A stretch of 64,000 nt of DNA from positions 3,053,001-3,117,000 of the forward strand of contig NZ_CP025791.1 of assembly GCF_002886045.1 (NCBI RefSeq). Reading direction: 5' to 3'. The notes beneath the pieces were generated by a model. The model made no database searches and had not been told where the DNA came from. It saw only the letters and a program-made list of their open reading frames with translations. The translations under genes were made by a program, and so were the position numbers. Below are positions 1 through 64,000 of the stretch, in pieces (the stretch's first letter is position 1; every line of letters starts with the position of its first letter). Source of the DNA: Flavivirga eckloniae. GTDB taxonomy: Bacteria; Bacteroidota; Bacteroidia; Flavobacteriales; Flavobacteriaceae.

Positions 1-461
1 AGAAAGCATCCAATGCGGCCGATAAATATGCCCAGTATAATTGGAAACACAAATAAATCTCCAGATGATTGGGTTTCACCAATTCGTTTTTTAGCAATTT
101 CAACACCTAATAAACCACCAAACAGCCCTCCCATAATGGTTTTTGTGTTTAGTAGTTGAATCAAATTCTCCTGTGAGAGACTCACTAGCGGGTTTTCTAA
201 AAACCCAACAATTCTGGAACCAATCAGAGCACCGAGAGCCGCTCCTAAGATAATGGACAGCCTGTTGTTTGATGAAATAACATCATTACTATGTCTTCGT
301 AGTATTACGTAATACCGAAACGCGACAAAGAATGCTAGGTATTCCAGAATCAGGTGGATGTTTGTCTTGTATCCGAAAAGAATGGGTTCGTAGGGGATGT
401 TCAAAAAGTTGAAATTTGGAACTAAAAATACAACAATATTGAAGGGAAGAACACATTTCAT
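1..461 (-). CDS. Lgt-like prolipoprotein diacylglyceryl transferase family protein (3' end beyond window)
   Basis: I translated this by eye from an ATG at 459-461 on the minus strand; the frame stays open to the window edge, giving about 153 residues. The product is strongly hydrophobic with several membrane segments. The segment MGGLFGGLLG followed by a GRIG motif near residue 150 matches the Lgt fold, which transfers diacylglyceryl from phosphatidylglycerol to the lipobox cysteine of prolipoproteins in the inner membrane. The visible motif reads GRIGCF, where canonical Lgt has GR-x-GN-F. It may therefore be a divergent paralog rather than the essential enzyme. It is divergent from the dihydrouridine synthase gene, 33 bases away. 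The C-terminal part cannot be judged. Confidence 0.7.
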   Translation of the reverse strand, partial: MKCVLPFNIVVFLVPNFNFLNIPYEPILFGYKTNIHLILEYLAFFVAFRYYVILRRHSNDVISSNNRLSIILGAALGALIGSRIVGFLENPLVSLSQENLIQLLNTKTIMGGLFGGLLGVEIAKKRIGETQSSGDLFVFPIILGIFIGRIGCF

Positions 462-471
462 TAAAAAACTG

Positions 472-479
472 TAATTTTG
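472..479 (+). promoter_or_regulatory. Bacteroidetes-type -7 promoter element for the dus gene
   Basis: TAATTTTG matches the TAnnTTTG -7 consensus of Bacteroidetes sigma-A promoters and lies 15 bases upstream of the GTG start at 495. No clear TTTG -33 element is visible at the usual spacing, so the assignment rests on the -7 box and its position. Confidence 0.45.
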
Positions 480-494
480 CCCAAAATTTAAATT

Positions 495-1490
495 GTGGTT
501 AAAATAGACAACATAGAACTTCCAAATTTTCCATTGCTTTTAGCGCCTATGGAAGATGTAAGCGATCCGCCGTTTCGTGCCCTTTGTAAGGAGCAAGGTG
601 CTGATGTTGTGTATACAGAGTTTGTGTCGAGCGAAGGGTTAATTCGTAATGCTGCTAAAAGTGTTATGAAGTTGGATATTTATGAGAAGGAACGTCCTGT
701 GGGGATTCAAATTTTTGGAGCAAATCTGGACAGTATGTTGCAGACCATTGATATTGTTTCGGCTTCGAAACCAGATATTATTGATATTAATTTTGGTTGC
801 CCCGTAAAAAAGGTAGTTAGCAAAGGTGCCGGTGCCGGAATCTTAAAGGACATCTGTTTGATGGAGAAACTGACTGCCGAGATGGTTAAGCGTACCGACA
901 TTCCTGTTACTGTAAAAACTCGTTTAGGTTGGGATCATGATTCTATAAAAATTGTTGAGGTTGCAGAAAGGCTACAGGATGTTGGCTGCAAGGCTATTGC
1001 TATACATGGTCGTACCCGCGCACAAATGTACAAGGGGAGTGCCGACTGGAAGCCTATTGCTGAGGTGAAAAACAATCCGCGTATGCATATTCCTGTATTT
1101 GGAAATGGAGATGTTGATAGTCCTGAAAAGGCTGTAGAAATGCGTGATAGTTATGGGTTAGATGGCGCTATGATAGGTCGGGCTTCTATAGGAAACCCAT
1201 GGTTTTTTAAACAGGTAAAGCACTATTTTAAAACAGGTGAGTATTTAGCACCTATTTCGTTAGCCGAACGTGTTGAGGCTGCTCGTAGGCATCTGCAAAT
1301 GTCTATAGACTGGAAAGGTGAAGTATTAGGGGTTTTTGAAACCCGTAGACATTATACAAATTATTTTAAGGGTATTCCACATTTTAAAGAATATCGTATG
1401 AAAATGGTAACTAGCGATCGTCCGGAAGATGTATTTGCTGCCTTTGATGAGGTATTGGAAAAGTTTTCAGATTATCAGTTTACCGAATAA
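495..1490 (+). CDS. dusB: tRNA-dihydrouridine synthase (DusB type)
   Basis: The 331-residue product is an FMN-dependent enzyme that reduces uridine to dihydrouridine in the D-loop of tRNAs in the cytoplasm. Visible family signatures are APMEDVSDPPFR near residue 17, NFGCPVKKV with the catalytic cysteine at about residue 102, TVKTRLGWD with the FMN-contacting lysine near 141, the HGRTR motif, and GNGD and GAMIGRASIGNPW for phosphate binding. Length and motif order match the DusB group. The start is a GTG at 495; no ATG lies between the in-frame upstream stop and the first conserved motif. It stands alone, divergent from the Lgt-like gene and convergent with the permease gene downstream, with only 10 bases between the two stop codons. 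Confidence 0.92.
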   Translation: MVKIDNIELPNFPLLLAPMEDVSDPPFRALCKEQGADVVYTEFVSSEGLIRNAAKSVMKLDIYEKERPVGIQIFGANLDSMLQTIDIVSASKPDIIDINFGCPVKKVVSKGAGAGILKDICLMEKLTAEMVKRTDIPVTVKTRLGWDHDSIKIVEVAERLQDVGCKAIAIHGRTRAQMYKGSADWKPIAEVKNNPRMHIPVFGNGDVDSPEKAVEMRDSYGLDGAMIGRASIGNPWFFKQVKHYFKTGEYLAPISLAERVEAARRHLQMSIDWKGEVLGVFETRRHYTNYFKGIPHFKEYRMKMVTSDRPEDVFAAFDEVLEKFSDYQFTE

Positions 1491-1500
1491 TATACCTTAA

Positions 1501-2706
1501 CTAATAGTTTTCTATTAACGATTTCGAAATTCTTACTGATGCAATCTTAGAGGCAATAATACCTAAAACCGAAATGGTTATAAATACAATAAAAAAGTTT
1601 TCAATTTTAATTGTCATGGGGTAAGCTAGGGTTGGCGTTATCATAACCATACCAAATATTTTTTGAAGTGCAGTAACTATTAGGGCAACTACTAACCCTA
1701 TAACGCCGCCTACAATGCTCATTAAGCTACCTTGTAAAAAGAAGATTTTACGAATATCTTTTACAGTGGCTCCCATGTTAAAAAGTGTGCCTAAACTTCG
1801 TTTTTTATCTAGCATCATCATGATTAACGATCCTATAACATTAAAAAATGCAATGATTAATACCAAGGTGAATATTAAATATACCGCAAGATTTTCGGTG
1901 TTTAGCATTTTATAAAGTGCATCGTTAAGTTGTGCTCTATTTTTTAAAATAACGCGATCCCCTAAAATTGCTTGGATTTTTTCCTTGGCGAGTTCCTCAT
2001 CTGCATCTTCATTAAGTTTAAATTCTATTCCAGATACTTGATTAGGTTTATAATTTAAAAGGTTTTTAGCTAAATCTATACATGAGTACACGTAAGTATC
2101 ATTTAACGATTCGTTTACGTAAAATACACCAACATTAATTGCTTTTGCAGTGTTAAATGCATTTTTGCTAGATTTTATTTGTCCCTTTCCAGGTTTTGGA
2201 ACATAAATATTTATAATATTCGAAAAATCTAAAACCCCAAGAGATAAGTTATTTGAAACTCCCCAACCAGATACGAGGTGATTGGAGTTTTGATCGAGCC
2301 AATTGCCATGGTCTATTTTAGATTCAATATTAACTACATTCCGGTAATTACCATCAACCCCTTTTAAGGTCGCCAAATAGTTTTTATCGCCGGCGGCAAT
2401 AGCAACGCGTTCTTCAATAATTTTAGAGAATAGCGAGACTTCTTCTAAATCGTTTAGCTTGGAAATATGATCTTCAGTTAAAATAAATGATTTACCAACA
2501 GACGATTCGGCTTTTAAATCGGGGTCGACAATACTCGAAAATTCAAGGGTGAAGTCCTTTAAGCCAGCAAAACCAGACAATACAATAAATAACGATGCAG
2601 CTCCTACTATAACTCCAATAATGGCAATTATAGTTATGAAGTTAATAGCATTGTTACTGCTTTTAGTTCGTAGGTATCGTTTTGCTATGTATAAAGGAAA
2701 ATGCAT
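1501..2706 (-). CDS. ABC transporter permease, LolC/LolE-FtsX type
   Basis: The 401-residue inner-membrane protein has one N-terminal transmembrane segment (about residues 22-46, after the motif YIAKRYLRTK), a periplasmic domain of about 230 residues, and three C-terminal transmembrane segments (about residues 275-385) that contain the FtsX core with GTLFNMGAT. This is the MacB_PCD plus FtsX arrangement seen in LolC/LolE, which extract lipoproteins from the inner membrane, and in related permeases. No ATPase gene is adjacent, so the partner must be encoded elsewhere. It lies 55 bases downstream of rbfA on the same strand and is probably co-transcribed with it, a pairing I recall from flavobacterial genomes. 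The Lol role is inferred from the fold. Confidence 0.85.
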   Translation of the reverse strand: MHFPLYIAKRYLRTKSSNNAINFITIIAIIGVIVGAASLFIVLSGFAGLKDFTLEFSSIVDPDLKAESSVGKSFILTEDHISKLNDLEEVSLFSKIIEERVAIAAGDKNYLATLKGVDGNYRNVVNIESKIDHGNWLDQNSNHLVSGWGVSNNLSLGVLDFSNIINIYVPKPGKGQIKSSKNAFNTAKAINVGVFYVNESLNDTYVYSCIDLAKNLLNYKPNQVSGIEFKLNEDADEELAKEKIQAILGDRVILKNRAQLNDALYKMLNTENLAVYLIFTLVLIIAFFNVIGSLIMMMLDKKRSLGTLFNMGATVKDIRKIFFLQGSLMSIVGGVIGLVVALIVTALQKIFGMVMITPTLAYPMTIKIENFFIVFITISVLGIIASKIASVRISKSLIENY

Positions 2707-2761
2707 GTTTATACTAAATAAAGAAAAATTAATCTCAACTTGAAGCTTTTTTTAAAAACAT

Positions 2762-3157
2762 TTAGGATTTTTTCCGTTTATCCAAAATATCAGGGTCTTT
2801 AATAGGATTTTCCTTTCCTTTTAAGGATTTTTCTATTTGATCGATGTATTCCAAAGAGTCATCTACAAAGAATTCCAAATTAGGCATACGCCTTAATTGA
2901 TTCTTGGTGCGCTGTGCTAATTCATGCCTAATCAATGGTGTATTAGACTTTATACCATCGAGAAGTTCTTTTGCTTTTTCGTTTGGAAAAATGCTTAAAT
3001 AAACTTTAGCTACCGATAAGTCTACCGTTACTCTAACTTTAGACACCGATATTAATATCCCTTGCATACCTCCTTGTGTGGCAGCACCTTGCAATACCTC
3101 AACTAAATCGCGCTGTAAAACGGATCCTATCTTTTTTTGTCTTTGACTTTCCTCCAT
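2762..3157 (-). CDS. rbfA: Ribosome-binding factor A
   Basis: The 131-residue protein fits RbfA, a small KH-type protein that binds the free 30S subunit and helps mature the 5' end of 16S rRNA, notably in the cold. The start MEESQRQKKIGSVLQRDL is typical for Bacteroidetes RbfA, followed by VSKVRVTVDLSVAKVYLSIF and the basic segment with HELAQRTKNQLRRMPNLEFFVDD spread over the C-terminal half. The C-terminus is lysine-rich. It precedes the permease gene on the same strand and is divergent from the methylmalonyl-CoA epimerase gene. A -7 promoter box lies only a few bases upstream of the start codon. Confidence 0.93.
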   Translation of the reverse strand: MEESQRQKKIGSVLQRDLVEVLQGAATQGGMQGILISVSKVRVTVDLSVAKVYLSIFPNEKAKELLDGIKSNTPLIRHELAQRTKNQLRRMPNLEFFVDDSLEYIDQIEKSLKGKENPIKDPDILDKRKKS

Positions 3158-3161
3158 AATG

Positions 3162-3169
3162 CAAAAATA
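3162..3169 (-). promoter_or_regulatory. -7 promoter element upstream of rbfA
   Basis: Read on the minus strand this is TATTTTTG, a match to TAnnTTTG. It ends only 4 bases before the rbfA ATG, so transcription would start at or next to the start codon and give an almost leaderless mRNA. Confidence 0.4.
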
Positions 3170-3272
3170 ACGGATATTTGAAGATTATCTTACTTTTGAT
3201 TTGCATAATTTGTATCTTAACTATAAATAAAAGATTCTCTTTTTCAAGGGAATGAGAAAAATAACTTTACTA

Positions 3273-3677
3273 ATGAATAAAATTGAACATATAGGAATTG
3301 CCGTAAAAAGCCTCAAGGACTCTAATGAATTGTTTTCTAAACTTTTTGGTGAACCTCACTACAAAATAGAAGAAGTAGAGCGGGAAGGTGTTAACACGTC
3401 TTTTTTTAAAGTTGGTGAAAATAAAATTGAACTATTGGAAGCTACCAATGAAGATAGTCCGATAGCAAAATTTATTAATAAAAAAGGCGAAGGCATCCAT
3501 CATATTGCTTTTGATGTAACGAATATTGAATCGGAAATTAAACGCCTTAAAAACGAGGGTTTTATAGTTTTAAACGAAATGCCAAAGAAAGGTGCAGATA
3601 ATAAGTTGGTGGCTTTTTTGCACCCAAAATCTTCAAATGGAGTTTTAATTGAACTATGTCAAGAGATAAAGGACTAA
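3273..3677 (+). CDS. mce: Methylmalonyl-CoA epimerase
   Basis: The protein of about 134 residues belongs to the vicinal-oxygen-chelate fold. It interconverts (R)- and (S)-methylmalonyl-CoA, linking the B12-dependent mutase to propionate metabolism. The start IEHIGIAVKSL carries the first metal-binding histidine; GEGIHHIAFDV and the C-terminal GVLIELCQ carry further ligands, as in known epimerases. The open frame begins 21 bases earlier at 3252 (MRKITLL), but the family starts directly with MNKIEHIG, so I prefer the ATG at 3273. It is a single gene followed by the tRNA. Confidence 0.9.
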   Translation: MNKIEHIGIAVKSLKDSNELFSKLFGEPHYKIEEVEREGVNTSFFKVGENKIELLEATNEDSPIAKFINKKGEGIHHIAFDVTNIESEIKRLKNEGFIVLNEMPKKGADNKLVAFLHPKSSNGVLIELCQEIKD

Positions 3678-3726
3678 TTTTTCTTGCTAAGAAATAAAAT
3701 AAGTAGTAATATTGCACTCCAATTTC

Positions 3727-3800
3727 GGTCCCATAGCTCAGTTGGTTAGAGCACCTGACTCATAATCAGGTGGTCCTTGGTTCGAGCCCAAGTGGGACCA
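3727..3800 (+). tRNA. tRNA with CAU anticodon (Met, or Ile2 if lysidine-modified)
   Basis: A complete 74-base cloverleaf can be drawn: acceptor GGTCCCA/TGGGACC, D-stem GCTC/GAGC, anticodon stem CCTGA/TCAGG around CTCATAA (anticodon CAT), T-stem CTTGG/CCAAG with loop TTCGAGC, and discriminator A at 3800. The anticodon alone does not separate elongator Met from Ile2. No encoded CCA follows the discriminator. The 3' half, from the anticodon loop to the end, is the duplicated attachment core described at 10260 and 11857. Confidence 0.95.
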
Positions 3801-4391
3801 CTTTTAAAAATTGAGAGAAGCCTTGTGAATGTTGAGTTTACGAGGCTTTTTTATATTCAATAACCCCATATTGTAATTGTATTTTTTGTTTTTATTAAAT
3901 ATACCTGTTTATCTCATTTATACTACATAAATTTAAGCGAATTAAAAAAGAAATATTAATATCATTCATTGTTGCCCAAAGCATTGGAAATATAAATAAA
4001 GCACTCAAAAGATGAATCTCGCATGTTTTCTAAGATAAGTAATCAGAAATACAATTCTTATTTAAAGGAAATAGTAGATTTGATTAACATAGAAAACTAA
4101 CTATCCACATGGTTGGAAGAACTTTTGTAAGTACTACTTTATTATATAAATGATGAGTAAATGAATTGTTAGAACATAGTAAGTAGTACGAAAATTACCC
4201 AAGAAAGTTATGATAAAGTAGTTCAGAAAAAAATTAATTTGGAGATGAGGAGGTTGAAGGTCAGTGGGCTTTAAAATTTGCTTGTTTGAATATATTTACT
4301 AAATTAGTCGTAATTTCTTCCCTGAGAAATAATTAATGACATGCGGTCTAATTTACATTAGCCCTATTTTACTAATCCTAATTATATTAAT
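3801..4391. other. Left flank of the tRNA-linked island, no convincing gene
   Basis: AT-rich sequence between the tRNA terminator and the first small reading frame. I see only very short frames, such as a 25-codon ATG frame at 4023-4100, which I do not call. The stretch around 4313-4340 contains a quasi-palindrome (TTTCTTCCCTGAGAAA) that resembles, in inverse orientation, the AGGGAA-containing repeats at 10067 and 11984. Otherwise I see nothing. Confidence 0.4.
3819..3852 (+). terminator. Rho-independent terminator of the tRNA gene
   Basis: AAGCCTTGT and TTTACGAGGCTT form an imperfect hairpin that ends in a run of six T. It lies 18 bases after the tRNA and suits transcription termination. 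Confidence 0.6.
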
Positions 4392-4601
4392 ATGTCATTA
4401 ATTTATTATGCAAATGAAACCCTAATTTTTGAAGAAGAAGCTAAAGAGAAACTATATTCAGGCAAACTTGACAAATTTGATTTAGCATTAAAGAGAAGTG
4501 ATAATTTTCAGCTTAATGATGAAAATGAAATTTTAAATTCTATAGACAATTACTTTCAAGGATATGAACCCATTAGGACTAGTAAAACCATCGAGTATTG
4601 A
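4392..4601 (+). CDS. Small hypothetical protein (69 aa), possibly a remnant
   Basis: An ATG-initiated frame of 69 codons gives an acidic, hydrophilic product with no signal peptide or recognisable motif. Between its stop and the next gene (4602-4793) two more coding-like fragments appear in different frames: one ends in KKRFVIDKWD, another reads TPKAINQIVKKLLDAYLKNI. The whole 4392-4790 stretch may therefore be a decayed longer gene rather than an intact small one. It lies inside the tRNA-linked island, upstream of the SLATT-like operon and in the same orientation. I do not recognise a function. Confidence 0.35.
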   Translation: MSLIYYANETLIFEEEAKEKLYSGKLDKFDLALKRSDNFQLNDENEILNSIDNYFQGYEPIRTSKTIEY

Positions 4602-4793
4602 AATTCTCAAATTATACTTGTAATGCACCTGAAAATTCCTAAAAAAAGATTTGTTATTGACAAGTGGGATTAAATCATTGACTATCCATAATACTACACC
4701 TAAGGCAATTAATCAAATTGTTAAAAAATTACTGGATGCCTATTTGAAAAATATAAAAACAGACATCTTCAAAAAATCTTAAAATGATGATAT

Positions 4794-5246
4794 ATGGAAG
4801 AAGAAATAAAACTTAAAAAAGAACATTTAGAAAAGTATATTACTAAACAACTAGAGGGTTTTAAAAAAAGATCTGTATATAATAGATCGGCTTCTATAAG
4901 GCAACATGGTTTAGTTACCTTATTAGGAGCAGCAATAACAATTTTATCTGGTTTAGATATTGAATTAATTGCAGAACATACTAGGATAGTTGTTTTGATA
5001 TTAGGAGCTGCTGTAACAGTAATTGGAGCTTATAAGACTTTTTTTAACAATAAAGATTTATGGATAAAAAACACAATGATCAGTAACAAGTTGCTTAAAG
5101 TAAAGAATGATTATGAGTTCTTTATTGCAGGAAAGGAATTCGAAAATATAAAAATTGAAGATTTAGAAAAATATAAAATAGAAGTAGATAATATTTTAAA
5201 AGAAGCAAATAAGCTATGGGAAATAGCAAGACAAAATAATAATTAA
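4794..5246 (+). CDS. SLATT-like / DUF4231-like two-helix membrane protein
   Basis: The 150-residue protein has a basic, helical N-terminus with conserved-looking arginines (KKRSVYNRSASIR, residues 24-36), two membrane helices at about residues 38-54 and 64-82, and a helical C-terminal tail that starts after a tryptophan at position 90 and carries many charged residues. This layout (helix, two TM, long helix) is the SLATT superfamily pattern (SMODS and SLOG-associating 2TM effectors). In known conflict systems such proteins are proposed to form membrane pores when a partner senses infection. It is the first gene of a compact operon; the next start is 3 bases after its stop. Assignment is by topology and sequence feel, not a search. 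Alternatives are an unrelated DUF4231-type membrane protein or a small anchoring protein. Confidence 0.6.
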   Translation: MEEEIKLKKEHLEKYITKQLEGFKKRSVYNRSASIRQHGLVTLLGAAITILSGLDIELIAEHTRIVVLILGAAVTVIGAYKTFFNNKDLWIKNTMISNKLLKVKNDYEFFIAGKEFENIKIEDLEKYKIEVDNILKEANKLWEIARQNNN

Positions 5247-5249
5247 TTT

Positions 5250-6059
5250 ATGAGTAAATATTTTTCTGACGGATTGAAAGAAATAGATAAACAGGTAATA
5301 GAGGGTTTAAAGACATTGCCGCTTTCTCATAATTGTCCATTTCGACAATTACAAAGTATTTTGGATGATAAAATAATAAAGGCAAATCCCTGTAATATAT
5401 TTGAAGGAGAAGAATTGGCTTATTTTTTTTATGGAAAACCAACTTATTTTGATGATGAAGCGTTTTTGCCTGTTTTCCTTTTATTTGATTTTTTTGAAAA
5501 TGAAAATGTAGAACATAGAATAGCACCATTTGATACGGGCGCATATTTCAAAGGTCACTTAGATAAAAATAAAAAAGGCAACCTAAATGATGCTAATAAA
5601 GGGATATGTTTAAATGATTTCTGTTACGATTCCGATGTCGGTGAAGATTCCATTGATTATGGTAAAAAGATAGTTAATTATTTTTTTACTTCCAATAATC
5701 ATTACTATAGAAACCTTATTAAAAAAGGAATTAAACATTTGAGTCTTCCAAGTGCTTATTATAATAAAATTGTTTCGGGAAGATCATACACCCAATATTA
5801 CGACAGTCGATCATCTTCCATAGAGGTACAATTCAAAAAGGATTTTGACCTAACTAAGAATAAGATTATATATGCGCTGATTCCTTCAGATATAGGAGAT
5901 TTGGTTAAAACCAAATTAAAATTATTAAATCCAAATGTGAAGATAGATGTATATATGGAAGAAGAGTTTGGTTATGAAGAGCAGCACTTAAGAGACTTGT
6001 TGACTGAAGCTAAAGTTATGGTACGTAACTTTTTAGAGGTTAATGGCTATTTTAATTAA
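5250..6059 (+). CDS. Uncharacterised island protein (269 aa) with an FFYGKPTY motif
   Basis: This is the second gene of the SLATT-like operon. The soluble protein has no signal peptide or membrane segment. Residues 26-65 read like a small sensing or catalytic pocket: a histidine and FRQLQSILDDKII, then a cysteine, GEELAYFFYGKPTY and an acidic segment. I associate the phrase FFYG-x-P-x-Y with uncharacterised proteins, and the arrangement of a histidine followed by an IL-x-D-x-KI helix recalls ADP-ribosyltransferase-like folds. That is only a structural hunch. The C-terminal part (IIYALIPSDIGDL, KIDVYMEEEFG) has alternating strands and helices and acidic residues. The stop codon overlaps the next start by one base (TAATG), suggesting translational coupling. 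Function is unknown. Confidence 0.75.
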   Translation: MSKYFSDGLKEIDKQVIEGLKTLPLSHNCPFRQLQSILDDKIIKANPCNIFEGEELAYFFYGKPTYFDDEAFLPVFLLFDFFENENVEHRIAPFDTGAYFKGHLDKNKKGNLNDANKGICLNDFCYDSDVGEDSIDYGKKIVNYFFTSNNHYYRNLIKKGIKHLSLPSAYYNKIVSGRSYTQYYDSRSSSIEVQFKKDFDLTKNKIIYALIPSDIGDLVKTKLKLLNPNVKIDVYMEEEFGYEEQHLRDLLTEAKVMVRNFLEVNGYFN

Positions 6060-7084
6060 TGAGTAAGGAATATAAAATAATAGGATACTTAAGAATCTCA
6101 AAAAAGAGTGATACAGGTTTTTTAAATCCTATTTTTCAAAAAGGAGATGGAGATGAACGATATAGATGTACAGTTAAAGATTCTAAAATTTCGTCATTTA
6201 AAGAGCTTAATAATTCATTCAAAGATTATGTTAAAGAAGACGAAAAGATTGTTAAGTGTAATTTAACTCTTAGAGAGGGAGATGAAATTGTTCACTTTTT
6301 CCAAAAAGGGGAAATCTTTTTTCAAGGAAATAAAAGTTTGGTTATTAATCAATTGATAGAAAATTTTAATAGTTATATAGATGAGTTAGACGAAATTAAA
6401 AAATATAACCTTTTCAACTTTATTGGTTTTACAGCACAGGCAGATAATGAAAGAATAAGTCTAAAAAAAAGTGAAGGCATAGATATTCTTCAGAAACAAT
6501 TAAAAAAAACAGATAATTTAGATTTTGACTTATTGTCGAGGGAAACGACATCAATTTTAAAGGAAACCAAATATTCCAAGGTTTTTAGAAAATATTTAGG
6601 TTTAAAAAATATTTTCAGCGATTACAAATTAACAGTTAGAATAGGTAATAATTTGGTTAATAAAAAAGATTTAAATGCTTATTTAGATTCAGATAGTGTG
6701 GTGAAATCCCTTAACAATCGATACTCAATTGAAGCTTATGTTTTTATAAAAAAGCAATGTAGAGGAACAATAGAAGGTATAAAAGATATACCAGCTTTGA
6801 ATAAAGAAGCTCTATCTGCATCTCCTAAGATCCCTTGTTTATATAAAAATCTCCATCATAGATGGGAACTAACCGAAGAAGAGGTTCCAATTATACATAT
6901 GCTGGACTCAGTTATTGATAAGAATGACTATACAAGTAGTCCCTCAGTTTTAAATATGATATTTGAGTTTAAATTATTTATGAATGATAACTTGGAAGTT
7001 AATAGTAAAAATGAAAAACCTAATACATTAGATATAGAAGAATTAGACTCAATTATGAGTACAATCGTAAAAAACAATAAATAA
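6059..7084 (+). CDS. Uncharacterised island protein (341 aa)
   Basis: This is the third gene of the operon, overlapping its neighbours by one base on each side (TAATG at both junctions). The protein is lysine-rich and soluble, without membrane segments or a recognisable motif. The first 80 residues look like beta-strand-rich sequence (YKIIGYLRISKKS, KIVKCNLTLREGDEIVHFF); the middle is helical and charged; the last 30 residues are acidic and probably flexible. Its place between the 269-residue protein and the large helical protein, with strict coupling, suggests all three make one complex in fixed ratio. I do not recognise a family. Confidence 0.75.
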   Translation: MSKEYKIIGYLRISKKSDTGFLNPIFQKGDGDERYRCTVKDSKISSFKELNNSFKDYVKEDEKIVKCNLTLREGDEIVHFFQKGEIFFQGNKSLVINQLIENFNSYIDELDEIKKYNLFNFIGFTAQADNERISLKKSEGIDILQKQLKKTDNLDFDLLSRETTSILKETKYSKVFRKYLGLKNIFSDYKLTVRIGNNLVNKKDLNAYLDSDSVVKSLNNRYSIEAYVFIKKQCRGTIEGIKDIPALNKEALSASPKIPCLYKNLHHRWELTEEEVPIIHMLDSVIDKNDYTSSPSVLNMIFEFKLFMNDNLEVNSKNEKPNTLDIEELDSIMSTIVKNNK

Positions 7085-9465
7085 TGAAAGAATTAATTAA
7101 TGATAATCCTTTTATAAAAGATCTTAGTAAATCAGCTGTCAAGAATTTGATTATTGACAATGAGCTAAGAAAAGATAATGTTGTTATATATTTTGTTGTT
7201 GATACTTACGATATTATTGAATATTGTTTTCCTTTTCATTCGGATGGGCAGAAGGAGGAGTACGAGCTTAAAACTAAGTTGATAGCCTATGATTATCTAT
7301 TTTATGAAAATGAAAATAAACCTCTTGTACCTGATGAGTATTTAGCAGAGTTAAATTCTTTTATGTATCATCTAAAAAATAAAGCTAATAATGCTATAAA
7401 TGCATTCAAGGATATTGAAAATCTATTTAAAGAAAAAGAACAACAATTAGACTTCGATTTTTTCACAAAGAACATTACCACTTTTTTAGCAATACAGTAT
7501 GATCTGTTAAATCCGGTTTCTTTAGATAGGTATAGAGATATTTTTAGTAAAAGGTTAGATGCATTTAATATAACAGTTAAAAATAAGAATGACAGAGAAA
7601 CTTTATCTAATTTGTTTGCAGGTGTTGAAAAGTCAGATTTGACTGAAAAAATATTTGAAGATTATTATGATAATGTAAAGCTTAAATTTATTGAAAAAAA
7701 ACCTACTTCTGAGAAAATTTTTAGGCACTTAAATAACACCTATAAAGATATTGTCGTAATTGATAGATTGATCCAAATAAATAATATTTTAGAAAAAAAG
7801 CATAAGGAAAATAAACTAGAAAAAAAATATTTATTTCTTTATGTTTCGTCTACACCTTCAAAATCTAAAGTTTTATTTAAACTTCCATCTTTGCTTAGTA
7901 ATTTGCCAAACATATACAATATTGATAAATTTAATTTTTTAAGGAATGCACCACAAATTTATCTTCAAGCCATATCCAGTTTTGGTAAAGATGACAACAT
8001 AGATAGTTCCATAAAGTTTTTGAAACAGATTGTCAGAGGACAGGAGCGAATAGATAAGATACATAGTCTTGAATCCGAGGTAAATGAAAAAAATCCAGGT
8101 CTTAGAAGAAGTCTAGCTGATATGAGAGATACTACAAGAAATCAATTTGATATCATCTCTAAAATGCATAAGTTTTATGAGAATAAAGAAAGGTTGACTA
8201 AAGTAATTGAAAATTTTAAAAATAGTACCCAAGGAATTAATACAAGAGAGTTTAGGAAATTTAAAAACTATATCAGTCGAATAATTCAATCAGATACATT
8301 TAAAACAAAATCGACTCAAGTATTTGAATATCTACATCTACATACTGCTAATTCTGAATTGCAAGGGAAAATACTAGAATTAAGCCTTTCTAATGAAAAT
8401 ATTACTCCAGATTTAGGTGAAGATACTGTTAGAAGTAATTATCAGCATTTGCCTATTTTAATTTTTTACAAACAACAGAGTTTATTAAAAAAATCCTCAT
8501 GGCATGATTTATTAAAAACAATTTCTAACTACTTATCTGAGCCAGGACAGGATGAGAAAAACGAATTCATTACGTCTTATAATAATATTATTGAAAACTT
8601 AAAGAAAAAGAAGGGGTTTTCAGCAATAGAAATTTCAATTATTCTCTATTACTTGAGTTTAATACTTCCAGATCCTGACTCTAATGTAGGAAATGAAAAA
8701 CAACTAATAAGACAATTAGAAAACCTTAAAGAAGTGATAAAATATTCTTATATTAAACAGGTTTATAATCCTAAAAACGAAGAGTTTGAAGAAATATTGG
8801 CGAAAAACAAATATGAGATTGAAATAAATTATATGCTCATATGGATTTACAGGCGAAAAAAAATGTTTGATAAATCAATAGAATTAGCAAATAAGGTGCT
8901 TGAGATTTATTCTGATGAACCTAGGATAATTCATGGGAAAGCATTGTCAATTTTATCTAAAGCGTACTCCCAAGAAAGCGGATACAATATTTCAAGGTCT
9001 TTATTGAAAGCTAAGAATCTGTTAATTAAATCCCTACGTTTGTATGAATATGAAAAAGTAACCAATAATATACTTTTAAGAAAGACATTGATAGCAATAT
9101 CTAATAGTATCTGTAATTTATATAATCATTTGTATAATCATGATAAAAAAGAAGAGTATCTAGAAAATTCAAAGAAATCTTCTATAGTTTTTCTGGATAT
9201 ATTCAAGAGATATATTTCAAAACCAATAGAAGATTTTCCTGCGTTTTGTGATACCTTATGCTGGTTAAATTTAAATATTGCTGAAGCTGAATTGGATAAT
9301 TCTAACCATGATGAGGCTACGAAAAGATATACTACAGCCCAACATTATTTTGATATTTGTAAAGTGTCTAAAATTTATGACAATTTCCCTGATCAAGATT
9401 ATTTTAACAACTTAAAATCAAAGTTAAATACTGTCAAAAAAGAAGTCATAAAAAAAGATTCTTAG
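7084..9465 (+). CDS. Large island protein (793 aa), possible PIN-like N-terminus and helical repeat C-terminus
   Basis: This is the last and largest gene of the operon. The N-terminus has a hydrophobic strand followed by aspartates (IYFVVDTYDII, D40 and D43) and then PDEYLAEL with E89. Spacing and context resemble the first two acidic motifs of PIN-type nucleases, but I cannot locate a full catalytic set. The middle (about residues 120-560) is helical and highly charged, with coiled-coil-like stretches around 330-400. From about 590 to 760 there are TPR-like helical pairs (NYMLIWIYRRKKMFDKSIELA and following), a protein-interaction scaffold. No ATPase P-loop is visible. It could be the sensor or scaffold of the system, with nuclease activity in the N-terminus as a possibility only. 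Confidence 0.75.
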   Translation: MKELINDNPFIKDLSKSAVKNLIIDNELRKDNVVIYFVVDTYDIIEYCFPFHSDGQKEEYELKTKLIAYDYLFYENENKPLVPDEYLAELNSFMYHLKNKANNAINAFKDIENLFKEKEQQLDFDFFTKNITTFLAIQYDLLNPVSLDRYRDIFSKRLDAFNITVKNKNDRETLSNLFAGVEKSDLTEKIFEDYYDNVKLKFIEKKPTSEKIFRHLNNTYKDIVVIDRLIQINNILEKKHKENKLEKKYLFLYVSSTPSKSKVLFKLPSLLSNLPNIYNIDKFNFLRNAPQIYLQAISSFGKDDNIDSSIKFLKQIVRGQERIDKIHSLESEVNEKNPGLRRSLADMRDTTRNQFDIISKMHKFYENKERLTKVIENFKNSTQGINTREFRKFKNYISRIIQSDTFKTKSTQVFEYLHLHTANSELQGKILELSLSNENITPDLGEDTVRSNYQHLPILIFYKQQSLLKKSSWHDLLKTISNYLSEPGQDEKNEFITSYNNIIENLKKKKGFSAIEISIILYYLSLILPDPDSNVGNEKQLIRQLENLKEVIKYSYIKQVYNPKNEEFEEILAKNKYEIEINYMLIWIYRRKKMFDKSIELANKVLEIYSDEPRIIHGKALSILSKAYSQESGYNISRSLLKAKNLLIKSLRLYEYEKVTNNILLRKTLIAISNSICNLYNHLYNHDKKEEYLENSKKSSIVFLDIFKRYISKPIEDFPAFCDTLCWLNLNIAEAELDNSNHDEATKRYTTAQHYFDICKVSKIYDNFPDQDYFNNLKSKLNTVKKEVIKKDS

Positions 9466-10259
9466 TAAAGTCAAAAAACATTTTAGATTCTATATCTTGA
9501 TAATATTATTAATCAAATAATTAGTAAAAAGAAATTTATACATAAGTTTCCAAAAAGTAACTTCGTGAATTTTCACAAGTAAAAATAAAGAATTATTTGC
9601 TAGTTATCTCTTTTCGATTTTATCTATACTTACCAACAGATTGAACTAATGGAGTTTATATAAAACTTTACTCAATCTCCTTAAGAATGGAGTCTTTTAA
9701 TTCTTTTAGTCTTTAACGGGTTAACCTCCACTCCGCAAAGTCTCCTGACTTTGAGGTGTAAAAAACTATCAAATAAATCTAATAATAGATAACTGTCTAG
9801 GTGAATCTCTTTGCCAACAATTTATAAGATATGAGAGAGTCTAATTCTCTTTCTCTTTTTTAATTTTTGATCTAATTCCTCAATATTTTTTGAAATCCGT
9901 TTTTAAAGTGATGGATTTAGAGATTGGATTTTAAAAACGTTTTTCTGTTAAATCCGTAATTTTACTGACTTCACTTTGATTTTTTGCGTTAAATTATAAA
10001 AAATACAATTCTTCAAATTTGAATTAACAGTTTTCATAGATGTATTTTATATATTATCTAGTGCTATTAATCTGTAACTTCTTATTGAGGGAATACTCTT
10101 CTCATTAGCCGAATATGAAAAAACATTATTAGAATTTTTCAAAATATTAATTGTAATCTATTTTATATCTATAAAACAGGTTTACATTGTTATTTTCAGT
10201 GTTGGGTATATCAATGTGTTAAAATTTTAATTGTGTTAGTTTTTATGTGTTTCTATCTG
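9466..10259. other. AT-rich right arm of the inner island segment; possible structured RNA
   Basis: No credible coding frame on either strand. A less AT-rich patch at about 9690-9760 can fold: AAAGTC and GACTTT form a perfect 6-bp hairpin at about 9737-9752 inside complementary CCTC/GAGG segments. A purine/pyrimidine hairpin with a T-run follows at about 9831-9862. This could be a small RNA ending in a terminator, but no known class is recognised. An imperfect 40-base repeat (10067-10107) is shared with 11984-12022. Confidence 0.3.
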
Positions 10260-10302
10260 CTCATAATCAGATGGTCCTTGGTTTGAGCCCAAGTGGGACC
10301 AC
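10260..10302 (+). repeat. Attachment-site copy: duplicated tRNA 3' half
   Basis: The 43 bases match the tRNA from the anticodon loop through the base after the discriminator (3759-3801) with 2 mismatches by eye. The 5' half of the tRNA is absent, so it is not a gene. This is the usual footprint of an element that integrated into the tRNA 3' end, with 6.5 kb between the copies. Confidence 0.85.
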
Positions 10303-10671
10303 ATACGCGACCTCGCTAGTAATGGCGGGGTTTCGTGTTTTTATGACCTGTCATTCTTTATTCTTATTGGAAAAGTAGTAAAATTATAGGAAAATATCTC
10401 GTTTTTAAAAAGTGTTTTTAATTTCCTGTTGTTTTGTTGTAGACCTCACTAGTTCTTTCTTCAAGAGATTGCTGTTCGCGTAATTTGAAAAGGAACTGCC
10501 TGTTTTCATTCAAAACAATGATCACACATTATAGAATGAAGAATTTGTAACATTTATACACAACTTATCTTTTTTTGATATTTGATTTTCTCAGTCTTTT
10601 TTAAAATAGAATTCTCGTCAAAAAAATTAGAGTGAAGTAATAAATGTTTTTTAACGCAGTTTGGTTAGATG
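10303..10671. other. Intergenic stretch after the second att copy, with a terminator-like hairpin
   Basis: A GC-rich hairpin at 10305-10342 (ACGCGACCTCGC pairing with GGCGGGGTTTCGTGT, then five T) directly follows the tRNA fragment, just as a terminator follows the real tRNA. It probably was the tRNA terminator before the later insertion. A 14-base sequence (TTAGAGTGAAGTAA, 10627-10640) recurs at 11604-11617. I see no gene here. Confidence 0.5.
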
Positions 10672-11231
10672 TTAAGCAAATTTGAAGTATGAAAATTCAT
10701 TTTCGGACGCATATACTGACTTTTGAGCTTCAATTTTAATTCGATTTCTAAGTTCTTTTATTGATTTAAAAACTGCATAAAATAAAAAAGTTAGGGCTAA
10801 AAATGGGATTACAATATAAATCTACCCGCCAGAGTTAATTAAAAATGCTCTAGTAGCAATATGAATTACTTCGCTATTAATTTTGTTTAATCGTTCGTCG
10901 TTACATTGCTCCAGTATCTGTTTACGTTTCTCCACCTTTCTTTGAAAAGTTTTATTAGCATCATATTTTCGATGTGTAGTCCAAGTTGTATAAATAGAAA
11001 AGTAAGGCAATCTATTGATTGTTGAATTGATCGTATCTTCAAATAAATAAGTAAAAGGCAGTATCATTAACTTTTGAAGATTCTTCTCCTTTTATTCTTC
11101 GTAACTCGTCTCGAAGTGCAAATAATTTGTAACGTAACTCTAATCTATAATACGGTACTATTATTCCCTGATAGATAAAATGGAAAATTCCAAGAATGAA
11201 TGTTATTATAAATAAAATAGCTATATAGTGT
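10672..11231 (-). pseudogene. Decayed two-TM membrane protein gene (frameshift plus internal stop)
   Basis: Read on the minus strand, the first part (about 11231 to 11070) gives a hydrophobic helix followed by YRLELRYKLFALRDELRRIK but has no ATG and runs out of frame. One frame over, from 11067 to 10825, the sequence continues with LFEDTINSTINRLPYFS and a basic helix, then meets a TAG at 10822-10824. Directly after that stop the same frame reads through another hydrophobic helix (IYIVIPFLALTFLFYAVF) and ends at a TAA at 10672-10674. Joined up, this is a plausible protein of about 185 residues with N- and C-terminal membrane helices, broken by one frameshift and one nonsense codon. The pieces fit one topology, so I call it a pseudogene rather than separate small genes. 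The family is not recognised with certainty. Confidence 0.55.
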
Positions 11232-11234
11232 TAA

Positions 11235-11420
11235 TTACTTGAACGTAATTTCTTTTGTGTCGGTGGATGAAAGTTTTAAAACCATTGTAAGAAGTGTTAT
11301 TCCTATAATGTCAATAACGAACTGACCTTTTTTCATGGATGCTATGAATACATTCTGTACCGTTCCAAAAAAATTGGGTTGATTATAGCCTCGTTTGTGT
11401 TTGTTTTTTCGGTTAACCAT
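11235..11420 (-). CDS. Small membrane protein (61 aa)
   Basis: The product has a basic N-terminus, then MKKGQFVIDIIGITLLTMVLKL, and a short polar tail: a single membrane helix. It sits directly upstream of the decayed two-helix protein gene on the same strand, with 3 bases between its stop and the start of that gene's open frame, so they probably formed an operon. An internal ATG before KKGQF at residue 29 could be the real start, since the first 28 residues are unusually basic. Function unknown. Confidence 0.4.
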   Translation of the reverse strand: MVNRKNKHKRGYNQPNFFGTVQNVFIASMKKGQFVIDIIGITLLTMVLKLSSTDTKEITFK

Positions 11421-11856
11421 GTGTTAATTAGTGATTTTAATGCGACAAATGTAATATATTTCACTCAAAATCAAAATTATAATAATTTTGAATGAACAAT
11501 TCTTGTTAGAGCTTAAAATAAATAAGCGGTTTTGGTATTACTAGAAATATTGTTTTTTGGCTAATTCCCTTTTAATCATGATTGATTTTATTTGCTAAAA
11601 GTGTTAGAGTGAAGTAAAGGCGAAATCAAAGGCAATTTGTAAAATATAAATGCTGTCGCAGGTTTATATTAATAATTTTTAGTTTGTTGTTGTTTTTTAG
11701 CGGCTTCAATTTCCAGTTTTAATAAACCGGAAATCCTATCTAAAATCGGCGTGCTTTTTTCTGTTTAATATGAATTAATTATGATACCAAATATAATAAA
11801 ACCCTTTGTAAATCAACGATTTTGAATCAAGTTAATTTGTAAGAATCTGAAAATAA

Positions 11857-11899
11857 CTGACTCATAACCAGGGGGCTTGATTCGAGCCAATTAGGACCA
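11857..11899 (+). repeat. Older, degenerate attachment-site copy of the tRNA 3' half
   Basis: CTGACTCATAACCAGG followed by ATTCGAGCC and AGGACCA aligns with the tRNA from the anticodon stem to the discriminator, with a 2-3 base deletion and several substitutions. It is more diverged than the copy at 10260, consistent with an older integration. A hairpin with T-run follows at about 11910-11946. Confidence 0.7.
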
Positions 11900-11909
11900 T
11901 AGGTAAAGC

Positions 11910-11946
11910 AAGGCTTCATAGAGTTTATCTGTTTGAAGCTTTTTTA
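11910..11946 (+). terminator. Hairpin with T-run behind the degenerate att copy
   Basis: AAGGCTTCA and TGAAGCTT pair around a 15-base loop, then T5. It occupies the same relative place as the terminator behind the intact tRNA, so it is probably the original tRNA terminator displaced by insertion. Confidence 0.5.
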
Positions 11947-12142
11947 TTTGCAAACACCCCAAAATTTAACACTTTTAGCAGAATTAATCTATAACTTCTT
12001 ATCAGGGAAATACGCTCTATTAATTGTTAATTGCGACTAAAGAGATAGTATCTAATAATATACTATTTAAAGCGTTTAGGTTTATACTTTGATTTGATAA
12101 AAACCTATCTCAAATCTTTCTTTATCTTTCGAATAACGAAAT

Positions 12143-12991
12143 TTGACTTATTTTATGATTTTCTATAAACATCAAAAAGCCTTAAACCCTTTTATTTCGC
12201 ATATATTTTCAATTAGCTTTGATAGAGATGCCCAAAATAAAATAATAAATGAATTTATTTTACCTAGTGGCCATTGCTTAATGGGCTTTCAGTGTATTGG
12301 AAAATATAAAATAGTATCAGACAATAAAGAAACAACACCTCCGAAAGCTTACATCACTGGACAACAAATAAAGAGTTTTAATTTCGTGTCTTCTGATCCC
12401 GTTATAGAGGTGATTATAGTAGTTTTTAAGCCAACAGCCCTTTATCACCTATTTGGGTTAGATACAACTAAACTAATAAACAATGTTATATCTGTTGAAG
12501 AAGCTTTTATGAGTAAGCTTACAGTATTTAATAAGCATTTTGAGAATGCTAAATCTTATGAAGCCAAAATGCGCTATGTAGAAGAATTATTGTTGAAAAG
12601 GTTGGAACAAGTTGCTCCAAAACTAAATGTAATTGATATTTCAATAGACTTAATTCATAAAAACAAAGGGCGAACATCAATTAAAAGTTTGGTAACTCAA
12701 CTTAAAATTAGTGAACGTTATTTTCAAAAAAAATTTAAAAAAATTGTTGGAATCACACCATTTGCTTACACTAAAATAACACGATTTAGTTATTTATTTG
12801 CAGAGATGAGTAAAATACCTGATCAAAACTATAAAGACCTAAGTGATAATTTTGATTATTATGATATAGCACATTTTTCTAAGGATTTTAAAAAATATTG
12901 CGGAGACGCTCCTACAAAATTCAATATTGACAAATACAAATTCATTAAAAAAATAATGGTCGATGACCCTCTTATCCTAAAGATAAAATAA
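12143..12991 (+). CDS. AraC-family transcriptional regulator
   Basis: The 282-residue protein has an N-terminal beta-rich sensing domain (about residues 1-150, of the DUF6597 type common in Bacteroidetes AraC proteins) and a C-terminal AraC double helix-turn-helix. The first HTH is SIKSLVTQLKISERYFQKKF (about 186-205) followed by IVGITPFAYTKITRF; the second includes YYDIAHFSKDFKKYCGDAP (about 252-270). It sits at the island's outer edge, 265 bases upstream of the three-gene envelope cluster on the same strand, which it might control. The ligand is unknown. The ATG at 12143 could be replaced by the one at 12155; both keep the domain intact. Confidence 0.88.
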   Translation: MTYFMIFYKHQKALNPFISHIFSISFDRDAQNKIINEFILPSGHCLMGFQCIGKYKIVSDNKETTPPKAYITGQQIKSFNFVSSDPVIEVIIVVFKPTALYHLFGLDTTKLINNVISVEEAFMSKLTVFNKHFENAKSYEAKMRYVEELLLKRLEQVAPKLNVIDISIDLIHKNKGRTSIKSLVTQLKISERYFQKKFKKIVGITPFAYTKITRFSYLFAEMSKIPDQNYKDLSDNFDYYDIAHFSKDFKKYCGDAPTKFNIDKYKFIKKIMVDDPLILKIK

Positions 12992-13256
12992 TCAGAATGT
13001 TTATTTATAAAAGAAAAGACGCTTATTTACAACCACTTAGGTTTATTTACAATTACCTTTCCTCGAGTTTTTTCACAAGCACCATTTTTTATTAATATAA
13101 TCAGAATAAATGTTAATGCTCTTTTCTGCATTTACCTTTATAAAACCTATTTTTTTCGTTGTTAAAATAAATAACAAACAGTATTTAACAATTATATCAT
13201 GGTTTGGGTTATATGTATAGATTATTACGATAATCGCTAAACATAATTTTACTCGA

Positions 13257-14948
13257 ATGACAGGAAAACAATTTTGTATCCTTTTGCTAACATTCCTCTT
13301 AGGAGAATTTTGTTTAGTAGCACAGGATATTGAAAATATTAGCCAGCAAGACCCTTTTAAAATTTCGGGAACCATTGGAGCCACAGGAACCTATTTCAAT
13401 GCCGACGGACGACAAGCCAATCGAGAACCTTTTAGTTGGGTTATTTACGGAAGTCCAACAATTTCCATTTATGGTGTAGATATTCCATTTTCGTTTACTT
13501 TTAGTGAGCAGAATCGTGATTTTAGGCAACCATTTAACCAATTTGGATTGAGCCCAACCTATAAATGGGCAACGGTGCATTTAGGGCATCGTAATTTAAA
13601 ATGGTCTGAATTTGCACTTGCGGGACACAATTTTTTTGGTGGCGGATTTGAAGTAACACCAAAAAATTTTAGAATTGGAGCCGTGTACGGTCGGTTTTTA
13701 AAACCTATTGAACCAAACTCTGCAACTTCTGGAACAACCTATGATACTCCTGCGTTCAGGCGTGTTGGCAGTGCTTTTAAAGTAGGTTATGGTAGCGAAA
13801 AGAATAATGCAGACATTGTTGTTTTTCAAGCTAAAGATGATGTGAATTCTATAGATGTTACCAATGCACCACCAACTTTAACACCTCAGGAAAATGTAGT
13901 TGCTTCTATAAAAACCCATCATTTGTTTTTTGAGAAACTATCTTTTGATGCCGAATATGCACGAAGTATTTATACACCCAACACCGAAACAGTATCGGTT
14001 AATAATTTGAACGACCCAATAGTTAATACGTTTTCCTTTTTAATTGACGAACGCCAAGGTACACGAGTTGGAGATGCTATTCTGGCCACTTTGGGTTTCA
14101 AGGAAAAAACTTATGAGATTAAATTAAGATACAATCGTATCGACCCAGATTTTAAATCGTTAGGAGCCTATTTTTTTCTAACAGATTTAGAAAAAATAAC
14201 TATTGAACCTCGCGTAAAGTTTTGGAAAAACAAACTTGTTGTTGCAGGTAGTTTCGGAATTCAAAAAGATAATTTGAATGCCGTTAAGAATGCACAAACT
14301 AAGCGGAATATTTATTCGACAAATATCAACTTTACACCAATTCAGCAATACAACTTAAATGCAAATTATACGAATTATGGCATTACTCAAAAACCAGGAA
14401 CGCAACCTATAAATAATCAAATGGAAATAGCGCAAGTAAATCAACAACTAACCGTTACCCAAAACGTGAATTTATTGAGCAAGGACAATTCTATAATGCA
14501 CATGCTATTGCTCCTGTGGAATTTTCAAAATCTAACAGACGACAATAGTAATACCTCAGCGTTTTCCGAGTTTCAATCGCACATTCTTTCGCCCCGATAC
14601 ACCTTTTCATATAACCCATGGAGGTTTACTACCGGCATTGGTTATAATTATAGCATTTTTAAATTTACGACGCGAGAAACTAAGAATTTCGGACCTTCAG
14701 TAACGTTATCAAAAGCCTTTCAAAAGCCAAATATTAATCTGTCTACCACTTTCAATCATTATGAAATTGTAAATGATGGGATAAAGGATAGTAATGCTTT
14801 TACTATTAGATTTCAGGGAAAATATAGATTGACAAAAAAGCATCAATTCTCGTTACGTGGTTTTCTCAATAACGGAAACACGACAGGAATAAATCCATTA
14901 AATTATTCAGAAACTAAAATAGACTTTGGTTATGTATATACTTTTTAA
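13257..14948 (+). CDS. Outer-membrane beta-barrel protein
   Basis: The 563-residue protein begins with a Sec signal peptide (about residues 1-23, cut after LVAQ). The mature part alternates short amphipathic strands and turns (ISGTIGATGTYFNADG, WATVHLGHRNLKWS, GGGFEV), ends in an aromatic residue (DFGYVYTF) and has no cytoplasmic features, which fits a large beta-barrel. The terminal phenylalanine is typical for BamA-inserted proteins. It overlaps the next, very large gene by 23 bases, so the two are translationally linked. In flavobacteria such barrels accompany TANFOR-type surface proteins; I infer it anchors or exports the partner. The exact family is not recognised. Confidence 0.8.
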   Translation: MTGKQFCILLLTFLLGEFCLVAQDIENISQQDPFKISGTIGATGTYFNADGRQANREPFSWVIYGSPTISIYGVDIPFSFTFSEQNRDFRQPFNQFGLSPTYKWATVHLGHRNLKWSEFALAGHNFFGGGFEVTPKNFRIGAVYGRFLKPIEPNSATSGTTYDTPAFRRVGSAFKVGYGSEKNNADIVVFQAKDDVNSIDVTNAPPTLTPQENVVASIKTHHLFFEKLSFDAEYARSIYTPNTETVSVNNLNDPIVNTFSFLIDERQGTRVGDAILATLGFKEKTYEIKLRYNRIDPDFKSLGAYFFLTDLEKITIEPRVKFWKNKLVVAGSFGIQKDNLNAVKNAQTKRNIYSTNINFTPIQQYNLNANYTNYGITQKPGTQPINNQMEIAQVNQQLTVTQNVNLLSKDNSIMHMLLLLWNFQNLTDDNSNTSAFSEFQSHILSPRYTFSYNPWRFTTGIGYNYSIFKFTTRETKNFGPSVTLSKAFQKPNINLSTTFNHYEIVNDGIKDSNAFTIRFQGKYRLTKKHQFSLRGFLNNGNTTGINPLNYSETKIDFGYVYTF

Positions 14949-17900
14949 AATATCGAAACAAAATATATTGACCTTGCTATTTGTAATGATCAATGCTGCT
15001 GTTACAATTGCTCAGGATTTTCCTGTAACCGTTAGTACAAATATAGTAGCTCCTTACGGAAGAGATGCGTTCTTTTATTATGATAATACAAACGTTACCA
15101 TTATTAATCCATCCATTAATAGTGATGTATCTTTATATATTGAATTTAAAGGAGATAATGGTGTTGATTTAAGAACAAGAGAGAGTCATAACCCTTTAGA
15201 TTTAGTACTTCAGGCTGGAAGCCCTACAATACTCTCATCTTTTGAATTGCAGGATTATTTTGCGCCTGAAAACTTAGTGGCAACGGGAATTTCAATTGCT
15301 GAATTACAACAAAATGGATTGCCAGCAGGACAATATCAAATTTGTGTTCGTGTGAGAAACGAAACAGGTCAATTTCTTTCTGCTGAAGAGCCATTAGGTT
15401 GTGGCTATTTTAATATTATTGCAGCAGAACCGCCGCAACTTATCAATCCAATTTGTGGTGATGAGATTACTACTGGAAGTAATAATGTTATTTTCAGTTG
15501 GACGATTCCTACTGGAGTGTCTCCAGTTGGAGTAGAATATACATTCAAAATGATAGAATTGTTACCCAACCAAGACCCTAATCAAGCGTTTTTGGCATCA
15601 ACAGTTCCCGCTTTTTTTGAGCAAACTTTTTTTACGCAAAACGCTTTTGTGTATGGGCCAACAAACCCTCCTTTAGAAACGGGTAAAAGTTATGCATGGC
15701 AAGTTATAGCAAGAGATGGAGAAACAAATACACCATTTATAAACGATGGCAGAAGTCAAGTTTGTTGGTTTAAATGGAATCCTGCAACCATAAGAGCTAT
15801 TCCTATTTTACCAGTAGAAGAAAAGCCTAAATTACCAACTTTGACAATCGATCCACAACCTATGCCAATAAGTAGTTTAAAAGGTAAATTACTTTATAAA
15901 TTTAAAGATACATCAGGAAGTACAAATACAACTTCTACCACAGGTAATGGAGGTTTTAATTTAGCTAACGTTACTGTAGACCCAAATCCATTAATTAATA
16001 ATAACACTACAGTTAGCAATAAACCATTACCTCCAAAAATGGGTTATGTGGTTTCTGCAACTGGCGCTAAACCTTTGGTGGGGGTAAGTGTAAGTTTAGT
16101 GGTGACGCATCTTTTTAATGGGAAAGATAATAATGGTGACCATAAGTTTCAGCCTGTAGACGATTTCCAATCTGGTTATTTGAATTCTGAAAATAAACAA
16201 GCACAAGATCAAGTATTGGCAACCACTATTACAGATGGTGATGGAAATTTCAATTTTCAAGGTTTTATTAATCCCTATGAAGATTATGGTTTGGTGCAGT
16301 CAGATATTGATGCTAAACAGAATTCTGATGTTCAAAACCTTTGGATGAAAGGAGATATGTATAAAGTACTTCGTCTAAAAGTGAACAATCAATATTATTT
16401 GAGTCCAGATGTAAACATTACCATCAATCCTTTTGAATCAAAAAATATTGGTGAAGTAGTGTCTTTGGTAAAGAGTTATAACCTAAATGTTATTCCAAAA
16501 TGGCAAGCTGATAAAAAACAAACAACCAATTTGGGAATTTTAAGTGGTGTCAATATAAGTTTAACACGAGGGTATACCCCAAATCACGTTCCAAAGAATG
16601 AAGGGAATAAAGCGCATTCTGGTTCAGGGATATTAGGAGATGTAGTTGATAATGGTATCACAGGAGCCAATGGTATTACGTTTAAGAATTTGGTAAGGCA
16701 TAGTGCCACTAATGCTAAAGACAGGTACACTATAGTCGCAACAGAATCTGATAAAAGCCTAGTTACATACAAAACCAAAGTTAAACAGTACCATGTATTG
16801 GTATTTGCTAAAGATTTTCCATTCACGACACAATCCGCATTAGCATCAAGTAATTTTGGTCAATATTTAGGTGAAAACATGACATGGAATAGTGAACTCA
16901 ACGTTAAAACCTATACAGATACCTTGTGGCTAGCACCTAATAATCCACGAATTTTTGGACAAGTACTACTTGCAGAAAACAAAGAAGATAATGAGACACG
17001 TCAACTAAGTAATGAAAAGGTACATATTATTGAAACAAACAAGAACCACTCACAAGCCATAAAATATTACGGATTTGCAAAAACTGACACAAATGGAAGC
17101 TATGAGTTTGACAACCTGCCCGTGCATGAAGGTGGTTTTAATAACGGAAAAAGAGAAGTCGTTGGACCAGCGAGATTAGTATATACAAATGTTGAAGGTT
17201 TTAAAGGACAGCTTAAAAAATATGATGCATTAAAATGGGGACAGCAACAAAAAGCTGATTTTAAATTGTTTGCAGATGGCAAGATTTCAGGTTATGTGGT
17301 TGATGAGGAAGGAAATAGCATTTCTGCCAATGTTAATGTAGATAGTTTAGCAGTAAAAAAGACCGTTTTTGGTTTTATCAATTTAGGGAATAATGGAGCA
17401 AACAATTCAAATAGATTTACAGCTGCCAATCGTAACTATGGGCAAATTTTTAACTTTAAAGCGCCTTCAGGTAAACGTAAATTATCGGTAAAGGCACTAA
17501 GTGGTAATAAAATATATCAGCCAAAAGATACTTTAATAACTATTTCTAAAAAAGGTAATGATAAACCCATTAAAATTGTACTTCTAAAAAAAAGAAAGCG
17601 TATTCGTTTTAAAGTGGTCGAATATAATACGAAAAACGCTATTACAAATGCAAAGGTTACTCTTGAAAAAGGAACAGGTCTTGAAACCACAAAACTAACT
17701 AATAACGATGGTTATGTTACCTTTATTTTTGATAGCAATGTAGATGATTTTACATTCTCCATTGCACCACCAAAAGGAAAAGAAGATAGTTATACTACAG
17801 AATCTTTTGTGGTTAGAGGCGTGCCAAATACTGTAAAAATAAAAACGGTTCTAGAACACGCTTACTTAGAGCCAACTGCAAAAATTACTGGTGTGGTATC

Positions 17901-20640
17901 TATTAAAACAGGCGATGGAATAAAACCACTTAAAGATGCCATTGTGTATTTTCAAGAAGGGAATACTCAAAAACAAGATACTACAGATGCCCAAGGCCGC
18001 TACAATTTAAAAGGTATAGGAAAAAGTATAGGAAACATTGAATTGATCGCTGAAAAACCTGGAACACTACCAATGATAAAAACAGGAAAAAAGTCAGTTA
18101 CGATTAAGTCTAAAAACGTTGTGGACTTTACTTTAGAGTATGACAAAGAAGTCTCTATGACGACACTTTTTGGTTTTGACTTTACAATTGTTTCTAAAGA
18201 AAGAATTGATGATAATACGTTTATGATTACTGAAGGAAATATTATTAATATTCCCGAAAATCCCAATTTTAAAATAGCTACAGAAAATGATACAGAACAA
18301 AAAATCTTATCTTTTAGTAATCTTAAAATAAAGAAGACAGGAGAATTAGATAGTCATAATACACCAATTTTCGCACCTGAAACGGCGGTTGTTAATTTAA
18401 ATGATAAAACGTTGGATGTCTTTATAAATAATGCCTTTAAAGGCGCTTTAGGAGACGGTTCCAAGCAATTACAACTCAAAGACAACAATGGAAAAGGTGA
18501 AATAAAAGGGCGTGTTGCCATTAATAATGTGTCTTTTGAATTTAGCGAGGCCTATGTAAATCTGGAAAACGATAAAGACATCACTTTAACCACATCAAAA
18601 GGAAGTACAAACACCCAAGTTAAAGTTTTTGCTATTGATTATACAAAAAAGGATGTATTTGGAATTGTCAATAAAAAAGACAAAGAACTGACCTTTAAAT
18701 TAGGTGAATTTGAAGCTAAAGCAAAACAAGATAAATCTTACATAACCGATAATAACGTTGTATTCTATACGTATTTACAAACTCAAAAAATAGAAGGGGT
18801 TGTTCCAAAAACATTGAAGATAGAAGCAGGCGAACTCACTTTACAACCAAAAAAACTATTGCCTTTAAATACTAGTAAGGCCTTGAAATTTAAACTGGAA
18901 GCATGGGATTTTGAATCGGAAAACTGGAGTTTTAACACTAACGATTTAAATATTGAAATTCCTAAAGCAACCATAAAAACGGGAACTATTGATGTGCCTG
19001 TGGAGACTGTTCGTATCTATTCTAACGATTTTGATATAGATGGTAGTTTTAAACTCGATGGATTGAATATTGGAGGTATTGCAGACTTGAATGTGGTTGG
19101 TAGTTCTACCTCTTTTTCAATGAATCCAAGTGCTGGTAGTGATAAAAAGCCACATTGGGAACTTATGATTACTAACGATGGTGGACCAGCTGCAAGTATT
19201 ACTCTACCAGGATTTGAAACTGGAAAAACCTTGGATTTTTCGAGCATTAGTCTGTTGAGTAATGGAGAACAGGAAACAAGCATAGACAATAATAAGCCTA
19301 TAAAATTCTATAATATTATAGACATTACACCAAATGGGATTATTTCTGGTGATGGTTTTATAGATGTATCGACAAGTACGAATTTAGGTATTCCGAGAGT
19401 GCCTCAGGAATCTGGTTATATTCGTTTTAAAAAGGAGAATGGCAAAGTTAAAGCCACAGTGTCTCCTATTCCTTTCATTATTGATGCTCCGGGAAAAGTA
19501 ACTTTAGCTATTGGCAACAAGCCAGAAGATACAGAAATCCGTGACGGTTTCTTTAAAGCTATTGGTAAATTAACCGATGAGGAAGGCATTAATTTGAAAG
19601 CTTCTATCCAAAAAACAAATTCAGATGTGCATATCGAAATTGAACCAGGCCAAACCATGCAATTAGGTGGTTCTGGAACCGCATTTAAAGATATTAAAGG
19701 ACGTATAGATTTTGATTCTAAAGCCGATGATTGGACCAAACTAACATTTAGTGGCGAACTTGATGGATTTAAAGGCGTAACGCCTGGACAGCGACAAACC
19801 TTTACAGTTCATGGTGATATTAAAGCTGATAGTGAAAGTATTGAAGTCGATAATATTGAAACACCATTTGGTGATTTAGCATTGACTTACGATATAGAGA
19901 ACTCAAGATTTTTAGGACACTTAAATATCAACCAATCTCTTGGAGGTATGAAATTTGTTGGAGCAGCAGATTTACTTATGGGAAGTGGAGGTTGGTATTT
20001 TATGGCCGGAGGTAAAGGAACGCCGCCAGGAATTGGAGAGGTTTCCGTTGGTTTAATTCTTGGCGATTCAGATTATCTCGCACCAGATGTAACGGGAAAT
20101 CTCATGCAGTTTGCCTATGATAAAAATGTACCACCAACTATAAAAAATGGTGTTTCTGGATTGTTTGTAACTGGACAAAAAGTGCTCCCTGTTATTAATA
20201 TTCCAGATTGGAGTATAGATTTGGGTGTATTGAATGCTTCATTAGGTGCAAAAGCAGGCTTAGATGCTCGTGTGTGGATGGATTTTGATAGTTCTGGCGA
20301 TACGTTTGGTATTGGAGCTATGGCTTTTGCACATGTCTATTTTAAAGCAAATTCCATTACATGTACAAGTCTGGGCGCAGAAGCAAGAGCAGAATTAGGT
20401 ATAAAAGGCATGTATCAAACTGCAACAGGTCATTTTAATTTAGATGGTTGCGGAAGTATTATGGTTGGTGGCAATATAAAGCAATGTGTGCCTACGGTTT
20501 TTGCAGGTTGTAAATGGTGTGTATCCACAGGGTTTAGTGAAGCTGTAAAACTCGATTTACATTTGGATTCTGGAGGTAATACAGATGTGTCATTTGGTTT
20601 TGGTAATTGTAGTGGCACACCTTTATCGAGTGGTTGGTAA
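14926..20640 (+). CDS. Giant TANFOR-like surface protein with carboxypeptidase-regulatory-like repeats
   Basis: The 1904-residue secreted protein has a signal peptide ending near ITIAQ (about residue 29). The mature N-terminus (FPVTVSTNIVAPYG, then LPAGQYQICVRVRN and LGCGYFNI) resembles the TANFOR domain (B_forsyth_147) of Tannerella and flavobacterial surface proteins. It is followed by a segment with FSWTIPTG and GKSYAWQVIARDGE. From about residue 380 to 1080 there are several Ig-like carboxypeptidase-regulatory modules, each with the D-x-x-G-x-Y/F-x-F pattern. The rest is beta-rich, ending in a cysteine-containing tail (CVPTVFAGCKWCVS). No T9SS sorting domain is visible. The start could be the ATG at 14932 instead. 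It lies between the barrel protein and the fibronectin-type protein. Role inferred: surface structure or adhesin. Confidence 0.8.
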   Translation: MVMYILFKISKQNILTLLFVMINAAVTIAQDFPVTVSTNIVAPYGRDAFFYYDNTNVTIINPSINSDVSLYIEFKGDNGVDLRTRESHNPLDLVLQAGSPTILSSFELQDYFAPENLVATGISIAELQQNGLPAGQYQICVRVRNETGQFLSAEEPLGCGYFNIIAAEPPQLINPICGDEITTGSNNVIFSWTIPTGVSPVGVEYTFKMIELLPNQDPNQAFLASTVPAFFEQTFFTQNAFVYGPTNPPLETGKSYAWQVIARDGETNTPFINDGRSQVCWFKWNPATIRAIPILPVEEKPKLPTLTIDPQPMPISSLKGKLLYKFKDTSGSTNTTSTTGNGGFNLANVTVDPNPLINNNTTVSNKPLPPKMGYVVSATGAKPLVGVSVSLVVTHLFNGKDNNGDHKFQPVDDFQSGYLNSENKQAQDQVLATTITDGDGNFNFQGFINPYEDYGLVQSDIDAKQNSDVQNLWMKGDMYKVLRLKVNNQYYLSPDVNITINPFESKNIGEVVSLVKSYNLNVIPKWQADKKQTTNLGILSGVNISLTRGYTPNHVPKNEGNKAHSGSGILGDVVDNGITGANGITFKNLVRHSATNAKDRYTIVATESDKSLVTYKTKVKQYHVLVFAKDFPFTTQSALASSNFGQYLGENMTWNSELNVKTYTDTLWLAPNNPRIFGQVLLAENKEDNETRQLSNEKVHIIETNKNHSQAIKYYGFAKTDTNGSYEFDNLPVHEGGFNNGKREVVGPARLVYTNVEGFKGQLKKYDALKWGQQQKADFKLFADGKISGYVVDEEGNSISANVNVDSLAVKKTVFGFINLGNNGANNSNRFTAANRNYGQIFNFKAPSGKRKLSVKALSGNKIYQPKDTLITISKKGNDKPIKIVLLKKRKRIRFKVVEYNTKNAITNAKVTLEKGTGLETTKLTNNDGYVTFIFDSNVDDFTFSIAPPKGKEDSYTTESFVVRGVPNTVKIKTVLEHAYLEPTAKITGVVSIKTGDGIKPLKDAIVYFQEGNTQKQDTTDAQGRYNLKGIGKSIGNIELIAEKPGTLPMIKTGKKSVTIKSKNVVDFTLEYDKEVSMTTLFGFDFTIVSKERIDDNTFMITEGNIINIPENPNFKIATENDTEQKILSFSNLKIKKTGELDSHNTPIFAPETAVVNLNDKTLDVFINNAFKGALGDGSKQLQLKDNNGKGEIKGRVAINNVSFEFSEAYVNLENDKDITLTTSKGSTNTQVKVFAIDYTKKDVFGIVNKKDKELTFKLGEFEAKAKQDKSYITDNNVVFYTYLQTQKIEGVVPKTLKIEAGELTLQPKKLLPLNTSKALKFKLEAWDFESENWSFNTNDLNIEIPKATIKTGTIDVPVETVRIYSNDFDIDGSFKLDGLNIGGIADLNVVGSSTSFSMNPSAGSDKKPHWELMITNDGGPAASITLPGFETGKTLDFSSISLLSNGEQETSIDNNKPIKFYNIIDITPNGIISGDGFIDVSTSTNLGIPRVPQESGYIRFKKENGKVKATVSPIPFIIDAPGKVTLAIGNKPEDTEIRDGFFKAIGKLTDEEGINLKASIQKTNSDVHIEIEPGQTMQLGGSGTAFKDIKGRIDFDSKADDWTKLTFSGELDGFKGVTPGQRQTFTVHGDIKADSESIEVDNIETPFGDLALTYDIENSRFLGHLNINQSLGGMKFVGAADLLMGSGGWYFMAGGKGTPPGIGEVSVGLILGDSDYLAPDVTGNLMQFAYDKNVPPTIKNGVSGLFVTGQKVLPVINIPDWSIDLGVLNASLGAKAGLDARVWMDFDSSGDTFGIGAMAFAHVYFKANSITCTSLGAEARAELGIKGMYQTATGHFNLDGCGSIMVGGNIKQCVPTVFAGCKWCVSTGFSEAVKLDLHLDSGGNTDVSFGFGNCSGTPLSSGW

Positions 20641-20658
20641 TAATTTAGAAAACATTTA

Positions 20659-22653
20659 ATGATGAAAACAATATATCGCAGCACAATTTATTTATTAGCT
20701 TTTGCATTAAGTATTTCTTTTAGTAATGCACAGGAAGCACCAGGTGCTATAGCTGTAGAACATGGTGTTTTTGTGTATGGCGGAGGTAAATTACCAAAAA
20801 ATGGGTATTATCTTTTTGAGCGCAAAGGTGAAAAAGACAGAAACTACATAGAAATTGCAAAAACTACAGTGCCAAGTAGTGACGTAGAGACCGAAAAAAA
20901 AGCAGCCGAAAATGCCACCAATTTTAAGCATTTACAATTCCTAAATAAACAAGATGTAAAACGTGTTTATGAATATGTATTAGCTAACAAAACCGATGAT
21001 AGTCTTTATCGAGCAGAGCACACACCAATTATTGCATTAACAGTGGGTACTGCTTTTTTAGATACTACTGTTGAAAAGGATAAAACCTATCAATATAGAA
21101 TAAGGTTGTTTAAAGATGGTAGTGAAGTATTTCAAAAAGAATTAAATCCAATTAAGAATACCGTTAAAACAAACCTTTCAAAACCTAAAAGCCATCGTTC
21201 AGAGATTGTAAATGATGCCGTATTTTTAGAATGGATTGTTGATGAACAAAAAGACCTTACATTTTTTAATGTGTATCGCGCCTTTTTTGGAACCTTGGAC
21301 TTTAAAAAAATCAATGTTAAAAAAGGTTATTCAAATGATGAAAATGGTTTGCATTTAATAGCCATTGATGATTCAGCAGAAAAAGCATCACTTTATAAAT
21401 ATTATATTCAACCAGTGGATTTATATGGAAATGCAGGAGACGTTTCCGAAGCGGTTTCAATTGGAAAATTGCAAGCTGAAAATATCATTCCAATTAAAAG
21501 TTTACATGCTGAAGAATTAAGCGACTACCAAATTAAACTCTCTTGGGAATTGGATAAAACCATCATCACAAGTAACATTAAAGTGATGCGTAGTCATAAT
21601 TATGATGATGGTTTTGTTGAGGTTACAAATTTACCACCAACAACTTCTGAATTTACAGATAATTTACCCGAAGCTTCCGAAAACTATTATTACTACTTGG
21701 TAATCAATGGCGGAACAGGACAGGAATTTCGATCTGCTAAAATTTCAGCTATGGTAAAAACAAATCGGGATGTGTTACCAGCTCCACAAGATGTCTCAGG
21801 GGAACCTATGACGGATGGTATAGAAATTTCTTGGGAATATAGCCAGCCTTACACCAGAGGATTTTATGTGTTTAGAGCCACTGCCGAAATGGAAATTTTT
21901 AATCAAGTTTCCAACTTAATTCCAGTAAATGGAAAAACAGCTTATTCATATAAAGATTTGGATACAAACTTAAAAGCAGGTGAGATATATCGTTACACAG
22001 TAAGAGCTGAAAACGATGCATATACTATGGGGAAATTTTCAGATACTATTAATGTTTTTACAGAAAAAAAACCAAAAATGATAGTGCCTCAGAAAGTACG
22101 CGCCGTATTTCGTGATAGTATTGTTGAAGTGGTTTGGAAGGATATGACGAAAGTTTCAGAATATGTTTTAGGCTATAAAGTATATAGAAGTGAAGGTAAG
22201 AATAGCCCATTACAAGTGATGCCAAATGACTCTTTGAAACCCTATAAAAATTATTTTAATGATGCCAATATAAGCAACGGGCCTAAGTATACATACCATA
22301 TTGCAACCCTAGATATGTTTGGTCAAGAAAGTGATTTGAGTTTGCCTGTTTCTGTAGTAATTAATAAAACTATTGAAAATCTTGATGCGCCAAATCAACC
22401 TAAAGTGTATAAAAATTCTAAGGGCATTACGGTTTCTTGGAATCAGATGGCTTCTAAGGATGTTTCAGAAATAAAAATATATAGAAGTGAAGGGAGTAAG
22501 GAAGCAAAAGCAATAAAAACGCTTTCTATAACTGAAAAAAAGTACATAGATGCATCAGTAAAAAAAGGTGTTTTATATTATTATAAAATCTCATTAGTTA
22601 CGAAAAATGGAAATGAAAGTGTTATCTCTAGTGAGGCAAGTATTTATTTTTAA
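20659..22653 (+). CDS. Secreted protein with fibronectin type III domains
   Basis: The 664-residue protein has a signal peptide (about residues 1-25, FSNAQ). After about 170 residues of unknown fold come about five fibronectin-type-III-like modules, seen as repeated phrases such as IEISWEYSQPYTRGFYVFRA, VVWKDMTKVSEYVLGYKVYR and ITVSWNQMASKDVSEIKIYR. It has no C-terminal sorting domain. It starts 18 bases after the giant gene and completes the three-gene unit. The repeated FN3 modules suggest a binding or spacer role outside the outer membrane. Confidence 0.85.
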   Translation: MMKTIYRSTIYLLAFALSISFSNAQEAPGAIAVEHGVFVYGGGKLPKNGYYLFERKGEKDRNYIEIAKTTVPSSDVETEKKAAENATNFKHLQFLNKQDVKRVYEYVLANKTDDSLYRAEHTPIIALTVGTAFLDTTVEKDKTYQYRIRLFKDGSEVFQKELNPIKNTVKTNLSKPKSHRSEIVNDAVFLEWIVDEQKDLTFFNVYRAFFGTLDFKKINVKKGYSNDENGLHLIAIDDSAEKASLYKYYIQPVDLYGNAGDVSEAVSIGKLQAENIIPIKSLHAEELSDYQIKLSWELDKTIITSNIKVMRSHNYDDGFVEVTNLPPTTSEFTDNLPEASENYYYYLVINGGTGQEFRSAKISAMVKTNRDVLPAPQDVSGEPMTDGIEISWEYSQPYTRGFYVFRATAEMEIFNQVSNLIPVNGKTAYSYKDLDTNLKAGEIYRYTVRAENDAYTMGKFSDTINVFTEKKPKMIVPQKVRAVFRDSIVEVVWKDMTKVSEYVLGYKVYRSEGKNSPLQVMPNDSLKPYKNYFNDANISNGPKYTYHIATLDMFGQESDLSLPVSVVINKTIENLDAPNQPKVYKNSKGITVSWNQMASKDVSEIKIYRSEGSKEAKAIKTLSITEKKYIDASVKKGVLYYYKISLVTKNGNESVISSEASIYF

Positions 22654-23001
22654 AAGATTAATTATTTGATTTTAAGGTGATTAAAACTTAAAAGAGTAGC
22701 GCTAAAAAATTAAAATAATAGTAAACCAAAAATATGTTTGTGCGATGTTGTTACCAAGGATTAGTTTTGAAATAAAGAGGTTGAAAACAACTATAATAAA
22801 ATAGGCTAAATTCATTTAAACAAATAAATAGGTGATTCATAGATATTTCTGTTTTAATTGGTATAACTTATTTATGTTTGAATCACCATAACATAAGTAG
22901 GTTAAGTTCATGGTAGATTTGGGGCAAAAAAAGGAAAACTATTTAGTTTTCCTTTTTTTATGGAATATTCTGAAAAATTATAATTTCTAGTGAATATGTT
23001 A
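22654..23001. other. Intergenic region between convergent units, with terminator
   Basis: No gene seen. Near the end lies the bidirectional terminator at 22926-22959. Confidence 0.5.
22926..22959. terminator. Bidirectional rho-independent terminator
   Basis: AAAAAAAGGAAAACTA and its perfect complement TAGTTTTCCTTTTTTT flank a two-base loop. With A- and T-runs at both ends it can stop transcription from the FN3 gene on one side and the beta-helix gene on the other. Confidence 0.75.
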
Positions 23002-26000
23002 CTATTCCTTTACCAATCTTGTTCTTACTACTTTATTTTTTGTAGATAAAACTACCAGATAAACACCTGAGCTAAGACTATCCAATATTATTTGAGTATT
23101 GTGATTTGTTATAGGTTTAGAGACTACTACATTACCTATAACATCGTAAAAGACCAGAGTAGCTTTCGTATTTAAATCAATTGATTCTGGAATTTCCACG
23201 TTGAAAACATCTCCGGTAGGATTAGGATAGAACCTAAACTCCCCTTTATCTGTGGAGTTCTCCTCCCCAATTTCGTTAGCATCAAGAGTTGTTTTAGCTG
23301 TTGTTGAAGCATTGGGTTTAATAATGATTCTGTTAGCAATCCAATTTACATCAGTTCCACCTCCATCGGAAAATTCGATAGATATTTTACCATCATTTAC
23401 TGTAACATCAAAGTTTCTATTAAAAAAGGAATTTATAGTGGTGTTAATATTTGTTAGTTTTGTTATGCCTTCGGCTTTTACAATAATGTTATCATGAGCG
23501 TTAGTCGCATCTCCAAAAGTAATTAAGACATTATAATCTCCGTTTAAAACATTAGCTTCAAAGGTTCTTGCCTGGCTAGAAAACACAAAGTCCCTGTTTA
23601 AGTTATTTACTCCTCCAGAAGTTCCACGATCTCTTGAATCTAAATTAGATGTATTTGTCCATCCAAAGGAACCACCAGTGGTTGTTTCAGAAACTCTGGT
23701 ATATCCTGAAAATACTGCGGATGTTGGTGTACCTAAATCGAAAAATAGTTCTGGTTGCGTTTGTGGCGATGTAGAAGAGGGTTTTACAATCATTCTTGTT
23801 AATGACCAATTAGGGTTATTTCCGCCTCCATCTAAAAATTCTACGGATAGCTTACCGTCGTTAACATCAGTAGTAAAGGTTTTGTTAAAAAAGGAATTAC
23901 TTGCTATGTCTATATCCGTTAATTTTGTAATACCTTCTGCCTTCACAATAATATTATCATATGATGCTGCCGCATCACCAAATGTGATCAAAACTTCATA
24001 AGTTCCATTAGGGACTTTAACCTCAAAGGTTCTGGGCGAGCTTCCATACACTAAATCTCTATTCAAATTATTTACGCCTCCGGAAGTCCCACGATCTGTA
24101 GCATTTACTCCAGAAGTATTCGTCCATCCATATAATCCGCCACTGGTCTGGTTAGACACTCTTCGATACCCCGAAAACACGGCAGAAGTTGTTGTTCCAA
24201 AATCAAAAAAGAAACTGGTTTCACTAAATACGCCCGAACAAGGGTCCATGGAATATAGTAACTTTCCGGTATTATAATATAATCTGTCATTAATTGTCGC
24301 GGGATTATAAGAATCATTTGTATGCGATGCCAAGCCTTCAAAATGCTGTTTAATCATACGTCGATAATCGTCTTTATTGGGAACGTAACACCGATATGAA
24401 TCTAGATACAACCCAATATTTTCAAAAGGAATGTTGGGAGCATAACTTGGTCTTGGTTCTTTGAATTTAAAATTCATACTAGTAGGGTTTTCAAAAATAC
24501 CCAAGTTGATTGCTTGACTTCTTGCTACTTCTGCATCTGTATCGCCCGCTAACTCTACATCTTTATTGTTGCTCCAAAACATATTATCATAGTATCTACA
24601 TTCGTAAGCATTTGTCTGATTATTATCTGAATACTTTTTCATTACAGCATCAAAGACAGGGTATCTTGACTTCCAAAAAGGTTCTATTCTATTATACCAA
24701 TTAGTTTCGTTAACCCCTGTTTGCCATCCAGAAACTCCAATTTTTTTTAGCATCCTCCCTATTTGGTTGCCTTTATCCGAAGAAGTTGGAGACTTTCCAT
24801 TAATGCTATTAATATATTCCATAGCAGAGTTGTAACTTGAAGCCCCTCCTTTACCCTGCCGAATTCCTCTATAGCCGTCTAAAATAACATTGTATTGTAC
24901 AGTATGACCAGCGCCTCTATTCATTTTCAAGACCTCCCAGCCTCCTTTGTAGGTTACGTTTTCCAGCATTTGATCTCCACCGTCTAAATCATCCGAGAAA
25001 ATAGATGCTCGTCCTAATAAAGTGGGAACAGACATGATGTGATGAATAAAATTATGCCTTAGTATATTTCCATAGCTCATTATATCTGCTCCAGAATATA
25101 TGGCTCCACCATCTCCTTCTTCTATACCTACATTGAAAATCTCATTGCGTTCTATTGTATGGTCTATCCCAGCAAATGTAATAGGTTGGATATTCTCATT
25201 ATGAACCAGATTGTTTTTAAAAATATTTCCAACCCCAGAAATCCCTACGGCTTTTCCGCTAAAATCTTTTGAAAAAATTTGAGTAAAATGACAGTTCTCG
25301 ATGGTATTATTACCTGCCGATATGGTTCCCGTTGAAGTGAACGATCCTCCATATAACCTTGTAGCGTTAGGAATATCAAAGAAATCGCAACTTTTAGCTT
25401 GAGAATTTGATACATCATGCCAAAAGTTAAGAGCCAATATAGGCGAAGCAATATATCTAAAAGTAACACCCCCTACAAAGAAATTATTTCCCGATCTGAA
25501 ATTTAAGGCACCATCGCCATTTGTTCCGGCTCCCAAGCCTTGAATAGTCATCTTTTCAAAATGAATGTAACTACCATTATTAACTTCTACCATTTGAGGG
25601 CCTGCCCATACTCCTATTTTTGATTCACTTGTTATGGGAGAAAATGGCCAGATATACAGTTTATTATTAGATTCATCAAAGTACCATTCGCCAGGTTCAT
25701 CTAATTCACACAATAAATGTGAAGCAAAAAAACGATTTGGTCCTGGTCTATTTTTTATCCCATAACGAGAGCCGTCACGCAAATGAATTTCGCCAGAAGT
25801 ACTAACACTATTGATTGCTAAGGTGCCTTTGAACCAGTCTGCAGAAACATAGCCTTTAATAAAAGCACTTCCTGTTCGATTTAACTCTGCATTCCATTTT
25901 GATGCATTAAATGGAAAAGCATTATCCATCTTAAATTTTGCGCCTAAAGGGTTATTTGGTGTGCCTTTGGCCGATAGTTGTCCTGGAGGAGGAGCTGCTT

Positions 26001-26562
26001 CTGTTGAATTATTGATTGTATTATCATTAATGGCAGAAAAACCTATATTTGGGTATCTTGCGGAAGTCATCATTTGGTCATCCATAGCCATCTGTGCCGT
26101 TTGAGAATTTTTAATAACATTAATGATCGTTTGATCTGTCAATGTCTGAACAAATACTTTACCAGGTGCTGTAGTATGTAAAATACCATTGTCTCCTGAA
26201 GGCACTAACTCAAAAGCATCATTGTCTATAAAAATAGTTCCATCAAAAATCACCTTTTCATTTTGATATCCTCTGTATACAACAGGGCTTCCTGAAGTAC
26301 CTGAATCTTGACTTCCAAAATAGGTAGTATTCGTTACAGGATAGCGCCCTGCTCTAAAATTAACAATAACACCGCCAGAAGAAACTCCAATGTTACGTAT
26401 TTTATCTCTTGCTCCTTGCAAAGTTTTTAATGGGGAATTTATGTCTCCCGAATTCGAATCGTTTCCAGTTGGCGAAACATATAAGTTTGTTTGTCCGAGC
26501 ATAAAGTGGGGCAATAAACATACAGATAGTACCAACAAAAATAGGGTCAATGATTGTTTCAT
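23002..26562 (-). CDS. Secreted right-handed beta-helix polysaccharide-active protein with T9SS sorting domain
   Basis: The 1186-residue protein has a signal peptide (about 1-23, HFMLGQ). The N-terminal 750 residues begin with LYVSPTGNDSNSGDINSP and PVVYRGY and continue with repeated short strand motifs (NTIENCHFTQI, GNIFKNNLVHN, HTIERNEIFNVG), the right-handed parallel beta-helix of pectate lyases and GH141-type hydrolases. Two near-identical modules follow (about 790-935 and 945-1085), each starting with FFDFGT or FFDLGT and containing GWTNTS and DRGTSGGVNNLNRD; these look like malectin-like carbohydrate-binding domains. The last 80 residues (FRFYPNPTGDVFNVEIP, GVYLVVLSTKNKVVRTRLVKE as two parts) are a type A T9SS sorting signal, so it is exported and likely surface-attached. 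The substrate is unknown. Confidence 0.85.
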   Translation of the reverse strand: MKQSLTLFLLVLSVCLLPHFMLGQTNLYVSPTGNDSNSGDINSPLKTLQGARDKIRNIGVSSGGVIVNFRAGRYPVTNTTYFGSQDSGTSGSPVVYRGYQNEKVIFDGTIFIDNDAFELVPSGDNGILHTTAPGKVFVQTLTDQTIINVIKNSQTAQMAMDDQMMTSARYPNIGFSAINDNTINNSTEAAPPPGQLSAKGTPNNPLGAKFKMDNAFPFNASKWNAELNRTGSAFIKGYVSADWFKGTLAINSVSTSGEIHLRDGSRYGIKNRPGPNRFFASHLLCELDEPGEWYFDESNNKLYIWPFSPITSESKIGVWAGPQMVEVNNGSYIHFEKMTIQGLGAGTNGDGALNFRSGNNFFVGGVTFRYIASPILALNFWHDVSNSQAKSCDFFDIPNATRLYGGSFTSTGTISAGNNTIENCHFTQIFSKDFSGKAVGISGVGNIFKNNLVHNENIQPITFAGIDHTIERNEIFNVGIEEGDGGAIYSGADIMSYGNILRHNFIHHIMSVPTLLGRASIFSDDLDGGDQMLENVTYKGGWEVLKMNRGAGHTVQYNVILDGYRGIRQGKGGASSYNSAMEYINSINGKSPTSSDKGNQIGRMLKKIGVSGWQTGVNETNWYNRIEPFWKSRYPVFDAVMKKYSDNNQTNAYECRYYDNMFWSNNKDVELAGDTDAEVARSQAINLGIFENPTSMNFKFKEPRPSYAPNIPFENIGLYLDSYRCYVPNKDDYRRMIKQHFEGLASHTNDSYNPATINDRLYYNTGKLLYSMDPCSGVFSETSFFFDFGTTTSAVFSGYRRVSNQTSGGLYGWTNTSGVNATDRGTSGGVNNLNRDLVYGSSPRTFEVKVPNGTYEVLITFGDAAASYDNIIVKAEGITKLTDIDIASNSFFNKTFTTDVNDGKLSVEFLDGGGNNPNWSLTRMIVKPSSTSPQTQPELFFDLGTPTSAVFSGYTRVSETTTGGSFGWTNTSNLDSRDRGTSGGVNNLNRDFVFSSQARTFEANVLNGDYNVLITFGDATNAHDNIIVKAEGITKLTNINTTINSFFNRNFDVTVNDGKISIEFSDGGGTDVNWIANRIIIKPNASTTAKTTLDANEIGEENSTDKGEFRFYPNPTGDVFNVEIPESIDLNTKATLVFYDVIGNVVVSKPITNHNTQIILDSLSSGVYLVVLSTKNKVVRTRLVKE

Positions 26563-26972
26563 AAAGTTAGTTTTTTAGTTAATTTAATTTTTACAAATAG
26601 CACGTTTACTTTTTATAGTTTGCTATTTGATTGTTTGTATTGTAGGGATTTAGTAATCATTAAGTTATGATTAAAAAAAGATTCTTAAGTCAGTGAAATC
26701 TTTCTTTTTAGATTACATTTTGTTCAAAAAAGAGATATAAGGAGAGTTTTACTTCCGAAAACCCTATTTGTAGGATAATCAGTATTTTATGTGTTTGTTG
26801 CGGATATAAAAACCTATCTGGAGCAAAGTGTGAAATTTGAACACTTCTAAAAAGGTTCTGTACAGTTATAGGTGCTTTTAAAAATTTAGCATACAAAAGG
26901 CTGTGGACTTACAATAATTGAATTGCAAGTCCACAGCCTTAATTTTTTAATCTATAATATTTAGTTCCTTGT
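26563..26972. other. Intergenic region with a long hairpin
   Basis: No coding frame is convincing. The hairpin at 26897-26940 lies at the distal end and belongs to the PLP-enzyme gene. The part next to 26562 would hold the promoter of the beta-helix gene; I see no clear TAnnTTTG box. Confidence 0.4.
26897..26940. terminator. Long hairpin terminator behind the PLP enzyme gene
   Basis: AAGGCTGTGGACTT and AAGTCCACAGCCTT are perfect 14-base complements around a 16-base loop, with T-rich sequence on both outer sides. It lies 32 bases past the stop codon of the gene that ends at 26973 and is a strong terminator candidate. Confidence 0.7.
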
Positions 26973-29048
26973 TTACTCCAACAATTCAGGCGTATTAAGA
27001 ATCAATTCTATTTTTTTAATAATGACAGTAACTTGATTCATTTGTGCTTCTATATTTCTAAAATAGAGGCTAATATCTCTATTAACCCAGCTTTCTGAAA
27101 TAACTCTGGCACCCAAACTAATTCTTAACACGGCACTTTGAAAATCGTTGCCATATTTTACATTAACGGCCTGTCCGATATGACACTTTTGAGCGGCTAA
27201 CCTGATGATTTCTATGGAAGCCCCTTCAAACTGATCGGATATATCAGAATTCAACAGCGTATAGAGTTTCTTTACGTTGTCAAGAGATAGCACTTCATTG
27301 TTTTTGCGGATAAAGAAAGGGAAAATAGTTCGAATGTTTCTAAGTCCGAATTCTTCACTATTATAGGTGTTAATCTTTGTTTCATTTTCAAAAAGCGGTT
27401 CTAAAAAAGTAGAATCTTTTATAGAATCTTCAACAAAATTACAAAACATCTCTATCCCTAAATTCCTGTATAAAATAGGAGTTTTGTAATATCGATCCAT
27501 TTCGGTTATAGCCGCATTCCAACGCATATGCGAACCATAATTGAATCCACCGGATAAATTTTTAGAACAGAACCATGACACTGGCCAATCGGAATGATTA
27601 TAATAATAAGTTAAACCTTCTGGTAAAGTATTTTTTGCAGATTGAATTGATTTGCTAACACTTCCTGGTACAATCAATGCTCCAGAATATGGAGGACCTG
27701 TAAAATATTTACTTCCAGTTATAGTAACAATATATCCTTTGTTTAAATAATTCTGCAGATCTTTAGGGTCTAACCTAAGTTGCGATCCATCTACAATAAT
27801 TTGTATCGATAAATCGTCAAGCGTTTTTAGTTTTTGCATCATATCCTCACTAGGTGACTGATAACCTAATTTAGATTGATCCATGACATGTAATACCACA
27901 TGTTTTCCTAGCTCGTTGGTTTTCGAAATAGCATCAAAAACCTCATCGTCTAATTGAAGTGATGATTTTAATTCACCATTTTCGTCTTTTAGAGGAATTT
28001 TAATCAAATCAACATCCCTAAAGCCTTCAATTGCATCCCCTTTTTTTACAGGGTGATCCAAGGCGGTTGTGTTTTCAAAATGACACCCTTTTAGTGCAGC
28101 AGGAACACCACTACCTGTTTCATCGGATGCTACTAAAACATGAGTGATTTCTTTATCGGAAACAATTTGGGTAATGGCTGCGATTTGAAGCGCAGAATCT
28201 GTACCCGATGGCGAAAAGATTATTTGACACTCATCGTTAATGTTAAGGATTTTTCTAAGACTGTTTTTCAGTGATACCGAAAACTCCGTGGTCGTCTCAT
28301 TAAACCCTTTTTTTAAGCTATTTTGAATTAATAGCGATCTAGCTTTGTCGGTTTTGTCAAAAGCGAAATTCGACACACTTGTAGCAGTAGATGAAGCAAA
28401 AGTAAATGCTTCGGGTCTTGGAAATGGTCTGCAACCGTACTTATTTAACAATTCAAACTCATCGATATTTAATCTAAGATCGCCACCAGACATTAACAAG
28501 TATTCGGTTGGTTTTGCCAGATTTTCAAGAATGGGTGCCCAAGAAGCCTTAAATTCGCCGTTTACGTTATTTAATCCATGAAAAGGTCGTAACGCTTCGT
28601 ATTTCGATAAAGATTCGGTATTTAAATCTTCATTTTTTTTGATAAGATCGATTAAATAATAATCAAGATTTTTTAATTTTTCTTTATCCTTTTTTGGTAA
28701 TAAATCATAAAATATTTGAGTGACCTTAAGCGCTGCCAGATCACATAAAATAGTATTGGATTTATCTGCGCCTAAAGCTTTATACCAAAGTTGCCATTCA
28801 ATACCATATCTTAAGTAAATTAAAGCCAATACAGGCTTTTCTAAAAACAACGAGCCTATTTTAATGGCTCGGTTAGGAATAATTTTAAATAGATCAGGTT
28901 CGGTATTAGAAGTAATAATATTAATACTGTTTATTTTTGGCGCCGTGTTAAATCGCTTTAAAACTCTAACAAGGTAATTAACGTTTTCCTTTTCAAACAG
29001 ACTGGTTCTATTATATTGATTCTCAATGATTACATTACTTGTCTTCAT
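26973..29048 (-). CDS. Large PLP-dependent fold-type-I enzyme, unknown substrate
   Basis: In this 691-residue cytoplasmic protein the C-terminal two thirds fit the class V aminotransferase/decarboxylase fold: SPSGTDSALQIA (279-290) for phosphate binding, HVMDQSKLG (387-395), IIVDGSQLRLDP (417-428, D420 facing the pyridine nitrogen) and TGSKYFTGPP (444-453) with the likely Schiff-base lysine K447. The N-terminal 200 residues have no motif I recognise and are extra relative to usual members of about 400 residues. The gene is divergent from the nucleoside deaminase across a 394-base region with a strong inverted repeat, so they may share regulation. The reaction cannot be named from sequence alone. 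Confidence 0.8.
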   Translation of the reverse strand: MKTSNVIIENQYNRTSLFEKENVNYLVRVLKRFNTAPKINSINIITSNTEPDLFKIIPNRAIKIGSLFLEKPVLALIYLRYGIEWQLWYKALGADKSNTILCDLAALKVTQIFYDLLPKKDKEKLKNLDYYLIDLIKKNEDLNTESLSKYEALRPFHGLNNVNGEFKASWAPILENLAKPTEYLLMSGGDLRLNIDEFELLNKYGCRPFPRPEAFTFASSTATSVSNFAFDKTDKARSLLIQNSLKKGFNETTTEFSVSLKNSLRKILNINDECQIIFSPSGTDSALQIAAITQIVSDKEITHVLVASDETGSGVPAALKGCHFENTTALDHPVKKGDAIEGFRDVDLIKIPLKDENGELKSSLQLDDEVFDAISKTNELGKHVVLHVMDQSKLGYQSPSEDMMQKLKTLDDLSIQIIVDGSQLRLDPKDLQNYLNKGYIVTITGSKYFTGPPYSGALIVPGSVSKSIQSAKNTLPEGLTYYYNHSDWPVSWFCSKNLSGGFNYGSHMRWNAAITEMDRYYKTPILYRNLGIEMFCNFVEDSIKDSTFLEPLFENETKINTYNSEEFGLRNIRTIFPFFIRKNNEVLSLDNVKKLYTLLNSDISDQFEGASIEIIRLAAQKCHIGQAVNVKYGNDFQSAVLRISLGARVISESWVNRDISLYFRNIEAQMNQVTVIIKKIELILNTPELLE

Positions 29049-29442
29049 AGGGGGTTTTTAATTGTAATTAATCCGAGCTTTCTTTTTCATAAAAGTCGAA
29101 TAAGTTTTGTCCTTTTTTAATGTGCGTTTTCTAAAAACATGCAAATCTATCAATTATGTTTTATTAAAAACATGATGAATTTCATGATTTAGATTTTACA
29201 CAAAAGTAACGAACCCGTATTCGCAATCGTATGTTTTGATACAATAGTTATTAAAAGTTTTAAGCCTTAACACGAAGCTTAAAACTTTTATCGATCCGGA
29301 GGTGTATTTGACTAATAGAGGATGTTTTATAAAGAATCGATTGTACGTTGAAGCATTTATTTTTTAAAGTATAGTTTTAATAAGTCGCAAATTTATTGTA
29401 AATTTTATAGGCATTAATATTGTTAAATTTTTAGAAAAAATA
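29049..29442. promoter_or_regulatory. Divergent regulatory region with a 13-bp inverted repeat
   Basis: This region separates the PLP enzyme and the deaminase gene. At 29253-29265 and 29277-29289 the arms AAAAGTTTTAAGC and GCTTAAAACTTTT are perfect complements with an 11-base loop. As DNA it could be an operator for both genes; as RNA it could be a leader hairpin of the deaminase transcript. No coding frame is seen. Confidence 0.4.
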
Positions 29443-30213
29443 ATGGAAAAGAAAAACATCTCTACTGCCTCGAAAGATAGAAAACCATATCTGTCGGAAC
29501 CCATTTCAGGAAATGGAGAAAGATTTCATGTGGGACATGACCAAGTAGATCCGTTAGCGACACAACCATGGAATGGGTTTGTTCCTGAATGTACATTGGA
29601 AAACCATGATGATTGCAAATATTTTCCAGCACAAACGGCTAATATTATTGTAGACGGAGTTTATGATAAAATAAGAATAAAGAGCAATAAATGGATTGAA
29701 ATGGCTTGCGAAGAGGCGAAAATGTCGATTGAAGAAGAAGGAGGGCCGTTTGGAGCAGTGATTGTTCAGATTGATGATGATACTAATGAGGTGATTCGTT
29801 ACTGGAGGAACCACAATCAGGTAACCTCAATAGGAGACCCTACGGCACATGCAGAAGTTATGACGATACGTAGTGCTTGTGCTTCTTTAGGAGTTTTTAA
29901 CTTGGCAAAAATAGAAAAGGAACAAGCCAAATTACCGCAACAAGGAAAAACATCCCATTGTGTTATATTTAGTTCTGCAGAACCCTGCCCGATGTGTTTC
30001 TCGGCCGTTTCCTGGGCGAATATAGAGCACCTGTATTTTTCAGCCACACGTTATGATTCTGCAGTACAAGGAGTGGGGTTTTCCGATGAAGCAATTTATA
30101 ACGAACTTTCTAAACCCTACCATCAAAGAAAAATGAAAGTGTATCAGTGTAGTGCTCCCAACTCACTTGATGCATTTAATACATGGAAAGTGATACCGCA
30201 CATAGATTATTAA
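29443..30213 (+). CDS. Nucleoside/guanine deaminase family protein with N-terminal extension
   Basis: The 256-residue protein contains the CDA-fold zinc site: HAE at residues 136-138 and PCPMC with cysteines 182 and 185. The GGPFGAVIV phrase at 100-108 is typical of guanine deaminase and related enzymes, which hydrolyse guanine to xanthine or deaminate related bases. Usual members have about 155 residues; here about 80 extra residues precede the domain (rich in polar residues, with ECTLENHDDCKYF holding two cysteines). That extension is unusual and conserved-looking. The gene is divergent from the large PLP enzyme, suggesting a shared pathway of nitrogen-compound breakdown. The substrate is not certain. 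Confidence 0.8.
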   Translation: MEKKNISTASKDRKPYLSEPISGNGERFHVGHDQVDPLATQPWNGFVPECTLENHDDCKYFPAQTANIIVDGVYDKIRIKSNKWIEMACEEAKMSIEEEGGPFGAVIVQIDDDTNEVIRYWRNHNQVTSIGDPTAHAEVMTIRSACASLGVFNLAKIEKEQAKLPQQGKTSHCVIFSSAEPCPMCFSAVSWANIEHLYFSATRYDSAVQGVGFSDEAIYNELSKPYHQRKMKVYQCSAPNSLDAFNTWKVIPHIDY

Positions 30214-30390
30214 CTATAAATTTAAGACAGCCCCTTAGCAGTTATGTAATATCTAATCAATTATTTTTTACCCCTAAGCCAAATGTTTCTATAGCATACT
30301 TGCCTAAGTTTAATTTAGTAGGTATTGATGTAGGATGCTCTTCATTAATATTAGTATGCTTGTATGATTCGATATCAAAATAAGAAGATA

Positions 30391-30664
30391 CGTTACTTTT
30401 TTAAGGTGAATCTTGGATAAGAGAATTTATGTCGTTGTGTGTCCCAGACTTGTTTCAGAACTATTTTTTTACAGTCACAGTGCTCCCCTCTTTAAATTAA
30501 AGCCGAGAAATGAATTTCGATTTTGATAAAAATAGGAAGAAAGAGGAGTTTTATTAAAAATAACAAACAAATATAATCCTCCGAATCCCGATCTCATCGG
30601 GATCCACCTCCCTTTTTAAAAGGGAGGAGCACCTTGAATTCTTAAGCAAGATTCACGTTTTTTT
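30391..30664. mobile_element. MITE-like non-coding element with nested inverted repeats
   Basis: The ends carry GTGAATCTTG (30406-30415) and its exact complement CAAGATTCAC (30647-30656), with more pairing outward (T-rich/A-rich) and inward (ATAAGAGAATT against AATTCTTAAG). Inside are a second inverted pair (GTGCTCCcCTC near 30480 against GAGGAGCAC near 30625), the palindrome ATCCCGAT/ATCGGGAT at 30585-30603 and CCTCCCTTTT/AAAAGGGAGG at 30607-30627. At about 270 bases with no coding frame it fits a miniature inverted-repeat element. No target-site duplication was confirmed. Confidence 0.45.
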
Positions 30665-31014
30665 AACTCCTAAAGATAAAGTGGAATGATTGAATTAAAG
30701 AGCTGCAGTTTAAATAGAAAAGTTTATACAAGTACATAGAAAAGTCATTTAACTATTAAGTCATGTCGTACTTATAAATATTTTGATTTACAAACAGACA
30801 TTGTATAAATTGAAAACTTGTATAAATAGTGTCAATTGTTTGTTATATCTAAAAAGAACTATTGTATAAGATTAAAAGCTATTAAGAAATAAGAGCTGAA
30901 TAAAGTTTTATAACAACGGAAAAGATATACCTCATTTTATTTTTAGTATTCGCACTGTTTTTCAAGCAACTTCTTAGCTAAGATAGAAGAAAATAATGTA
31001 GAATTTGAAGTAGA

Positions 31015-31191
31015 ACTAATGAAGTCCGTGTTACTTATAACATTCCCGCTGGCGCTTGGCATAATATAGCCAAGGTTAAGGGTTGCGAAATTATAATTGT
31101 TGAAAAATCAAATACCCGTGTATCCGATTTTGAATTTTTTCAACTAAGTAAAAAAGGAAGAAATGGAGGTTTTGGTAAAAACGCTTTTTAA
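31015..31191 (+). pseudogene. Remnant of a cupin-domain protein
   Basis: An open frame without a start codon, preceded by an in-frame TGA, gives about 58 residues: EVRVTYNIPAGAWHNIAKVK, then CEIIIVEKSNTRVSDFEF and a basic tail. The pattern P-A-G-x-W-H-N is the second cupin motif. The first half of the domain is absent, so this is a 5'-truncated gene. It lies 54 bases upstream of the SDR gene in the same orientation, so the cupin may once have belonged to that operon. Confidence 0.45.
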
Positions 31192-31245
31192 CCAAAACCA
31201 AACTTTTAAATAATGTTTTAGAATGCAATAAACAAATATAGACTT

Positions 31246-32046
31246 ATGATAGAAATTGACTTAAAAGACAAAAGAGTATTAGTAACAGGAGGAAGCCAAG
31301 GAATTGGAGCAGACATATGTAGAAAAATGGCCGCATGTGGAGCAGATGTTTTTATTAACTACAATAGAAATGGACAAAAGGCTGAAGAATTAGCACGGGA
31401 AATTGAGGCTGCTTATAATGTTAAGACAGGTATTGCAGGAGCAGATGTATCGGATAGTGCTCAAGTTAAAGCTATGTTCTTGAAAATGGACAAGGAACTG
31501 GGAGGTATAGATATTTTGGTCAATAACGCAGGTATAGAAAATGTAGTACATGTACTTGATATGGAAGAGGATGTATGGGATAAAATTATGAATGTTAATT
31601 TAAAAGGTCCATTTTTATGTTCGAAAGAAGCAGGAAAAAGAATGGAAAAAACAGGAGGAGGAGTTATAATAAACATCTCATCAATTCACGACACCGTTCC
31701 TAGAAAAGGTTTAATACACTATTGTTCTGCAAAAGGTGGGCTTAAAATGTTCTCTAAATGTTTATCCTTAGAATTAGCAGAAAGTAACATACGAGTAGTT
31801 TCGATCGCTCCGGGAGCAATAACTACCGAAATGAACAGAGAAGAAATTGCCGAATTCGGTAAAGAAAAATTCGAAAACTGGATTCCGCAAGGAAGAATCG
31901 GAAATGTTGGTGATGTAGCTCATACCGTTGCGTTTATGGCAAGTGAGTTGGGAGATTACGTTAATGGTACCGATATCTATATAGATGGTGCATATATGAA
32001 CCATACAATACAGTACGACCCAAGACCAGAGAGAAAAAACAAGTAA
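31246..32046 (+). CDS. Short-chain dehydrogenase/reductase (sugar dehydrogenase-like)
   Basis: The 266-residue NAD(P)-dependent oxidoreductase carries a GGSQGIG glycine motif at residues 15-21, NNAG at 93-96, and the catalytic set S146, Y159 and K163 (YCSAK). Length and the C-terminal VNGTDIYIDGAY are typical of glucose-1-dehydrogenase-like classical SDRs. With a lactonase and mannonate dehydratase downstream in the same run, oxidation of a hexose (for example mannose) to its lactone is a reasonable role. An alternative is a mannonate/fructuronate oxidoreductase, since some UxuB proteins are SDRs. It is followed 8 bases later by the solute-binding protein. Confidence 0.85.
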   Translation: MIEIDLKDKRVLVTGGSQGIGADICRKMAACGADVFINYNRNGQKAEELAREIEAAYNVKTGIAGADVSDSAQVKAMFLKMDKELGGIDILVNNAGIENVVHVLDMEEDVWDKIMNVNLKGPFLCSKEAGKRMEKTGGGVIINISSIHDTVPRKGLIHYCSAKGGLKMFSKCLSLELAESNIRVVSIAPGAITTEMNREEIAEFGKEKFENWIPQGRIGNVGDVAHTVAFMASELGDYVNGTDIYIDGAYMNHTIQYDPRPERKNK

Positions 32047-32053
32047 ATCTAAA

Positions 32054-33205
32054 ATGTCTAAGAAAATAACATTAAAAGGTATTGCATGGGATCACCCAAG
32101 AGGGTACGAACCCCTTAGAGCAACGTCTAAAGAATTTACAAAAATATACCCCGAAGTAACCATAAACTGGGATATTCGCTCATTAAAGGAATTTGGTGAT
32201 ATGCCTATTGAAAATTTAATCGATACTTACGATGTAATTACAATAGATCACCCTTATATGGGCCAGGCATATACAAACAAGCTTTTACTGCCATTAAATG
32301 AGCAGCTATCAGAAGGTGTTCTAAAAGAGCTAGGAATCCAATCTGTAGGAGCAAGTTTTAAATCGTATAACTACAATGGTGACTTGTATGCCCTGCCTAT
32401 CGATGCGGCAGCATTGGTTTCGGTATCAAGAGCAGACCTTGTAGCGAAATTAAATTTAGAACTACCAAAAACACGTACAGGGTTGCTTAATTTCTACCAA
32501 AAAGTACCTAATGAATATAAAGTTGCATGGGCGTTGTGTCCAACAGATTTATGGTGTGCTTTTTTAACATTATGTGCCCAAGATTCAGGAGGAGATTTTA
32601 TTAGCGAAGCTGGAGTAGACGAAAGCATAGGAAGTGCTGTTTTAAGAGAATTAAAACATCACCTTAAATTTGCACATCCAGAATCTATAAACTGGAACCC
32701 TATTCAGATTTTAGATAGTATGGGAAGCGATAACACAATTATTTATTCACCATATTTATTTGGGTATACCAATTATTCCAGAGCAGGTTACTCAAAAAAC
32801 ATACTATGTTTTGGTAACAGCCCAACAAACCCTAAAACAAAAGTTTCGAGCATACTTGGAGGAGTTGGTTTGGCTGTTTCTTCTAAATGTGAACATCCTG
32901 CTTTAGCAGCAGCTTATGTGAGTTACACGGCGAAAGCCGAAACTCAGGAAGGCGTTTATACTAAAAATGGTGGACAACCCGGTAATCTGGTAGCCTGGAA
33001 AAGTGAAGACAACAATAAACTATGTAATAACTTCTTTAAAGACACACTTGAAACAATGGAAAATGCGTATGTACGTCCGCAATATCCCGGATGGAACCAG
33101 TTTCAAGAACAAGGAGCCGATATATTGCATAATGGTATTGTAAAGGATATTTCATCAGATAAATTAATGAAAGAGTTAAATAAGTTATACCAATCAATTG
33201 TTTGA
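32054..33205 (+). CDS. Extracellular-solute-binding-protein-like, without signal peptide
   Basis: The 383-residue protein resembles family 1 sugar-binding proteins of ABC importers: FTKIYPEVTINWD near the start, YDVITIDHPYMGQA, YNGDLYALPIDAAALVS, and a C-terminal GWNQFQEQGADILHNG helix. Yet the N-terminus (MSKKITLKGIAWDHPRGYEP) has neither signal peptide nor lipobox, so it is probably cytoplasmic. No ABC permease or ATPase gene is nearby. The fold may have been reused for sensing or ligand storage. It lies between the SDR and the crotonase gene; the latter follows directly. A missed upstream start seems unlikely because the SDR gene ends 8 bases before it. Confidence 0.75.
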   Translation: MSKKITLKGIAWDHPRGYEPLRATSKEFTKIYPEVTINWDIRSLKEFGDMPIENLIDTYDVITIDHPYMGQAYTNKLLLPLNEQLSEGVLKELGIQSVGASFKSYNYNGDLYALPIDAAALVSVSRADLVAKLNLELPKTRTGLLNFYQKVPNEYKVAWALCPTDLWCAFLTLCAQDSGGDFISEAGVDESIGSAVLRELKHHLKFAHPESINWNPIQILDSMGSDNTIIYSPYLFGYTNYSRAGYSKNILCFGNSPTNPKTKVSSILGGVGLAVSSKCEHPALAAAYVSYTAKAETQEGVYTKNGGQPGNLVAWKSEDNNKLCNNFFKDTLETMENAYVRPQYPGWNQFQEQGADILHNGIVKDISSDKLMKELNKLYQSIV

Positions 33206-33206
33206 C

Positions 33207-33974
33207 ATGAGTAAAAATTACAAGAATATAGAGATAAAGATAGAAAACGGCATTGGCGTTTTAACATTCAACCGACCAGATCAGCTCAATGCAATGAATC
33301 GGGAAACGATGGATGAGATTATTGACGGTATTGAAGAAATCAATTCGAATAATGAAGCAAAAGTTGCGGTAATTACAGGAGCAGGCCGGGCTTTTATGGC
33401 AGGAGCAGATATTAAAGAATATGGAAGCCAAACGCCCGAACAGTTCAAATCGTTTCAACAACGAGGTGAAGCATTATACGAATCGATTGAAAATGCACCT
33501 AAACCGTGGATAGCCGCTGTAAATGGCTATGCGTTAGGTGGTGGTTTCGAAATAGCCCTCTCCTGCGATATGATAGTAGCATCAGAAGAGGCTAAGATGG
33601 GACTTCCGGAAGTCTTTTTAAGCCTTGTGCCCGGAGGCGGTGGCACACAACGTTTAATTCAGAAAATAGGGATTAACCGAGCAAAAGAGATACTATATAC
33701 AGGAGGACAATATTCAGCAGAAGCATTATTCGATTGGGGTATTATAAATCATGTATTTGAAGCAAAAACATTTGAAGACGACACATTGCGTTTTGCAGGG
33801 AAGCTAACCAGAAGACCTTCAAAAGCAATAAAAGAGTTAAAAAGATTGGCGCACCTTAGTCTTTCACATTTACCGTTCAACCAAAGGCTTGCAGAAGAAT
33901 GCAAAACCGTATCCGAACTGTATTATAGTGAAGAGGCTCAAAAAGCAATTCGAGATTTTATAGATAAAGCTTAA
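33207..33974 (+). CDS. Enoyl-CoA hydratase/isomerase family protein (crotonase)
   Basis: The roughly 255-residue protein shows the crotonase signatures: an oxyanion hole in RAFMAGADIKE and ALGGGFEIALSCD, with catalytic glutamates in GGGFE and in GLPEVFLSLVPG, then GGTQRL. Both glutamates of the hydratase mechanism are present, so hydration of an enoyl-CoA is possible. The open frame begins at 33198, overlapping the preceding stop; the ATG at 33207 (MSKNYKNIEI) sits directly after that stop and fits the family better. A CoA enzyme inside a sugar-acid gene run is odd; a CoA-transferase remnant lies 1 kb downstream. Confidence 0.88.
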   Translation: MSKNYKNIEIKIENGIGVLTFNRPDQLNAMNRETMDEIIDGIEEINSNNEAKVAVITGAGRAFMAGADIKEYGSQTPEQFKSFQQRGEALYESIENAPKPWIAAVNGYALGGGFEIALSCDMIVASEEAKMGLPEVFLSLVPGGGGTQRLIQKIGINRAKEILYTGGQYSAEALFDWGIINHVFEAKTFEDDTLRFAGKLTRRPSKAIKELKRLAHLSLSHLPFNQRLAEECKTVSELYYSEEAQKAIRDFIDKA

Positions 33975-33975
33975 A

Positions 33976-35028
33976 ATGGATCTATTAACTTTTTTTATAG
34001 GCAGTTATACCATGTTTATTACCCCAGATTTTGGAGGTACAGGGCAGGGTATTTACACGGTACAATTAAACACCAAAACAGGTGAGTTAATAACCCTGCA
34101 CACTCAAAATACACTAAACCCGAGTTATCTAACCATTAGTAACGATAATAAATTTTTGTATTGTAATACAGAGGTTGATATGGGCGATAATCCGAAAGTG
34201 CAATCCTATAAGATAAAAGAAGACTTTTCGCTTGAATTTTTAAACGAACAACCTGTTTCGGGAGGCTATCCATGCCATATAGAAACCTATAATGATAACA
34301 TATTGGTTGCTAGTTATGGAACAGGTAATGTTTTGCAGTTTCCATTGAACGAATCGAAAGAACTGATGCGTTCTAAAAAAAACTACCATCACGTAGGATC
34401 GAGTATTAATGAAGAAAGGCAAGAAGGGCCTCATGCACATCAAGTTGCAATTCACCCAAATAAAAGAGACATTTACGTTTGTGATTTGGGTATTGATACC
34501 ATTAAGGCATATCGTTTTCAAGATTCAGAGCTGGTGCCTAACCAAGCAAAAGATATTTTGGTAACCAAAGGAGGCGGACCTCGACATATGGTCTTTAATA
34601 AAGAAGGAAGCTTAGCCTATGTGCTTAATGAACTAACAGGAACCGTTTCGGTTTTAAAATACGAAAACGATATGTTTAAAGAAACGAGTACCCATAGTGC
34701 GTTGCCAGAAGATTACAAAGGAATACCTAGCGGATCTGCGATACGAATACATCCCGAAGGAACATTTTTATATACAGCGAATAGAAAACTAGAAGCCATA
34801 ACTATTTTCAATATAAAAAGAGATAAGTTAGAGCTTATAGATTATCAATATACCAGAGGAGACGAAGTAAGGGAATTTAATATTACTCCAGATGGAAAAT
34901 GGTTAATAGCCTGTCATCAAAATTCGCACGATACGGTAGTTTATAAAATTAAAAGTGACGGAAAATTAACAGAAACATATCGTAGCAAGGAAATTCTATC
35001 GCCTGTTTGTATCGTTTTTCCAGAATAA
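33976..35028 (+). CDS. Lactonase family protein (6-phosphogluconolactonase type beta-propeller)
   Basis: The 350-residue protein is a seven-bladed propeller of the YbhE/Pgl group. Typical phrases are FFIGSYT near the start, GPHAHQVAIHPNKRDIYVCD, GGGPRHMVFNKEGSLAYVLNE, SAIRIHPEGTFLYTANR and FNITPDGKWLIACHQNS. These enzymes hydrolyse sugar lactones to the free acids. No signal peptide, so it is cytoplasmic. It starts one base after the crotonase stop. In this run it would open the lactone made by the SDR and hand mannonate (or a similar acid) to the dehydratase downstream. Confidence 0.87.
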   Translation: MDLLTFFIGSYTMFITPDFGGTGQGIYTVQLNTKTGELITLHTQNTLNPSYLTISNDNKFLYCNTEVDMGDNPKVQSYKIKEDFSLEFLNEQPVSGGYPCHIETYNDNILVASYGTGNVLQFPLNESKELMRSKKNYHHVGSSINEERQEGPHAHQVAIHPNKRDIYVCDLGIDTIKAYRFQDSELVPNQAKDILVTKGGGPRHMVFNKEGSLAYVLNELTGTVSVLKYENDMFKETSTHSALPEDYKGIPSGSAIRIHPEGTFLYTANRKLEAITIFNIKRDKLELIDYQYTRGDEVREFNITPDGKWLIACHQNSHDTVVYKIKSDGKLTETYRSKEILSPVCIVFPE

Positions 35029-35036
35029 ATATCAAA

Positions 35037-35206
35037 ATGATTAAAACGCTTTTAAAAAAAGATATCTGGTGTTCGCAAGTAAACACGTTTGATAAGATGA
35101 TAGAAGGGCCACAAATCAAGCATAGTGAAACACCACAAAAGTATATAAGCCGGCACCTTTACTAAACGAAGATGAAGAAGAAATACTAAAAGAATTCTGT
35201 ACTTAA
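35037..35206 (+). pseudogene. Remnant of a CaiB/BaiF family III CoA-transferase
   Basis: An ATG frame at 35037 reads MIKTLLKKDIWCSQVNTFDK and then MIEGPQIKHSETPQKY, then stops. In another frame the same region continues VYKPAPLLNEDEEEILKEF and stops at 35204-35206. Both parts match, in order, the C-terminal end of CaiB/BaiF CoA-transferases (the segment with apVNtfde and dPQv-x-H, and the final PLLGEh-x-eeIL). The join lacks an internal piece and is out of frame. It is therefore a leftover of a larger gene, lying between the lactonase and mannonate dehydratase genes. Confidence 0.55.
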
Positions 35207-35249
35207 AACAAATAAAAAGTAATATAGATTATAATTAAAAGGTATAAAA

Positions 35250-36311
35250 ATGAAATTAGGATTTGGCTTATACAGACACATGCTCAATGAAGCAAACTAT
35301 AAGTTTGCAAAACAATGTGGAGCTACACATTTGGTGATCCATTTAGTAGATTATTTTGGACACAATAAAGATAAGGCAGATCAACCCATAGGAGGAGAAA
35401 GAGGTTGGGGAAAAGCTGGAAATCCAAATGAAATGTGGACGTTGGATGAGCTAAAGACTATTAAAAAAGAAATTAACGATCAAGGGTTAGAATTAGAAGC
35501 CATAGAGAATTTCGATCCTGCACATTGGTATGATATTTTATTGGACGGACCTCAAAAAGAAGCCCAAATGGAGAACTTAAAACAACTTATACGAAATGTA
35601 GGTAAGGCAGGAATTCCCACTTTTGGATATAATTTTTCTTTGGCAGGAGTAGCGTCAAGAAGTCAAGGTCCTTACGCCAGAGGAGAAGCCGTTTCTGTGG
35701 GGATGGATGGTACTGTAGACGAAACACCTATACCTAAAGGAATGGTATGGAACATGGTGTATAGCGAAAATGAACCAGAAGGTACATTGCCAAAAATCGA
35801 TCATGATGAACTTTGGCGTAGGCTTCAATATTTTCTTAGCGAAATTATACCTGTGGCAGAAGAAGCGGGCGTAAAAATGGCGGCGCATCCAGACGACCCT
35901 CCAATGCCTTATGTTAGAAATACACCAAGATTAGTGTACCAACCAGAGATGTATCAAAAGCTAATTGATATGCAACCAAGCCCATCGAATAACTTAGAGT
36001 TCTGTTTGGGGTCAATAGCCGAAATGACCGAAGGAGATGTATACGAAGCAACAGACAACTATAGCAAACAAGGTAAGATTAGCTATATTCATTTTAGAAA
36101 TATTATTGGAAAAGTTCCCAACTATAAAGAAGTTTTTGTTGACGAAGGAGATATAGATATGTTTAGAATTTTAAAAATCCTAAAGAAAAACAATTTTGAA
36201 GGGGTTTTAATTCCAGATCACACACCTCAAATGACCTGTGATGCCCCTTGGCATGCAGGAATGGCGTATGCAATGGGGTATATGAAAGCGGCATTAGCGC
36301 TTTTAGAATAA
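35250..36311 (+). CDS. uxuA: Mannonate dehydratase (UxuA family)
   Basis: The 353-residue TIM-barrel protein fits mannonate dehydratases, which convert D-mannonate to 2-keto-3-deoxy-D-gluconate. Visible signatures are FGYNFSLAGV, KMAAHPDDPP with the metal-ligand histidine, NLEFCLGSIAEM with the ligand cysteine, YIHFRNI and VFVDEGDIDM, and the closing LIPDHTPQM and PWHAGMAYAMGYMKA. It is slightly shorter than E. coli UxuA (394 residues), as is common in this branch. It is downstream of the SDR/lactonase genes, with a gene remnant between. Confidence 0.87.
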   Translation: MKLGFGLYRHMLNEANYKFAKQCGATHLVIHLVDYFGHNKDKADQPIGGERGWGKAGNPNEMWTLDELKTIKKEINDQGLELEAIENFDPAHWYDILLDGPQKEAQMENLKQLIRNVGKAGIPTFGYNFSLAGVASRSQGPYARGEAVSVGMDGTVDETPIPKGMVWNMVYSENEPEGTLPKIDHDELWRRLQYFLSEIIPVAEEAGVKMAAHPDDPPMPYVRNTPRLVYQPEMYQKLIDMQPSPSNNLEFCLGSIAEMTEGDVYEATDNYSKQGKISYIHFRNIIGKVPNYKEVFVDEGDIDMFRILKILKKNNFEGVLIPDHTPQMTCDAPWHAGMAYAMGYMKAALALLE

Positions 36312-36550
36312 AAAATAAGTAGCTATGGTTTTAAAAAGCCAATAAGAGACTTATTTGAGTTTAATTTTTTGACAGGGAGGATACATTAACCATTTAATGT
36401 GTCCTTCCAAAAAAAACATCTAGTATTTGTATTAGGCTTAAAGTAAAACAAACTGAAAATAAAAACAAACCAAAAGTTTAAATTAAAATGAGTAGCAATA
36501 CTATTAAACTTTTAAAATGGATTAGTGCGGGGTTATAAATTCTTAAGTAA

Positions 36551-37939
36551 ATGAAAAGACGGAAATTTATAAAAATTACAGGAGCTTCTGGAATTGCACT
36601 CGCCGGACTATCACCTCTTATATCATTGTCTTGTAGTAAATCAGGAATTAACAGAGCATTAAAAGATCAAGCACTATTGGCATTTAAGCGTTTTGAAAAT
36701 GTTTGGGATTTTCCCGATTTCTGGAAAAGGGGGAATACTTTCGATGCCTGTTTGGTTTTTGCAAACGCAGTACGGAAGCAATGGGCAAAAGATTCCCGGG
36801 TTGAAGCAATGAATAGCAAGATCGTAGAAATGTTAGTGCAAAATTTAGCCTTTTTTAAATCGGTTGATATTGAAACAATGTGGGCAGACGATTTTGGTTG
36901 GTGGGGATTAATGGGGTTAAACGCCCGAACCTTTTTGTTGGCTCAGGGAGAAGTAGCATTAGCCGACCAATATTGGAATCTTTCAGATGAGTTGTGCTGG
37001 AAATATAAAAAAGAAGTAGCTTACGATCATACCAAAACAGCATTACCAATTCCCCATGGTTGCAGAAATGGAGATGCGGGAGGGAATAGCTTAGGAGTAA
37101 AAAACACAGTTACCAATGTATTATTGTTCCTGCTCTCATCACGTATTTATAGAGCGGCTAAAGCTGAAAATAGAGAAGATACAGATAAGTATCTGGAAAT
37201 GGTTTATCAACAATGGGTTTGGTTTACAAATTGGTTTAAACTAGAAGAGTATGAGTTTTTAAAGAAACTAAGTACCAAAGGCGCTTTAGTACAAGAACGT
37301 CCTATGGCCATGGTTGAAGGTTCTGGATATACCAATAAAATTCACCCGCCATGGAAAGAAGGATGGGTATGGACAGGCGATCAAGGTATGTTGGTTGCAG
37401 CCTTAAGTGATGTGATTGCAATCAAAGAAGATCTAGCTGTATATATTAAAAAGAATAACTTAAACCCAGACTTTGATATTGTCGATTTTGAAAAAGAAGC
37501 AAAAAGTTACATTCGTTTAATAGGAAAAGGTGTAGAGAATGCTCTAGTTGGAGAAGTGGATGGTATTATTAGAGAAGCACCTTGCCAGTGTAGCTTTGGT
37601 CCAGAACATGCAAGAGATTATGTAGCAGGACGAGGTATCATGGTACGTTATCTTGGTTCAAAAGAAGAAAAATCTAAACTTGGCGTAAACATTAATGGCG
37701 CTATTTTTAAAACACTAGATGCCATTTGGTGTACAAGGGATGTCGCTAAGAATCAATTTCAGCCAGAATTTACGTCGGTAAAGCATGATAAATTATATGT
37801 AGAGCAGTTCCGAAAACTATGGGGGTTAGCAGACGATGTATATAAATGGGATATAGATAATATGCCCGAAAAAAACAAAAACGCTGTATGCCAGGCAGTA
37901 GGCTTAGATATATTGGGAGCAGCAATAAAAGCATTATAA
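36551..37939 (+). CDS. GH76-like glycoside hydrolase, predicted Tat/lipoprotein
   Basis: The 462-residue protein starts with KRRKFIK and a hydrophobic stretch ending at LSCSKSG, so it has a twin-arginine-like signal and a lipobox cysteine at about residue 28. The body looks like an alpha/alpha toroid with WADDFGWWGLMGLNA and GWVWTGDQGMLVAALSD; paired acidic residues (ADD) near position 114 fit the GH76 endo-alpha-1,6-mannanase family or related six-hairpin enzymes. It directly precedes the GH92 mannosidase gene (34 bases), which supports an alpha-mannan role. I am unsure of the exact family. Confidence 0.65.
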   Translation: MKRRKFIKITGASGIALAGLSPLISLSCSKSGINRALKDQALLAFKRFENVWDFPDFWKRGNTFDACLVFANAVRKQWAKDSRVEAMNSKIVEMLVQNLAFFKSVDIETMWADDFGWWGLMGLNARTFLLAQGEVALADQYWNLSDELCWKYKKEVAYDHTKTALPIPHGCRNGDAGGNSLGVKNTVTNVLLFLLSSRIYRAAKAENREDTDKYLEMVYQQWVWFTNWFKLEEYEFLKKLSTKGALVQERPMAMVEGSGYTNKIHPPWKEGWVWTGDQGMLVAALSDVIAIKEDLAVYIKKNNLNPDFDIVDFEKEAKSYIRLIGKGVENALVGEVDGIIREAPCQCSFGPEHARDYVAGRGIMVRYLGSKEEKSKLGVNINGAIFKTLDAIWCTRDVAKNQFQPEFTSVKHDKLYVEQFRKLWGLADDVYKWDIDNMPEKNKNAVCQAVGLDILGAAIKAL

Positions 37940-37972
37940 TAATTTGTAAAAACTTAACTAATAAATAAACAC

Positions 37973-40642
37973 ATGAATCTAATCAATAATCATACTATAA
38001 AAAGCATAGTGATATGTTTTATTGTAACAGCTTTTTATAGTTGCAAGGATGGTAATAATCAAGGGGATGCAAATACACCAGCTAAAAAAGAATTTTTAGG
38101 ATATGTGGATACACGTGTAGGTACAGCAGCCAGTATTGCAGATATTACAGTTACTGAGGCGGAAGAACCTATGGGTTATGTATCGCCAATAGTAGGAAAT
38201 CCATCTGCTTTAACACATTGGACACCACAAACTGCTAAATGGACAGAACGTATAGTTACAGTTCCAGTTCCTTATTGGTACGATCAGGAAAAAATTCAGG
38301 GGTTTCGAGGCACAAGGTATCCAAACGGTGCTGTAGTTGGCGATTGGGGCCCCATGTCATTAATGCCAATGACAGGAGAAGTTGTCATTGAAGCGGAAGC
38401 CCGAGCGTCTAAATTTAGTCATGATAGCGAGATTGCTAAACCACACTATTATTCGGTTAAATTAGACGATTACAATATAAAAGCCGAATTTACAGCAGCT
38501 TCTAAAACAGCATTCTTTCAATTTACATATCCAGAATCCAAAACGTCATCGGTAGTTTTTGATGGGGTGTATGTTCCGGGATATTATAAAGTGATCCCAG
38601 AGAAAAATGAAATAGAAGGTTACACCGTTATCGCTGGTCATTTTAAGAATCACTTTGTGGCAAAATTTGATAAAAAATTTGAAGTTTACAATCTAGATAT
38701 GTTGCCAAATGTGGTAGATGCTAATTTGGTTCCGGAAGGATTCAAAGCAGAATATTACAATAACGATAAATTAGAAGGGAAACCGGATGTAATTGTAAAC
38801 CATTCCGAATTGAATTACGATTGGCTAAAAGAACCGGCAAAAGGTGTTAAGGCAGATTTCTTTTCGGCTAGATATACAGGTACTTTTGTTGCAAGACATA
38901 CCGGAGAACATACATTTGAATTAACTACTAAAGATGGTACGCGAATGTATATAAATGGCAACATGGTAATTGACGAATGGAAGTATAGAGCAACTGGTAC
39001 AAACGTACACAAGGCAAACCTTACAAAAGGAGAGAAATACGAAATACGTATCGAATATTACGATGGTTCAAGTACCACCGAGATGCATCTTAGATGTTCA
39101 GAACCAGTAGAATTAGATCCTAAATTAGGTCCTCAAATGGCACTTAAAGGAGCAGATGGAAATGCAGTATATGTAACCTTCGCCACAAAAGATCAGGAAA
39201 AAGTGAAGATGAAGGTTGGTACGTCCTTGATCGATATAGCACAAGCTCGAGCGAATATGGAAGAAGAGTTTCCAGATTTCGATTTTAAGAAAGCAGTGGC
39301 AAAAGGTGCCGAAGTTTGGGAGAACGAATTAAATATGATTCAGGTTGAAGGTTCAGAAGATGATAAATCTATTTTCTATACAGCCTTAACAAAATGTTTT
39401 GTAAACCCACGTAATTTAAATGAAGGCGGACGATACTTTAGTCCATTCGATTATCAAGTACACGAAGGAAACATGTATACCGATTTGTCTATTTGGGATA
39501 CATTCCGTTCGTTGCATCCGTTATGGGTTATCATAAAACCTGAAGAAACTACCGATATTATTAACGGTATGCTAAACACGTATAAGCAAGGAGGTTGGTT
39601 GCCAAAATGGCCAAACCCGTGGTACCGTAGTATTATGATGGGAACTCATGCCGATGCCGTAATTACAGATGCTTATATAAAAGGCATTAGAGGTTTTGAT
39701 GCCGAGTTAGCTTTCGAGGCAATGTTAAAAAATGCTACCGAAAAAGGAAATCGAGGGTTTTCTGGTCGAGTAGGTATCGACTACTTTAATGACATAGGAT
39801 ATGTGCCTACTGATATTTTCGGATTTTACGGCGAACCAGTGGCAAGAACTCTTGAGTTCTCTTACGATGATTATTGTATTGCTCAAATGGCGAAAGCTTT
39901 AGGCAAAGAAGATCATTATACCGATTTTATGAAACGCTCCAAACGATATATTAATGTTTTAGATAAAGAAACCGGGTTGGTGCGTGGAAAAAAATTAAAT
40001 GGCGAGTGGTTACCTCCTTTTGATAAAAGTATTAGTGTCTGGGCACAAGGTACAGACCACGACACAGAAGTATATTATAAAAACCACACCTTATTAGTAC
40101 CTCACGATATTCCTGGGCTGGCTGAGTTTATGGGAGGCGATGAAAAATTAGTAGAATATCTGGACGACTTCTTTGATAAGGATATGTATTATGTGGGCGA
40201 CGAATTTTCTATGCATGCACCTTATATGTACAATAGTCTTGGGAAGCCGTGGAAAACTCAAAAAGTAGTTAGGGATATGTTAGCCAAATACTTCTTTAAT
40301 GATGTTGGCGGATTGCCTGGTAACGATGATTGCGGTCAAGTATCTTCATGGTACGTTTTTGGTGCAATGGGCTTCTATCCAGCTAACCCTGGAGACCCGA
40401 TATATCAAATTTGTAGCCCTGTTTTAAATAAGGTTGATATAAATGTTGGGAAAGGAAAGGTGTTTACCATAATTGCGAATAACAATTCAAAAAAGAATAT
40501 GTATATCCAATCGGCAACCTTAAATGGAAAGCCTTATAATTTGAGTTGGTTTCACCACAATGATTTAATGCAAGGAGGTGAGTTGATTTTTGAAATGGGA
40601 CCAGAACCAAATAAAAATTGGGGTTTACAAAATAATAAATGA
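37973..40642 (+). CDS. GH92 alpha-mannosidase lipoprotein with inserted PA14 domain
   Basis: The 889-residue protein starts with a signal peptide and lipobox (FYSC, cysteine 24). It belongs to GH92, calcium-dependent exo-alpha-mannosidases that invert configuration: GFRGTR near 110 and WGPMSLMPMTGEV, LSIWDTFRSLHPL, GGWLPKWPNPWYR, MMGTHADAVITDAYIKG, and the C-terminal GNDDCGQVSSWYVFGAMGFYP. A PA14 carbohydrate-binding module (about residues 254-376; GFKAEYYNNDKLEG, YTGTFVARHTGEHTFELTT, MYINGNMVIDEW) is inserted in the N-terminal beta-sandwich domain. It would release mannose in the periplasm or at the surface. It overlaps the CutC gene by four bases. Confidence 0.92.
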   Translation: MNLINNHTIKSIVICFIVTAFYSCKDGNNQGDANTPAKKEFLGYVDTRVGTAASIADITVTEAEEPMGYVSPIVGNPSALTHWTPQTAKWTERIVTVPVPYWYDQEKIQGFRGTRYPNGAVVGDWGPMSLMPMTGEVVIEAEARASKFSHDSEIAKPHYYSVKLDDYNIKAEFTAASKTAFFQFTYPESKTSSVVFDGVYVPGYYKVIPEKNEIEGYTVIAGHFKNHFVAKFDKKFEVYNLDMLPNVVDANLVPEGFKAEYYNNDKLEGKPDVIVNHSELNYDWLKEPAKGVKADFFSARYTGTFVARHTGEHTFELTTKDGTRMYINGNMVIDEWKYRATGTNVHKANLTKGEKYEIRIEYYDGSSTTEMHLRCSEPVELDPKLGPQMALKGADGNAVYVTFATKDQEKVKMKVGTSLIDIAQARANMEEEFPDFDFKKAVAKGAEVWENELNMIQVEGSEDDKSIFYTALTKCFVNPRNLNEGGRYFSPFDYQVHEGNMYTDLSIWDTFRSLHPLWVIIKPEETTDIINGMLNTYKQGGWLPKWPNPWYRSIMMGTHADAVITDAYIKGIRGFDAELAFEAMLKNATEKGNRGFSGRVGIDYFNDIGYVPTDIFGFYGEPVARTLEFSYDDYCIAQMAKALGKEDHYTDFMKRSKRYINVLDKETGLVRGKKLNGEWLPPFDKSISVWAQGTDHDTEVYYKNHTLLVPHDIPGLAEFMGGDEKLVEYLDDFFDKDMYYVGDEFSMHAPYMYNSLGKPWKTQKVVRDMLAKYFFNDVGGLPGNDDCGQVSSWYVFGAMGFYPANPGDPIYQICSPVLNKVDINVGKGKVFTIIANNNSKKNMYIQSATLNGKPYNLSWFHHNDLMQGGELIFEMGPEPNKNWGLQNNK

Positions 40643-41271
40643 AAAAAGAGTACTTACTAGAAGCTTGCGTAGAAGGACTGGATCAAGCAATACGTGCAGA
40701 GAAACAAGGCGCAGATCGCATTGAACTTTGCGAACGTTTAGACTTGGATGGTCTTACGCCAGAACCCGAAATTATTAAGGCTGCTTTCAAGAATTGTAAC
40801 ATACCAATAAGGGTTATTATACGTCCAAGAGAGGGCGATTTTATTTATTCCGATTCAGAACTGGATCAAATGAAAGATAGCATTTGTCTTTGCAAGGAAA
40901 TAGGAGTTGAGGGTGTGGTTTTTGGAATTACCACAAAAGAAAATACATTGGATCTTTCGGCAATTAAAGAGTTAACCCGCATAGCTTCACCGCTTAAAGT
41001 AACAATTCATAAAGCGATAGATGTAGTAACAGACCCATTAACCGAATTAGATAATTTAATAAATCTAAAAGGAATAGATGCTTTGCTTACCTCTGGTAAA
41101 GCCACAACGTGGAAAGGCGGACAAGAGTTGATTAAAGCACTTATAAAAAAATCAGAAAACCGTATACAAATTATTGCTTGTGGTAAAGTGACCAAGGAGA
41201 ATATAGGAATAGTACATAAAACCATTCAATCTTCTGCTTATCATGGTAAGCTTATCGTTGGCTCATTATAA
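40639..41271 (+). CDS. cutC: CutC family protein
   Basis: The 210-residue TIM-barrel protein matches CutC: LEACVEGLDQAIRAEKQGAD, RIELCERLDLDGLTPE, VIIRPREGDFIYS, GVVFGITTKEN, VTIHKAIDV and LLTSGKA. CutC was first linked to copper tolerance in E. coli, but its enzymatic role remains open. In Bacteroidetes it is often next to glycan-degradation genes. Here it overlaps the GH92 stop by four bases (ATGA), so the two are co-translated, supporting a role in this glycan pathway rather than copper handling. Confidence 0.88.
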   Translation: MKKEYLLEACVEGLDQAIRAEKQGADRIELCERLDLDGLTPEPEIIKAAFKNCNIPIRVIIRPREGDFIYSDSELDQMKDSICLCKEIGVEGVVFGITTKENTLDLSAIKELTRIASPLKVTIHKAIDVVTDPLTELDNLINLKGIDALLTSGKATTWKGGQELIKALIKKSENRIQIIACGKVTKENIGIVHKTIQSSAYHGKLIVGSL

Positions 41272-41312
41272 TATTGAATATTAAGCGTAACAAATCTTAT
41301 ATAATCACTTTT

Positions 41313-42896
41313 ATGAAACACACACTAAAGAACTTTTATAAATGCAAAAGCTTATGTTTGTTGGCAATCTTGTTCATAACAGGCTGCGGAAAAAAATCAG
41401 ATCAGAAAAATAAAGAACTTCCTAGAGTTGCCATAGCAGGTTTGGGTATTGAGTCGAGTACGTTTTCACCAGCAAAGAGTACTGAAGAAGCCTTTCATGC
41501 ACTTCATGGCGAGGATGTTTATAGCTATTTTTCGTTTTTAAATGCAGATTCATTGGTTAGAAAGCAGGCAGAGTATTTCCCGGCAGTGAAAGGGCATGCA
41601 CTTCCCGGAGGCATTGTAACTAAGGAAGCTTATGAGTCCCTTATGGCTAAAACTCTGGAGAGCTTACGTGCCAATCTACCTTATGATGGATTGTTTTTTG
41701 ATATACACGGGGCTATGAGTGTGGAAGGTTTAGATGACCCTGAAGGTGATATGCTTAAACAAATTAGAGAAATAGTAGGGTACGATTGTGTAATTTCTAC
41801 ATGTATGGATTTACACGGTAATGTTTCTGAACGATTGGCTCAAAATACCGATTTGATTACTTGCTATCGATTGGCACCACATGAAGATGCCATGGAATCG
41901 AAACGAAGAGCTTTAACCAATCTGTTGGAACGCTTAAAGAACGGGAAAGGTAAACCAGCTTATAAAGCATGGATTCCGGTCCCGATCTTACTACCAGGAG
42001 AAAAAACCAGCACTAGGATTGAACCGGGAAAAAGCCTTTATGCTAAGGTTGCGCCTATAGCTGCCAAAGAAGGCATTATAGATGCAGCTATTTGGGTAGG
42101 ATATGCTTGGGCCGACGAGCCAAGAAACCATGCTGTTGTTATGGTTACAGGTGATGACAAGGAAAAAGTAAAAACATCGGCAGAAAGTTTGGCCAATAGT
42201 TTTTGGGAGGTAAGGAATGAATTTGAGTTTGTAGCACCTACCGAGCCATTTGAAACGGCATTACAAATGGCTATTGAAAGTGATAAAAAACCGTTTATGA
42301 TGAGTGATATGGGAGATAACCCCACAGCAGGAGGAGCAGGTGATGTTACATGGACGCTCAATGAGCTCTTAAAAAAGGAAACTTTTAAAAAGCAAGAAGG
42401 CAAATCGCTTATTTATGCCTCCATCCCAGGACCAAAACTTATAGAACAAGTGTTAAAATTAGGTATCGGAACAATAGTAAAAGCACCGGTTGGAGCCGAA
42501 GTAGACAATCGATTTGCACCACCTATTCTATTAGAAGGAACAATAAAGGCTATAAGAGAGGGCGATAAACATGCTGAAGTTGAGGTCGTGGTAGAAGTCG
42601 GTAACATTTCGGTTATTGTAACCAAAAAGCGTAAACCTTATCATTATGAACGCGATTTTACCCAATTAGGACTTAATCCTCGAGAGGCCGATATCGTGGT
42701 AGTAAAAATAGGCTATCTAGTGCCAGAGCTATATAATATGAGAGGAGATTGGGTTATGGCGTTAACACCGGGAGGCGTAGACCAAGATTTGTACAGACTA
42801 GGGTATAAGCGTATAAAACGACCGATGTTTCCATTGGATTCTAACATGATTGATGTTGATTTAAGTGTTAGATGGATTCCTACTTCTTCTAAATAA
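41313..42896 (+). CDS. M81 family metallopeptidase (MlrC-like), predicted lipoprotein
   Basis: I take the ATG at 41313 as start; the frame is open from a TTG at 41274, but the signal peptide MKHTLKNFYKCKSLCLLAIL with lipobox ITGC begins at 41313. The 527-residue protein shows the M81 zinc site: DIHGAM, DLHGNVSE and APHEDAMESK, then GDNPTAGGAGD. MlrC of sphingomonads cleaves linearised microcystin, but most M81 proteins have unknown substrates. Its place behind GH92 and CutC suggests a related extracytoplasmic task, inferred only. Confidence 0.85.
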   Translation: MKHTLKNFYKCKSLCLLAILFITGCGKKSDQKNKELPRVAIAGLGIESSTFSPAKSTEEAFHALHGEDVYSYFSFLNADSLVRKQAEYFPAVKGHALPGGIVTKEAYESLMAKTLESLRANLPYDGLFFDIHGAMSVEGLDDPEGDMLKQIREIVGYDCVISTCMDLHGNVSERLAQNTDLITCYRLAPHEDAMESKRRALTNLLERLKNGKGKPAYKAWIPVPILLPGEKTSTRIEPGKSLYAKVAPIAAKEGIIDAAIWVGYAWADEPRNHAVVMVTGDDKEKVKTSAESLANSFWEVRNEFEFVAPTEPFETALQMAIESDKKPFMMSDMGDNPTAGGAGDVTWTLNELLKKETFKKQEGKSLIYASIPGPKLIEQVLKLGIGTIVKAPVGAEVDNRFAPPILLEGTIKAIREGDKHAEVEVVVEVGNISVIVTKKRKPYHYERDFTQLGLNPREADIVVVKIGYLVPELYNMRGDWVMALTPGGVDQDLYRLGYKRIKRPMFPLDSNMIDVDLSVRWIPTSSK

Positions 42897-43329
42897 AAAG
42901 AGTTGTCAGATTATTACTAATAACGAGACAGATAAAGAAAATTGGCAAGGTTAGAAAATTAATTTATTAACAGTTGGTTTCCTAACCTTATAAAACGATA
43001 TGGTATTTATAAGCCAGAAGTCTTTATGGTTAAGGATTGTTTAATATAAATTTAATTTTACGTTAACTATAAGTAATTAATAATCATAGGTTTCAATTTT
43101 AATTTACTTATTTCATTAACATTGTATATATTTGCCTCATAAAATAAATGGGATTATTTTTTGTGTACTTATACTTTTTTTAACAAAAATGGTAATTGAC
43201 AGATTTTACTTAATTTTTAACTAAAAATTGCTTTTCATCGATAATATATTGCACTTTATGGGTGTTTTTTTATGAATATTAGTATGTTTTTTTTGCTAGC
43301 TCACTTTTTTTAATATTTTTGTGACCCAT
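42897..43329. other. Intergenic region before the PID-CTERM gene
   Basis: No gene seen. A -7 type box TATATTTG lies at 43127-43134, about 195 bases before the PID-CTERM start, so a long leader is possible. The rest is AT-rich without clear hairpins. Confidence 0.35.
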
Positions 43330-43527
43330 ATGACTGAACAAAATAAAAGAATATTAGCCTCAACCTTATTCATGTTAATAAGTTTTGTTAGCATGGCACA
43401 AACAACGCCTCCGCCTCCGCCTAGTGGACCACCACCAGGACTTCCAATTGATGGTGGCGTACTATTAGGTATGGTATTCGCTTTATTTTATGGAATAAGA
43501 AAGTTAATGATTAAGAATAATCATTAA
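43330..43527 (+). CDS. Small PID-CTERM protein (about 65 aa)
   Basis: The open frame begins with a GTG at 43321; the ATG at 43330 fits better. The product has a signal peptide ending near VSMAQ, a proline-rich linker (TTPPPPPSGPPPG), then LPIDGG, one membrane helix and a basic tail (KLMIKNNH). That is the PID-CTERM protein-sorting arrangement of Bacteroidetes, thought to be handled by an exosortase-like enzyme. It stands alone; the next gene (ribE) runs towards it. It is probably a small surface protein, of unknown role. Confidence 0.75.
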   Translation: MTEQNKRILASTLFMLISFVSMAQTTPPPPPSGPPPGLPIDGGVLLGMVFALFYGIRKLMIKNNH

Positions 43528-43534
43528 TTTCGAC

Positions 43535-44125
43535 TTACTTGTTTAGTTCTACTAGCTTGGCAACATACTTACCTAAAACATCAAATTCTAAATTTACAGT
43601 AGTACCCGCTTTAAAAGTATTAAAGTTTGTATGCTCATAAGTATAAGGTATAATAGCAACACTAAAAGTATCTTTTTTAGAATTTACAACCGTTAAACTT
43701 GTTCCGTTAACAGTTATAGAGCCTTTTTCAATGGTGATGTTATTAAGGGAAGAATCATAAGAAAAGGTAAATACCCAACTACCATTAGCTTCTTCAACAT
43801 TTATGCAAGTGGCAGTTTGGTCTACATGGCCCTGTACAATGTGTCCGTCTAATCGGTCTCCCAATTTCATGGCACGCTCCAAGTTTACTTTGTCGTTAAC
43901 CTTTAAAGTACTAAGGCTTGTTTTGTCCAACGTTTCCTTTATAGCTGTAACCGTATATTCGTCACCATTTATGCTTACAACAGTTAAACATACACCATTA
44001 TGAGCAACACTTTGATCGATTTTTAATTCATCTGTAATATTGCTTTTAATAGATATGTGAAGATTATCCAACTCCTCTTTTAAATTAGAAACAACACCTA
44101 TATCTTCAATAATTCCGGTAAACAT
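43535..44125 (-). CDS. ribE: Riboflavin synthase, alpha chain
   Basis: The 196-residue enzyme catalyses the dismutation of two lumazine molecules to riboflavin. It starts with the canonical MFTGIIEDIG and contains two tandem lumazine-binding repeats: the first with HNGVCLTVV and GDRLDGHIVQGHVD, the second with GSITVNGTSLTVV and HTNFNTFKAGTTVNLEFD. Length fits the family. It is divergent from pdxA, with 225 bases between. Confidence 0.94.
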   Translation of the reverse strand: MFTGIIEDIGVVSNLKEELDNLHISIKSNITDELKIDQSVAHNGVCLTVVSINGDEYTVTAIKETLDKTSLSTLKVNDKVNLERAMKLGDRLDGHIVQGHVDQTATCINVEEANGSWVFTFSYDSSLNNITIEKGSITVNGTSLTVVNSKKDTFSVAIIPYTYEHTNFNTFKAGTTVNLEFDVLGKYVAKLVELNK

Positions 44126-44350
44126 ACTTTTCTCTGTTTATTTGGTTAAATTTGTCAAGCCAAACAAAACTCGAAACGATCGTTATTATTTTGAATAATC
44201 TTTTAGTTCATATTAAGTAGAAAACCCAAGCATAACATTAGTTATTGTTATGTTTTGTGTTGAAATAAGAGCTAAAAGAAATAAATAATAAGTTGTTAAG
44301 GAGCTTATTTGGTAACAAGACCAAAATTACAAACAAAAGTTGTTATTTTA

Positions 44351-45391
44351 ATGAAGAAAGCAGAAAATATAATACTAGGAATATCCATAGGAGATTTAAA
44401 TGGTATTGGAGGAGAAATCGTTTTAAGAACATTCGAAGATGCAAGAATTTTAGATTTCTGCACACCCGTAATTTTTGCATCAGCAAAAGCTATGAATTTT
44501 TTCAAAACCCATTTCAATTCCGCTATTCATTTCCATAATATTAATAACATAAGTCAATTAGCATTAGGAAAAATTAATGTGCTAAATTGTTGGAATACCC
44601 CAGTTAAGATTGAATTTGGGAAAGAAGATCCTAAGATTGGCGAGTATGCTATAAAATCTTTGGAGTCAGCCACAAATGCATTAAAAAAGAATGAAATAGA
44701 TGTTTTGGTAACTGCACCAATAAATAAGCATAACATTCAATCGGAAGACTTCAAATTCCCCGGGCATACAGACTATTTGGCACAAGAACTGGAAGGCGAA
44801 AGTTTAATGTTTATGGTAACCGAATCGTTAAGAGTAGGATTATTAACAGATCATGTACCTGTAAAGGATATTGTAGAGCATATTTCGGAAGATTTAATCG
44901 TAAAGAAAATTAATACGGTTTACGACTCACTTAAAAGGGACTTTAAAGTGGGTAAACCAAAAATTGCAGTTTTGGGAATTAATCCACATACTGGCGATAA
45001 TGGCGTAATTGGTAGCGAAGATGATAATGTGTTGAGACCAACACTTAAAAAAATTAGAGAAGACGGGAAATTAGTTTTCGGGCCCTATGCGGCAGATAGT
45101 TTTTTCGGGTCTAGCAATTATAAAAATTTCGATGCTATAATAGCAACGTACCACGATCAAGGATTAATTCCTTTTAAAACATTGTCGTTCGGACAGGGTG
45201 TAAATTTCACGGCTGGGTTAAATAAAGTAAGAACTTCGCCAGACCATGGAACAGCATATGAAATAGCAGGAAAAGGGGAAGCAGATCCGAGTTCTTTTAA
45301 GGAAGCCGTTTTTACTGCTATGCATATATATAAGAACAGAATTGATTATGAAGAGCTTACCGCAAATCCATTGAAAAAAGCAAACAAATAG
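44351..45391 (+). CDS. pdxA: 4-hydroxythreonine-4-phosphate dehydrogenase
   Basis: The NAD-dependent enzyme oxidises 4-phosphohydroxy-threonine in pyridoxal phosphate synthesis. Signatures are GISIGDLNGIGGEIV at the start, FPGHTDYLA and LGINPHTGDNG with metal-binding histidines, and ATYHDQGLIPFK. The frame is open upstream to a TTG at 44309, but the ATG at 44351 (MKKAENIILG) matches the family's usual start and gives 346 residues. The long upstream region contains a 7-bp hairpin (CATAACA/TGTTATG, 44231-44252). Confidence 0.93.
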   Translation: MKKAENIILGISIGDLNGIGGEIVLRTFEDARILDFCTPVIFASAKAMNFFKTHFNSAIHFHNINNISQLALGKINVLNCWNTPVKIEFGKEDPKIGEYAIKSLESATNALKKNEIDVLVTAPINKHNIQSEDFKFPGHTDYLAQELEGESLMFMVTESLRVGLLTDHVPVKDIVEHISEDLIVKKINTVYDSLKRDFKVGKPKIAVLGINPHTGDNGVIGSEDDNVLRPTLKKIREDGKLVFGPYAADSFFGSSNYKNFDAIIATYHDQGLIPFKTLSFGQGVNFTAGLNKVRTSPDHGTAYEIAGKGEADPSSFKEAVFTAMHIYKNRIDYEELTANPLKKANK

Positions 45392-45440
45392 ATATAAACA
45401 AAAAAATGTTTATAAGTAATGTTGCATAAATAAAAATTCA

Positions 45441-45448
45441 TATATTTG
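45441..45448 (+). promoter_or_regulatory. -7 element of the DUF177-rpmF(-fabH-acc) unit
   Basis: TATATTTG fits TAnnTTTG exactly. A TTG at 45422-45424 sits 16 bases upstream, near the place of the -33 element, and the ATG of the DUF177 gene follows 22 bases later. This looks like a good Bacteroidetes housekeeping promoter. Confidence 0.6.
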
Positions 45449-45470
45449 CAGGCTCAAAATAGATGACAGA

Positions 45471-46016
45471 ATGAAGCCATTGAAAGAGTTTACAATTGCA
45501 TTTGTAGGGCTAAAAGAAGCGAAACATCTTTTTGAGTACAAAATTGAACAAGCGTTCTTTGAGCATTTTGAGTATGAAGAATTTAATGATGTAAACATTA
45601 AAGTAGATGTTGAGTTAAATAAAAAAACAACATTACTTGAATTACATTTTAAGGTTTCAGGATGGGTAAATGTTAATTGCGATTTAACAAACGAACCATA
45701 TAATCAAACTATAGAGAACGAGTTTAATTTGGTGGTGAAATTTGGAGATGAGTATAATGACGAAGATATTGATATTCTTATAGTACCCCACGGAACATAC
45801 GAAATTAGCATACAGCAATACATTTATGAATTAATTGTACTTGCCGTACCAACTAAAAGAGTACACCCTGGAGTTGAGGATGGAACCTTAGATTCAGACA
45901 TACTTGAAAAATTAGAAGAATTAAGTCCAGAACTTAAAGAAGATAAAGAAAAAGAAGACAAGGAGGATATTGATCCTCGTTGGAATACATTAAAGAAACT
46001 ATTAACGGATAAATAA
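45471..46016 (+). CDS. DUF177 (YceD) domain protein
   Basis: The 181-residue protein belongs to the YceD/DUF177 family, whose gene is almost always next to rpmF and which is linked to 23S rRNA handling. The conserved core GWVNVNCDLTNEPY is present, corresponding to the family's V-x-C-x-R-T-L-x-P-F-like segment, followed by the VHPG motif. The C-terminus is very acidic and lysine-rich (EDKEKEDKEDIDPRW). It ends 9 bases before rpmF. Confidence 0.88.
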   Translation: MKPLKEFTIAFVGLKEAKHLFEYKIEQAFFEHFEYEEFNDVNIKVDVELNKKTTLLELHFKVSGWVNVNCDLTNEPYNQTIENEFNLVVKFGDEYNDEDIDILIVPHGTYEISIQQYIYELIVLAVPTKRVHPGVEDGTLDSDILEKLEELSPELKEDKEKEDKEDIDPRWNTLKKLLTDK

Positions 46017-46025
46017 ATATAGAAA

Positions 46026-46226
46026 ATGGCACATCCTAAAAGAAAAATCTCAAAAACAAGAAGAGATAAGAGAAGAACACATTACAAAGCAACTGCGCCA
46101 CAGATTGCTACATGTCCAACTACAGGAGAAGCTCATCTATACCACAGAGCTCACTGGCACGAAGGAAAATTATATTATAGAGGTCAAGTTTTAATTGACA
46201 ACTCAGAAGTAGAAAACGTAGCATAA
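46026..46226 (+). CDS. rpmF: 50S ribosomal protein L32
   Basis: The 66-residue basic protein starts [17 protein letters not shown], the hallmark of L32, followed by [12 protein letters not shown] and [14 protein letters not shown]. It has one of the zinc-ribbon cysteines left, as is common in Bacteroidetes L32. It follows DUF177 and is terminated by the hairpin at 46248. Confidence 0.96.
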
Positions 46227-46247
46227 ATATTATGCATGCATATAACT

Positions 46248-46275
46248 AAACGCTCCCCTGTGAGCGTTTTTTTTT
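46248..46275 (+). terminator. Rho-independent terminator after rpmF
   Basis: AAACGCTC and GAGCGTTT pair perfectly around a 6-base loop and end in nine T. It may partially separate the ribosomal part from fabH downstream. Confidence 0.8.
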
Positions 46276-46407
46276 ATAGCCTGTTTTTTATAAAGACAAA
46301 AACAATTTATTTGTGTGTTATTACACCAAAATTTAGTAGTTTTCACCAAAATTTTAAATGTTTTTGTCCAGTTTTAGTGATTTTTTGGTCGAATTAACTA
46401 TAAAGTT

Positions 46408-47409
46408 ATGAGTAAAATTTCAGCAGCAATTACAGCTGTCGGTGCTTATGTGCCAGAATATGTATTAACCAACCAAATTCTTGAGACTATGGTTGATACA
46501 AATGATGAATGGATTACCTCTCGTACAGGAATTAAAGAGCGTAGAATTCTTAAAGACGAAGGGAAAGGTACTTCTTATTTAGCTATTAAAGCTGCCCAAG
46601 ACCTTATTGATAAAAAAGGTATTGATCCTAAAGATATAGAACTTATTATTGTTGCTACTGCAACTCCAGACATGAAAGCCGCTTCAACTGCTGCCTATAC
46701 AGCAAGCAATATTGGAGCAGTTAATGCCTTTTCATTCGATATGGATGCGGCATGCTCGAGTTTTCTGTTCGGTATGTCGGTAGCCGCGAGTTATATTGAA
46801 TCTGGTAGATACAAAAATGTTTTATTAATTGGAGCCGATAAAATGTCTTCAATTATAAATTATAAAGATAGAGCTACTTGTATTATTTTTGGAGACGGAG
46901 CAGGTGCTGTTCTGTTTGAACCAAATGAAGAGAACTTGGGACTTCAAGACGAGTACTTAAGAAGCGACGGGACAGGAAGAGAGTTTTTACAAGCTACTTA
47001 TGGAGGGTCGTCATTTCCTCTAACACATGAATCTATGGACGAAGGTGGACAATATGCTTATCAGGAAGGAAGAACTGTGTTTAAAAATGCGGTATTTAAT
47101 ATGGCAGATGCTACTGTTAAAATTCTGGAACGAAATAATTTAAATAAAGACAACGTGTCTTGGTTGGCGGCACACCAAGCCAACAAGCGTATTATAGACG
47201 CTACAGCACAACGTATAGAATTAGAAGAAGAAAAGGTAATGATGAATATAGAGAAGTATGGAAATACGACTTCTGCTACATTACCACTGCTTTTAAACGA
47301 TTACGAATCGAAACTTAAAAAAGGAGATAATATAATATTTGCCGCTTTTGGAGGCGGATTTAATTGGGGCTCTATTTATTTAAAATGGGCGTATAATTCA
47401 GTAAACTAA
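46408..47409 (+). CDS. fabH: Beta-ketoacyl-ACP synthase III
   Basis: The 333-residue enzyme starts fatty-acid elongation by condensing an acyl-CoA with malonyl-ACP. The catalytic cysteine is C116 in FDMDAACSSFLFG; the histidine and asparagine are in WLAAHQANKRI and YGNTTSATLPLLL. GTGREFLQ and the closing GGGFNWGSIYLKW are typical. It lies between rpmF and accB, the usual flavobacterial order. Confidence 0.95.
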   Translation: MSKISAAITAVGAYVPEYVLTNQILETMVDTNDEWITSRTGIKERRILKDEGKGTSYLAIKAAQDLIDKKGIDPKDIELIIVATATPDMKAASTAAYTASNIGAVNAFSFDMDAACSSFLFGMSVAASYIESGRYKNVLLIGADKMSSIINYKDRATCIIFGDGAGAVLFEPNEENLGLQDEYLRSDGTGREFLQATYGGSSFPLTHESMDEGGQYAYQEGRTVFKNAVFNMADATVKILERNNLNKDNVSWLAAHQANKRIIDATAQRIELEEEKVMMNIEKYGNTTSATLPLLLNDYESKLKKGDNIIFAAFGGGFNWGSIYLKWAYNSVN

Positions 47410-47431
47410 CCATTAACTAATCAGCAAAATT

Positions 47432-47914
47432 ATGGATATAAAAGAGATTCAAAACTTAATCAAGTTTGTTGCCAAGTCTGGTGCAAGTGAGGTTAAATTA
47501 GAGATGGATGATATTAAAATCACTATTAAAACAGGATCAGAGTCCGATACAACCATCGTGCACCAAGTTCCTGCAGCTCCCCTTCCTCAAGCAACTCCTG
47601 TGGCCGTTCCTCCGGTTGCTGCTACAGAGGCTACACCACAAGCAAGTGAACCTGCAGCTACAGACGATTCAAAATATATTACAATTAAATCCCCAATAAT
47701 TGGGACTTTTTATAGAAAACCATCACCAGATAAACCATTATTTGTTGAGGTTGGACAAACCATTGCCGAAGGTGATGTACTATGTATCATTGAAGCAATG
47801 AAACTTTTCAACGAAATAGAATCTGAAGTTTCAGGAAAAATAGTAAAAATATTAGTTGATGATTCTTCACCAGTTGAATTCGATCAACCATTATTTTTAG
47901 TAGACCCATCATAA
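47432..47914 (+). CDS. accB: Biotin carboxyl carrier protein of acetyl-CoA carboxylase
   Basis: The 160-residue protein has an N-terminal helical region, a flexible proline/alanine linker (about residues 47-78) and a C-terminal biotinyl domain with [10 protein letters not shown], where K124 takes the biotin. It starts 22 bases after fabH and works with accC to carboxylate biotin for malonyl-CoA synthesis. Confidence 0.95.
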
Positions 47915-47920
47915 CCTATT

Positions 47921-47995
47921 AAAAATTCCAATATACAAATCTCAAAGTCCAGTGTTTGGAATTTGGCGATTGGAATTTGTAATTTTTAATTCAAC
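47921..47995 (+). repeat. Short repeat-rich spacer between accB and accC
   Basis: TTGGAATTTG occurs twice (47956-47965 and 47970-47979), and outer AAAAATTCCAA and AATTTTTAATT parts are partly complementary. Similar strings are often found between flavobacterial genes. It lies within a co-oriented pair, so it would be transcribed. Confidence 0.35.
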
Positions 47996-48000
47996 AAGTT

Positions 48001-49353
48001 ATGTTCAAAAAAATATTGATAGCCAATAGAGGTGAGATAGCACTACGTGTTATTAGAACCTGTAAAGAGATGGGGGTTAAAACAGTAGCTGTTTATTCGA
48101 CTGCAGACGAGGAAAGTTTGCACGTTAAATTTGCAGATGAAGCGGTTTGTATAGGACCACCATCAAGTAGTGAATCTTATTTAAAGATGTCTAACATTAT
48201 AGCAGCAGCAGAAATTACTAATGCCGATGCTATACATCCTGGATATGGGTTTTTATCAGAAAATGCTAAATTTTCAAAAATCTGTGAAGAGCATGGAATA
48301 AAATTTATTGGTGCTTCGCCAGAGATGATCGATAGAATGGGAGACAAAGCGAATGCAAAAGCTACTATGAAAGCTGCAGGCGTACCATGTGTTCCAGGAA
48401 GTGATGGTATTATAGAATCGTTTGAAGCATGTGAAAAGATAGCTGTAGAAACTGGTTATCCGGTTATGCTAAAAGCATCTGCAGGTGGCGGAGGAAAAGG
48501 AATGCGTGCCGTATGGAAACCAGAAGATTTAAAAGATGCCTGGGATTCGGCCAGACAAGAAAGTAAAGCGGCATTTGGTAATGACGACATGTACATGGAA
48601 AAGCTTATTGAAGAGCCAAGACATATCGAAATTCAGGTTGTTGGAGATTCTAGAGGAAAAGCATGTCACTTATCAGAGAGAGACTGTTCAGTACAACGTC
48701 GTCACCAAAAACTAACAGAAGAGACACCATCTCCATTTATGACGAAAAAGCTTCGTAACGAAATGGGAGAGGCAGCTGTTAAAGCAGCAGAATATATTAA
48801 ATATGAAGGTGCAGGAACGATAGAATTCCTTGTAGATAAGCACCGCAATTTCTATTTCATGGAAATGAACACACGTATTCAGGTTGAGCATCCTATAACC
48901 GAACAGGTGATAGATTTCGATTTAATACGTGAACAAATATTAGTAGCGGCAGGAGTGCCTATTTCTGGAAAGAATTATACACCTAAATTGCATTCTATAG
49001 AATGTCGTATAAATGCAGAGGATCCATTTAATGGGTTCCGACCATCACCAGGGATAATAACTACATTACACGCTCCAGGAGGGCATGGTGTGCGTTTAGA
49101 TACTCATGTTTATGCAGGATATGCCATACCACCAAATTACGATTCTATGATTGCTAAGTTGATTACAACGGCGCAAACAAGAGAAGAAGCTATTAATAAA
49201 ATGAAACGGGCATTAGATGAGTTTGTAATAGAAGGTATAAAAACAACTATTCCATTCCATAGGCAGCTTATGGATCATCCAGACTATTTAGCTGGTAATT
49301 ACACCACTAAGTTTATGGAAGACTTTGTAATAGAAAAAGAAGTAGAAGAATAA
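48001..49353 (+). CDS. accC: Biotin carboxylase subunit of acetyl-CoA carboxylase
   Basis: The 450-residue ATP-grasp enzyme begins with [20 protein letters not shown] and contains [12 protein letters not shown], the glycine-rich loop [26 protein letters not shown], the [13 protein letters not shown] substrate loop and [10 protein letters not shown] with the catalytic arginine. It carboxylates the biotin on AccB. It is followed by a clear terminator, closing the block. Confidence 0.96.
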
Positions 49354-49363
49354 ATTATATATC

Positions 49364-49394
49364 AAACTCCGAAAGCAATTTCGGAGTTTTTTTT
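49364..49394 (+). terminator. Rho-independent terminator after accC
   Basis: AAACTCCGAAA and TTTCGGAGTTT pair perfectly around GCAA, then a T-run to 49394. Confidence 0.85.
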
Positions 49395-49474
49395 GCCTTT
49401 ATTTTTTTAAATAAAAATGAAATGAGTTTATTCTTATTTGCCAGAAAGAGTTTTCTTTCCTGATTTGAAAGCTG

Positions 49475-49482
49475 TAACTTTG
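49475..49482 (+). promoter_or_regulatory. -7 element directly before the FAD oxidoreductase gene
   Basis: TAACTTTG fits TAnnTTTG and ends four bases before the ATG at 49487. The transcript would begin at or near that ATG, so it may be leaderless. Confidence 0.45.
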
Positions 49483-49486
49483 TAAT

Positions 49487-50602
49487 ATGGAGCTATCGTA
49501 TTGGGAAATTAAAAGCTGGTTTACTCACATAGATTTTACTGTAGTAGGTAGCGGCATTGTTGGTTTGAGCTGTGCTTTATATTTAAAAGAACGTTTTCCT
49601 ATAGCCAACATCCTGATATTGGAAAAAGGTATTTTACCTCAGGGAGCAAGTACTAAAAACGCAGGGTTTTCTTGTTTTGGTAGCATAAGTGAAATTCTTG
49701 ATGACTTAAGTTCGCATACCGAAAAGGAGGTTTTTGAACTTGTGAAAAAACGTGTTGACGGTCTGCAATTATTACGTCAAACTTTAGGCGATAAAGCCAT
49801 GAACTATGAAGAACTTGGAGGCTATGAGCTGTTCACTAAACAAGACGATTTATTTGAACAATGTCTTCCAAAAATAGAACACATTAATCATTTACTTTAT
49901 CCTATTTTTAAAGATTCTGTATTTAGTATAACTCCAAATAGCTTCAAGTTTCAGAATGTAAAAAACCAATATATTTTCAATCAATTTGAAGGGCAAATTG
50001 ATACAGGTAAAATGATGGAATCTTTAATGGGTCTTGTACTAAAAAAAGGAATAAAAATTCTCAATGGTATTACTGTTAAAAGCTTCTCAGAAAGCATTAA
50101 TAAAGTAAAAGTAAGAACTAATCGGTTCGAGTTTTCTACGTCTAAATTATTAATAGCTACCAATGGTTTTGCGCTGAATTTATTGGATGAGGATGTAAAA
50201 CCGGCTCGAGCACAGGTATTGATTACGAAACCCATTAAAAACCTTCATATAAAGGGTACTTTTCACTTAAATAGAGGGTACTACTACTTTAGGAATATTG
50301 ATGATAGAATATTGCTGGGTGGAGGTAGACATCTGGATTTTGAAGGAGAAGAAACCACCGAGTTTAACCAAACAAGTTTAATACAAAACAAATTAGAAAC
50401 GCTTTTAAAAACAGTTATTTTACCTGAAACTGACTTTGAAATCGATCATAGATGGAGTGGTATTATGGGATTAGGAAGTCGGAAAAAGGCTATAGTAAAA
50501 CAAGTATCTAACAATGTGTTTTGTGGTGTTCGTTTGGGAGGTATGGGAGTTGCTATTGGTAGTTTGGTTGGCAAAGAATTGGCAGATTTAACAGAGGTTT
50601 AA
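49487..50602 (+). CDS. FAD-dependent oxidoreductase (DAO family)
   Basis: The 371-residue protein has an N-terminal dinucleotide-binding motif VVGSGIVGLSCALYL (about residues 20-34) and the DAO-type continuation with GASTKNAGFSCFG. The C-terminal HRWSGIMGLGSRK and GVRLGGMGVAIGS match the glycine oxidase/D-amino-acid oxidase-like group. The substrate cannot be named. The ATG at 49487 is the first in the frame and no other start precedes the FAD motif. It stands alone between terminated accC and the kinase gene. Confidence 0.85.
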   Translation: MELSYWEIKSWFTHIDFTVVGSGIVGLSCALYLKERFPIANILILEKGILPQGASTKNAGFSCFGSISEILDDLSSHTEKEVFELVKKRVDGLQLLRQTLGDKAMNYEELGGYELFTKQDDLFEQCLPKIEHINHLLYPIFKDSVFSITPNSFKFQNVKNQYIFNQFEGQIDTGKMMESLMGLVLKKGIKILNGITVKSFSESINKVKVRTNRFEFSTSKLLIATNGFALNLLDEDVKPARAQVLITKPIKNLHIKGTFHLNRGYYYFRNIDDRILLGGGRHLDFEGEETTEFNQTSLIQNKLETLLKTVILPETDFEIDHRWSGIMGLGSRKKAIVKQVSNNVFCGVRLGGMGVAIGSLVGKELADLTEV

Positions 50603-50792
50603 TAACAAAAAACTATTGGAAACCCAGATTCACAGTTAATACAAACTAACTATTATAACAAAAAATTTTATCGGAAGTAAGCAGGGTTTATTGCCCCATG
50701 AAGATGTATTTTTGAGGTATAATTTTACTTTAGGTTTTTGATTAAAACCAGAGCCATATTCATATTACTAGAAATTTAAAAATTAATATACG

Positions 50793-52730
50793 TTGAGCCC
50801 CACGCCCCTTAGAAAGAACGTTTTTCTTTATAAAAAGTATAGAGACAATATTATAATTTTCTTAATAGCTCTCTTTGCATCAAATACAGCCATAGGCCAG
50901 GAAATGATTAACTTTAAGGCCTTTGGTTATACGCCTAAGACTATTCCAGATTCGATTTATCATCAACTAAAACGAGAGGTCGATATAGATAAAAGACTGG
51001 ATTTGATTTATAATATTGGAATTACCCATGCCCATGCAGGAACATCAGATTCTATTGTCTTTTATGCCAAAAGAATGGATTCTGTTATGTCCCATACGAA
51101 ACAAAAATTAAGCAATTATAATTTGCACCAAATTAAGGCCAAAAGGCTTCAAGGTGATGGCATGTACATGAATGGGCTATATGAAAATGCGCTTAAAGCT
51201 TATATTGAAGGTATTTCTATAGTTAAAAACCCTTTAAAACACCCCGAAGTAGAATGGTTGAAAATAGGTTTAGGAAAAGTCTATATACAAAAAAAGAATT
51301 ATAAAAAGGCGAAAGAACTATTTCATGAATGCTTGAAATCTGCTGAAAGTGAGATAATCGCTCAGGCAAATTATTGTTTAGGTGTTTTAAATTTTAGGCA
51401 AAACAATATTACTACTGCTGCTGTTTTTTTAGATAAAGCTCTGGCTCATTCGGGAAAGTCCCTAAAGCTAATTTTAAAAGTAGAATTATATAAAGGATTC
51501 ATTGCATGGGAAGAAGAAAATAATGATGAAGCTTTCGACATTTTCGAGAGCATTATGGAGCGTAGTTTAGAGCATGACCATTATGACATTTATACAGAAG
51601 CAGTGCTGAGTTTTGGGAGAATTTATATTCAATTGGAGCGGTATGATGACGCTGAAATGATACTTACTATTGCGTATACTAATGCGATACAATGGAATCG
51701 ACTAGAGCTTCAAAGAAGGGTTATTAATGGTTTAAGGCGTGTTTATTCTGTTAAAGGTGATTATAAAAATGCATATAACCTAATGACGCAATATTTGGGT
51801 ATTTCCAATATGATTTTAAAAGAACAGAACAATATCGTTGTTAAAGATCTGGAGTACAAATACCAAACGTTACAGAAAGAAAAGGAGATATTCGAACTTA
51901 AAGAAATACAATTAGTTAAGCAAGCAGAAATTAATCGAGAGAAAACGATCAGACAAGCATTTTTATATGGTTTTTTAATTCTTTTAATACCTATTTTGGC
52001 ATTGCTTTATGTGTACTATCAAAAATTACAGACTCAAAACCAATTAAACATAAACCAAAAAGAATTAAATAACCGTAAAATAGTATCTCTTTTAAATGAG
52101 CAGGAACTAAAACTGGCAAGAACTTCCTTGGATGCGCAACAAGAAGAAAGAACAAGGATAGCTCAGGAATTGCATGACAGTATTGGAGGTAATTTAGCCG
52201 GAATCAAATTACGAATGTCTAACAAGGGACGTTTAAATGAAGAAGAGCAAGGTATCATCCTTCAGGTAGATGAAACTTACAAGCTGGTTCGTAGTATTTC
52301 ACATGATCTAACCCCAAGTAAATTTCATAAAAATGCATTTACTACACTTATTCGCGAATATGTTGAGAGTATAAAACAAATTGTAGATTTTTCAATTAAT
52401 TTTTTGACACATCCCGAAGAAAAAATAGATAATTTGTCAGAAACTATTAAAGTGCAAATTTATCAGATTATTCAGGAGTTATTTACCAACACGATAAAAC
52501 ATGCTAATGCCAAAAATATTGACTTGCATCTTACTATTTATGAAAAGACATTTCAGCTATTGTTTGAAGATGATGGTAAAGGTTTTAATGTGGCGCAAAT
52601 ACAAGATGGTATAGGGCTTTCCAATATGAGAAATAGGGCAGCACAGCTTAAAGGTGAGCTTGTTATAGATAGTGCTATTAGTAGAGGAACAGTATTTACT
52701 ATTGAAATCCCCTTGGAAGAAGATTTGTAA
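50793..52730 (+). CDS. Sensor histidine kinase with TPR sensor region (NarX/LytS-like)
   Basis: The 645-residue protein has a signal peptide (IIIFLIALFASNTAIGQ), about six TPR repeats in the periplasm (about residues 100-350), one membrane segment (about 389-409) and a cytoplasmic kinase part. The phosphoacceptor helix reads RTRIAQELHDSIGGNLAGIK, with H461; the ATPase part has ELFTNTIKHANAKN, FEDDGKGFN and GIGLSNMRNRA. This is the HisKA_3 type that pairs with LuxR-type regulators. No regulator gene is next to it. The first candidate start is a TTG at 50793; no ATG precedes the signal peptide. Confidence 0.87.
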   Translation: MSPTPLRKNVFLYKKYRDNIIIFLIALFASNTAIGQEMINFKAFGYTPKTIPDSIYHQLKREVDIDKRLDLIYNIGITHAHAGTSDSIVFYAKRMDSVMSHTKQKLSNYNLHQIKAKRLQGDGMYMNGLYENALKAYIEGISIVKNPLKHPEVEWLKIGLGKVYIQKKNYKKAKELFHECLKSAESEIIAQANYCLGVLNFRQNNITTAAVFLDKALAHSGKSLKLILKVELYKGFIAWEEENNDEAFDIFESIMERSLEHDHYDIYTEAVLSFGRIYIQLERYDDAEMILTIAYTNAIQWNRLELQRRVINGLRRVYSVKGDYKNAYNLMTQYLGISNMILKEQNNIVVKDLEYKYQTLQKEKEIFELKEIQLVKQAEINREKTIRQAFLYGFLILLIPILALLYVYYQKLQTQNQLNINQKELNNRKIVSLLNEQELKLARTSLDAQQEERTRIAQELHDSIGGNLAGIKLRMSNKGRLNEEEQGIILQVDETYKLVRSISHDLTPSKFHKNAFTTLIREYVESIKQIVDFSINFLTHPEEKIDNLSETIKVQIYQIIQELFTNTIKHANAKNIDLHLTIYEKTFQLLFEDDGKGFNVAQIQDGIGLSNMRNRAAQLKGELVIDSAISRGTVFTIEIPLEEDL

Positions 52731-52808
52731 CTGTTTTAGTTGGTAAATAATTAGTAGGTTTATTGCTGTTTTTAAGTAGAAGTCTTAAAAAGTAAGTTGT
52801 TTAAATTA

Positions 52809-53513
52809 ATGAGACGTTTTTTTAAATTTATATTTAAGGTCATATTATGGTTCCTTATAGTATCTATAGGCTTTGTTTTTTTATATAAGTGGGTTCCGGT
52901 TCCGGTTACTCCGCTTATGGTGGTACGGTATTTTGAAAAATCAGATACTACAAAAAATAAAATATGGAAACATGATTGGGTTTCGATTGACCATATTTCT
53001 AAAAACCTGCAATTAGCTGTTATTTGTAGTGAAGATCAAAATTTTTTGGATCACAATGGTTTTGATATAAAGGCCATTGAAAAAGCTTATAAAAACAATA
53101 AAAAAGGTAAAAAATTAAAAGGGGCTAGTACTATAAGCCAGCAAACAGCAAAGAATGTTTTTTTGTGGCCACAACGAAGTTGGTTTCGTAAAGGATTGGA
53201 AGCTTATTTTACTTTTTTAATTGAACAAACATGGTCTAAAGAGCGTATTATGGAAGTCTATTTAAACAGTATAGAAATGGGCAATGGTATTTACGGAGCA
53301 GAGGAGGCATCTCAATATTGGTTTAAAAAATCCGCTGGCAAATTATCGAAACTGGAAGCTGCCGCTATTGCCGCTATTTTGCCTAACCCAAGGGCGTATA
53401 AGGCAAATCCTGTATCTAGTTATATTCAAGCCAGAAAGGTTTGGATTATAAAACAAATGGGTTATTTTGGATCGTTAGATTATACAAAGGATGATGGAAA
53501 GCTTAAAAATTAA
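52809..53513 (+). CDS. mtgA: Monofunctional peptidoglycan glycosyltransferase
   Basis: The 234-residue GT51 enzyme has one N-terminal membrane helix and polymerises lipid II. Signatures are ICSEDQNFLDHNGFD with the catalytic glutamate, KKLKGASTISQQTAKNVFLW, RKGLEAYFTFLIE, KERIMEVYLNSIEMGNGIYG and EAAAIAAILPNPRAY. The frame is open from a TTG at 52797, but the ATG at 52809 (MRRFFKFI) is the better start. It overlaps the next gene by 23 bases. Confidence 0.93.
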   Translation: MRRFFKFIFKVILWFLIVSIGFVFLYKWVPVPVTPLMVVRYFEKSDTTKNKIWKHDWVSIDHISKNLQLAVICSEDQNFLDHNGFDIKAIEKAYKNNKKGKKLKGASTISQQTAKNVFLWPQRSWFRKGLEAYFTFLIEQTWSKERIMEVYLNSIEMGNGIYGAEEASQYWFKKSAGKLSKLEAAAIAAILPNPRAYKANPVSSYIQARKVWIIKQMGYFGSLDYTKDDGKLKN

Positions 53514-53952
53514 GGAAGACCTCTATTCTCAATGCTTAAATGCCGTGAATAATAGATTTGAAACCATACAGAATACTATAAACGAAATTCAGGTTTCATT
53601 AACTTCAGAGACGAAAAGTAGTGCGGGCGATAAACATGAAACGGGACGTGCTATGTTACAGTTAGAGCGTGAAAAGGTAGGAAATCAGTTAGCAGAAGTT
53701 CAAAAAGTTAAAGAAACTCTATCTAAGATAGATGTATTCAAAACGTTGGAGGTAGTAGGTTTGGGCAGTGTTGTTTATACCGTACAAGCTAATTATTTTA
53801 TTGCTGTTAGTGTTGGTAAATTAATAGTTGATGATGTTACTTTTTATGCAATTTCGCCTAATACACCTATTGGAAAGTTGCTTATTGGCAAGGGGGTTGG
53901 TGAGGAGGTAGGGTTTAGAGAGCAGAAATTTATAATAGATCAAATTATTTAA
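53491..53952 (+). CDS. GreA/GreB-like small protein
   Basis: The 153-residue protein consists of an N-terminal coiled coil (about residues 1-75, ending QLEREKVGNQLAEVQKVKE) and a C-terminal globular part with VVGLGSVVYTVQANYFIAVS and SPNTPIGKLLIGKGVG. This resembles the coiled-coil plus FKBP-like arrangement of transcript-cleavage factors. Such flavobacterial proteins are often labelled 3-oxoacyl-ACP synthase in databases, which the sequence does not support. It overlaps the end of mtgA. The start could also be the ATG at 53494. Confidence 0.75.
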   Translation: MMESLKIKEDLYSQCLNAVNNRFETIQNTINEIQVSLTSETKSSAGDKHETGRAMLQLEREKVGNQLAEVQKVKETLSKIDVFKTLEVVGLGSVVYTVQANYFIAVSVGKLIVDDVTFYAISPNTPIGKLLIGKGVGEEVGFREQKFIIDQII

Positions 53953-53987
53953 AAAAGTAAATTGTGTGTTTATGTGTTAGATAATGT

Positions 53988-54284
53988 CTAAGACATTGGC
54001 AATATTTCTATTACTTTACCATAAACATTTTTAGTCCATCCGTTAATCCTTCCGTGATTATTACCAATTAATAAGCCACGTTTGTTGTTTTTTCCTTTTA
54101 CAAGATGTGTAAAACAATTTCCTCTAACCTTACAATAAACAATATCTCCTGTTTCACAATCTTCCCAATGTATAGGTTTGATTTTTACAGGTTGTTTAGA
54201 TTTTAGCAGAGGCAATATAGAATTACCGGGTTCTTTTGAAATAATGGTTTCACCATTTTGAAGTTTTTGAATTTTCCAATTCAT
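53988..54284 (-). CDS. Small S24/S26-like protein (98 aa)
   Basis: The 98-residue soluble protein contains EPGNSILPLLKSKQP, which resembles the serine loop of signal-peptidase/LexA-type S24-S26 folds, and ETGDIVYCKVRGNCFTHLVK, like the second beta-core. A complete Ser-Lys dyad is not certain. Single gene on the minus strand. It may be a phage-repressor-type remnant or a distinct small domain. Confidence 0.65.
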   Translation of the reverse strand: MNWKIQKLQNGETIISKEPGNSILPLLKSKQPVKIKPIHWEDCETGDIVYCKVRGNCFTHLVKGKNNKRGLLIGNNHGRINGWTKNVYGKVIEILPMS

Positions 54285-54385
54285 AATATTAAATTTTAAA
54301 AGTTATATAAGCCACTATTGACTTATATATCCTTCAAAATTTCTTAAAAGAACCTTTCAATGAACTGATGCAAAGATATCTTAAT

Positions 54386-55300
54386 TTATTTAATGAAGTT
54401 TAAAAAGACATGCTCCCCATTTTTAAGGGCGGTATCATTTTCAAAAAATACGGTTTCTCCGTTTAAATCGGTTTCAATTAAATAATAATGCCCTTTGTAA
54501 TAAGATTGTTTTACTAAGGCTTTTAAATCTGATTTGTTGGTTAGTTTTAATTGATGCGCATATATAATGCCACGAGGTTTAATGTTATTGTATTCACCAA
54601 AAAAGGAAGCTATCAATTTGTTCCCCGGATTGTTGTATAAATACTCAGGCGTGTCATTGGCTATAATTTTAGCGTCGTGTAACACAATCATAGTATCGGA
54701 ATACGATAGTACATCATCTTTATCATGCGTTGCAACAATACAGGTAATATTCTTTTCTTTTAGGTATTTAAATAAGCTTCTGCGTAGGGATCGTTTTTTA
54801 AAATTATCGATATGACTAAAAGGTTCGTCTAGTAAAAGAATTTCAGGTTGTTTGGCAATAGCTCTGGCTAAGGCAACACGTTGTTTTTGTCCGCCACTTA
54901 ATTCTTTAACTTTTGTTTTTGCCAAAGGTTTTAACTCAACGACATCCAGTAACTCGCTAATACGTGCTTGTTTTTCTTCTGGATAGAAATTAGATAGGAA
55001 TGCACCAATATTTTCTGAAACGCTAATAAAAGGCATTAAATCGAATTCTTGAGCGACGTACTTCATGAATTCCGGGCCGATAATTAAATTACGTTTAGGT
55101 CCAGAAATTTCGGAATCTTTCCAAAAAATCTGCCCTTTGTCCAGATCGTAAGTGCCATAAAGCAGTTTTAGGAGGGTACTTTTACCAGAACCACTTTCGC
55201 CTATAATAGATAAGTGTTCACCTGCTTTGACATTGAAACTAATGTCGTTTAGAACGGCTTGTTTTTTATAGCGAAACGATATATTTTTTACTTGAAGCAT
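54386..55300 (-). CDS. ABC transporter ATP-binding protein
   Basis: The 304-residue protein has Walker A GESGSGKST (about 35-43), the signature LSGGQKQRVALARA, Walker B EILLLDEPF and the H-loop CIVATHDKDD. The C-terminal 80 residues (after IKPRGIIYAHQLK) form an extra domain of the TOBE kind, common in importers. No permease or binding protein gene is adjacent. The substrate is unknown. Confidence 0.9.
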   Translation of the reverse strand: MLQVKNISFRYKKQAVLNDISFNVKAGEHLSIIGESGSGKSTLLKLLYGTYDLDKGQIFWKDSEISGPKRNLIIGPEFMKYVAQEFDLMPFISVSENIGAFLSNFYPEEKQARISELLDVVELKPLAKTKVKELSGGQKQRVALARAIAKQPEILLLDEPFSHIDNFKKRSLRRSLFKYLKEKNITCIVATHDKDDVLSYSDTMIVLHDAKIIANDTPEYLYNNPGNKLIASFFGEYNNIKPRGIIYAHQLKLTNKSDLKALVKQSYYKGHYYLIETDLNGETVFFENDTALKNGEHVFLNFIK

Positions 55301-55391
55301 AACCTTTACAAGAATGCAAAAATAACATAAAATTTATGTCTTATTGAACATTTTATTTAATGGTATAGCTTATGCTTGGAGAAGACTTTAT

Positions 55392-55827
55392 TTAAAATTT
55401 ACAAGGAAATATTTTTTTCGTATTATATTCCCCTTCATCAAATGAACTTATTTTCCATTTATTATCAACTTTTTCTTCAGTAACCCCTGCTTTTGCTGTT
55501 AAATTTTCATTGGACTTGAATATCTTAATACTTTCGACTTTGTATTCATCTACACGGTTAATGATATATATTCTTTAAAATCTTTTTTGTTTTCTTCTTC
55601 TAGTTCTAATACGTCAAAAACCGTATTGAAAAATGAATTTGCTATTCTTTCTTGATAAGATAAGGTGTTGCCAATAAAAGCGTGTTTATAATAAAAGGAG
55701 TCAAAATGGGTAAAGACATCCATATTAATTCCTGCTAGCGAATTTATCAAGTTTTTTATTTTGCTCTTTTCAAATTCTTCATTTTTCCTATTAGGAAAAA
55801 TAAAACCAACTATTTTATCATAGCCGA
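55392..55827 (-). pseudogene. Decayed protein gene with a dinucleotide frameshift
   Basis: On the minus strand a frame starting near 55827 (no ATG; GFIFPNRKNEEFEKSKIKN and so on) runs to KDFKEYI and then a stop at 55550. Just past an ATATATAT run the sequence continues in another frame as NRVDEYKVESIKIFKSNENL up to FPCKF and a TAA at 55392-55394. Removing one AT from the repeat restores a continuous frame of about 140 codons. The start is also missing. Either a pseudogene or a frame that switches by slippage. No family is recognised. Confidence 0.55.
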
Positions 55828-55838
55828 TTTATGGAGGT

Positions 55839-56330
55839 TTAGATTTTGTTTTGATACGTTTTTCTAGTAAGAAAATAAAAAACACCTACTCTAATTGTAG
55901 ACACCTTGTATAAAAGCGTAAAGCCTGCTTTTTCAATACCTCTTATAGATGCTGCGTTTTCAGGAGATACAAGTATAAATATCTTATTCACTTTTTGAAA
56001 CATTTCCTTTGCAACTTTTTGAAGCATAAATGGGTAAATGGATAAGCCTCTATAGTTTTTATAGGTAAAACAATCGCCAATAACTAGCGAATTATATTCA
56101 TTTATACTTTTCATAAAATGAACCTTTTCAAAAGTATTACTGGTATAAACTATATCTTGATTTATTAAGAGTTGATGTTTGGTTTTTTTTTTCTTTGAAT
56201 TGTAATTATTGGTAATTAAGGATTCTTCTATATTAAAACCGATTTTTAAGGATGGTAATTCTTCATTTTTGTTTAGAACATAAACCAACTGTTCAATTCT
56301 TTTAGGGATCAATTTTTTTAATAAATTCAT
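55839..56330 (-). CDS. GNAT-type acetyltransferase
   Basis: The 163-residue protein shows a GNAT pattern in its second half: YKNYRGLSIYPFMLQKV (acetyl-CoA loop region) and VSPENAASIRGIEKAGFTLL (the last conserved strand-helix). It overlaps the FemAB-like gene upstream by four bases (ATGA), so the two are co-translated. Substrate probably a cell-envelope component, by neighbourhood. Confidence 0.7.
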   Translation of the reverse strand: MNLLKKLIPKRIEQLVYVLNKNEELPSLKIGFNIEESLITNNYNSKKKKTKHQLLINQDIVYTSNTFEKVHFMKSINEYNSLVIGDCFTYKNYRGLSIYPFMLQKVAKEMFQKVNKIFILVSPENAASIRGIEKAGFTLLYKVSTIRVGVFYFLTRKTYQNKI

Positions 56331-57415
56331 TTTAGAAACTTTAAAATTTTTGATATGAATTTTTTATGCCGCTTTAGGGAGGGTAATAATTTATTGTAAA
56401 ACCAGAAAAGAGGTTTGTTATGAATCCAATATCTTTCTCCAATAAACTTTACATGCCTACCACCAAACCCTTCTTTAAACCTGGTTACGCCTAGACTCCC
56501 TCCAACTGAAATATCATAAAAGTTATATCTTTTTTCAATGGATATTTTCAACATTTGAAAGTGTAAGAAATGCCCAACTTTGAGATCTGTTTCTTCTCGT
56601 AAAGTACCACCAGATATATAGGTAAAACGTTTACCAGTATGAAAAACTATCAAAGCTCCTTTTAATTCATCATTATGTTTACAAACTGGAATGATGCAAC
56701 TACCCGATTTAATCATGTTTATAAGGGTTTCCTTAAAATCTTCCCATGATCTCACAGAGTAACCCCTATTTTTACCATTTAATTCTATTAATTTATAGGC
56801 TTCATTGATTTCGTCCTCTGTTTTTGCAAAATGCAGGCTTAAATTATTTTTTAATGCCTTTTTAACATTTCTCTTGGTGTTATTACTAAACTGCTTAAAC
56901 AAGGCCTCTTCTGGTGAAACCTCACTACTATAGTCTATTTTAACTTCTCTAAATCCGTTAATTGATGTGACTGATTTGACCATATTACCCTTGTATGATC
57001 CATTTATAGTAGCCTTATCAAGTTCCGTATTAATGCAGAATGGAGCAATATTTTTATTTTCTTGTGCCAAAATCGGAAAATTAATAGAGCTGCAAATAGG
57101 ACGATACTTTTTAGCTTGCGCCTTGATTTTTTCTACTACTTCATTAAATATTTCTTCGTGACCCTCTTTTATTATTGGTCCACATGCACAGGAACAAAAT
57201 TTAAAAAACAGTATTTTGCTAATTACCATACCAGCTCCACCAATTAATTCACCTTTATCATTTTTTACAATCAATAAATCAATCATAAATCCATAGTTGG
57301 AATAAGATTTTAGCCAATGGCTTAATTGCGAATAATGCCCCCTTTTTGTGGAACTTAAAAACTCGTCCCATAAACGAAAATCTTCTTCCGAATTTGTCCA
57401 GTAAAACTTATACAT
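56327..57415 (-). CDS. FemAB-like / GNAT domain protein
   Basis: The 362-residue protein has the FemAB-type double GNAT fold: FSNNTKRNVKKALKNNL, YKLIELNGKNRGYSVRSWE, GALIVFHTGKRFTYISGGT and VGGSLGVTRFKEGFGGRHV. FemAB-family proteins add amino acids or acyl groups to envelope precursors. It overlaps the next upstream gene (57408) by eight bases. It is the middle gene of an envelope-decoration trio. Confidence 0.8.
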   Translation of the reverse strand: MYKFYWTNSEEDFRLWDEFLSSTKRGHYSQLSHWLKSYSNYGFMIDLLIVKNDKGELIGGAGMVISKILFFKFCSCACGPIIKEGHEEIFNEVVEKIKAQAKKYRPICSSINFPILAQENKNIAPFCINTELDKATINGSYKGNMVKSVTSINGFREVKIDYSSEVSPEEALFKQFSNNTKRNVKKALKNNLSLHFAKTEDEINEAYKLIELNGKNRGYSVRSWEDFKETLINMIKSGSCIIPVCKHNDELKGALIVFHTGKRFTYISGGTLREETDLKVGHFLHFQMLKISIEKRYNFYDISVGGSLGVTRFKEGFGGRHVKFIGERYWIHNKPLFWFYNKLLPSLKRHKKFISKILKFLK

Positions 57416-59000
57416 ATTGAATATATCTTATAGGAACATTTAAATTATTTACTTGAATTTTTTGTTTTTCATTATCCCAGTAAAATTTCAAGTCTGTAAT
57501 TTCCTTTGAAAAATTAATTAGCTCACTAATTGTAGGGTTCCAAACATCGTTTGACTCTATTTTCTCTTTTAAATATTTGAAATTGCTCTGATTCTTTGGA
57601 GAAATCTCTCCTTCTTGAAACAATTTTCCTTTTTGATGTGCCAGTGGTGAAGCAAAATAACAATGTGCGATAATTGCTCCAGATTCTTTGATTAAAAGAT
57701 CAATATTTCTTGGTGAAAATGTGTCCTCAAAATTTGTTACTTCAACTGTTTGAAATAGATGAAAAGTCTTTCCTTCAATAATAGCTTCAAATACAAAAGG
57801 AGAGTGAGTAGCGTATTTAAATGCTTTCTTACGATCAAAGATTATTGATCGAATCATAAAATTGATAACGTAACTAATATTTATTAATAGAGTGACTATT
57901 TTCTTGGTTGTTTTTTTGCTTATGACTTGCTTTGCCAATTGAGCAATTTTTCGATATTTTAAGAGCATATCTTCACGTCCACAAAAGAATAGTTGAGTTC
58001 GTGTTATCAATTTTAAATTGAACCCATTAAATTTTATCACCCTTCCTAGCGAAAAGTGACTTGGGTTAAGTTGATTGATTATTCCATTCATCGCAGTACC
58101 AGAATCCAGATAAGTCCATAAGTTTTGAATACCTTTTCGCTCCATAATATTAGCCCATTGCGAGTCTGTTAAGCCCGTTTCTTGTCTTTTTGTAAAGTTA
58201 TATACCTGATATCCATGATCGACATAGGTTCGAACAGTTAATTCTGGAGGCGGAGTAAAGTCTTTAAATTCTTGTATTGAGTCTTGTTTTTCTCTTAATG
58301 ATTGACTGAGAGCGTGATAAAATAATTCATGTCCATTTTGATCAAACCTTTTAATCAATTCACTATCTCGCTCATACGAGCTATTCTCTTTTCTTTTTGA
58401 GAAGTGATTTAAAAAGAATCCTTTTGATACTGTTACACCATTTTCTTTAAAAAAATGTAGTTGTTTATTTAATTTATCATTGTCATCAAAGTCGCAATGA
58501 TCGGTGAAACAAATAATAGGTTTAAAAGGAATTTTTGATCTGCTAAATTCTGGTACCTCCCCTTTTGTAAAAAGTAACTCAAGATCAAAGTTTTCGGTAT
58601 TAAATAGTGTATTAAAAACTCTCCCTCCTGTTTTATTGTACTGAAAAAAGGGTGTTAATGTTGGAGATCTTAAAAGCCACTCTATAGTATAGGAATCTTT
58701 TATCACCCAAGCACCTATGTTTCTTGAGCTAATTACATGGGTGCCGTCATCAAGCACAATGATTTTTGGACTATGATAATTTATACTGATTTCTCTCTTT
58801 TTAATTTTTTCCCAAGTGTACTGAGGACTTCTATATTGGGCAATAGGGCTAGAGAATTTTAGTATTACCGAAATCTCTTCAACTTGTTGCCCTTTTTTTA
58901 TTTCATTTAATTTTAAAGAAAATGAGTTTGAAGACTTATTTGTTACAAGATTATAATATTTTTTTAGTGTTGGAGTTTTAAAATATATCTTATCAATCAT
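57408..59000 (-). CDS. Polysaccharide-deacetylase-like protein (530 aa)
   Basis: This 530-residue protein has a central NodB-like part: PIICFTDHCDFDDND (residues 161-175, with D167, H168 and D170 as possible metal and base residues) and QNGHELFYHALSQ (221-233). The N-terminal 150 residues look beta-rich; the C-terminal 200 are mixed. There is no signal peptide, so a cytoplasmic location fits with modifying a precursor. It is the first gene of the three-gene unit with the FemAB-like and GNAT genes, which fits exopolysaccharide or LPS decoration. The full catalytic triad is not certain. Confidence 0.65.
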   Translation of the reverse strand: MIDKIYFKTPTLKKYYNLVTNKSSNSFSLKLNEIKKGQQVEEISVILKFSSPIAQYRSPQYTWEKIKKREISINYHSPKIIVLDDGTHVISSRNIGAWVIKDSYTIEWLLRSPTLTPFFQYNKTGGRVFNTLFNTENFDLELLFTKGEVPEFSRSKIPFKPIICFTDHCDFDDNDKLNKQLHFFKENGVTVSKGFFLNHFSKRKENSSYERDSELIKRFDQNGHELFYHALSQSLREKQDSIQEFKDFTPPPELTVRTYVDHGYQVYNFTKRQETGLTDSQWANIMERKGIQNLWTYLDSGTAMNGIINQLNPSHFSLGRVIKFNGFNLKLITRTQLFFCGREDMLLKYRKIAQLAKQVISKKTTKKIVTLLINISYVINFMIRSIIFDRKKAFKYATHSPFVFEAIIEGKTFHLFQTVEVTNFEDTFSPRNIDLLIKESGAIIAHCYFASPLAHQKGKLFQEGEISPKNQSNFKYLKEKIESNDVWNPTISELINFSKEITDLKFYWDNEKQKIQVNNLNVPIRYIQYV

Positions 59001-59354
59001 ATCTTCTTCAATGTAATACAGCGTTTTGTCTATGCGTTATTGCCTGAAAATCCGCAGCAATAAATTATACATTTTGTGCCTGTTGGACGAGACCAATATA
59101 TTGATAAATTAATTGTCTTTAGTTATGAAAGGCAAAAAAGAATATCAAGAGAAATTATTTGCTCAATCCCAACAGAATGGGTGTGTATTTGAGCATAACT
59201 TTTATCGAAGAGCAAAAATAGGATGAAAAATCTCTTTAGTCATTATTGAAGTCTTGTTTGTAGGTTTGTGAGAGGTTTTAAAAAGGTCTCGACTGCAGTC
59301 GACCAGACATTACATTATTTTACACTTGATATTTTTTGATCACAGGGCAAGTTT
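59001..59354. other. Intergenic stretch with transposase remnant and palindrome
   Basis: It contains the short IS1182-type remnant (59125-59226) and a palindrome TCGACTGCAGTCGA at 59289-59302 flanked by GTCT and AGAC, a REP-like unit. Nothing else is seen. Confidence 0.5.
59125..59226 (+). pseudogene. Remnant of an IS1182-family transposase N-terminus
   Basis: An ATG frame reads MKGKKEYQEKLFAQSQ and, after about six residues, HNFYRRAKIG before a TGA. Bacteroidetes IS1182-type transposases begin with a similar M-x-GKK-x-x-QEKLF, then a short stretch and DNFYRRLK. Only these 33 residues are left; no catalytic core or terminal repeats are visible. Confidence 0.5.
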
Positions 59355-59912
59355 TTATTCTAAAGTAGCTTTAAAATCACCTGTTATTTCAATGCCTCCT
59401 TCACAGTCTGACTCGCAAATGCCTTTAAAGTAGAATTGACCAAACATCATCTCACCTTTTTGTTTAGGAATCGATTTAATCGTTAATTCCTGTTTAAGCC
59501 TCTTGATTTTCGGTTCAATTAGAGGTCCGGACATATTATATTCGAATTCTGATGAGAATTGATTGTCTATTATCTTTATGGTTAAATTTTGGCTATAAGC
59601 TGGATTGGTTTCAAATATATTTAACTCAAGAGTGTCTGCATTTATTTGTTTTAATTCTACAAATCGCATTAACCTTAAGCTATCTTTATTTACAATCGCG
59701 TTGGATTTTACGATATATTTGGTTGAGTCAGGAACATTGTCATATCCAGATTCTGTTTTTAAGGTCAAGGGGTTGAGGATGAATTCTGTTGAATTAAATA
59801 GATAGCTATTTAATTCGTTGTTAAAAGTAATTTTGTCAAATTCTGATTTGTCATTTTTAATTCCACAAGACCCCAGAATTAAACAAAATAATATTACTGG
59901 TGCTTTTTTCAA
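59355..59912 (-). CDS. Hypothetical lipoprotein (185 aa)
   Basis: The start KKAPVILFCLILGSC is a signal peptide with a lipobox cysteine at about residue 16. The rest is beta-rich with no family I recognise. A CESDCEGG segment near the end has two cysteines that could form a disulfide. It overlaps the amidase gene upstream by four bases (ATGA), so both are likely one transcript. Confidence 0.7.
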   Translation of the reverse strand: MKKAPVILFCLILGSCGIKNDKSEFDKITFNNELNSYLFNSTEFILNPLTLKTESGYDNVPDSTKYIVKSNAIVNKDSLRLMRFVELKQINADTLELNIFETNPAYSQNLTIKIIDNQFSSEFEYNMSGPLIEPKIKRLKQELTIKSIPKQKGEMMFGQFYFKGICESDCEGGIEITGDFKATLE

Positions 59913-60631
59913 ACCAGAGTTACTTTTTCAGTTTTAGTATCAAAGATTAAAAGTCCTTCTTTATCGCTTCCCAATTGTTCTAAAAGTTTACCTTCTTTAT
60001 TCCAAACGGCGCTTTGCCCTGAGCTTAGAAAATCATGACAAAACCCAATACTGTTCGACATAACAACCGGCATTGAAAATGCTTTAGCGATTTTTGGATA
60101 ATGTATCAATGCTTTTTCAATGCCGTTTTGAGATTTGGCTACGCTAGCCAGATAAAATTCCGCACCCAAGTTTCTGGCATTCTGTGAATGTTCTTTTAAT
60201 AAAGACTCGTAACAAATTGCAGGTGCGAGGTTCTTATTTTCTACTGTCAAAATCATTTGCTCGGTGCCTTCTCCAAAAAAGGGCAGTTCGTCTGAATGTA
60301 GTTTTTGTTTTGAATAGATCTTTCGAATTTGATTGGGCTGAAAAATGATCATACTGATTAGGTTTTCAGGTATTGATTTAGTAGGTACACCGAGTCCGAT
60401 TGAGATGTTGTTTAGATTACTCATGTTTTGAAACACGTCTAATCTAGTATCACTTTTGTCTATTGCCAATGCCTTGGCGAGTTCAGGTTCGTAACCTGTT
60501 AATGACAATTCGGGAAAAATGATAATGTTAGCGTTTTCGGAAACGGCAATTTCAATCCAACTTTTGTGGCTTTTAATATTCTCTTGAATATTTCCTTTAT
60601 CTGGTTTTATTTGTGCGACACATATTTTCAT
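59909..60631 (-). CDS. Carbon-nitrogen hydrolase (nitrilase family)
   Basis: The 240-residue enzyme shows the nitrilase triad: E41 in IIIFPELSLTGYEPE, a lysine in IYSKQKLHSDELPFFG, and a cysteine in LAPAICYESL. Family members hydrolyse amides or nitriles. The substrate cannot be named. It lies downstream of the DinB gene (31 bases) on the same strand and upstream of the lipoprotein gene. Confidence 0.87.
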   Translation of the reverse strand: MKICVAQIKPDKGNIQENIKSHKSWIEIAVSENANIIIFPELSLTGYEPELAKALAIDKSDTRLDVFQNMSNLNNISIGLGVPTKSIPENLISMIIFQPNQIRKIYSKQKLHSDELPFFGEGTEQMILTVENKNLAPAICYESLLKEHSQNARNLGAEFYLASVAKSQNGIEKALIHYPKIAKAFSMPVVMSNSIGFCHDFLSSGQSAVWNKEGKLLEQLGSDKEGLLIFDTKTEKVTLV

Positions 60632-60662
60632 AACATTTCCAAAAAAAAGGTTTTAATACGAT

Positions 60663-61145
60663 TTATGCATCATTGGTAGTGGCTTTTATCATTTTTTTTA
60701 TAAGCATGACCTGGCCAAGATGATAGTAGGTATGTTCAATCATTACATCTATATTTCTATGGTAATTTCCATATTTTTCGTCAACAAAGGGTTCAAATAA
60801 TTGTTCTTTAGTCATATTCTCTACAAGACTGATAAATTTTTCAGAATCAGTACAAAACTTGTTTACTAAATTTCTCCAATCTTCATGAGATTCAATTGGA
60901 GGGTAATCAAAGCTGTATTTATCTCTAATATCAAGCGAACCACCTTCCAGTACATTTGTTACGCCTGCGATGTAATATGAGACATGAAATGTTAAGTCGG
61001 CAATTGAATTTAGTGAATCTACTTCTTGAATGGCTTCTTTCCAGTCTAAGTCAAAAATTTGTTCTTTAAAATTTGTTCCAGAGACCCATTTCCCTTCGGT
61101 TAGTACTTCTTTTAAGCGGCTTATCAATAACTCAGTTAATTCCAT
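60663..61145 (-). CDS. DinB-family protein
   Basis: The 160-residue protein fits the DinB four-helix bundle: metal-ligand histidines at ADLTFHVSYYIAG (one), and HRNIDVMIEHTYYHLGQVML (the HxxxH-like pair). These proteins include thiol transferases using bacillithiol and others of unknown role. It starts a three-gene minus-strand unit with the amidase and the lipoprotein. Confidence 0.75.
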   Translation of the reverse strand: MELTELLISRLKEVLTEGKWVSGTNFKEQIFDLDWKEAIQEVDSLNSIADLTFHVSYYIAGVTNVLEGGSLDIRDKYSFDYPPIESHEDWRNLVNKFCTDSEKFISLVENMTKEQLFEPFVDEKYGNYHRNIDVMIEHTYYHLGQVMLIKKMIKATTNDA

Positions 61146-61628
61146 TTTTATGTTATAATTTTATTAGTGAAACTCTATTTTGAATAGTTGCGAAGCAAAG
61201 CATTCAAAATAGCAAGAAGAACTAATCCCGCTTCTTGTGCTGAACTCGTTTCAGTATCCAGCGGGATCTTAGGTCTAATACCTCGAAGCTAGCTTCGGAA
61301 TTTATAAATAATATTTTCAATTGAATGCCTCGTGCGCTTGCCCCGAGGATCATTTACTTAAATAACATTAATTGCTAACAGTGGTTAGCAAATGCACACG
61401 CTTAAAAACCTGAGATAGCAGCTCCTTGAACGATTATCTTAACAGTACCCATGTAAAGGACTAGGATTACTACTGGCATAATCCCAGACGTCATTATTGC
61501 TTTTTAAGCAATTTGAGATACTAGAAATAGGCAATTAAATGTTGGAATAACATAAACCAGAGTACTATAAATTTTGTTATAAATACAAATGGTTTTATAT
61601 AACCGTTAGTTACGAGTTTTAAGTTATC
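61146..61628. other. Intergenic stretch with hairpin cluster
   Basis: It lies between the prolyl oligopeptidase stop and the DinB start. The hairpins at 61177-61348 fill the half nearest DinB. The other half shows no gene or clear site. Confidence 0.5.
61177..61348. repeat. Cluster of four REP-like hairpins
   Basis: Four inverted repeats follow one another: ATTTTGAAT/ATTCAAAAT (61177-61210) with an inner TTGC/GCAA; ATCCCGC/GCGGGAT (61225-61267) with an inner CTGAA/TTCAG; the palindrome CGAAGCTAGCTTCG (61284-61297); and CCTCG/CGAGG (61328-61348). The GC-rich arms stand out in AT-rich surroundings. Such palindromes recur in flavobacterial intergenic DNA. Confidence 0.6.
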
Positions 61629-63767
61629 CTAACCTTTTACCTTTTCTTTAGTTTTATAAGGAAGCACTTCAAAGCCCATATTGTATAAAGTAAATCCAAA
61701 AATATCTGCATATTGTTCAATGGTTTTGCTTACTGGTGTTCCGGCACCATGACCAGCATCTGTTTCTATACGTATAAGGGTAGGGTTATTTCCGGTTTGC
61801 TTGCTTTGTAACTCAGCCGCAAACTTAAAACTATGTGCTGGTACCACACGATCGTCATGATCTCCTGTTGTTATTAATGTAGCAGGATATTCTACACCAG
61901 GTTTTACATTATGTACTGGAGAATATGCTTTTAAGTACTCGAACATTTCTTTGCTTTGTTCGGCTGTTCCATAATCGTAAGCCCATCCTGCTCCCGCTGT
62001 AAATGTGTGATATCGAAGCATATCCAGTACGCCTACTGCTGGTAAAGCTACCTTAGCTAAATCCGGACGCTGGGTCATGGTTGCACCAACTAACAACCCT
62101 CCATTAGAACCTCCTCTAATGGCTAAATAATCTGATGACGTATATTTATTTTCAATTAGGTATTCACCTGCAGAAATAAAATCGTCAAATACATTTTGTT
62201 TTTGCAGCTTGGTTCCGGCATCATGCCAGTCTTTGCCATATTCACCACCTCCGCGAAGGTTAGGAACCGCTAAAATACCTCCCTGCTCCATCCAAACCGA
62301 GTTAGCGATACTAAACGACGGATTTAAGCTAATGTTAAACCCTCCATAGCCATACAATATGGTTGGGTTTTTACCATGTAATTCTAGGCCTTTTTTATGC
62401 GTAATTATCATAGGAACCTTGGTGCCATCTTTTGACGTATAAAAAACCTGATTACTTTCATAATCATCGCTATTAAATTCTATAGCAGGTTTCCAGTACA
62501 ATTCAGATTCACCGGTTTCAAAATTTAATTTATAAATGCTGGTAGGTGTTTTGTAGTTTGTAAAGGAATAATAACCTGTTTTTTCTTCTTTTTTAGAACG
62601 AGAGCTGTTTACATTTCCAACACCAGGCAATTTAATATCTCTGATGAGTTTACCGTTATAATCGTATTGCTTAACTTTTGAGATCGCATCAATCATATAT
62701 TCAGCGAAAAAGTAACCTCCACCTGTTGTTGGGTTTAAAACATGCTCTGTTTCAGGAATAAAGTCTACCCAATTCTCTGGAGTAGGGTTGGCCATGTCTA
62801 CAGTAACTATTTTTTTATTAGGTGCATTAAGGTTTGTAACTAAAAATAGTTTGCTACCTTCATTCTCGATAAGGTATGTATCACTATCTGTATGGTCTAA
62901 AACCGTGATTAATTCACTATCAGGTTTAGAAAGGTCTTTTATATACAACTTGTTTCCAGAGGTTGAAACTCTAGGTGTAATAATTAAATAGTTATCATCT
63001 TCGGTAACATTAGCGTAGATATAGCGATGTTTTTCTTCTGGAGTTCCTCCATAAATTAAAGCATCTTCTTTTTGGGATGTCCCTAATTTATGATAATATA
63101 CTTTGTGCTGATCTGTTTTTGCAGATAGTTCACTACCTTCCGGTTTGTCATAACTGGAATAGTAAAAACCTTCATTTTTATACCACGATATTTGGGTGAA
63201 TTTTACATCTATTAAAGTATCTTCTATTATTTCCCTGGTTTCGGTATTCATTATCAGGATTTTTCTCCAGTCGCTACCACCTTCAGAAATAGAATAGGCT
63301 AAGATACCGCCGTCTTTTGAAAAGCTTGTACTGCCTAAAGAGGTTGTGCCATCTTTAGAGAACGAATTGGGGTCTAAAAAGACTTCCGGTTCTCCATTAT
63401 CTTTAGTTCTGTATATAACATATTGGTTTTGTAAACCATCATTTTTATAAAAGTATGTATAATCACTCTCTACAAACGGAGCGCTTATTTTTTCGTAATT
63501 CCATAAACTGGAAAGACGTTCTTTAAGTTCTTCTCTAAATGGGATTTTATCCAAAAAGCTATAAGTTGAATTGTTTTGAGCTTTTACCCAGGCTTCAGTG
63601 TCTTCACTTCGATCATCTTCCAGCCAACGAAAGGGGTCCTTTACCTTAACACCAAAATAAGAACTCATGCTGTTTACGGTTTTTGTTTCAGGGTACTTCA
63701 CGTCGGTATTTTTTTTACAAGAAATTAAAAGGATTAGAGATAAGAGGCTGACTATTAATTTTTTCAT
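61629..63767 (-). CDS. Prolyl oligopeptidase family serine peptidase, predicted lipoprotein
   Basis: The 712-residue protein begins with a signal peptide and lipobox (LILLISCKKN). The N-terminal seven-bladed propeller starts with DPFRWLEDDRSEDTEAWV; the C-terminal alpha/beta hydrolase has LRGGGEYGKDWHDAG, RGGSNGGLLVGA with the nucleophile serine, GDHDDRVVPAHSF with the aspartate, and DAGHGAGTP with the histidine. It cuts short peptides after proline and would act in the periplasm. A promoter box lies about 20 bases upstream. Confidence 0.93.
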   Translation of the reverse strand: MKKLIVSLLSLILLISCKKNTDVKYPETKTVNSMSSYFGVKVKDPFRWLEDDRSEDTEAWVKAQNNSTYSFLDKIPFREELKERLSSLWNYEKISAPFVESDYTYFYKNDGLQNQYVIYRTKDNGEPEVFLDPNSFSKDGTTSLGSTSFSKDGGILAYSISEGGSDWRKILIMNTETREIIEDTLIDVKFTQISWYKNEGFYYSSYDKPEGSELSAKTDQHKVYYHKLGTSQKEDALIYGGTPEEKHRYIYANVTEDDNYLIITPRVSTSGNKLYIKDLSKPDSELITVLDHTDSDTYLIENEGSKLFLVTNLNAPNKKIVTVDMANPTPENWVDFIPETEHVLNPTTGGGYFFAEYMIDAISKVKQYDYNGKLIRDIKLPGVGNVNSSRSKKEEKTGYYSFTNYKTPTSIYKLNFETGESELYWKPAIEFNSDDYESNQVFYTSKDGTKVPMIITHKKGLELHGKNPTILYGYGGFNISLNPSFSIANSVWMEQGGILAVPNLRGGGEYGKDWHDAGTKLQKQNVFDDFISAGEYLIENKYTSSDYLAIRGGSNGGLLVGATMTQRPDLAKVALPAVGVLDMLRYHTFTAGAGWAYDYGTAEQSKEMFEYLKAYSPVHNVKPGVEYPATLITTGDHDDRVVPAHSFKFAAELQSKQTGNNPTLIRIETDAGHGAGTPVSKTIEQYADIFGFTLYNMGFEVLPYKTKEKVKG

Positions 63768-63788
63768 GATTGAGTGCGTTTAAAAGAC

Positions 63789-63796
63789 CAAAAATA
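63789..63796 (-). promoter_or_regulatory. -7 promoter element of the prolyl oligopeptidase gene
   Basis: Read on the minus strand this is TATTTTTG, matching TAnnTTTG, 21 bases before the ATG at 63767. A matching -33 element is not clear. Confidence 0.45.
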
Positions 63797-63800
63797 ACAA

Positions 63801-63832
63801 AAAAAGCCTCTGTTAAAACAGAAGCTTTTAAA
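63801..63832 (-). terminator. Rho-independent terminator of asd
   Basis: On the minus strand AAGCTTCTGTT and ACAGAGGCTT pair, with one mismatch, around TTA, followed by seven T. It lies 22 bases after the asd stop. Confidence 0.75.
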
Positions 63833-63853
63833 TTATTCTTAAAAAAAATGCGA

Positions 63854-64000
<147 letters not shown>

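Follow-up and report, generated by a model that had tools for sequence, protein, structure and literature searches.

DarTG is a two-gene system in which DarT is an ADP-ribosyltransferase and DarG is a macrodomain antitoxin. SLATT membrane proteins belong to the CD-NTase–SLATT and RT–SLATT systems, while in plants the integrated decoys of NLR proteins are copies of host proteins fused into an immune regulator. Further conflict systems, TIR–SLATT and GAP1–SLATT, are described in passages of two papers, according to which SLATT is a predicted membrane effector that responds to nucleotide signals or ADPr derivatives (PMC9503650, PMC7159879). The EAD systems, as outlined in sections of the latter, combine a constant adaptor domain with varied effector domains, and FGS-domain effectors are mentioned there (Kaur et al. 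2020, PMC7159879). The Panacea antitoxin domain is likewise combined with many others, such that, in the passages concerned, a single antitoxin domain is paired with numerous toxin domains (PMC8832971). Furthermore, the C-terminal domain of DarG is an ssDNA mimic that inhibits DarT, according to a title cited in PMC12170906.

The locus analyzed here lies in a stretch of 64,000 nucleotides from Flavivirga eckloniae (the window). Four co-directional open reading frames on the + strand span positions 4794–9465 (Table 1); genes 1 and 2 are separated by 3 nt, and genes 2 and 3 as well as genes 3 and 4 overlap by 1 nt in the motif TAATG. These coordinates agree with a preliminary description of the locus, in which four genes on one strand joined by 3 nt and TAATG junctions were regarded as a single unit that should co-occur elsewhere. 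All four genes are also found in the same order in Tenacibaculum agarivorans (locus L014) in a different genomic setting, and the operon is therefore a real, transferable unit, which was found in two genomes in total. The proteins encoded by genes 1–4 share 62, 46, 39 and 59% identity between the two genomes, and the dN/dS values of 0.18, 0.23, 0.37 and 0.12, which are rough because dS is 1.4–2.4, show purifying selection. The 69-residue reading frame between the tRNA and the operon is probably not part of the unit, because it has no counterpart among the reading frames listed for L014. A promoter scan found 48 candidates against 42.3 expected from shuffled sequences, and was thus no better than these.

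Table 1. Positions in the window of the operon and of the island that contains it.
Feature	Positions	Strand	Remarks
tRNA-Met (CAT)	3727..3801	+	Its 3' end presumably serves as attachment site
Left 43-nt direct repeat	3759..3801	+	tRNA 3' end; presumed attL
Probable island	3802..11886	.	Right end uncertain
69-aa ORF	4392..4601	+	Lies past the tRNA, before the operon; nothing matched convincingly
Gene 1	4794..5246	+	150 aa; SLATT_1 protein
Gene 2 (A)	5250..6059	+	269 aa; unnamed family
Gene 3 (B)	6059..7084	+	341 aa; conserved N-domain and C-terminal part matching no known type
B N-domain	6059..6322	+	Residues 1–88 matched
Gene 4	7084..9465	+	793 aa; PIN-like at the N-terminus (by eye), with a weak TPR signal
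Right 43-nt direct repeat	10260..10302	+	Presumed attR; 95% identity to left copy

The operon was originally placed in a tRNA-linked island that is more AT-rich than its surroundings, and both points are borne out. The last 43 nt of the tRNA-Met gene recur downstream, and the operon therefore lies within the 6.5 kb segment between the two copies. The GC content per 1 kb window is 25–28% at 4–10 kb and 28–29% at 10–13 kb, compared with 32–39% at 0–4 kb and 33–35% at 13–18 kb in the flanking DNA. In the remaining 11 genomes of the genus, an unbroken DNA match to the window extends only as far as 3801–3854, at or just past the tRNA, beyond which, besides the tRNA repeat, only short matches were obtained at 9759–9812 (three genomes), 10023–10207 (one genome) and 11857–11985 (two genomes). 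The four operon proteins were not found in the fetched stretches of these 11 congeners, ten of which extend at least 16 kb and one of which ends about 200 nt past the tRNA. Since the sequence at around 11857–11985 resembles DNA that two congeners (L146 and L150) carry at or close to the tRNA, there may be a second insertion between 10303 and 11856.

Genes 2 and 3 (referred to as A and B) had been regarded as accessories in the preliminary description; instead, they are a core pair that is much wider than the operon, and most A–B loci are without genes 1 and 4. A direct comparison of gene 3 with the partner protein P0006 revealed no likeness, and the relation emerged by profile only. On this basis, the gene downstream of A encodes a protein with the gene 3 N-domain in 57 of the 61 loci examined, whereas none of the 577 other reading frames of the A–B loci matched the N-domain profile below an E value of 1. 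The spacing between A and B lies within −45 to +20 nt in 48 of the 49 loci measured, with B start codons restricted to positions at most 45 nt upstream of the end of A; one control in the residue and spacing analysis (S9) is a single sequence. The distances between A proteins and those between B N-domains are correlated (Mantel r of 0.69 for 46 loci and 0.49 after thinning to 38; p of 0.001), as expected of partners. The correlation of distances could equally come from mere linkage.

The A profile found 50 loci in bacterial genomes and five viral contigs, with the same five contigs recovered in a second viral scan using a larger alignment, and phage-like genes were seen by eye near A in these contigs. 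Nine plasmid records were found with gene 2 as the query, five of which were fetched, while no match to A was present in 50,697 phage records. Single-sequence searches with gene 4 gave nothing in viral contigs, and genes 3 and 4 gave nothing in plasmids. The pair ranges over a number of bacterial phyla and is also present on viral contigs and plasmids; its mobile settings include the tRNA repeat of the window, the viral contigs, the plasmids and a darTG locus. Among 395 genomes of the phylum, gene 3 and the A profile each matched one, namely the genome of the window itself. Several A–B loci are from MAGs (L035, L040, L041, L042, L047, L059, L060 and others), and the records with the DnaA, GcrA and IF-2 fusions described below are not marked as such. 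In the open-access papers searched, we found neither the A–B pair described nor any fusion of S9, DnaA or IF-2 to a defence regulator.

The reading of gene 1 as SLATT-like was confirmed by its match to SLATT_1 (NF033634; 60.7 bits against a cutoff of 41); in Pfam, SLATT_fungal (25.8 against 26.5) and DUF4231 are just under the cutoff. Two hydrophobic stretches are visible by eye, and gene 1 may be considered to be a putative membrane effector. As in the known SLATT conflict systems, the SLATT protein adjoins a putative NAD+/nucleotide enzyme, here gene 2; however, none of the four operon proteins matches TIR, CD-NTase, SLOG, GAP1 or reverse transcriptase, and the operon thus has no match to the component expected of CBASS/CD-NTase–SLATT or to that expected of DRT/RT–SLATT. 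A SLATT gene adjoins the A–B pair in three of the 61 loci by phmmer, namely the window, L014 and L040, in the last of which it precedes the pair; in an NCBIfam scan of a mixed set, two of the 64 proteins match SLATT_1, and by elimination these come from L014 and L040. With so few such loci, A cannot depend on SLATT as a partner, and SLATT is an optional part of A–B systems. A lack of co-occurrence elsewhere, which would have spoken against the preliminary description, is not seen: the whole set recurs in L014. The A–B pair also occurs apart, as does gene 4, a homologue of which is found without genes 1–3 (L132).

A profile search of all four proteins, as initially proposed, identified gene 1 but returned no family for genes 2–4 in Pfam, NCBIfam, PADLOC or PHROGs, and the lack of a convincing metabolic or plasmid family is in keeping with the earlier view that these three genes have no recognized function. 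The N-terminal part of gene 4 appears PIN-like when read by eye: D40, E85, E89, D227 and S255–S256 are kept in three homologues and were compared with the PIN motif, which we take to be an acidic D–E–D plus S/T in order, although neither Pfam nor NCBIfam gave a PIN match at E ≤ 1. A TPR signal at approximately residues 559–627 is under the cutoff for both TPR_12 (E of 0.0037) and MamA (E of 0.0035). A centrin match of gene 4 in the PDB (E of 0.0039) was taken as chance.

Gene 2 is probably an ADP-ribosyltransferase-like (DarT-like) enzyme that uses NAD+, a putative assignment based on residue conservation and a weak profile score. Residues H27, R90, D95, D185, R187 and E192 are invariant in the 46 aligned rows and Y58 is kept in 45 of them; H27, Y58 and E192 could correspond to the H–Y–E motif, which we assume to be the catalytic motif of the ART type. 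This alignment (A4) excludes plasmid rows, the near-duplicates L029, L052 and L062, and A genes that were missed, truncated or unusual (L025, L044, L054, L055, L057, L058 and L063). A profile comparison with DarT, the alignment of which was built from 18 of 30 returned loci, gave a weak local match on the E motif only (score of 20.96, probability of 1.5%, 41 columns), a score reached by two of 200 column shuffles; the matched glutamate of DarT is presumably catalytic. The histidines were left unpaired in a forced global alignment. The A protein of the window matches no Pfam family at E ≤ 1, and hence no known ART family model, and among 46 relatives, seven Pfam families were each hit by a single protein at E ≤ 0.1, with no ART family among the seven; no convincing match was obtained for the 46 relatives scanned against Pfam and PADLOC or for the 34 scanned against NCBIfam. 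The DarT model PF14487 has no match in the genome of the window, and no PDB sequence matches A; PDB searches with B and with gene 4 likewise yielded no relative that could be used.

The N-domain of B matches no known family, and the C-terminal parts of 53 B proteins fall into 26 sequence clusters. These tails include ribosomal protein S9, DnaA, GcrA, the end of IF-2 and a cold-shock protein, as well as RES, SNF2, FGE and the DarG C-terminal domain (L041, compared with 7yk3_B; E of 2e-26), and at L050 the tail is an A-like domain. A housekeeping protein, whole or in part, is the tail in at least seven of the 53 compared loci. In Pfam, gene 3 of the window has one chance match (E of 0.073) and no macrodomain or NADAR match; its C-terminus matches nothing known, and therefore no bait can be named for this operon. 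The locus resembles DarTG in its two coupled genes, in the possible triad of A and, through a relative of B, in the tail at L041. It differs in that no match links A to the DarT family or B of the window to a macrodomain, in the unmatched N-domain of B and in a B C-terminus that varies between loci. We liken the FGE tail of one B protein to the FGS-domain effectors of EAD systems; in contrast to these systems, however, the operon has no vWA-MoxR or GTPase match, and the partners include whole housekeeping proteins. Unlike Panacea, A and the B N-domain are constant and the tail of B varies.

We tentatively favour an explanation in which the operon is a horizontally moving defence module of the abortive-infection type, built on the conserved A–B core, with NAD+-using A restrained by B. 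We infer the defence role, and likewise the enzyme activity of A, its binding to B, the trigger and the order of events. A would be the ADP-ribosyltransferase-like effector, the N-domain of B would bind and restrain it, and the interchangeable C-terminal part of B would act as a bait or sensor that decides its release. Perturbation of the bait upon infection would free A, which would spend NAD+ or modify its targets; SLATT, as a second effector plausibly triggered by A, either through an ADP-ribose-type product or through the modification made by A, would open the membrane, and the cell would halt before phage maturation. Gene 4 may be a sensor-scaffold or an RNase arm. A more specific proposal, which is possible but which we hold with less confidence, is that A–B is an immune core whose regulator domain has been grafted onto copies of important self proteins (S9, DnaA, GcrA, IF-2 end, cold-shock protein and DarG end) or onto other sensors, with meddling with the bait freeing A. 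It would be a bacterial counterpart of plant integrated decoys, with which B shares a host-protein copy fused into a putative immune regulator, and we know of no homology between the two; the window operon would then combine a bait of no recognized kind with a SLATT membrane effector and a PIN-like/TPR protein.

A toxin–antitoxin pair, in which the N-domain of B neutralizes A and the tail is a pseudo-substrate mimic that names the target of A, is unlikely but accounts for several observations. A–B has the two coupled genes and constant partner of a type II toxin–antitoxin system (57 of 61 loci), the five tail families counted as housekeeping all belong to information processing, and the hosts tested carry a normal copy besides the fused one (S9, 2/2; DnaA, 1/1; GcrA, 2/2; cold-shock protein, 1/1). 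The mimicry of ssDNA by DarG noted above provides a precedent. The targets would be the ribosome (S9), initiation (IF-2 end and cold-shock protein), replication (DnaA), transcription (GcrA) and DNA (DarG end). Should the tails prove to be baits or target mimics, the host machines attacked by phages or toxins could be read directly from the sequence.

Several of the recognized tail families bind nucleic acid or nucleoprotein machines, and the tail could instead be a delivery handle that puts A on the ribosome, RNA polymerase, origin or nucleic acid, where A modifies its neighbours. The fused copies retain full domains, with S9 covered from 1 to 121 of 121 positions and all three DnaA domains kept, and dN/dS between fused and native DnaA is 0.25; however, FGE, RES and the A-like domain of L050 do not fit, and we consider such a handle improbable. 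Still less probable is that A–B behaves as a selfish addiction element, taking up adjacent genes by in-frame fusion upon insertion, with the tails as passengers without an immune role. In L016 the module is flanked by dnaA and a dnaN-like gene, and a second DnaA is borne by its B; in L041 it seems to split darG, and in L035 the gene after B is a paralogue of the tail of B. By contrast, no infB-like reading frame was seen by eye within about 2–3 kb on each side of the IF-2 fusion, the native S9 genes lie on contigs other than those of the S9 fusions, and no metabolic enzyme other than FGE was recognized among the tails. The least probable explanation, that gene 2 is not an ART-type enzyme and that the operon encodes a stress or membrane complex with no connection to phage, agrees with the weak ART evidence for A and the lack of convincing families for genes 2–4, but not with the mobile settings, the SLATT protein and the sporadic distribution.

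An FtsZ-like reading by eye of the 600–780-residue class of B was rejected: a Tubulin family search of eight genomes found nine places, none of which is B, and a profile comparison using FtsZ from six of the nine loci gave a probability of 0.2%. The candidate-defence model PDC-S34, the name of which was not found in the open-access papers searched, is matched by four of 50 B proteins, and B of L012 matches its last quarter only. In the NCBIfam scan of the mixed set of 64, one member matches the Thoeris type III protein ThcB4 (E of 4.4e-5) and one a tRNA-binding protein (E of 3.8e-4).

The four genes on the forward strand at 4794–9465 had been put forward, in a preliminary description, as an undescribed defence unit with a SLATT-like membrane protein, and the ORF list bears out the four ORFs at these positions. 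Genes 1 and 2 are separated by a 3 nt spacer, genes 2 and 3 and genes 3 and 4 share TAATG junctions with a one-base overlap, and the GC content across the operon is 25–28%. The SLATT naming of gene 1 is correct, as its score against SLATT_1 (60.7 bits) exceeds the cut-off of 41. Searches of Pfam, PADLOC, NCBIfam and PHROGs gave nothing convincing for genes 2, 3 and 4; in the window, the gene-3 tail also had no match in PDB, and a search of the genome of the window returned only this one copy of gene 3. A weak TPR signal was seen in gene 4 with Pfam, and its residues D40, E85, E89, D227 and S255–S256, which are kept in three homologues, form a pattern that by eye may be PIN-like, a reading that family searches of Pfam and NCBIfam did not support.

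The set is a real, transferable unit, since all four genes recur in unchanged order in Tenacibaculum agarivorans (L014), with protein identities of 62, 46, 39 and 59% for genes 1–4. There the operon is flanked, by eye, by a cytochrome-bd-like gene pair and an apparent peptide-modification cluster, and dN/dS between the four gene pairs is 0.12–0.37, a rough range given a dS of 1.4–2.4. Among 395 genomes of the phylum, gene 3 and the gene-2 profile were each found solely in that of the window, while a collection with one genome per species (84,980 species) yielded 50 loci with the gene-2 profile, L014 among them. The gene-4 profile matched three of 397 genomes of the family, including that of the window; one of the other two matches is weak and partial (E = 6.8e-4), and the remaining one (L132) covers positions 6–707 of 795 and lies in a different operon, with no relatives of genes 1, 2 or 3 found in its 18 kb. 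This recurrence, the sparse distribution and the occurrence of gene 4 without genes 1–3 mark the set as rare, mobile and modular. Its centre is the unnamed pair of genes 2 and 3, with an unusual, variable regulator, and defence is the best guess for the role of the operon. The L132 operon (reverse strand, ∼7065–13950) combines the gene-4 homologue with a metallo-β-lactamase-like gene and unassigned genes, by eye.

Relatives of gene 2 (A) and gene 3 (B, a constant N-domain followed by a variable C-terminal tail) form modules at these loci (see table), and in some of them the tail appears to derive from a neighbouring gene. At L016, dnaA is followed by A, by B with its DnaA tail and then, by eye, by dnaN and gyrB; dS between the fused and native DnaA is 0.28 and dN/dS is 0.25. 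At L041 the last part of what by eye is a DarT-like gene is followed by a macrodomain, a stop, A, the B N-domain and the DarG C-terminal domain, and at L035 (4400–7785) the B tail and the following downstream gene are paralogues (E = 2.5e-34). Other fusions seem to lie away from native genes: by eye, the surroundings of the IF-2 fusion (∼2–3 kb on each side) showed no infB-like ORF, and both genomes with S9 fusions also carry a normal S9 gene, on other contigs than the fusions. It therefore seems that the A–B module takes up genes in situ and also carries such copies elsewhere.

Positions of A–B modules and B fusions at loci in other genomes
Locus	Positions	Feature	Remarks
L016	5428–9510	A–B module	Between dnaA and dnaN-like gene; B tail is a second full DnaA
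L041	5700–8883	darTG locus, apparently interrupted by A–B module	DarG C-terminal domain is now the B tail
L039	7774–8505	B ending in IF-2 C-terminal domain	
L042	3926–4705	B ending in complete ribosomal protein S9	Clostridia-like MAG
L047	7719–8498	B ending in complete ribosomal protein S9	Clostridia-like MAG

Several further architectures were observed. At L050 (7725–8990) the tail of B is another A-like domain, with a tyrosine (by eye) where the invariant histidine is expected, and at L025 (5493–7855) A is fused to pentapeptide repeats and overlaps a TIR-like gene, with no B found. Long B tails of ∼470–650 amino acids, similar over at least a stretch, occur at L004, L017, L018, L020, L028, L033, L038 and L051; they have no PADLOC match and by eye end in a Mrr-type domain-like region. 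The NCBIfam families for a Thoeris type III protein and for a tRNA-binding protein each matched a single member of a 64-protein set (A8).

ADP-ribosyltransferases have an H-Y-E triad. In gene 2, H27 and E192 are invariant in all 46 aligned relatives and Y58 is present in 45, an arrangement that recalls this triad. Compared with 18 DarT sequences, the best local profile match spans 41 columns, with the E192 motif facing the DarT glutamate motif; the score of 20.96 was equalled or exceeded in two of 200 column shuffles and is higher than those of five other comparisons (10.4–17.5, one of which used a single sequence). The histidines were left unpaired in a forced global alignment, and the DarT model matched nowhere in the genome of the window, so that the resemblance to an ADP-ribosyltransferase is no more than suggestive. 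A predicted NAD-using gene 2 next to SLATT would fit the description of SLATT as a predicted membrane effector that responds to nucleotide signals or ADPr derivatives (PMC7159879; PMC9503650). At L040 a SLATT-like gene likewise lies upstream of the A–B pair, its SLATT_1 assignment being by exclusion.

The final 43 nt of tRNA-Met (3727–3801) recur at 10260–10302 with 95% identity. Besides the operon, the only ORFs of at least 60 amino acids between these repeats are one of 69 and an antisense one of 98 amino acids, and therefore the segment lacks a normal-sized integrase. The continuous match of the window to the 11 other genomes of the genus stops at 3801–3854, past which only short pieces match; none of the four proteins was found in the stretches fetched from these congeners, one of which ends ∼200 nt past the tRNA. 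Since two congeners have sequence resembling ∼11857–11985 at their tRNA or close to it, a second insertion may adjoin the first on its right. Downstream of the same tRNA-Met, by eye, one congener (L151) holds a type I restriction–modification cluster and another (L153) two ORFs, a large ThiF-like one and one resembling an integrase, cargo which would fit a hot spot able to hold defence genes.
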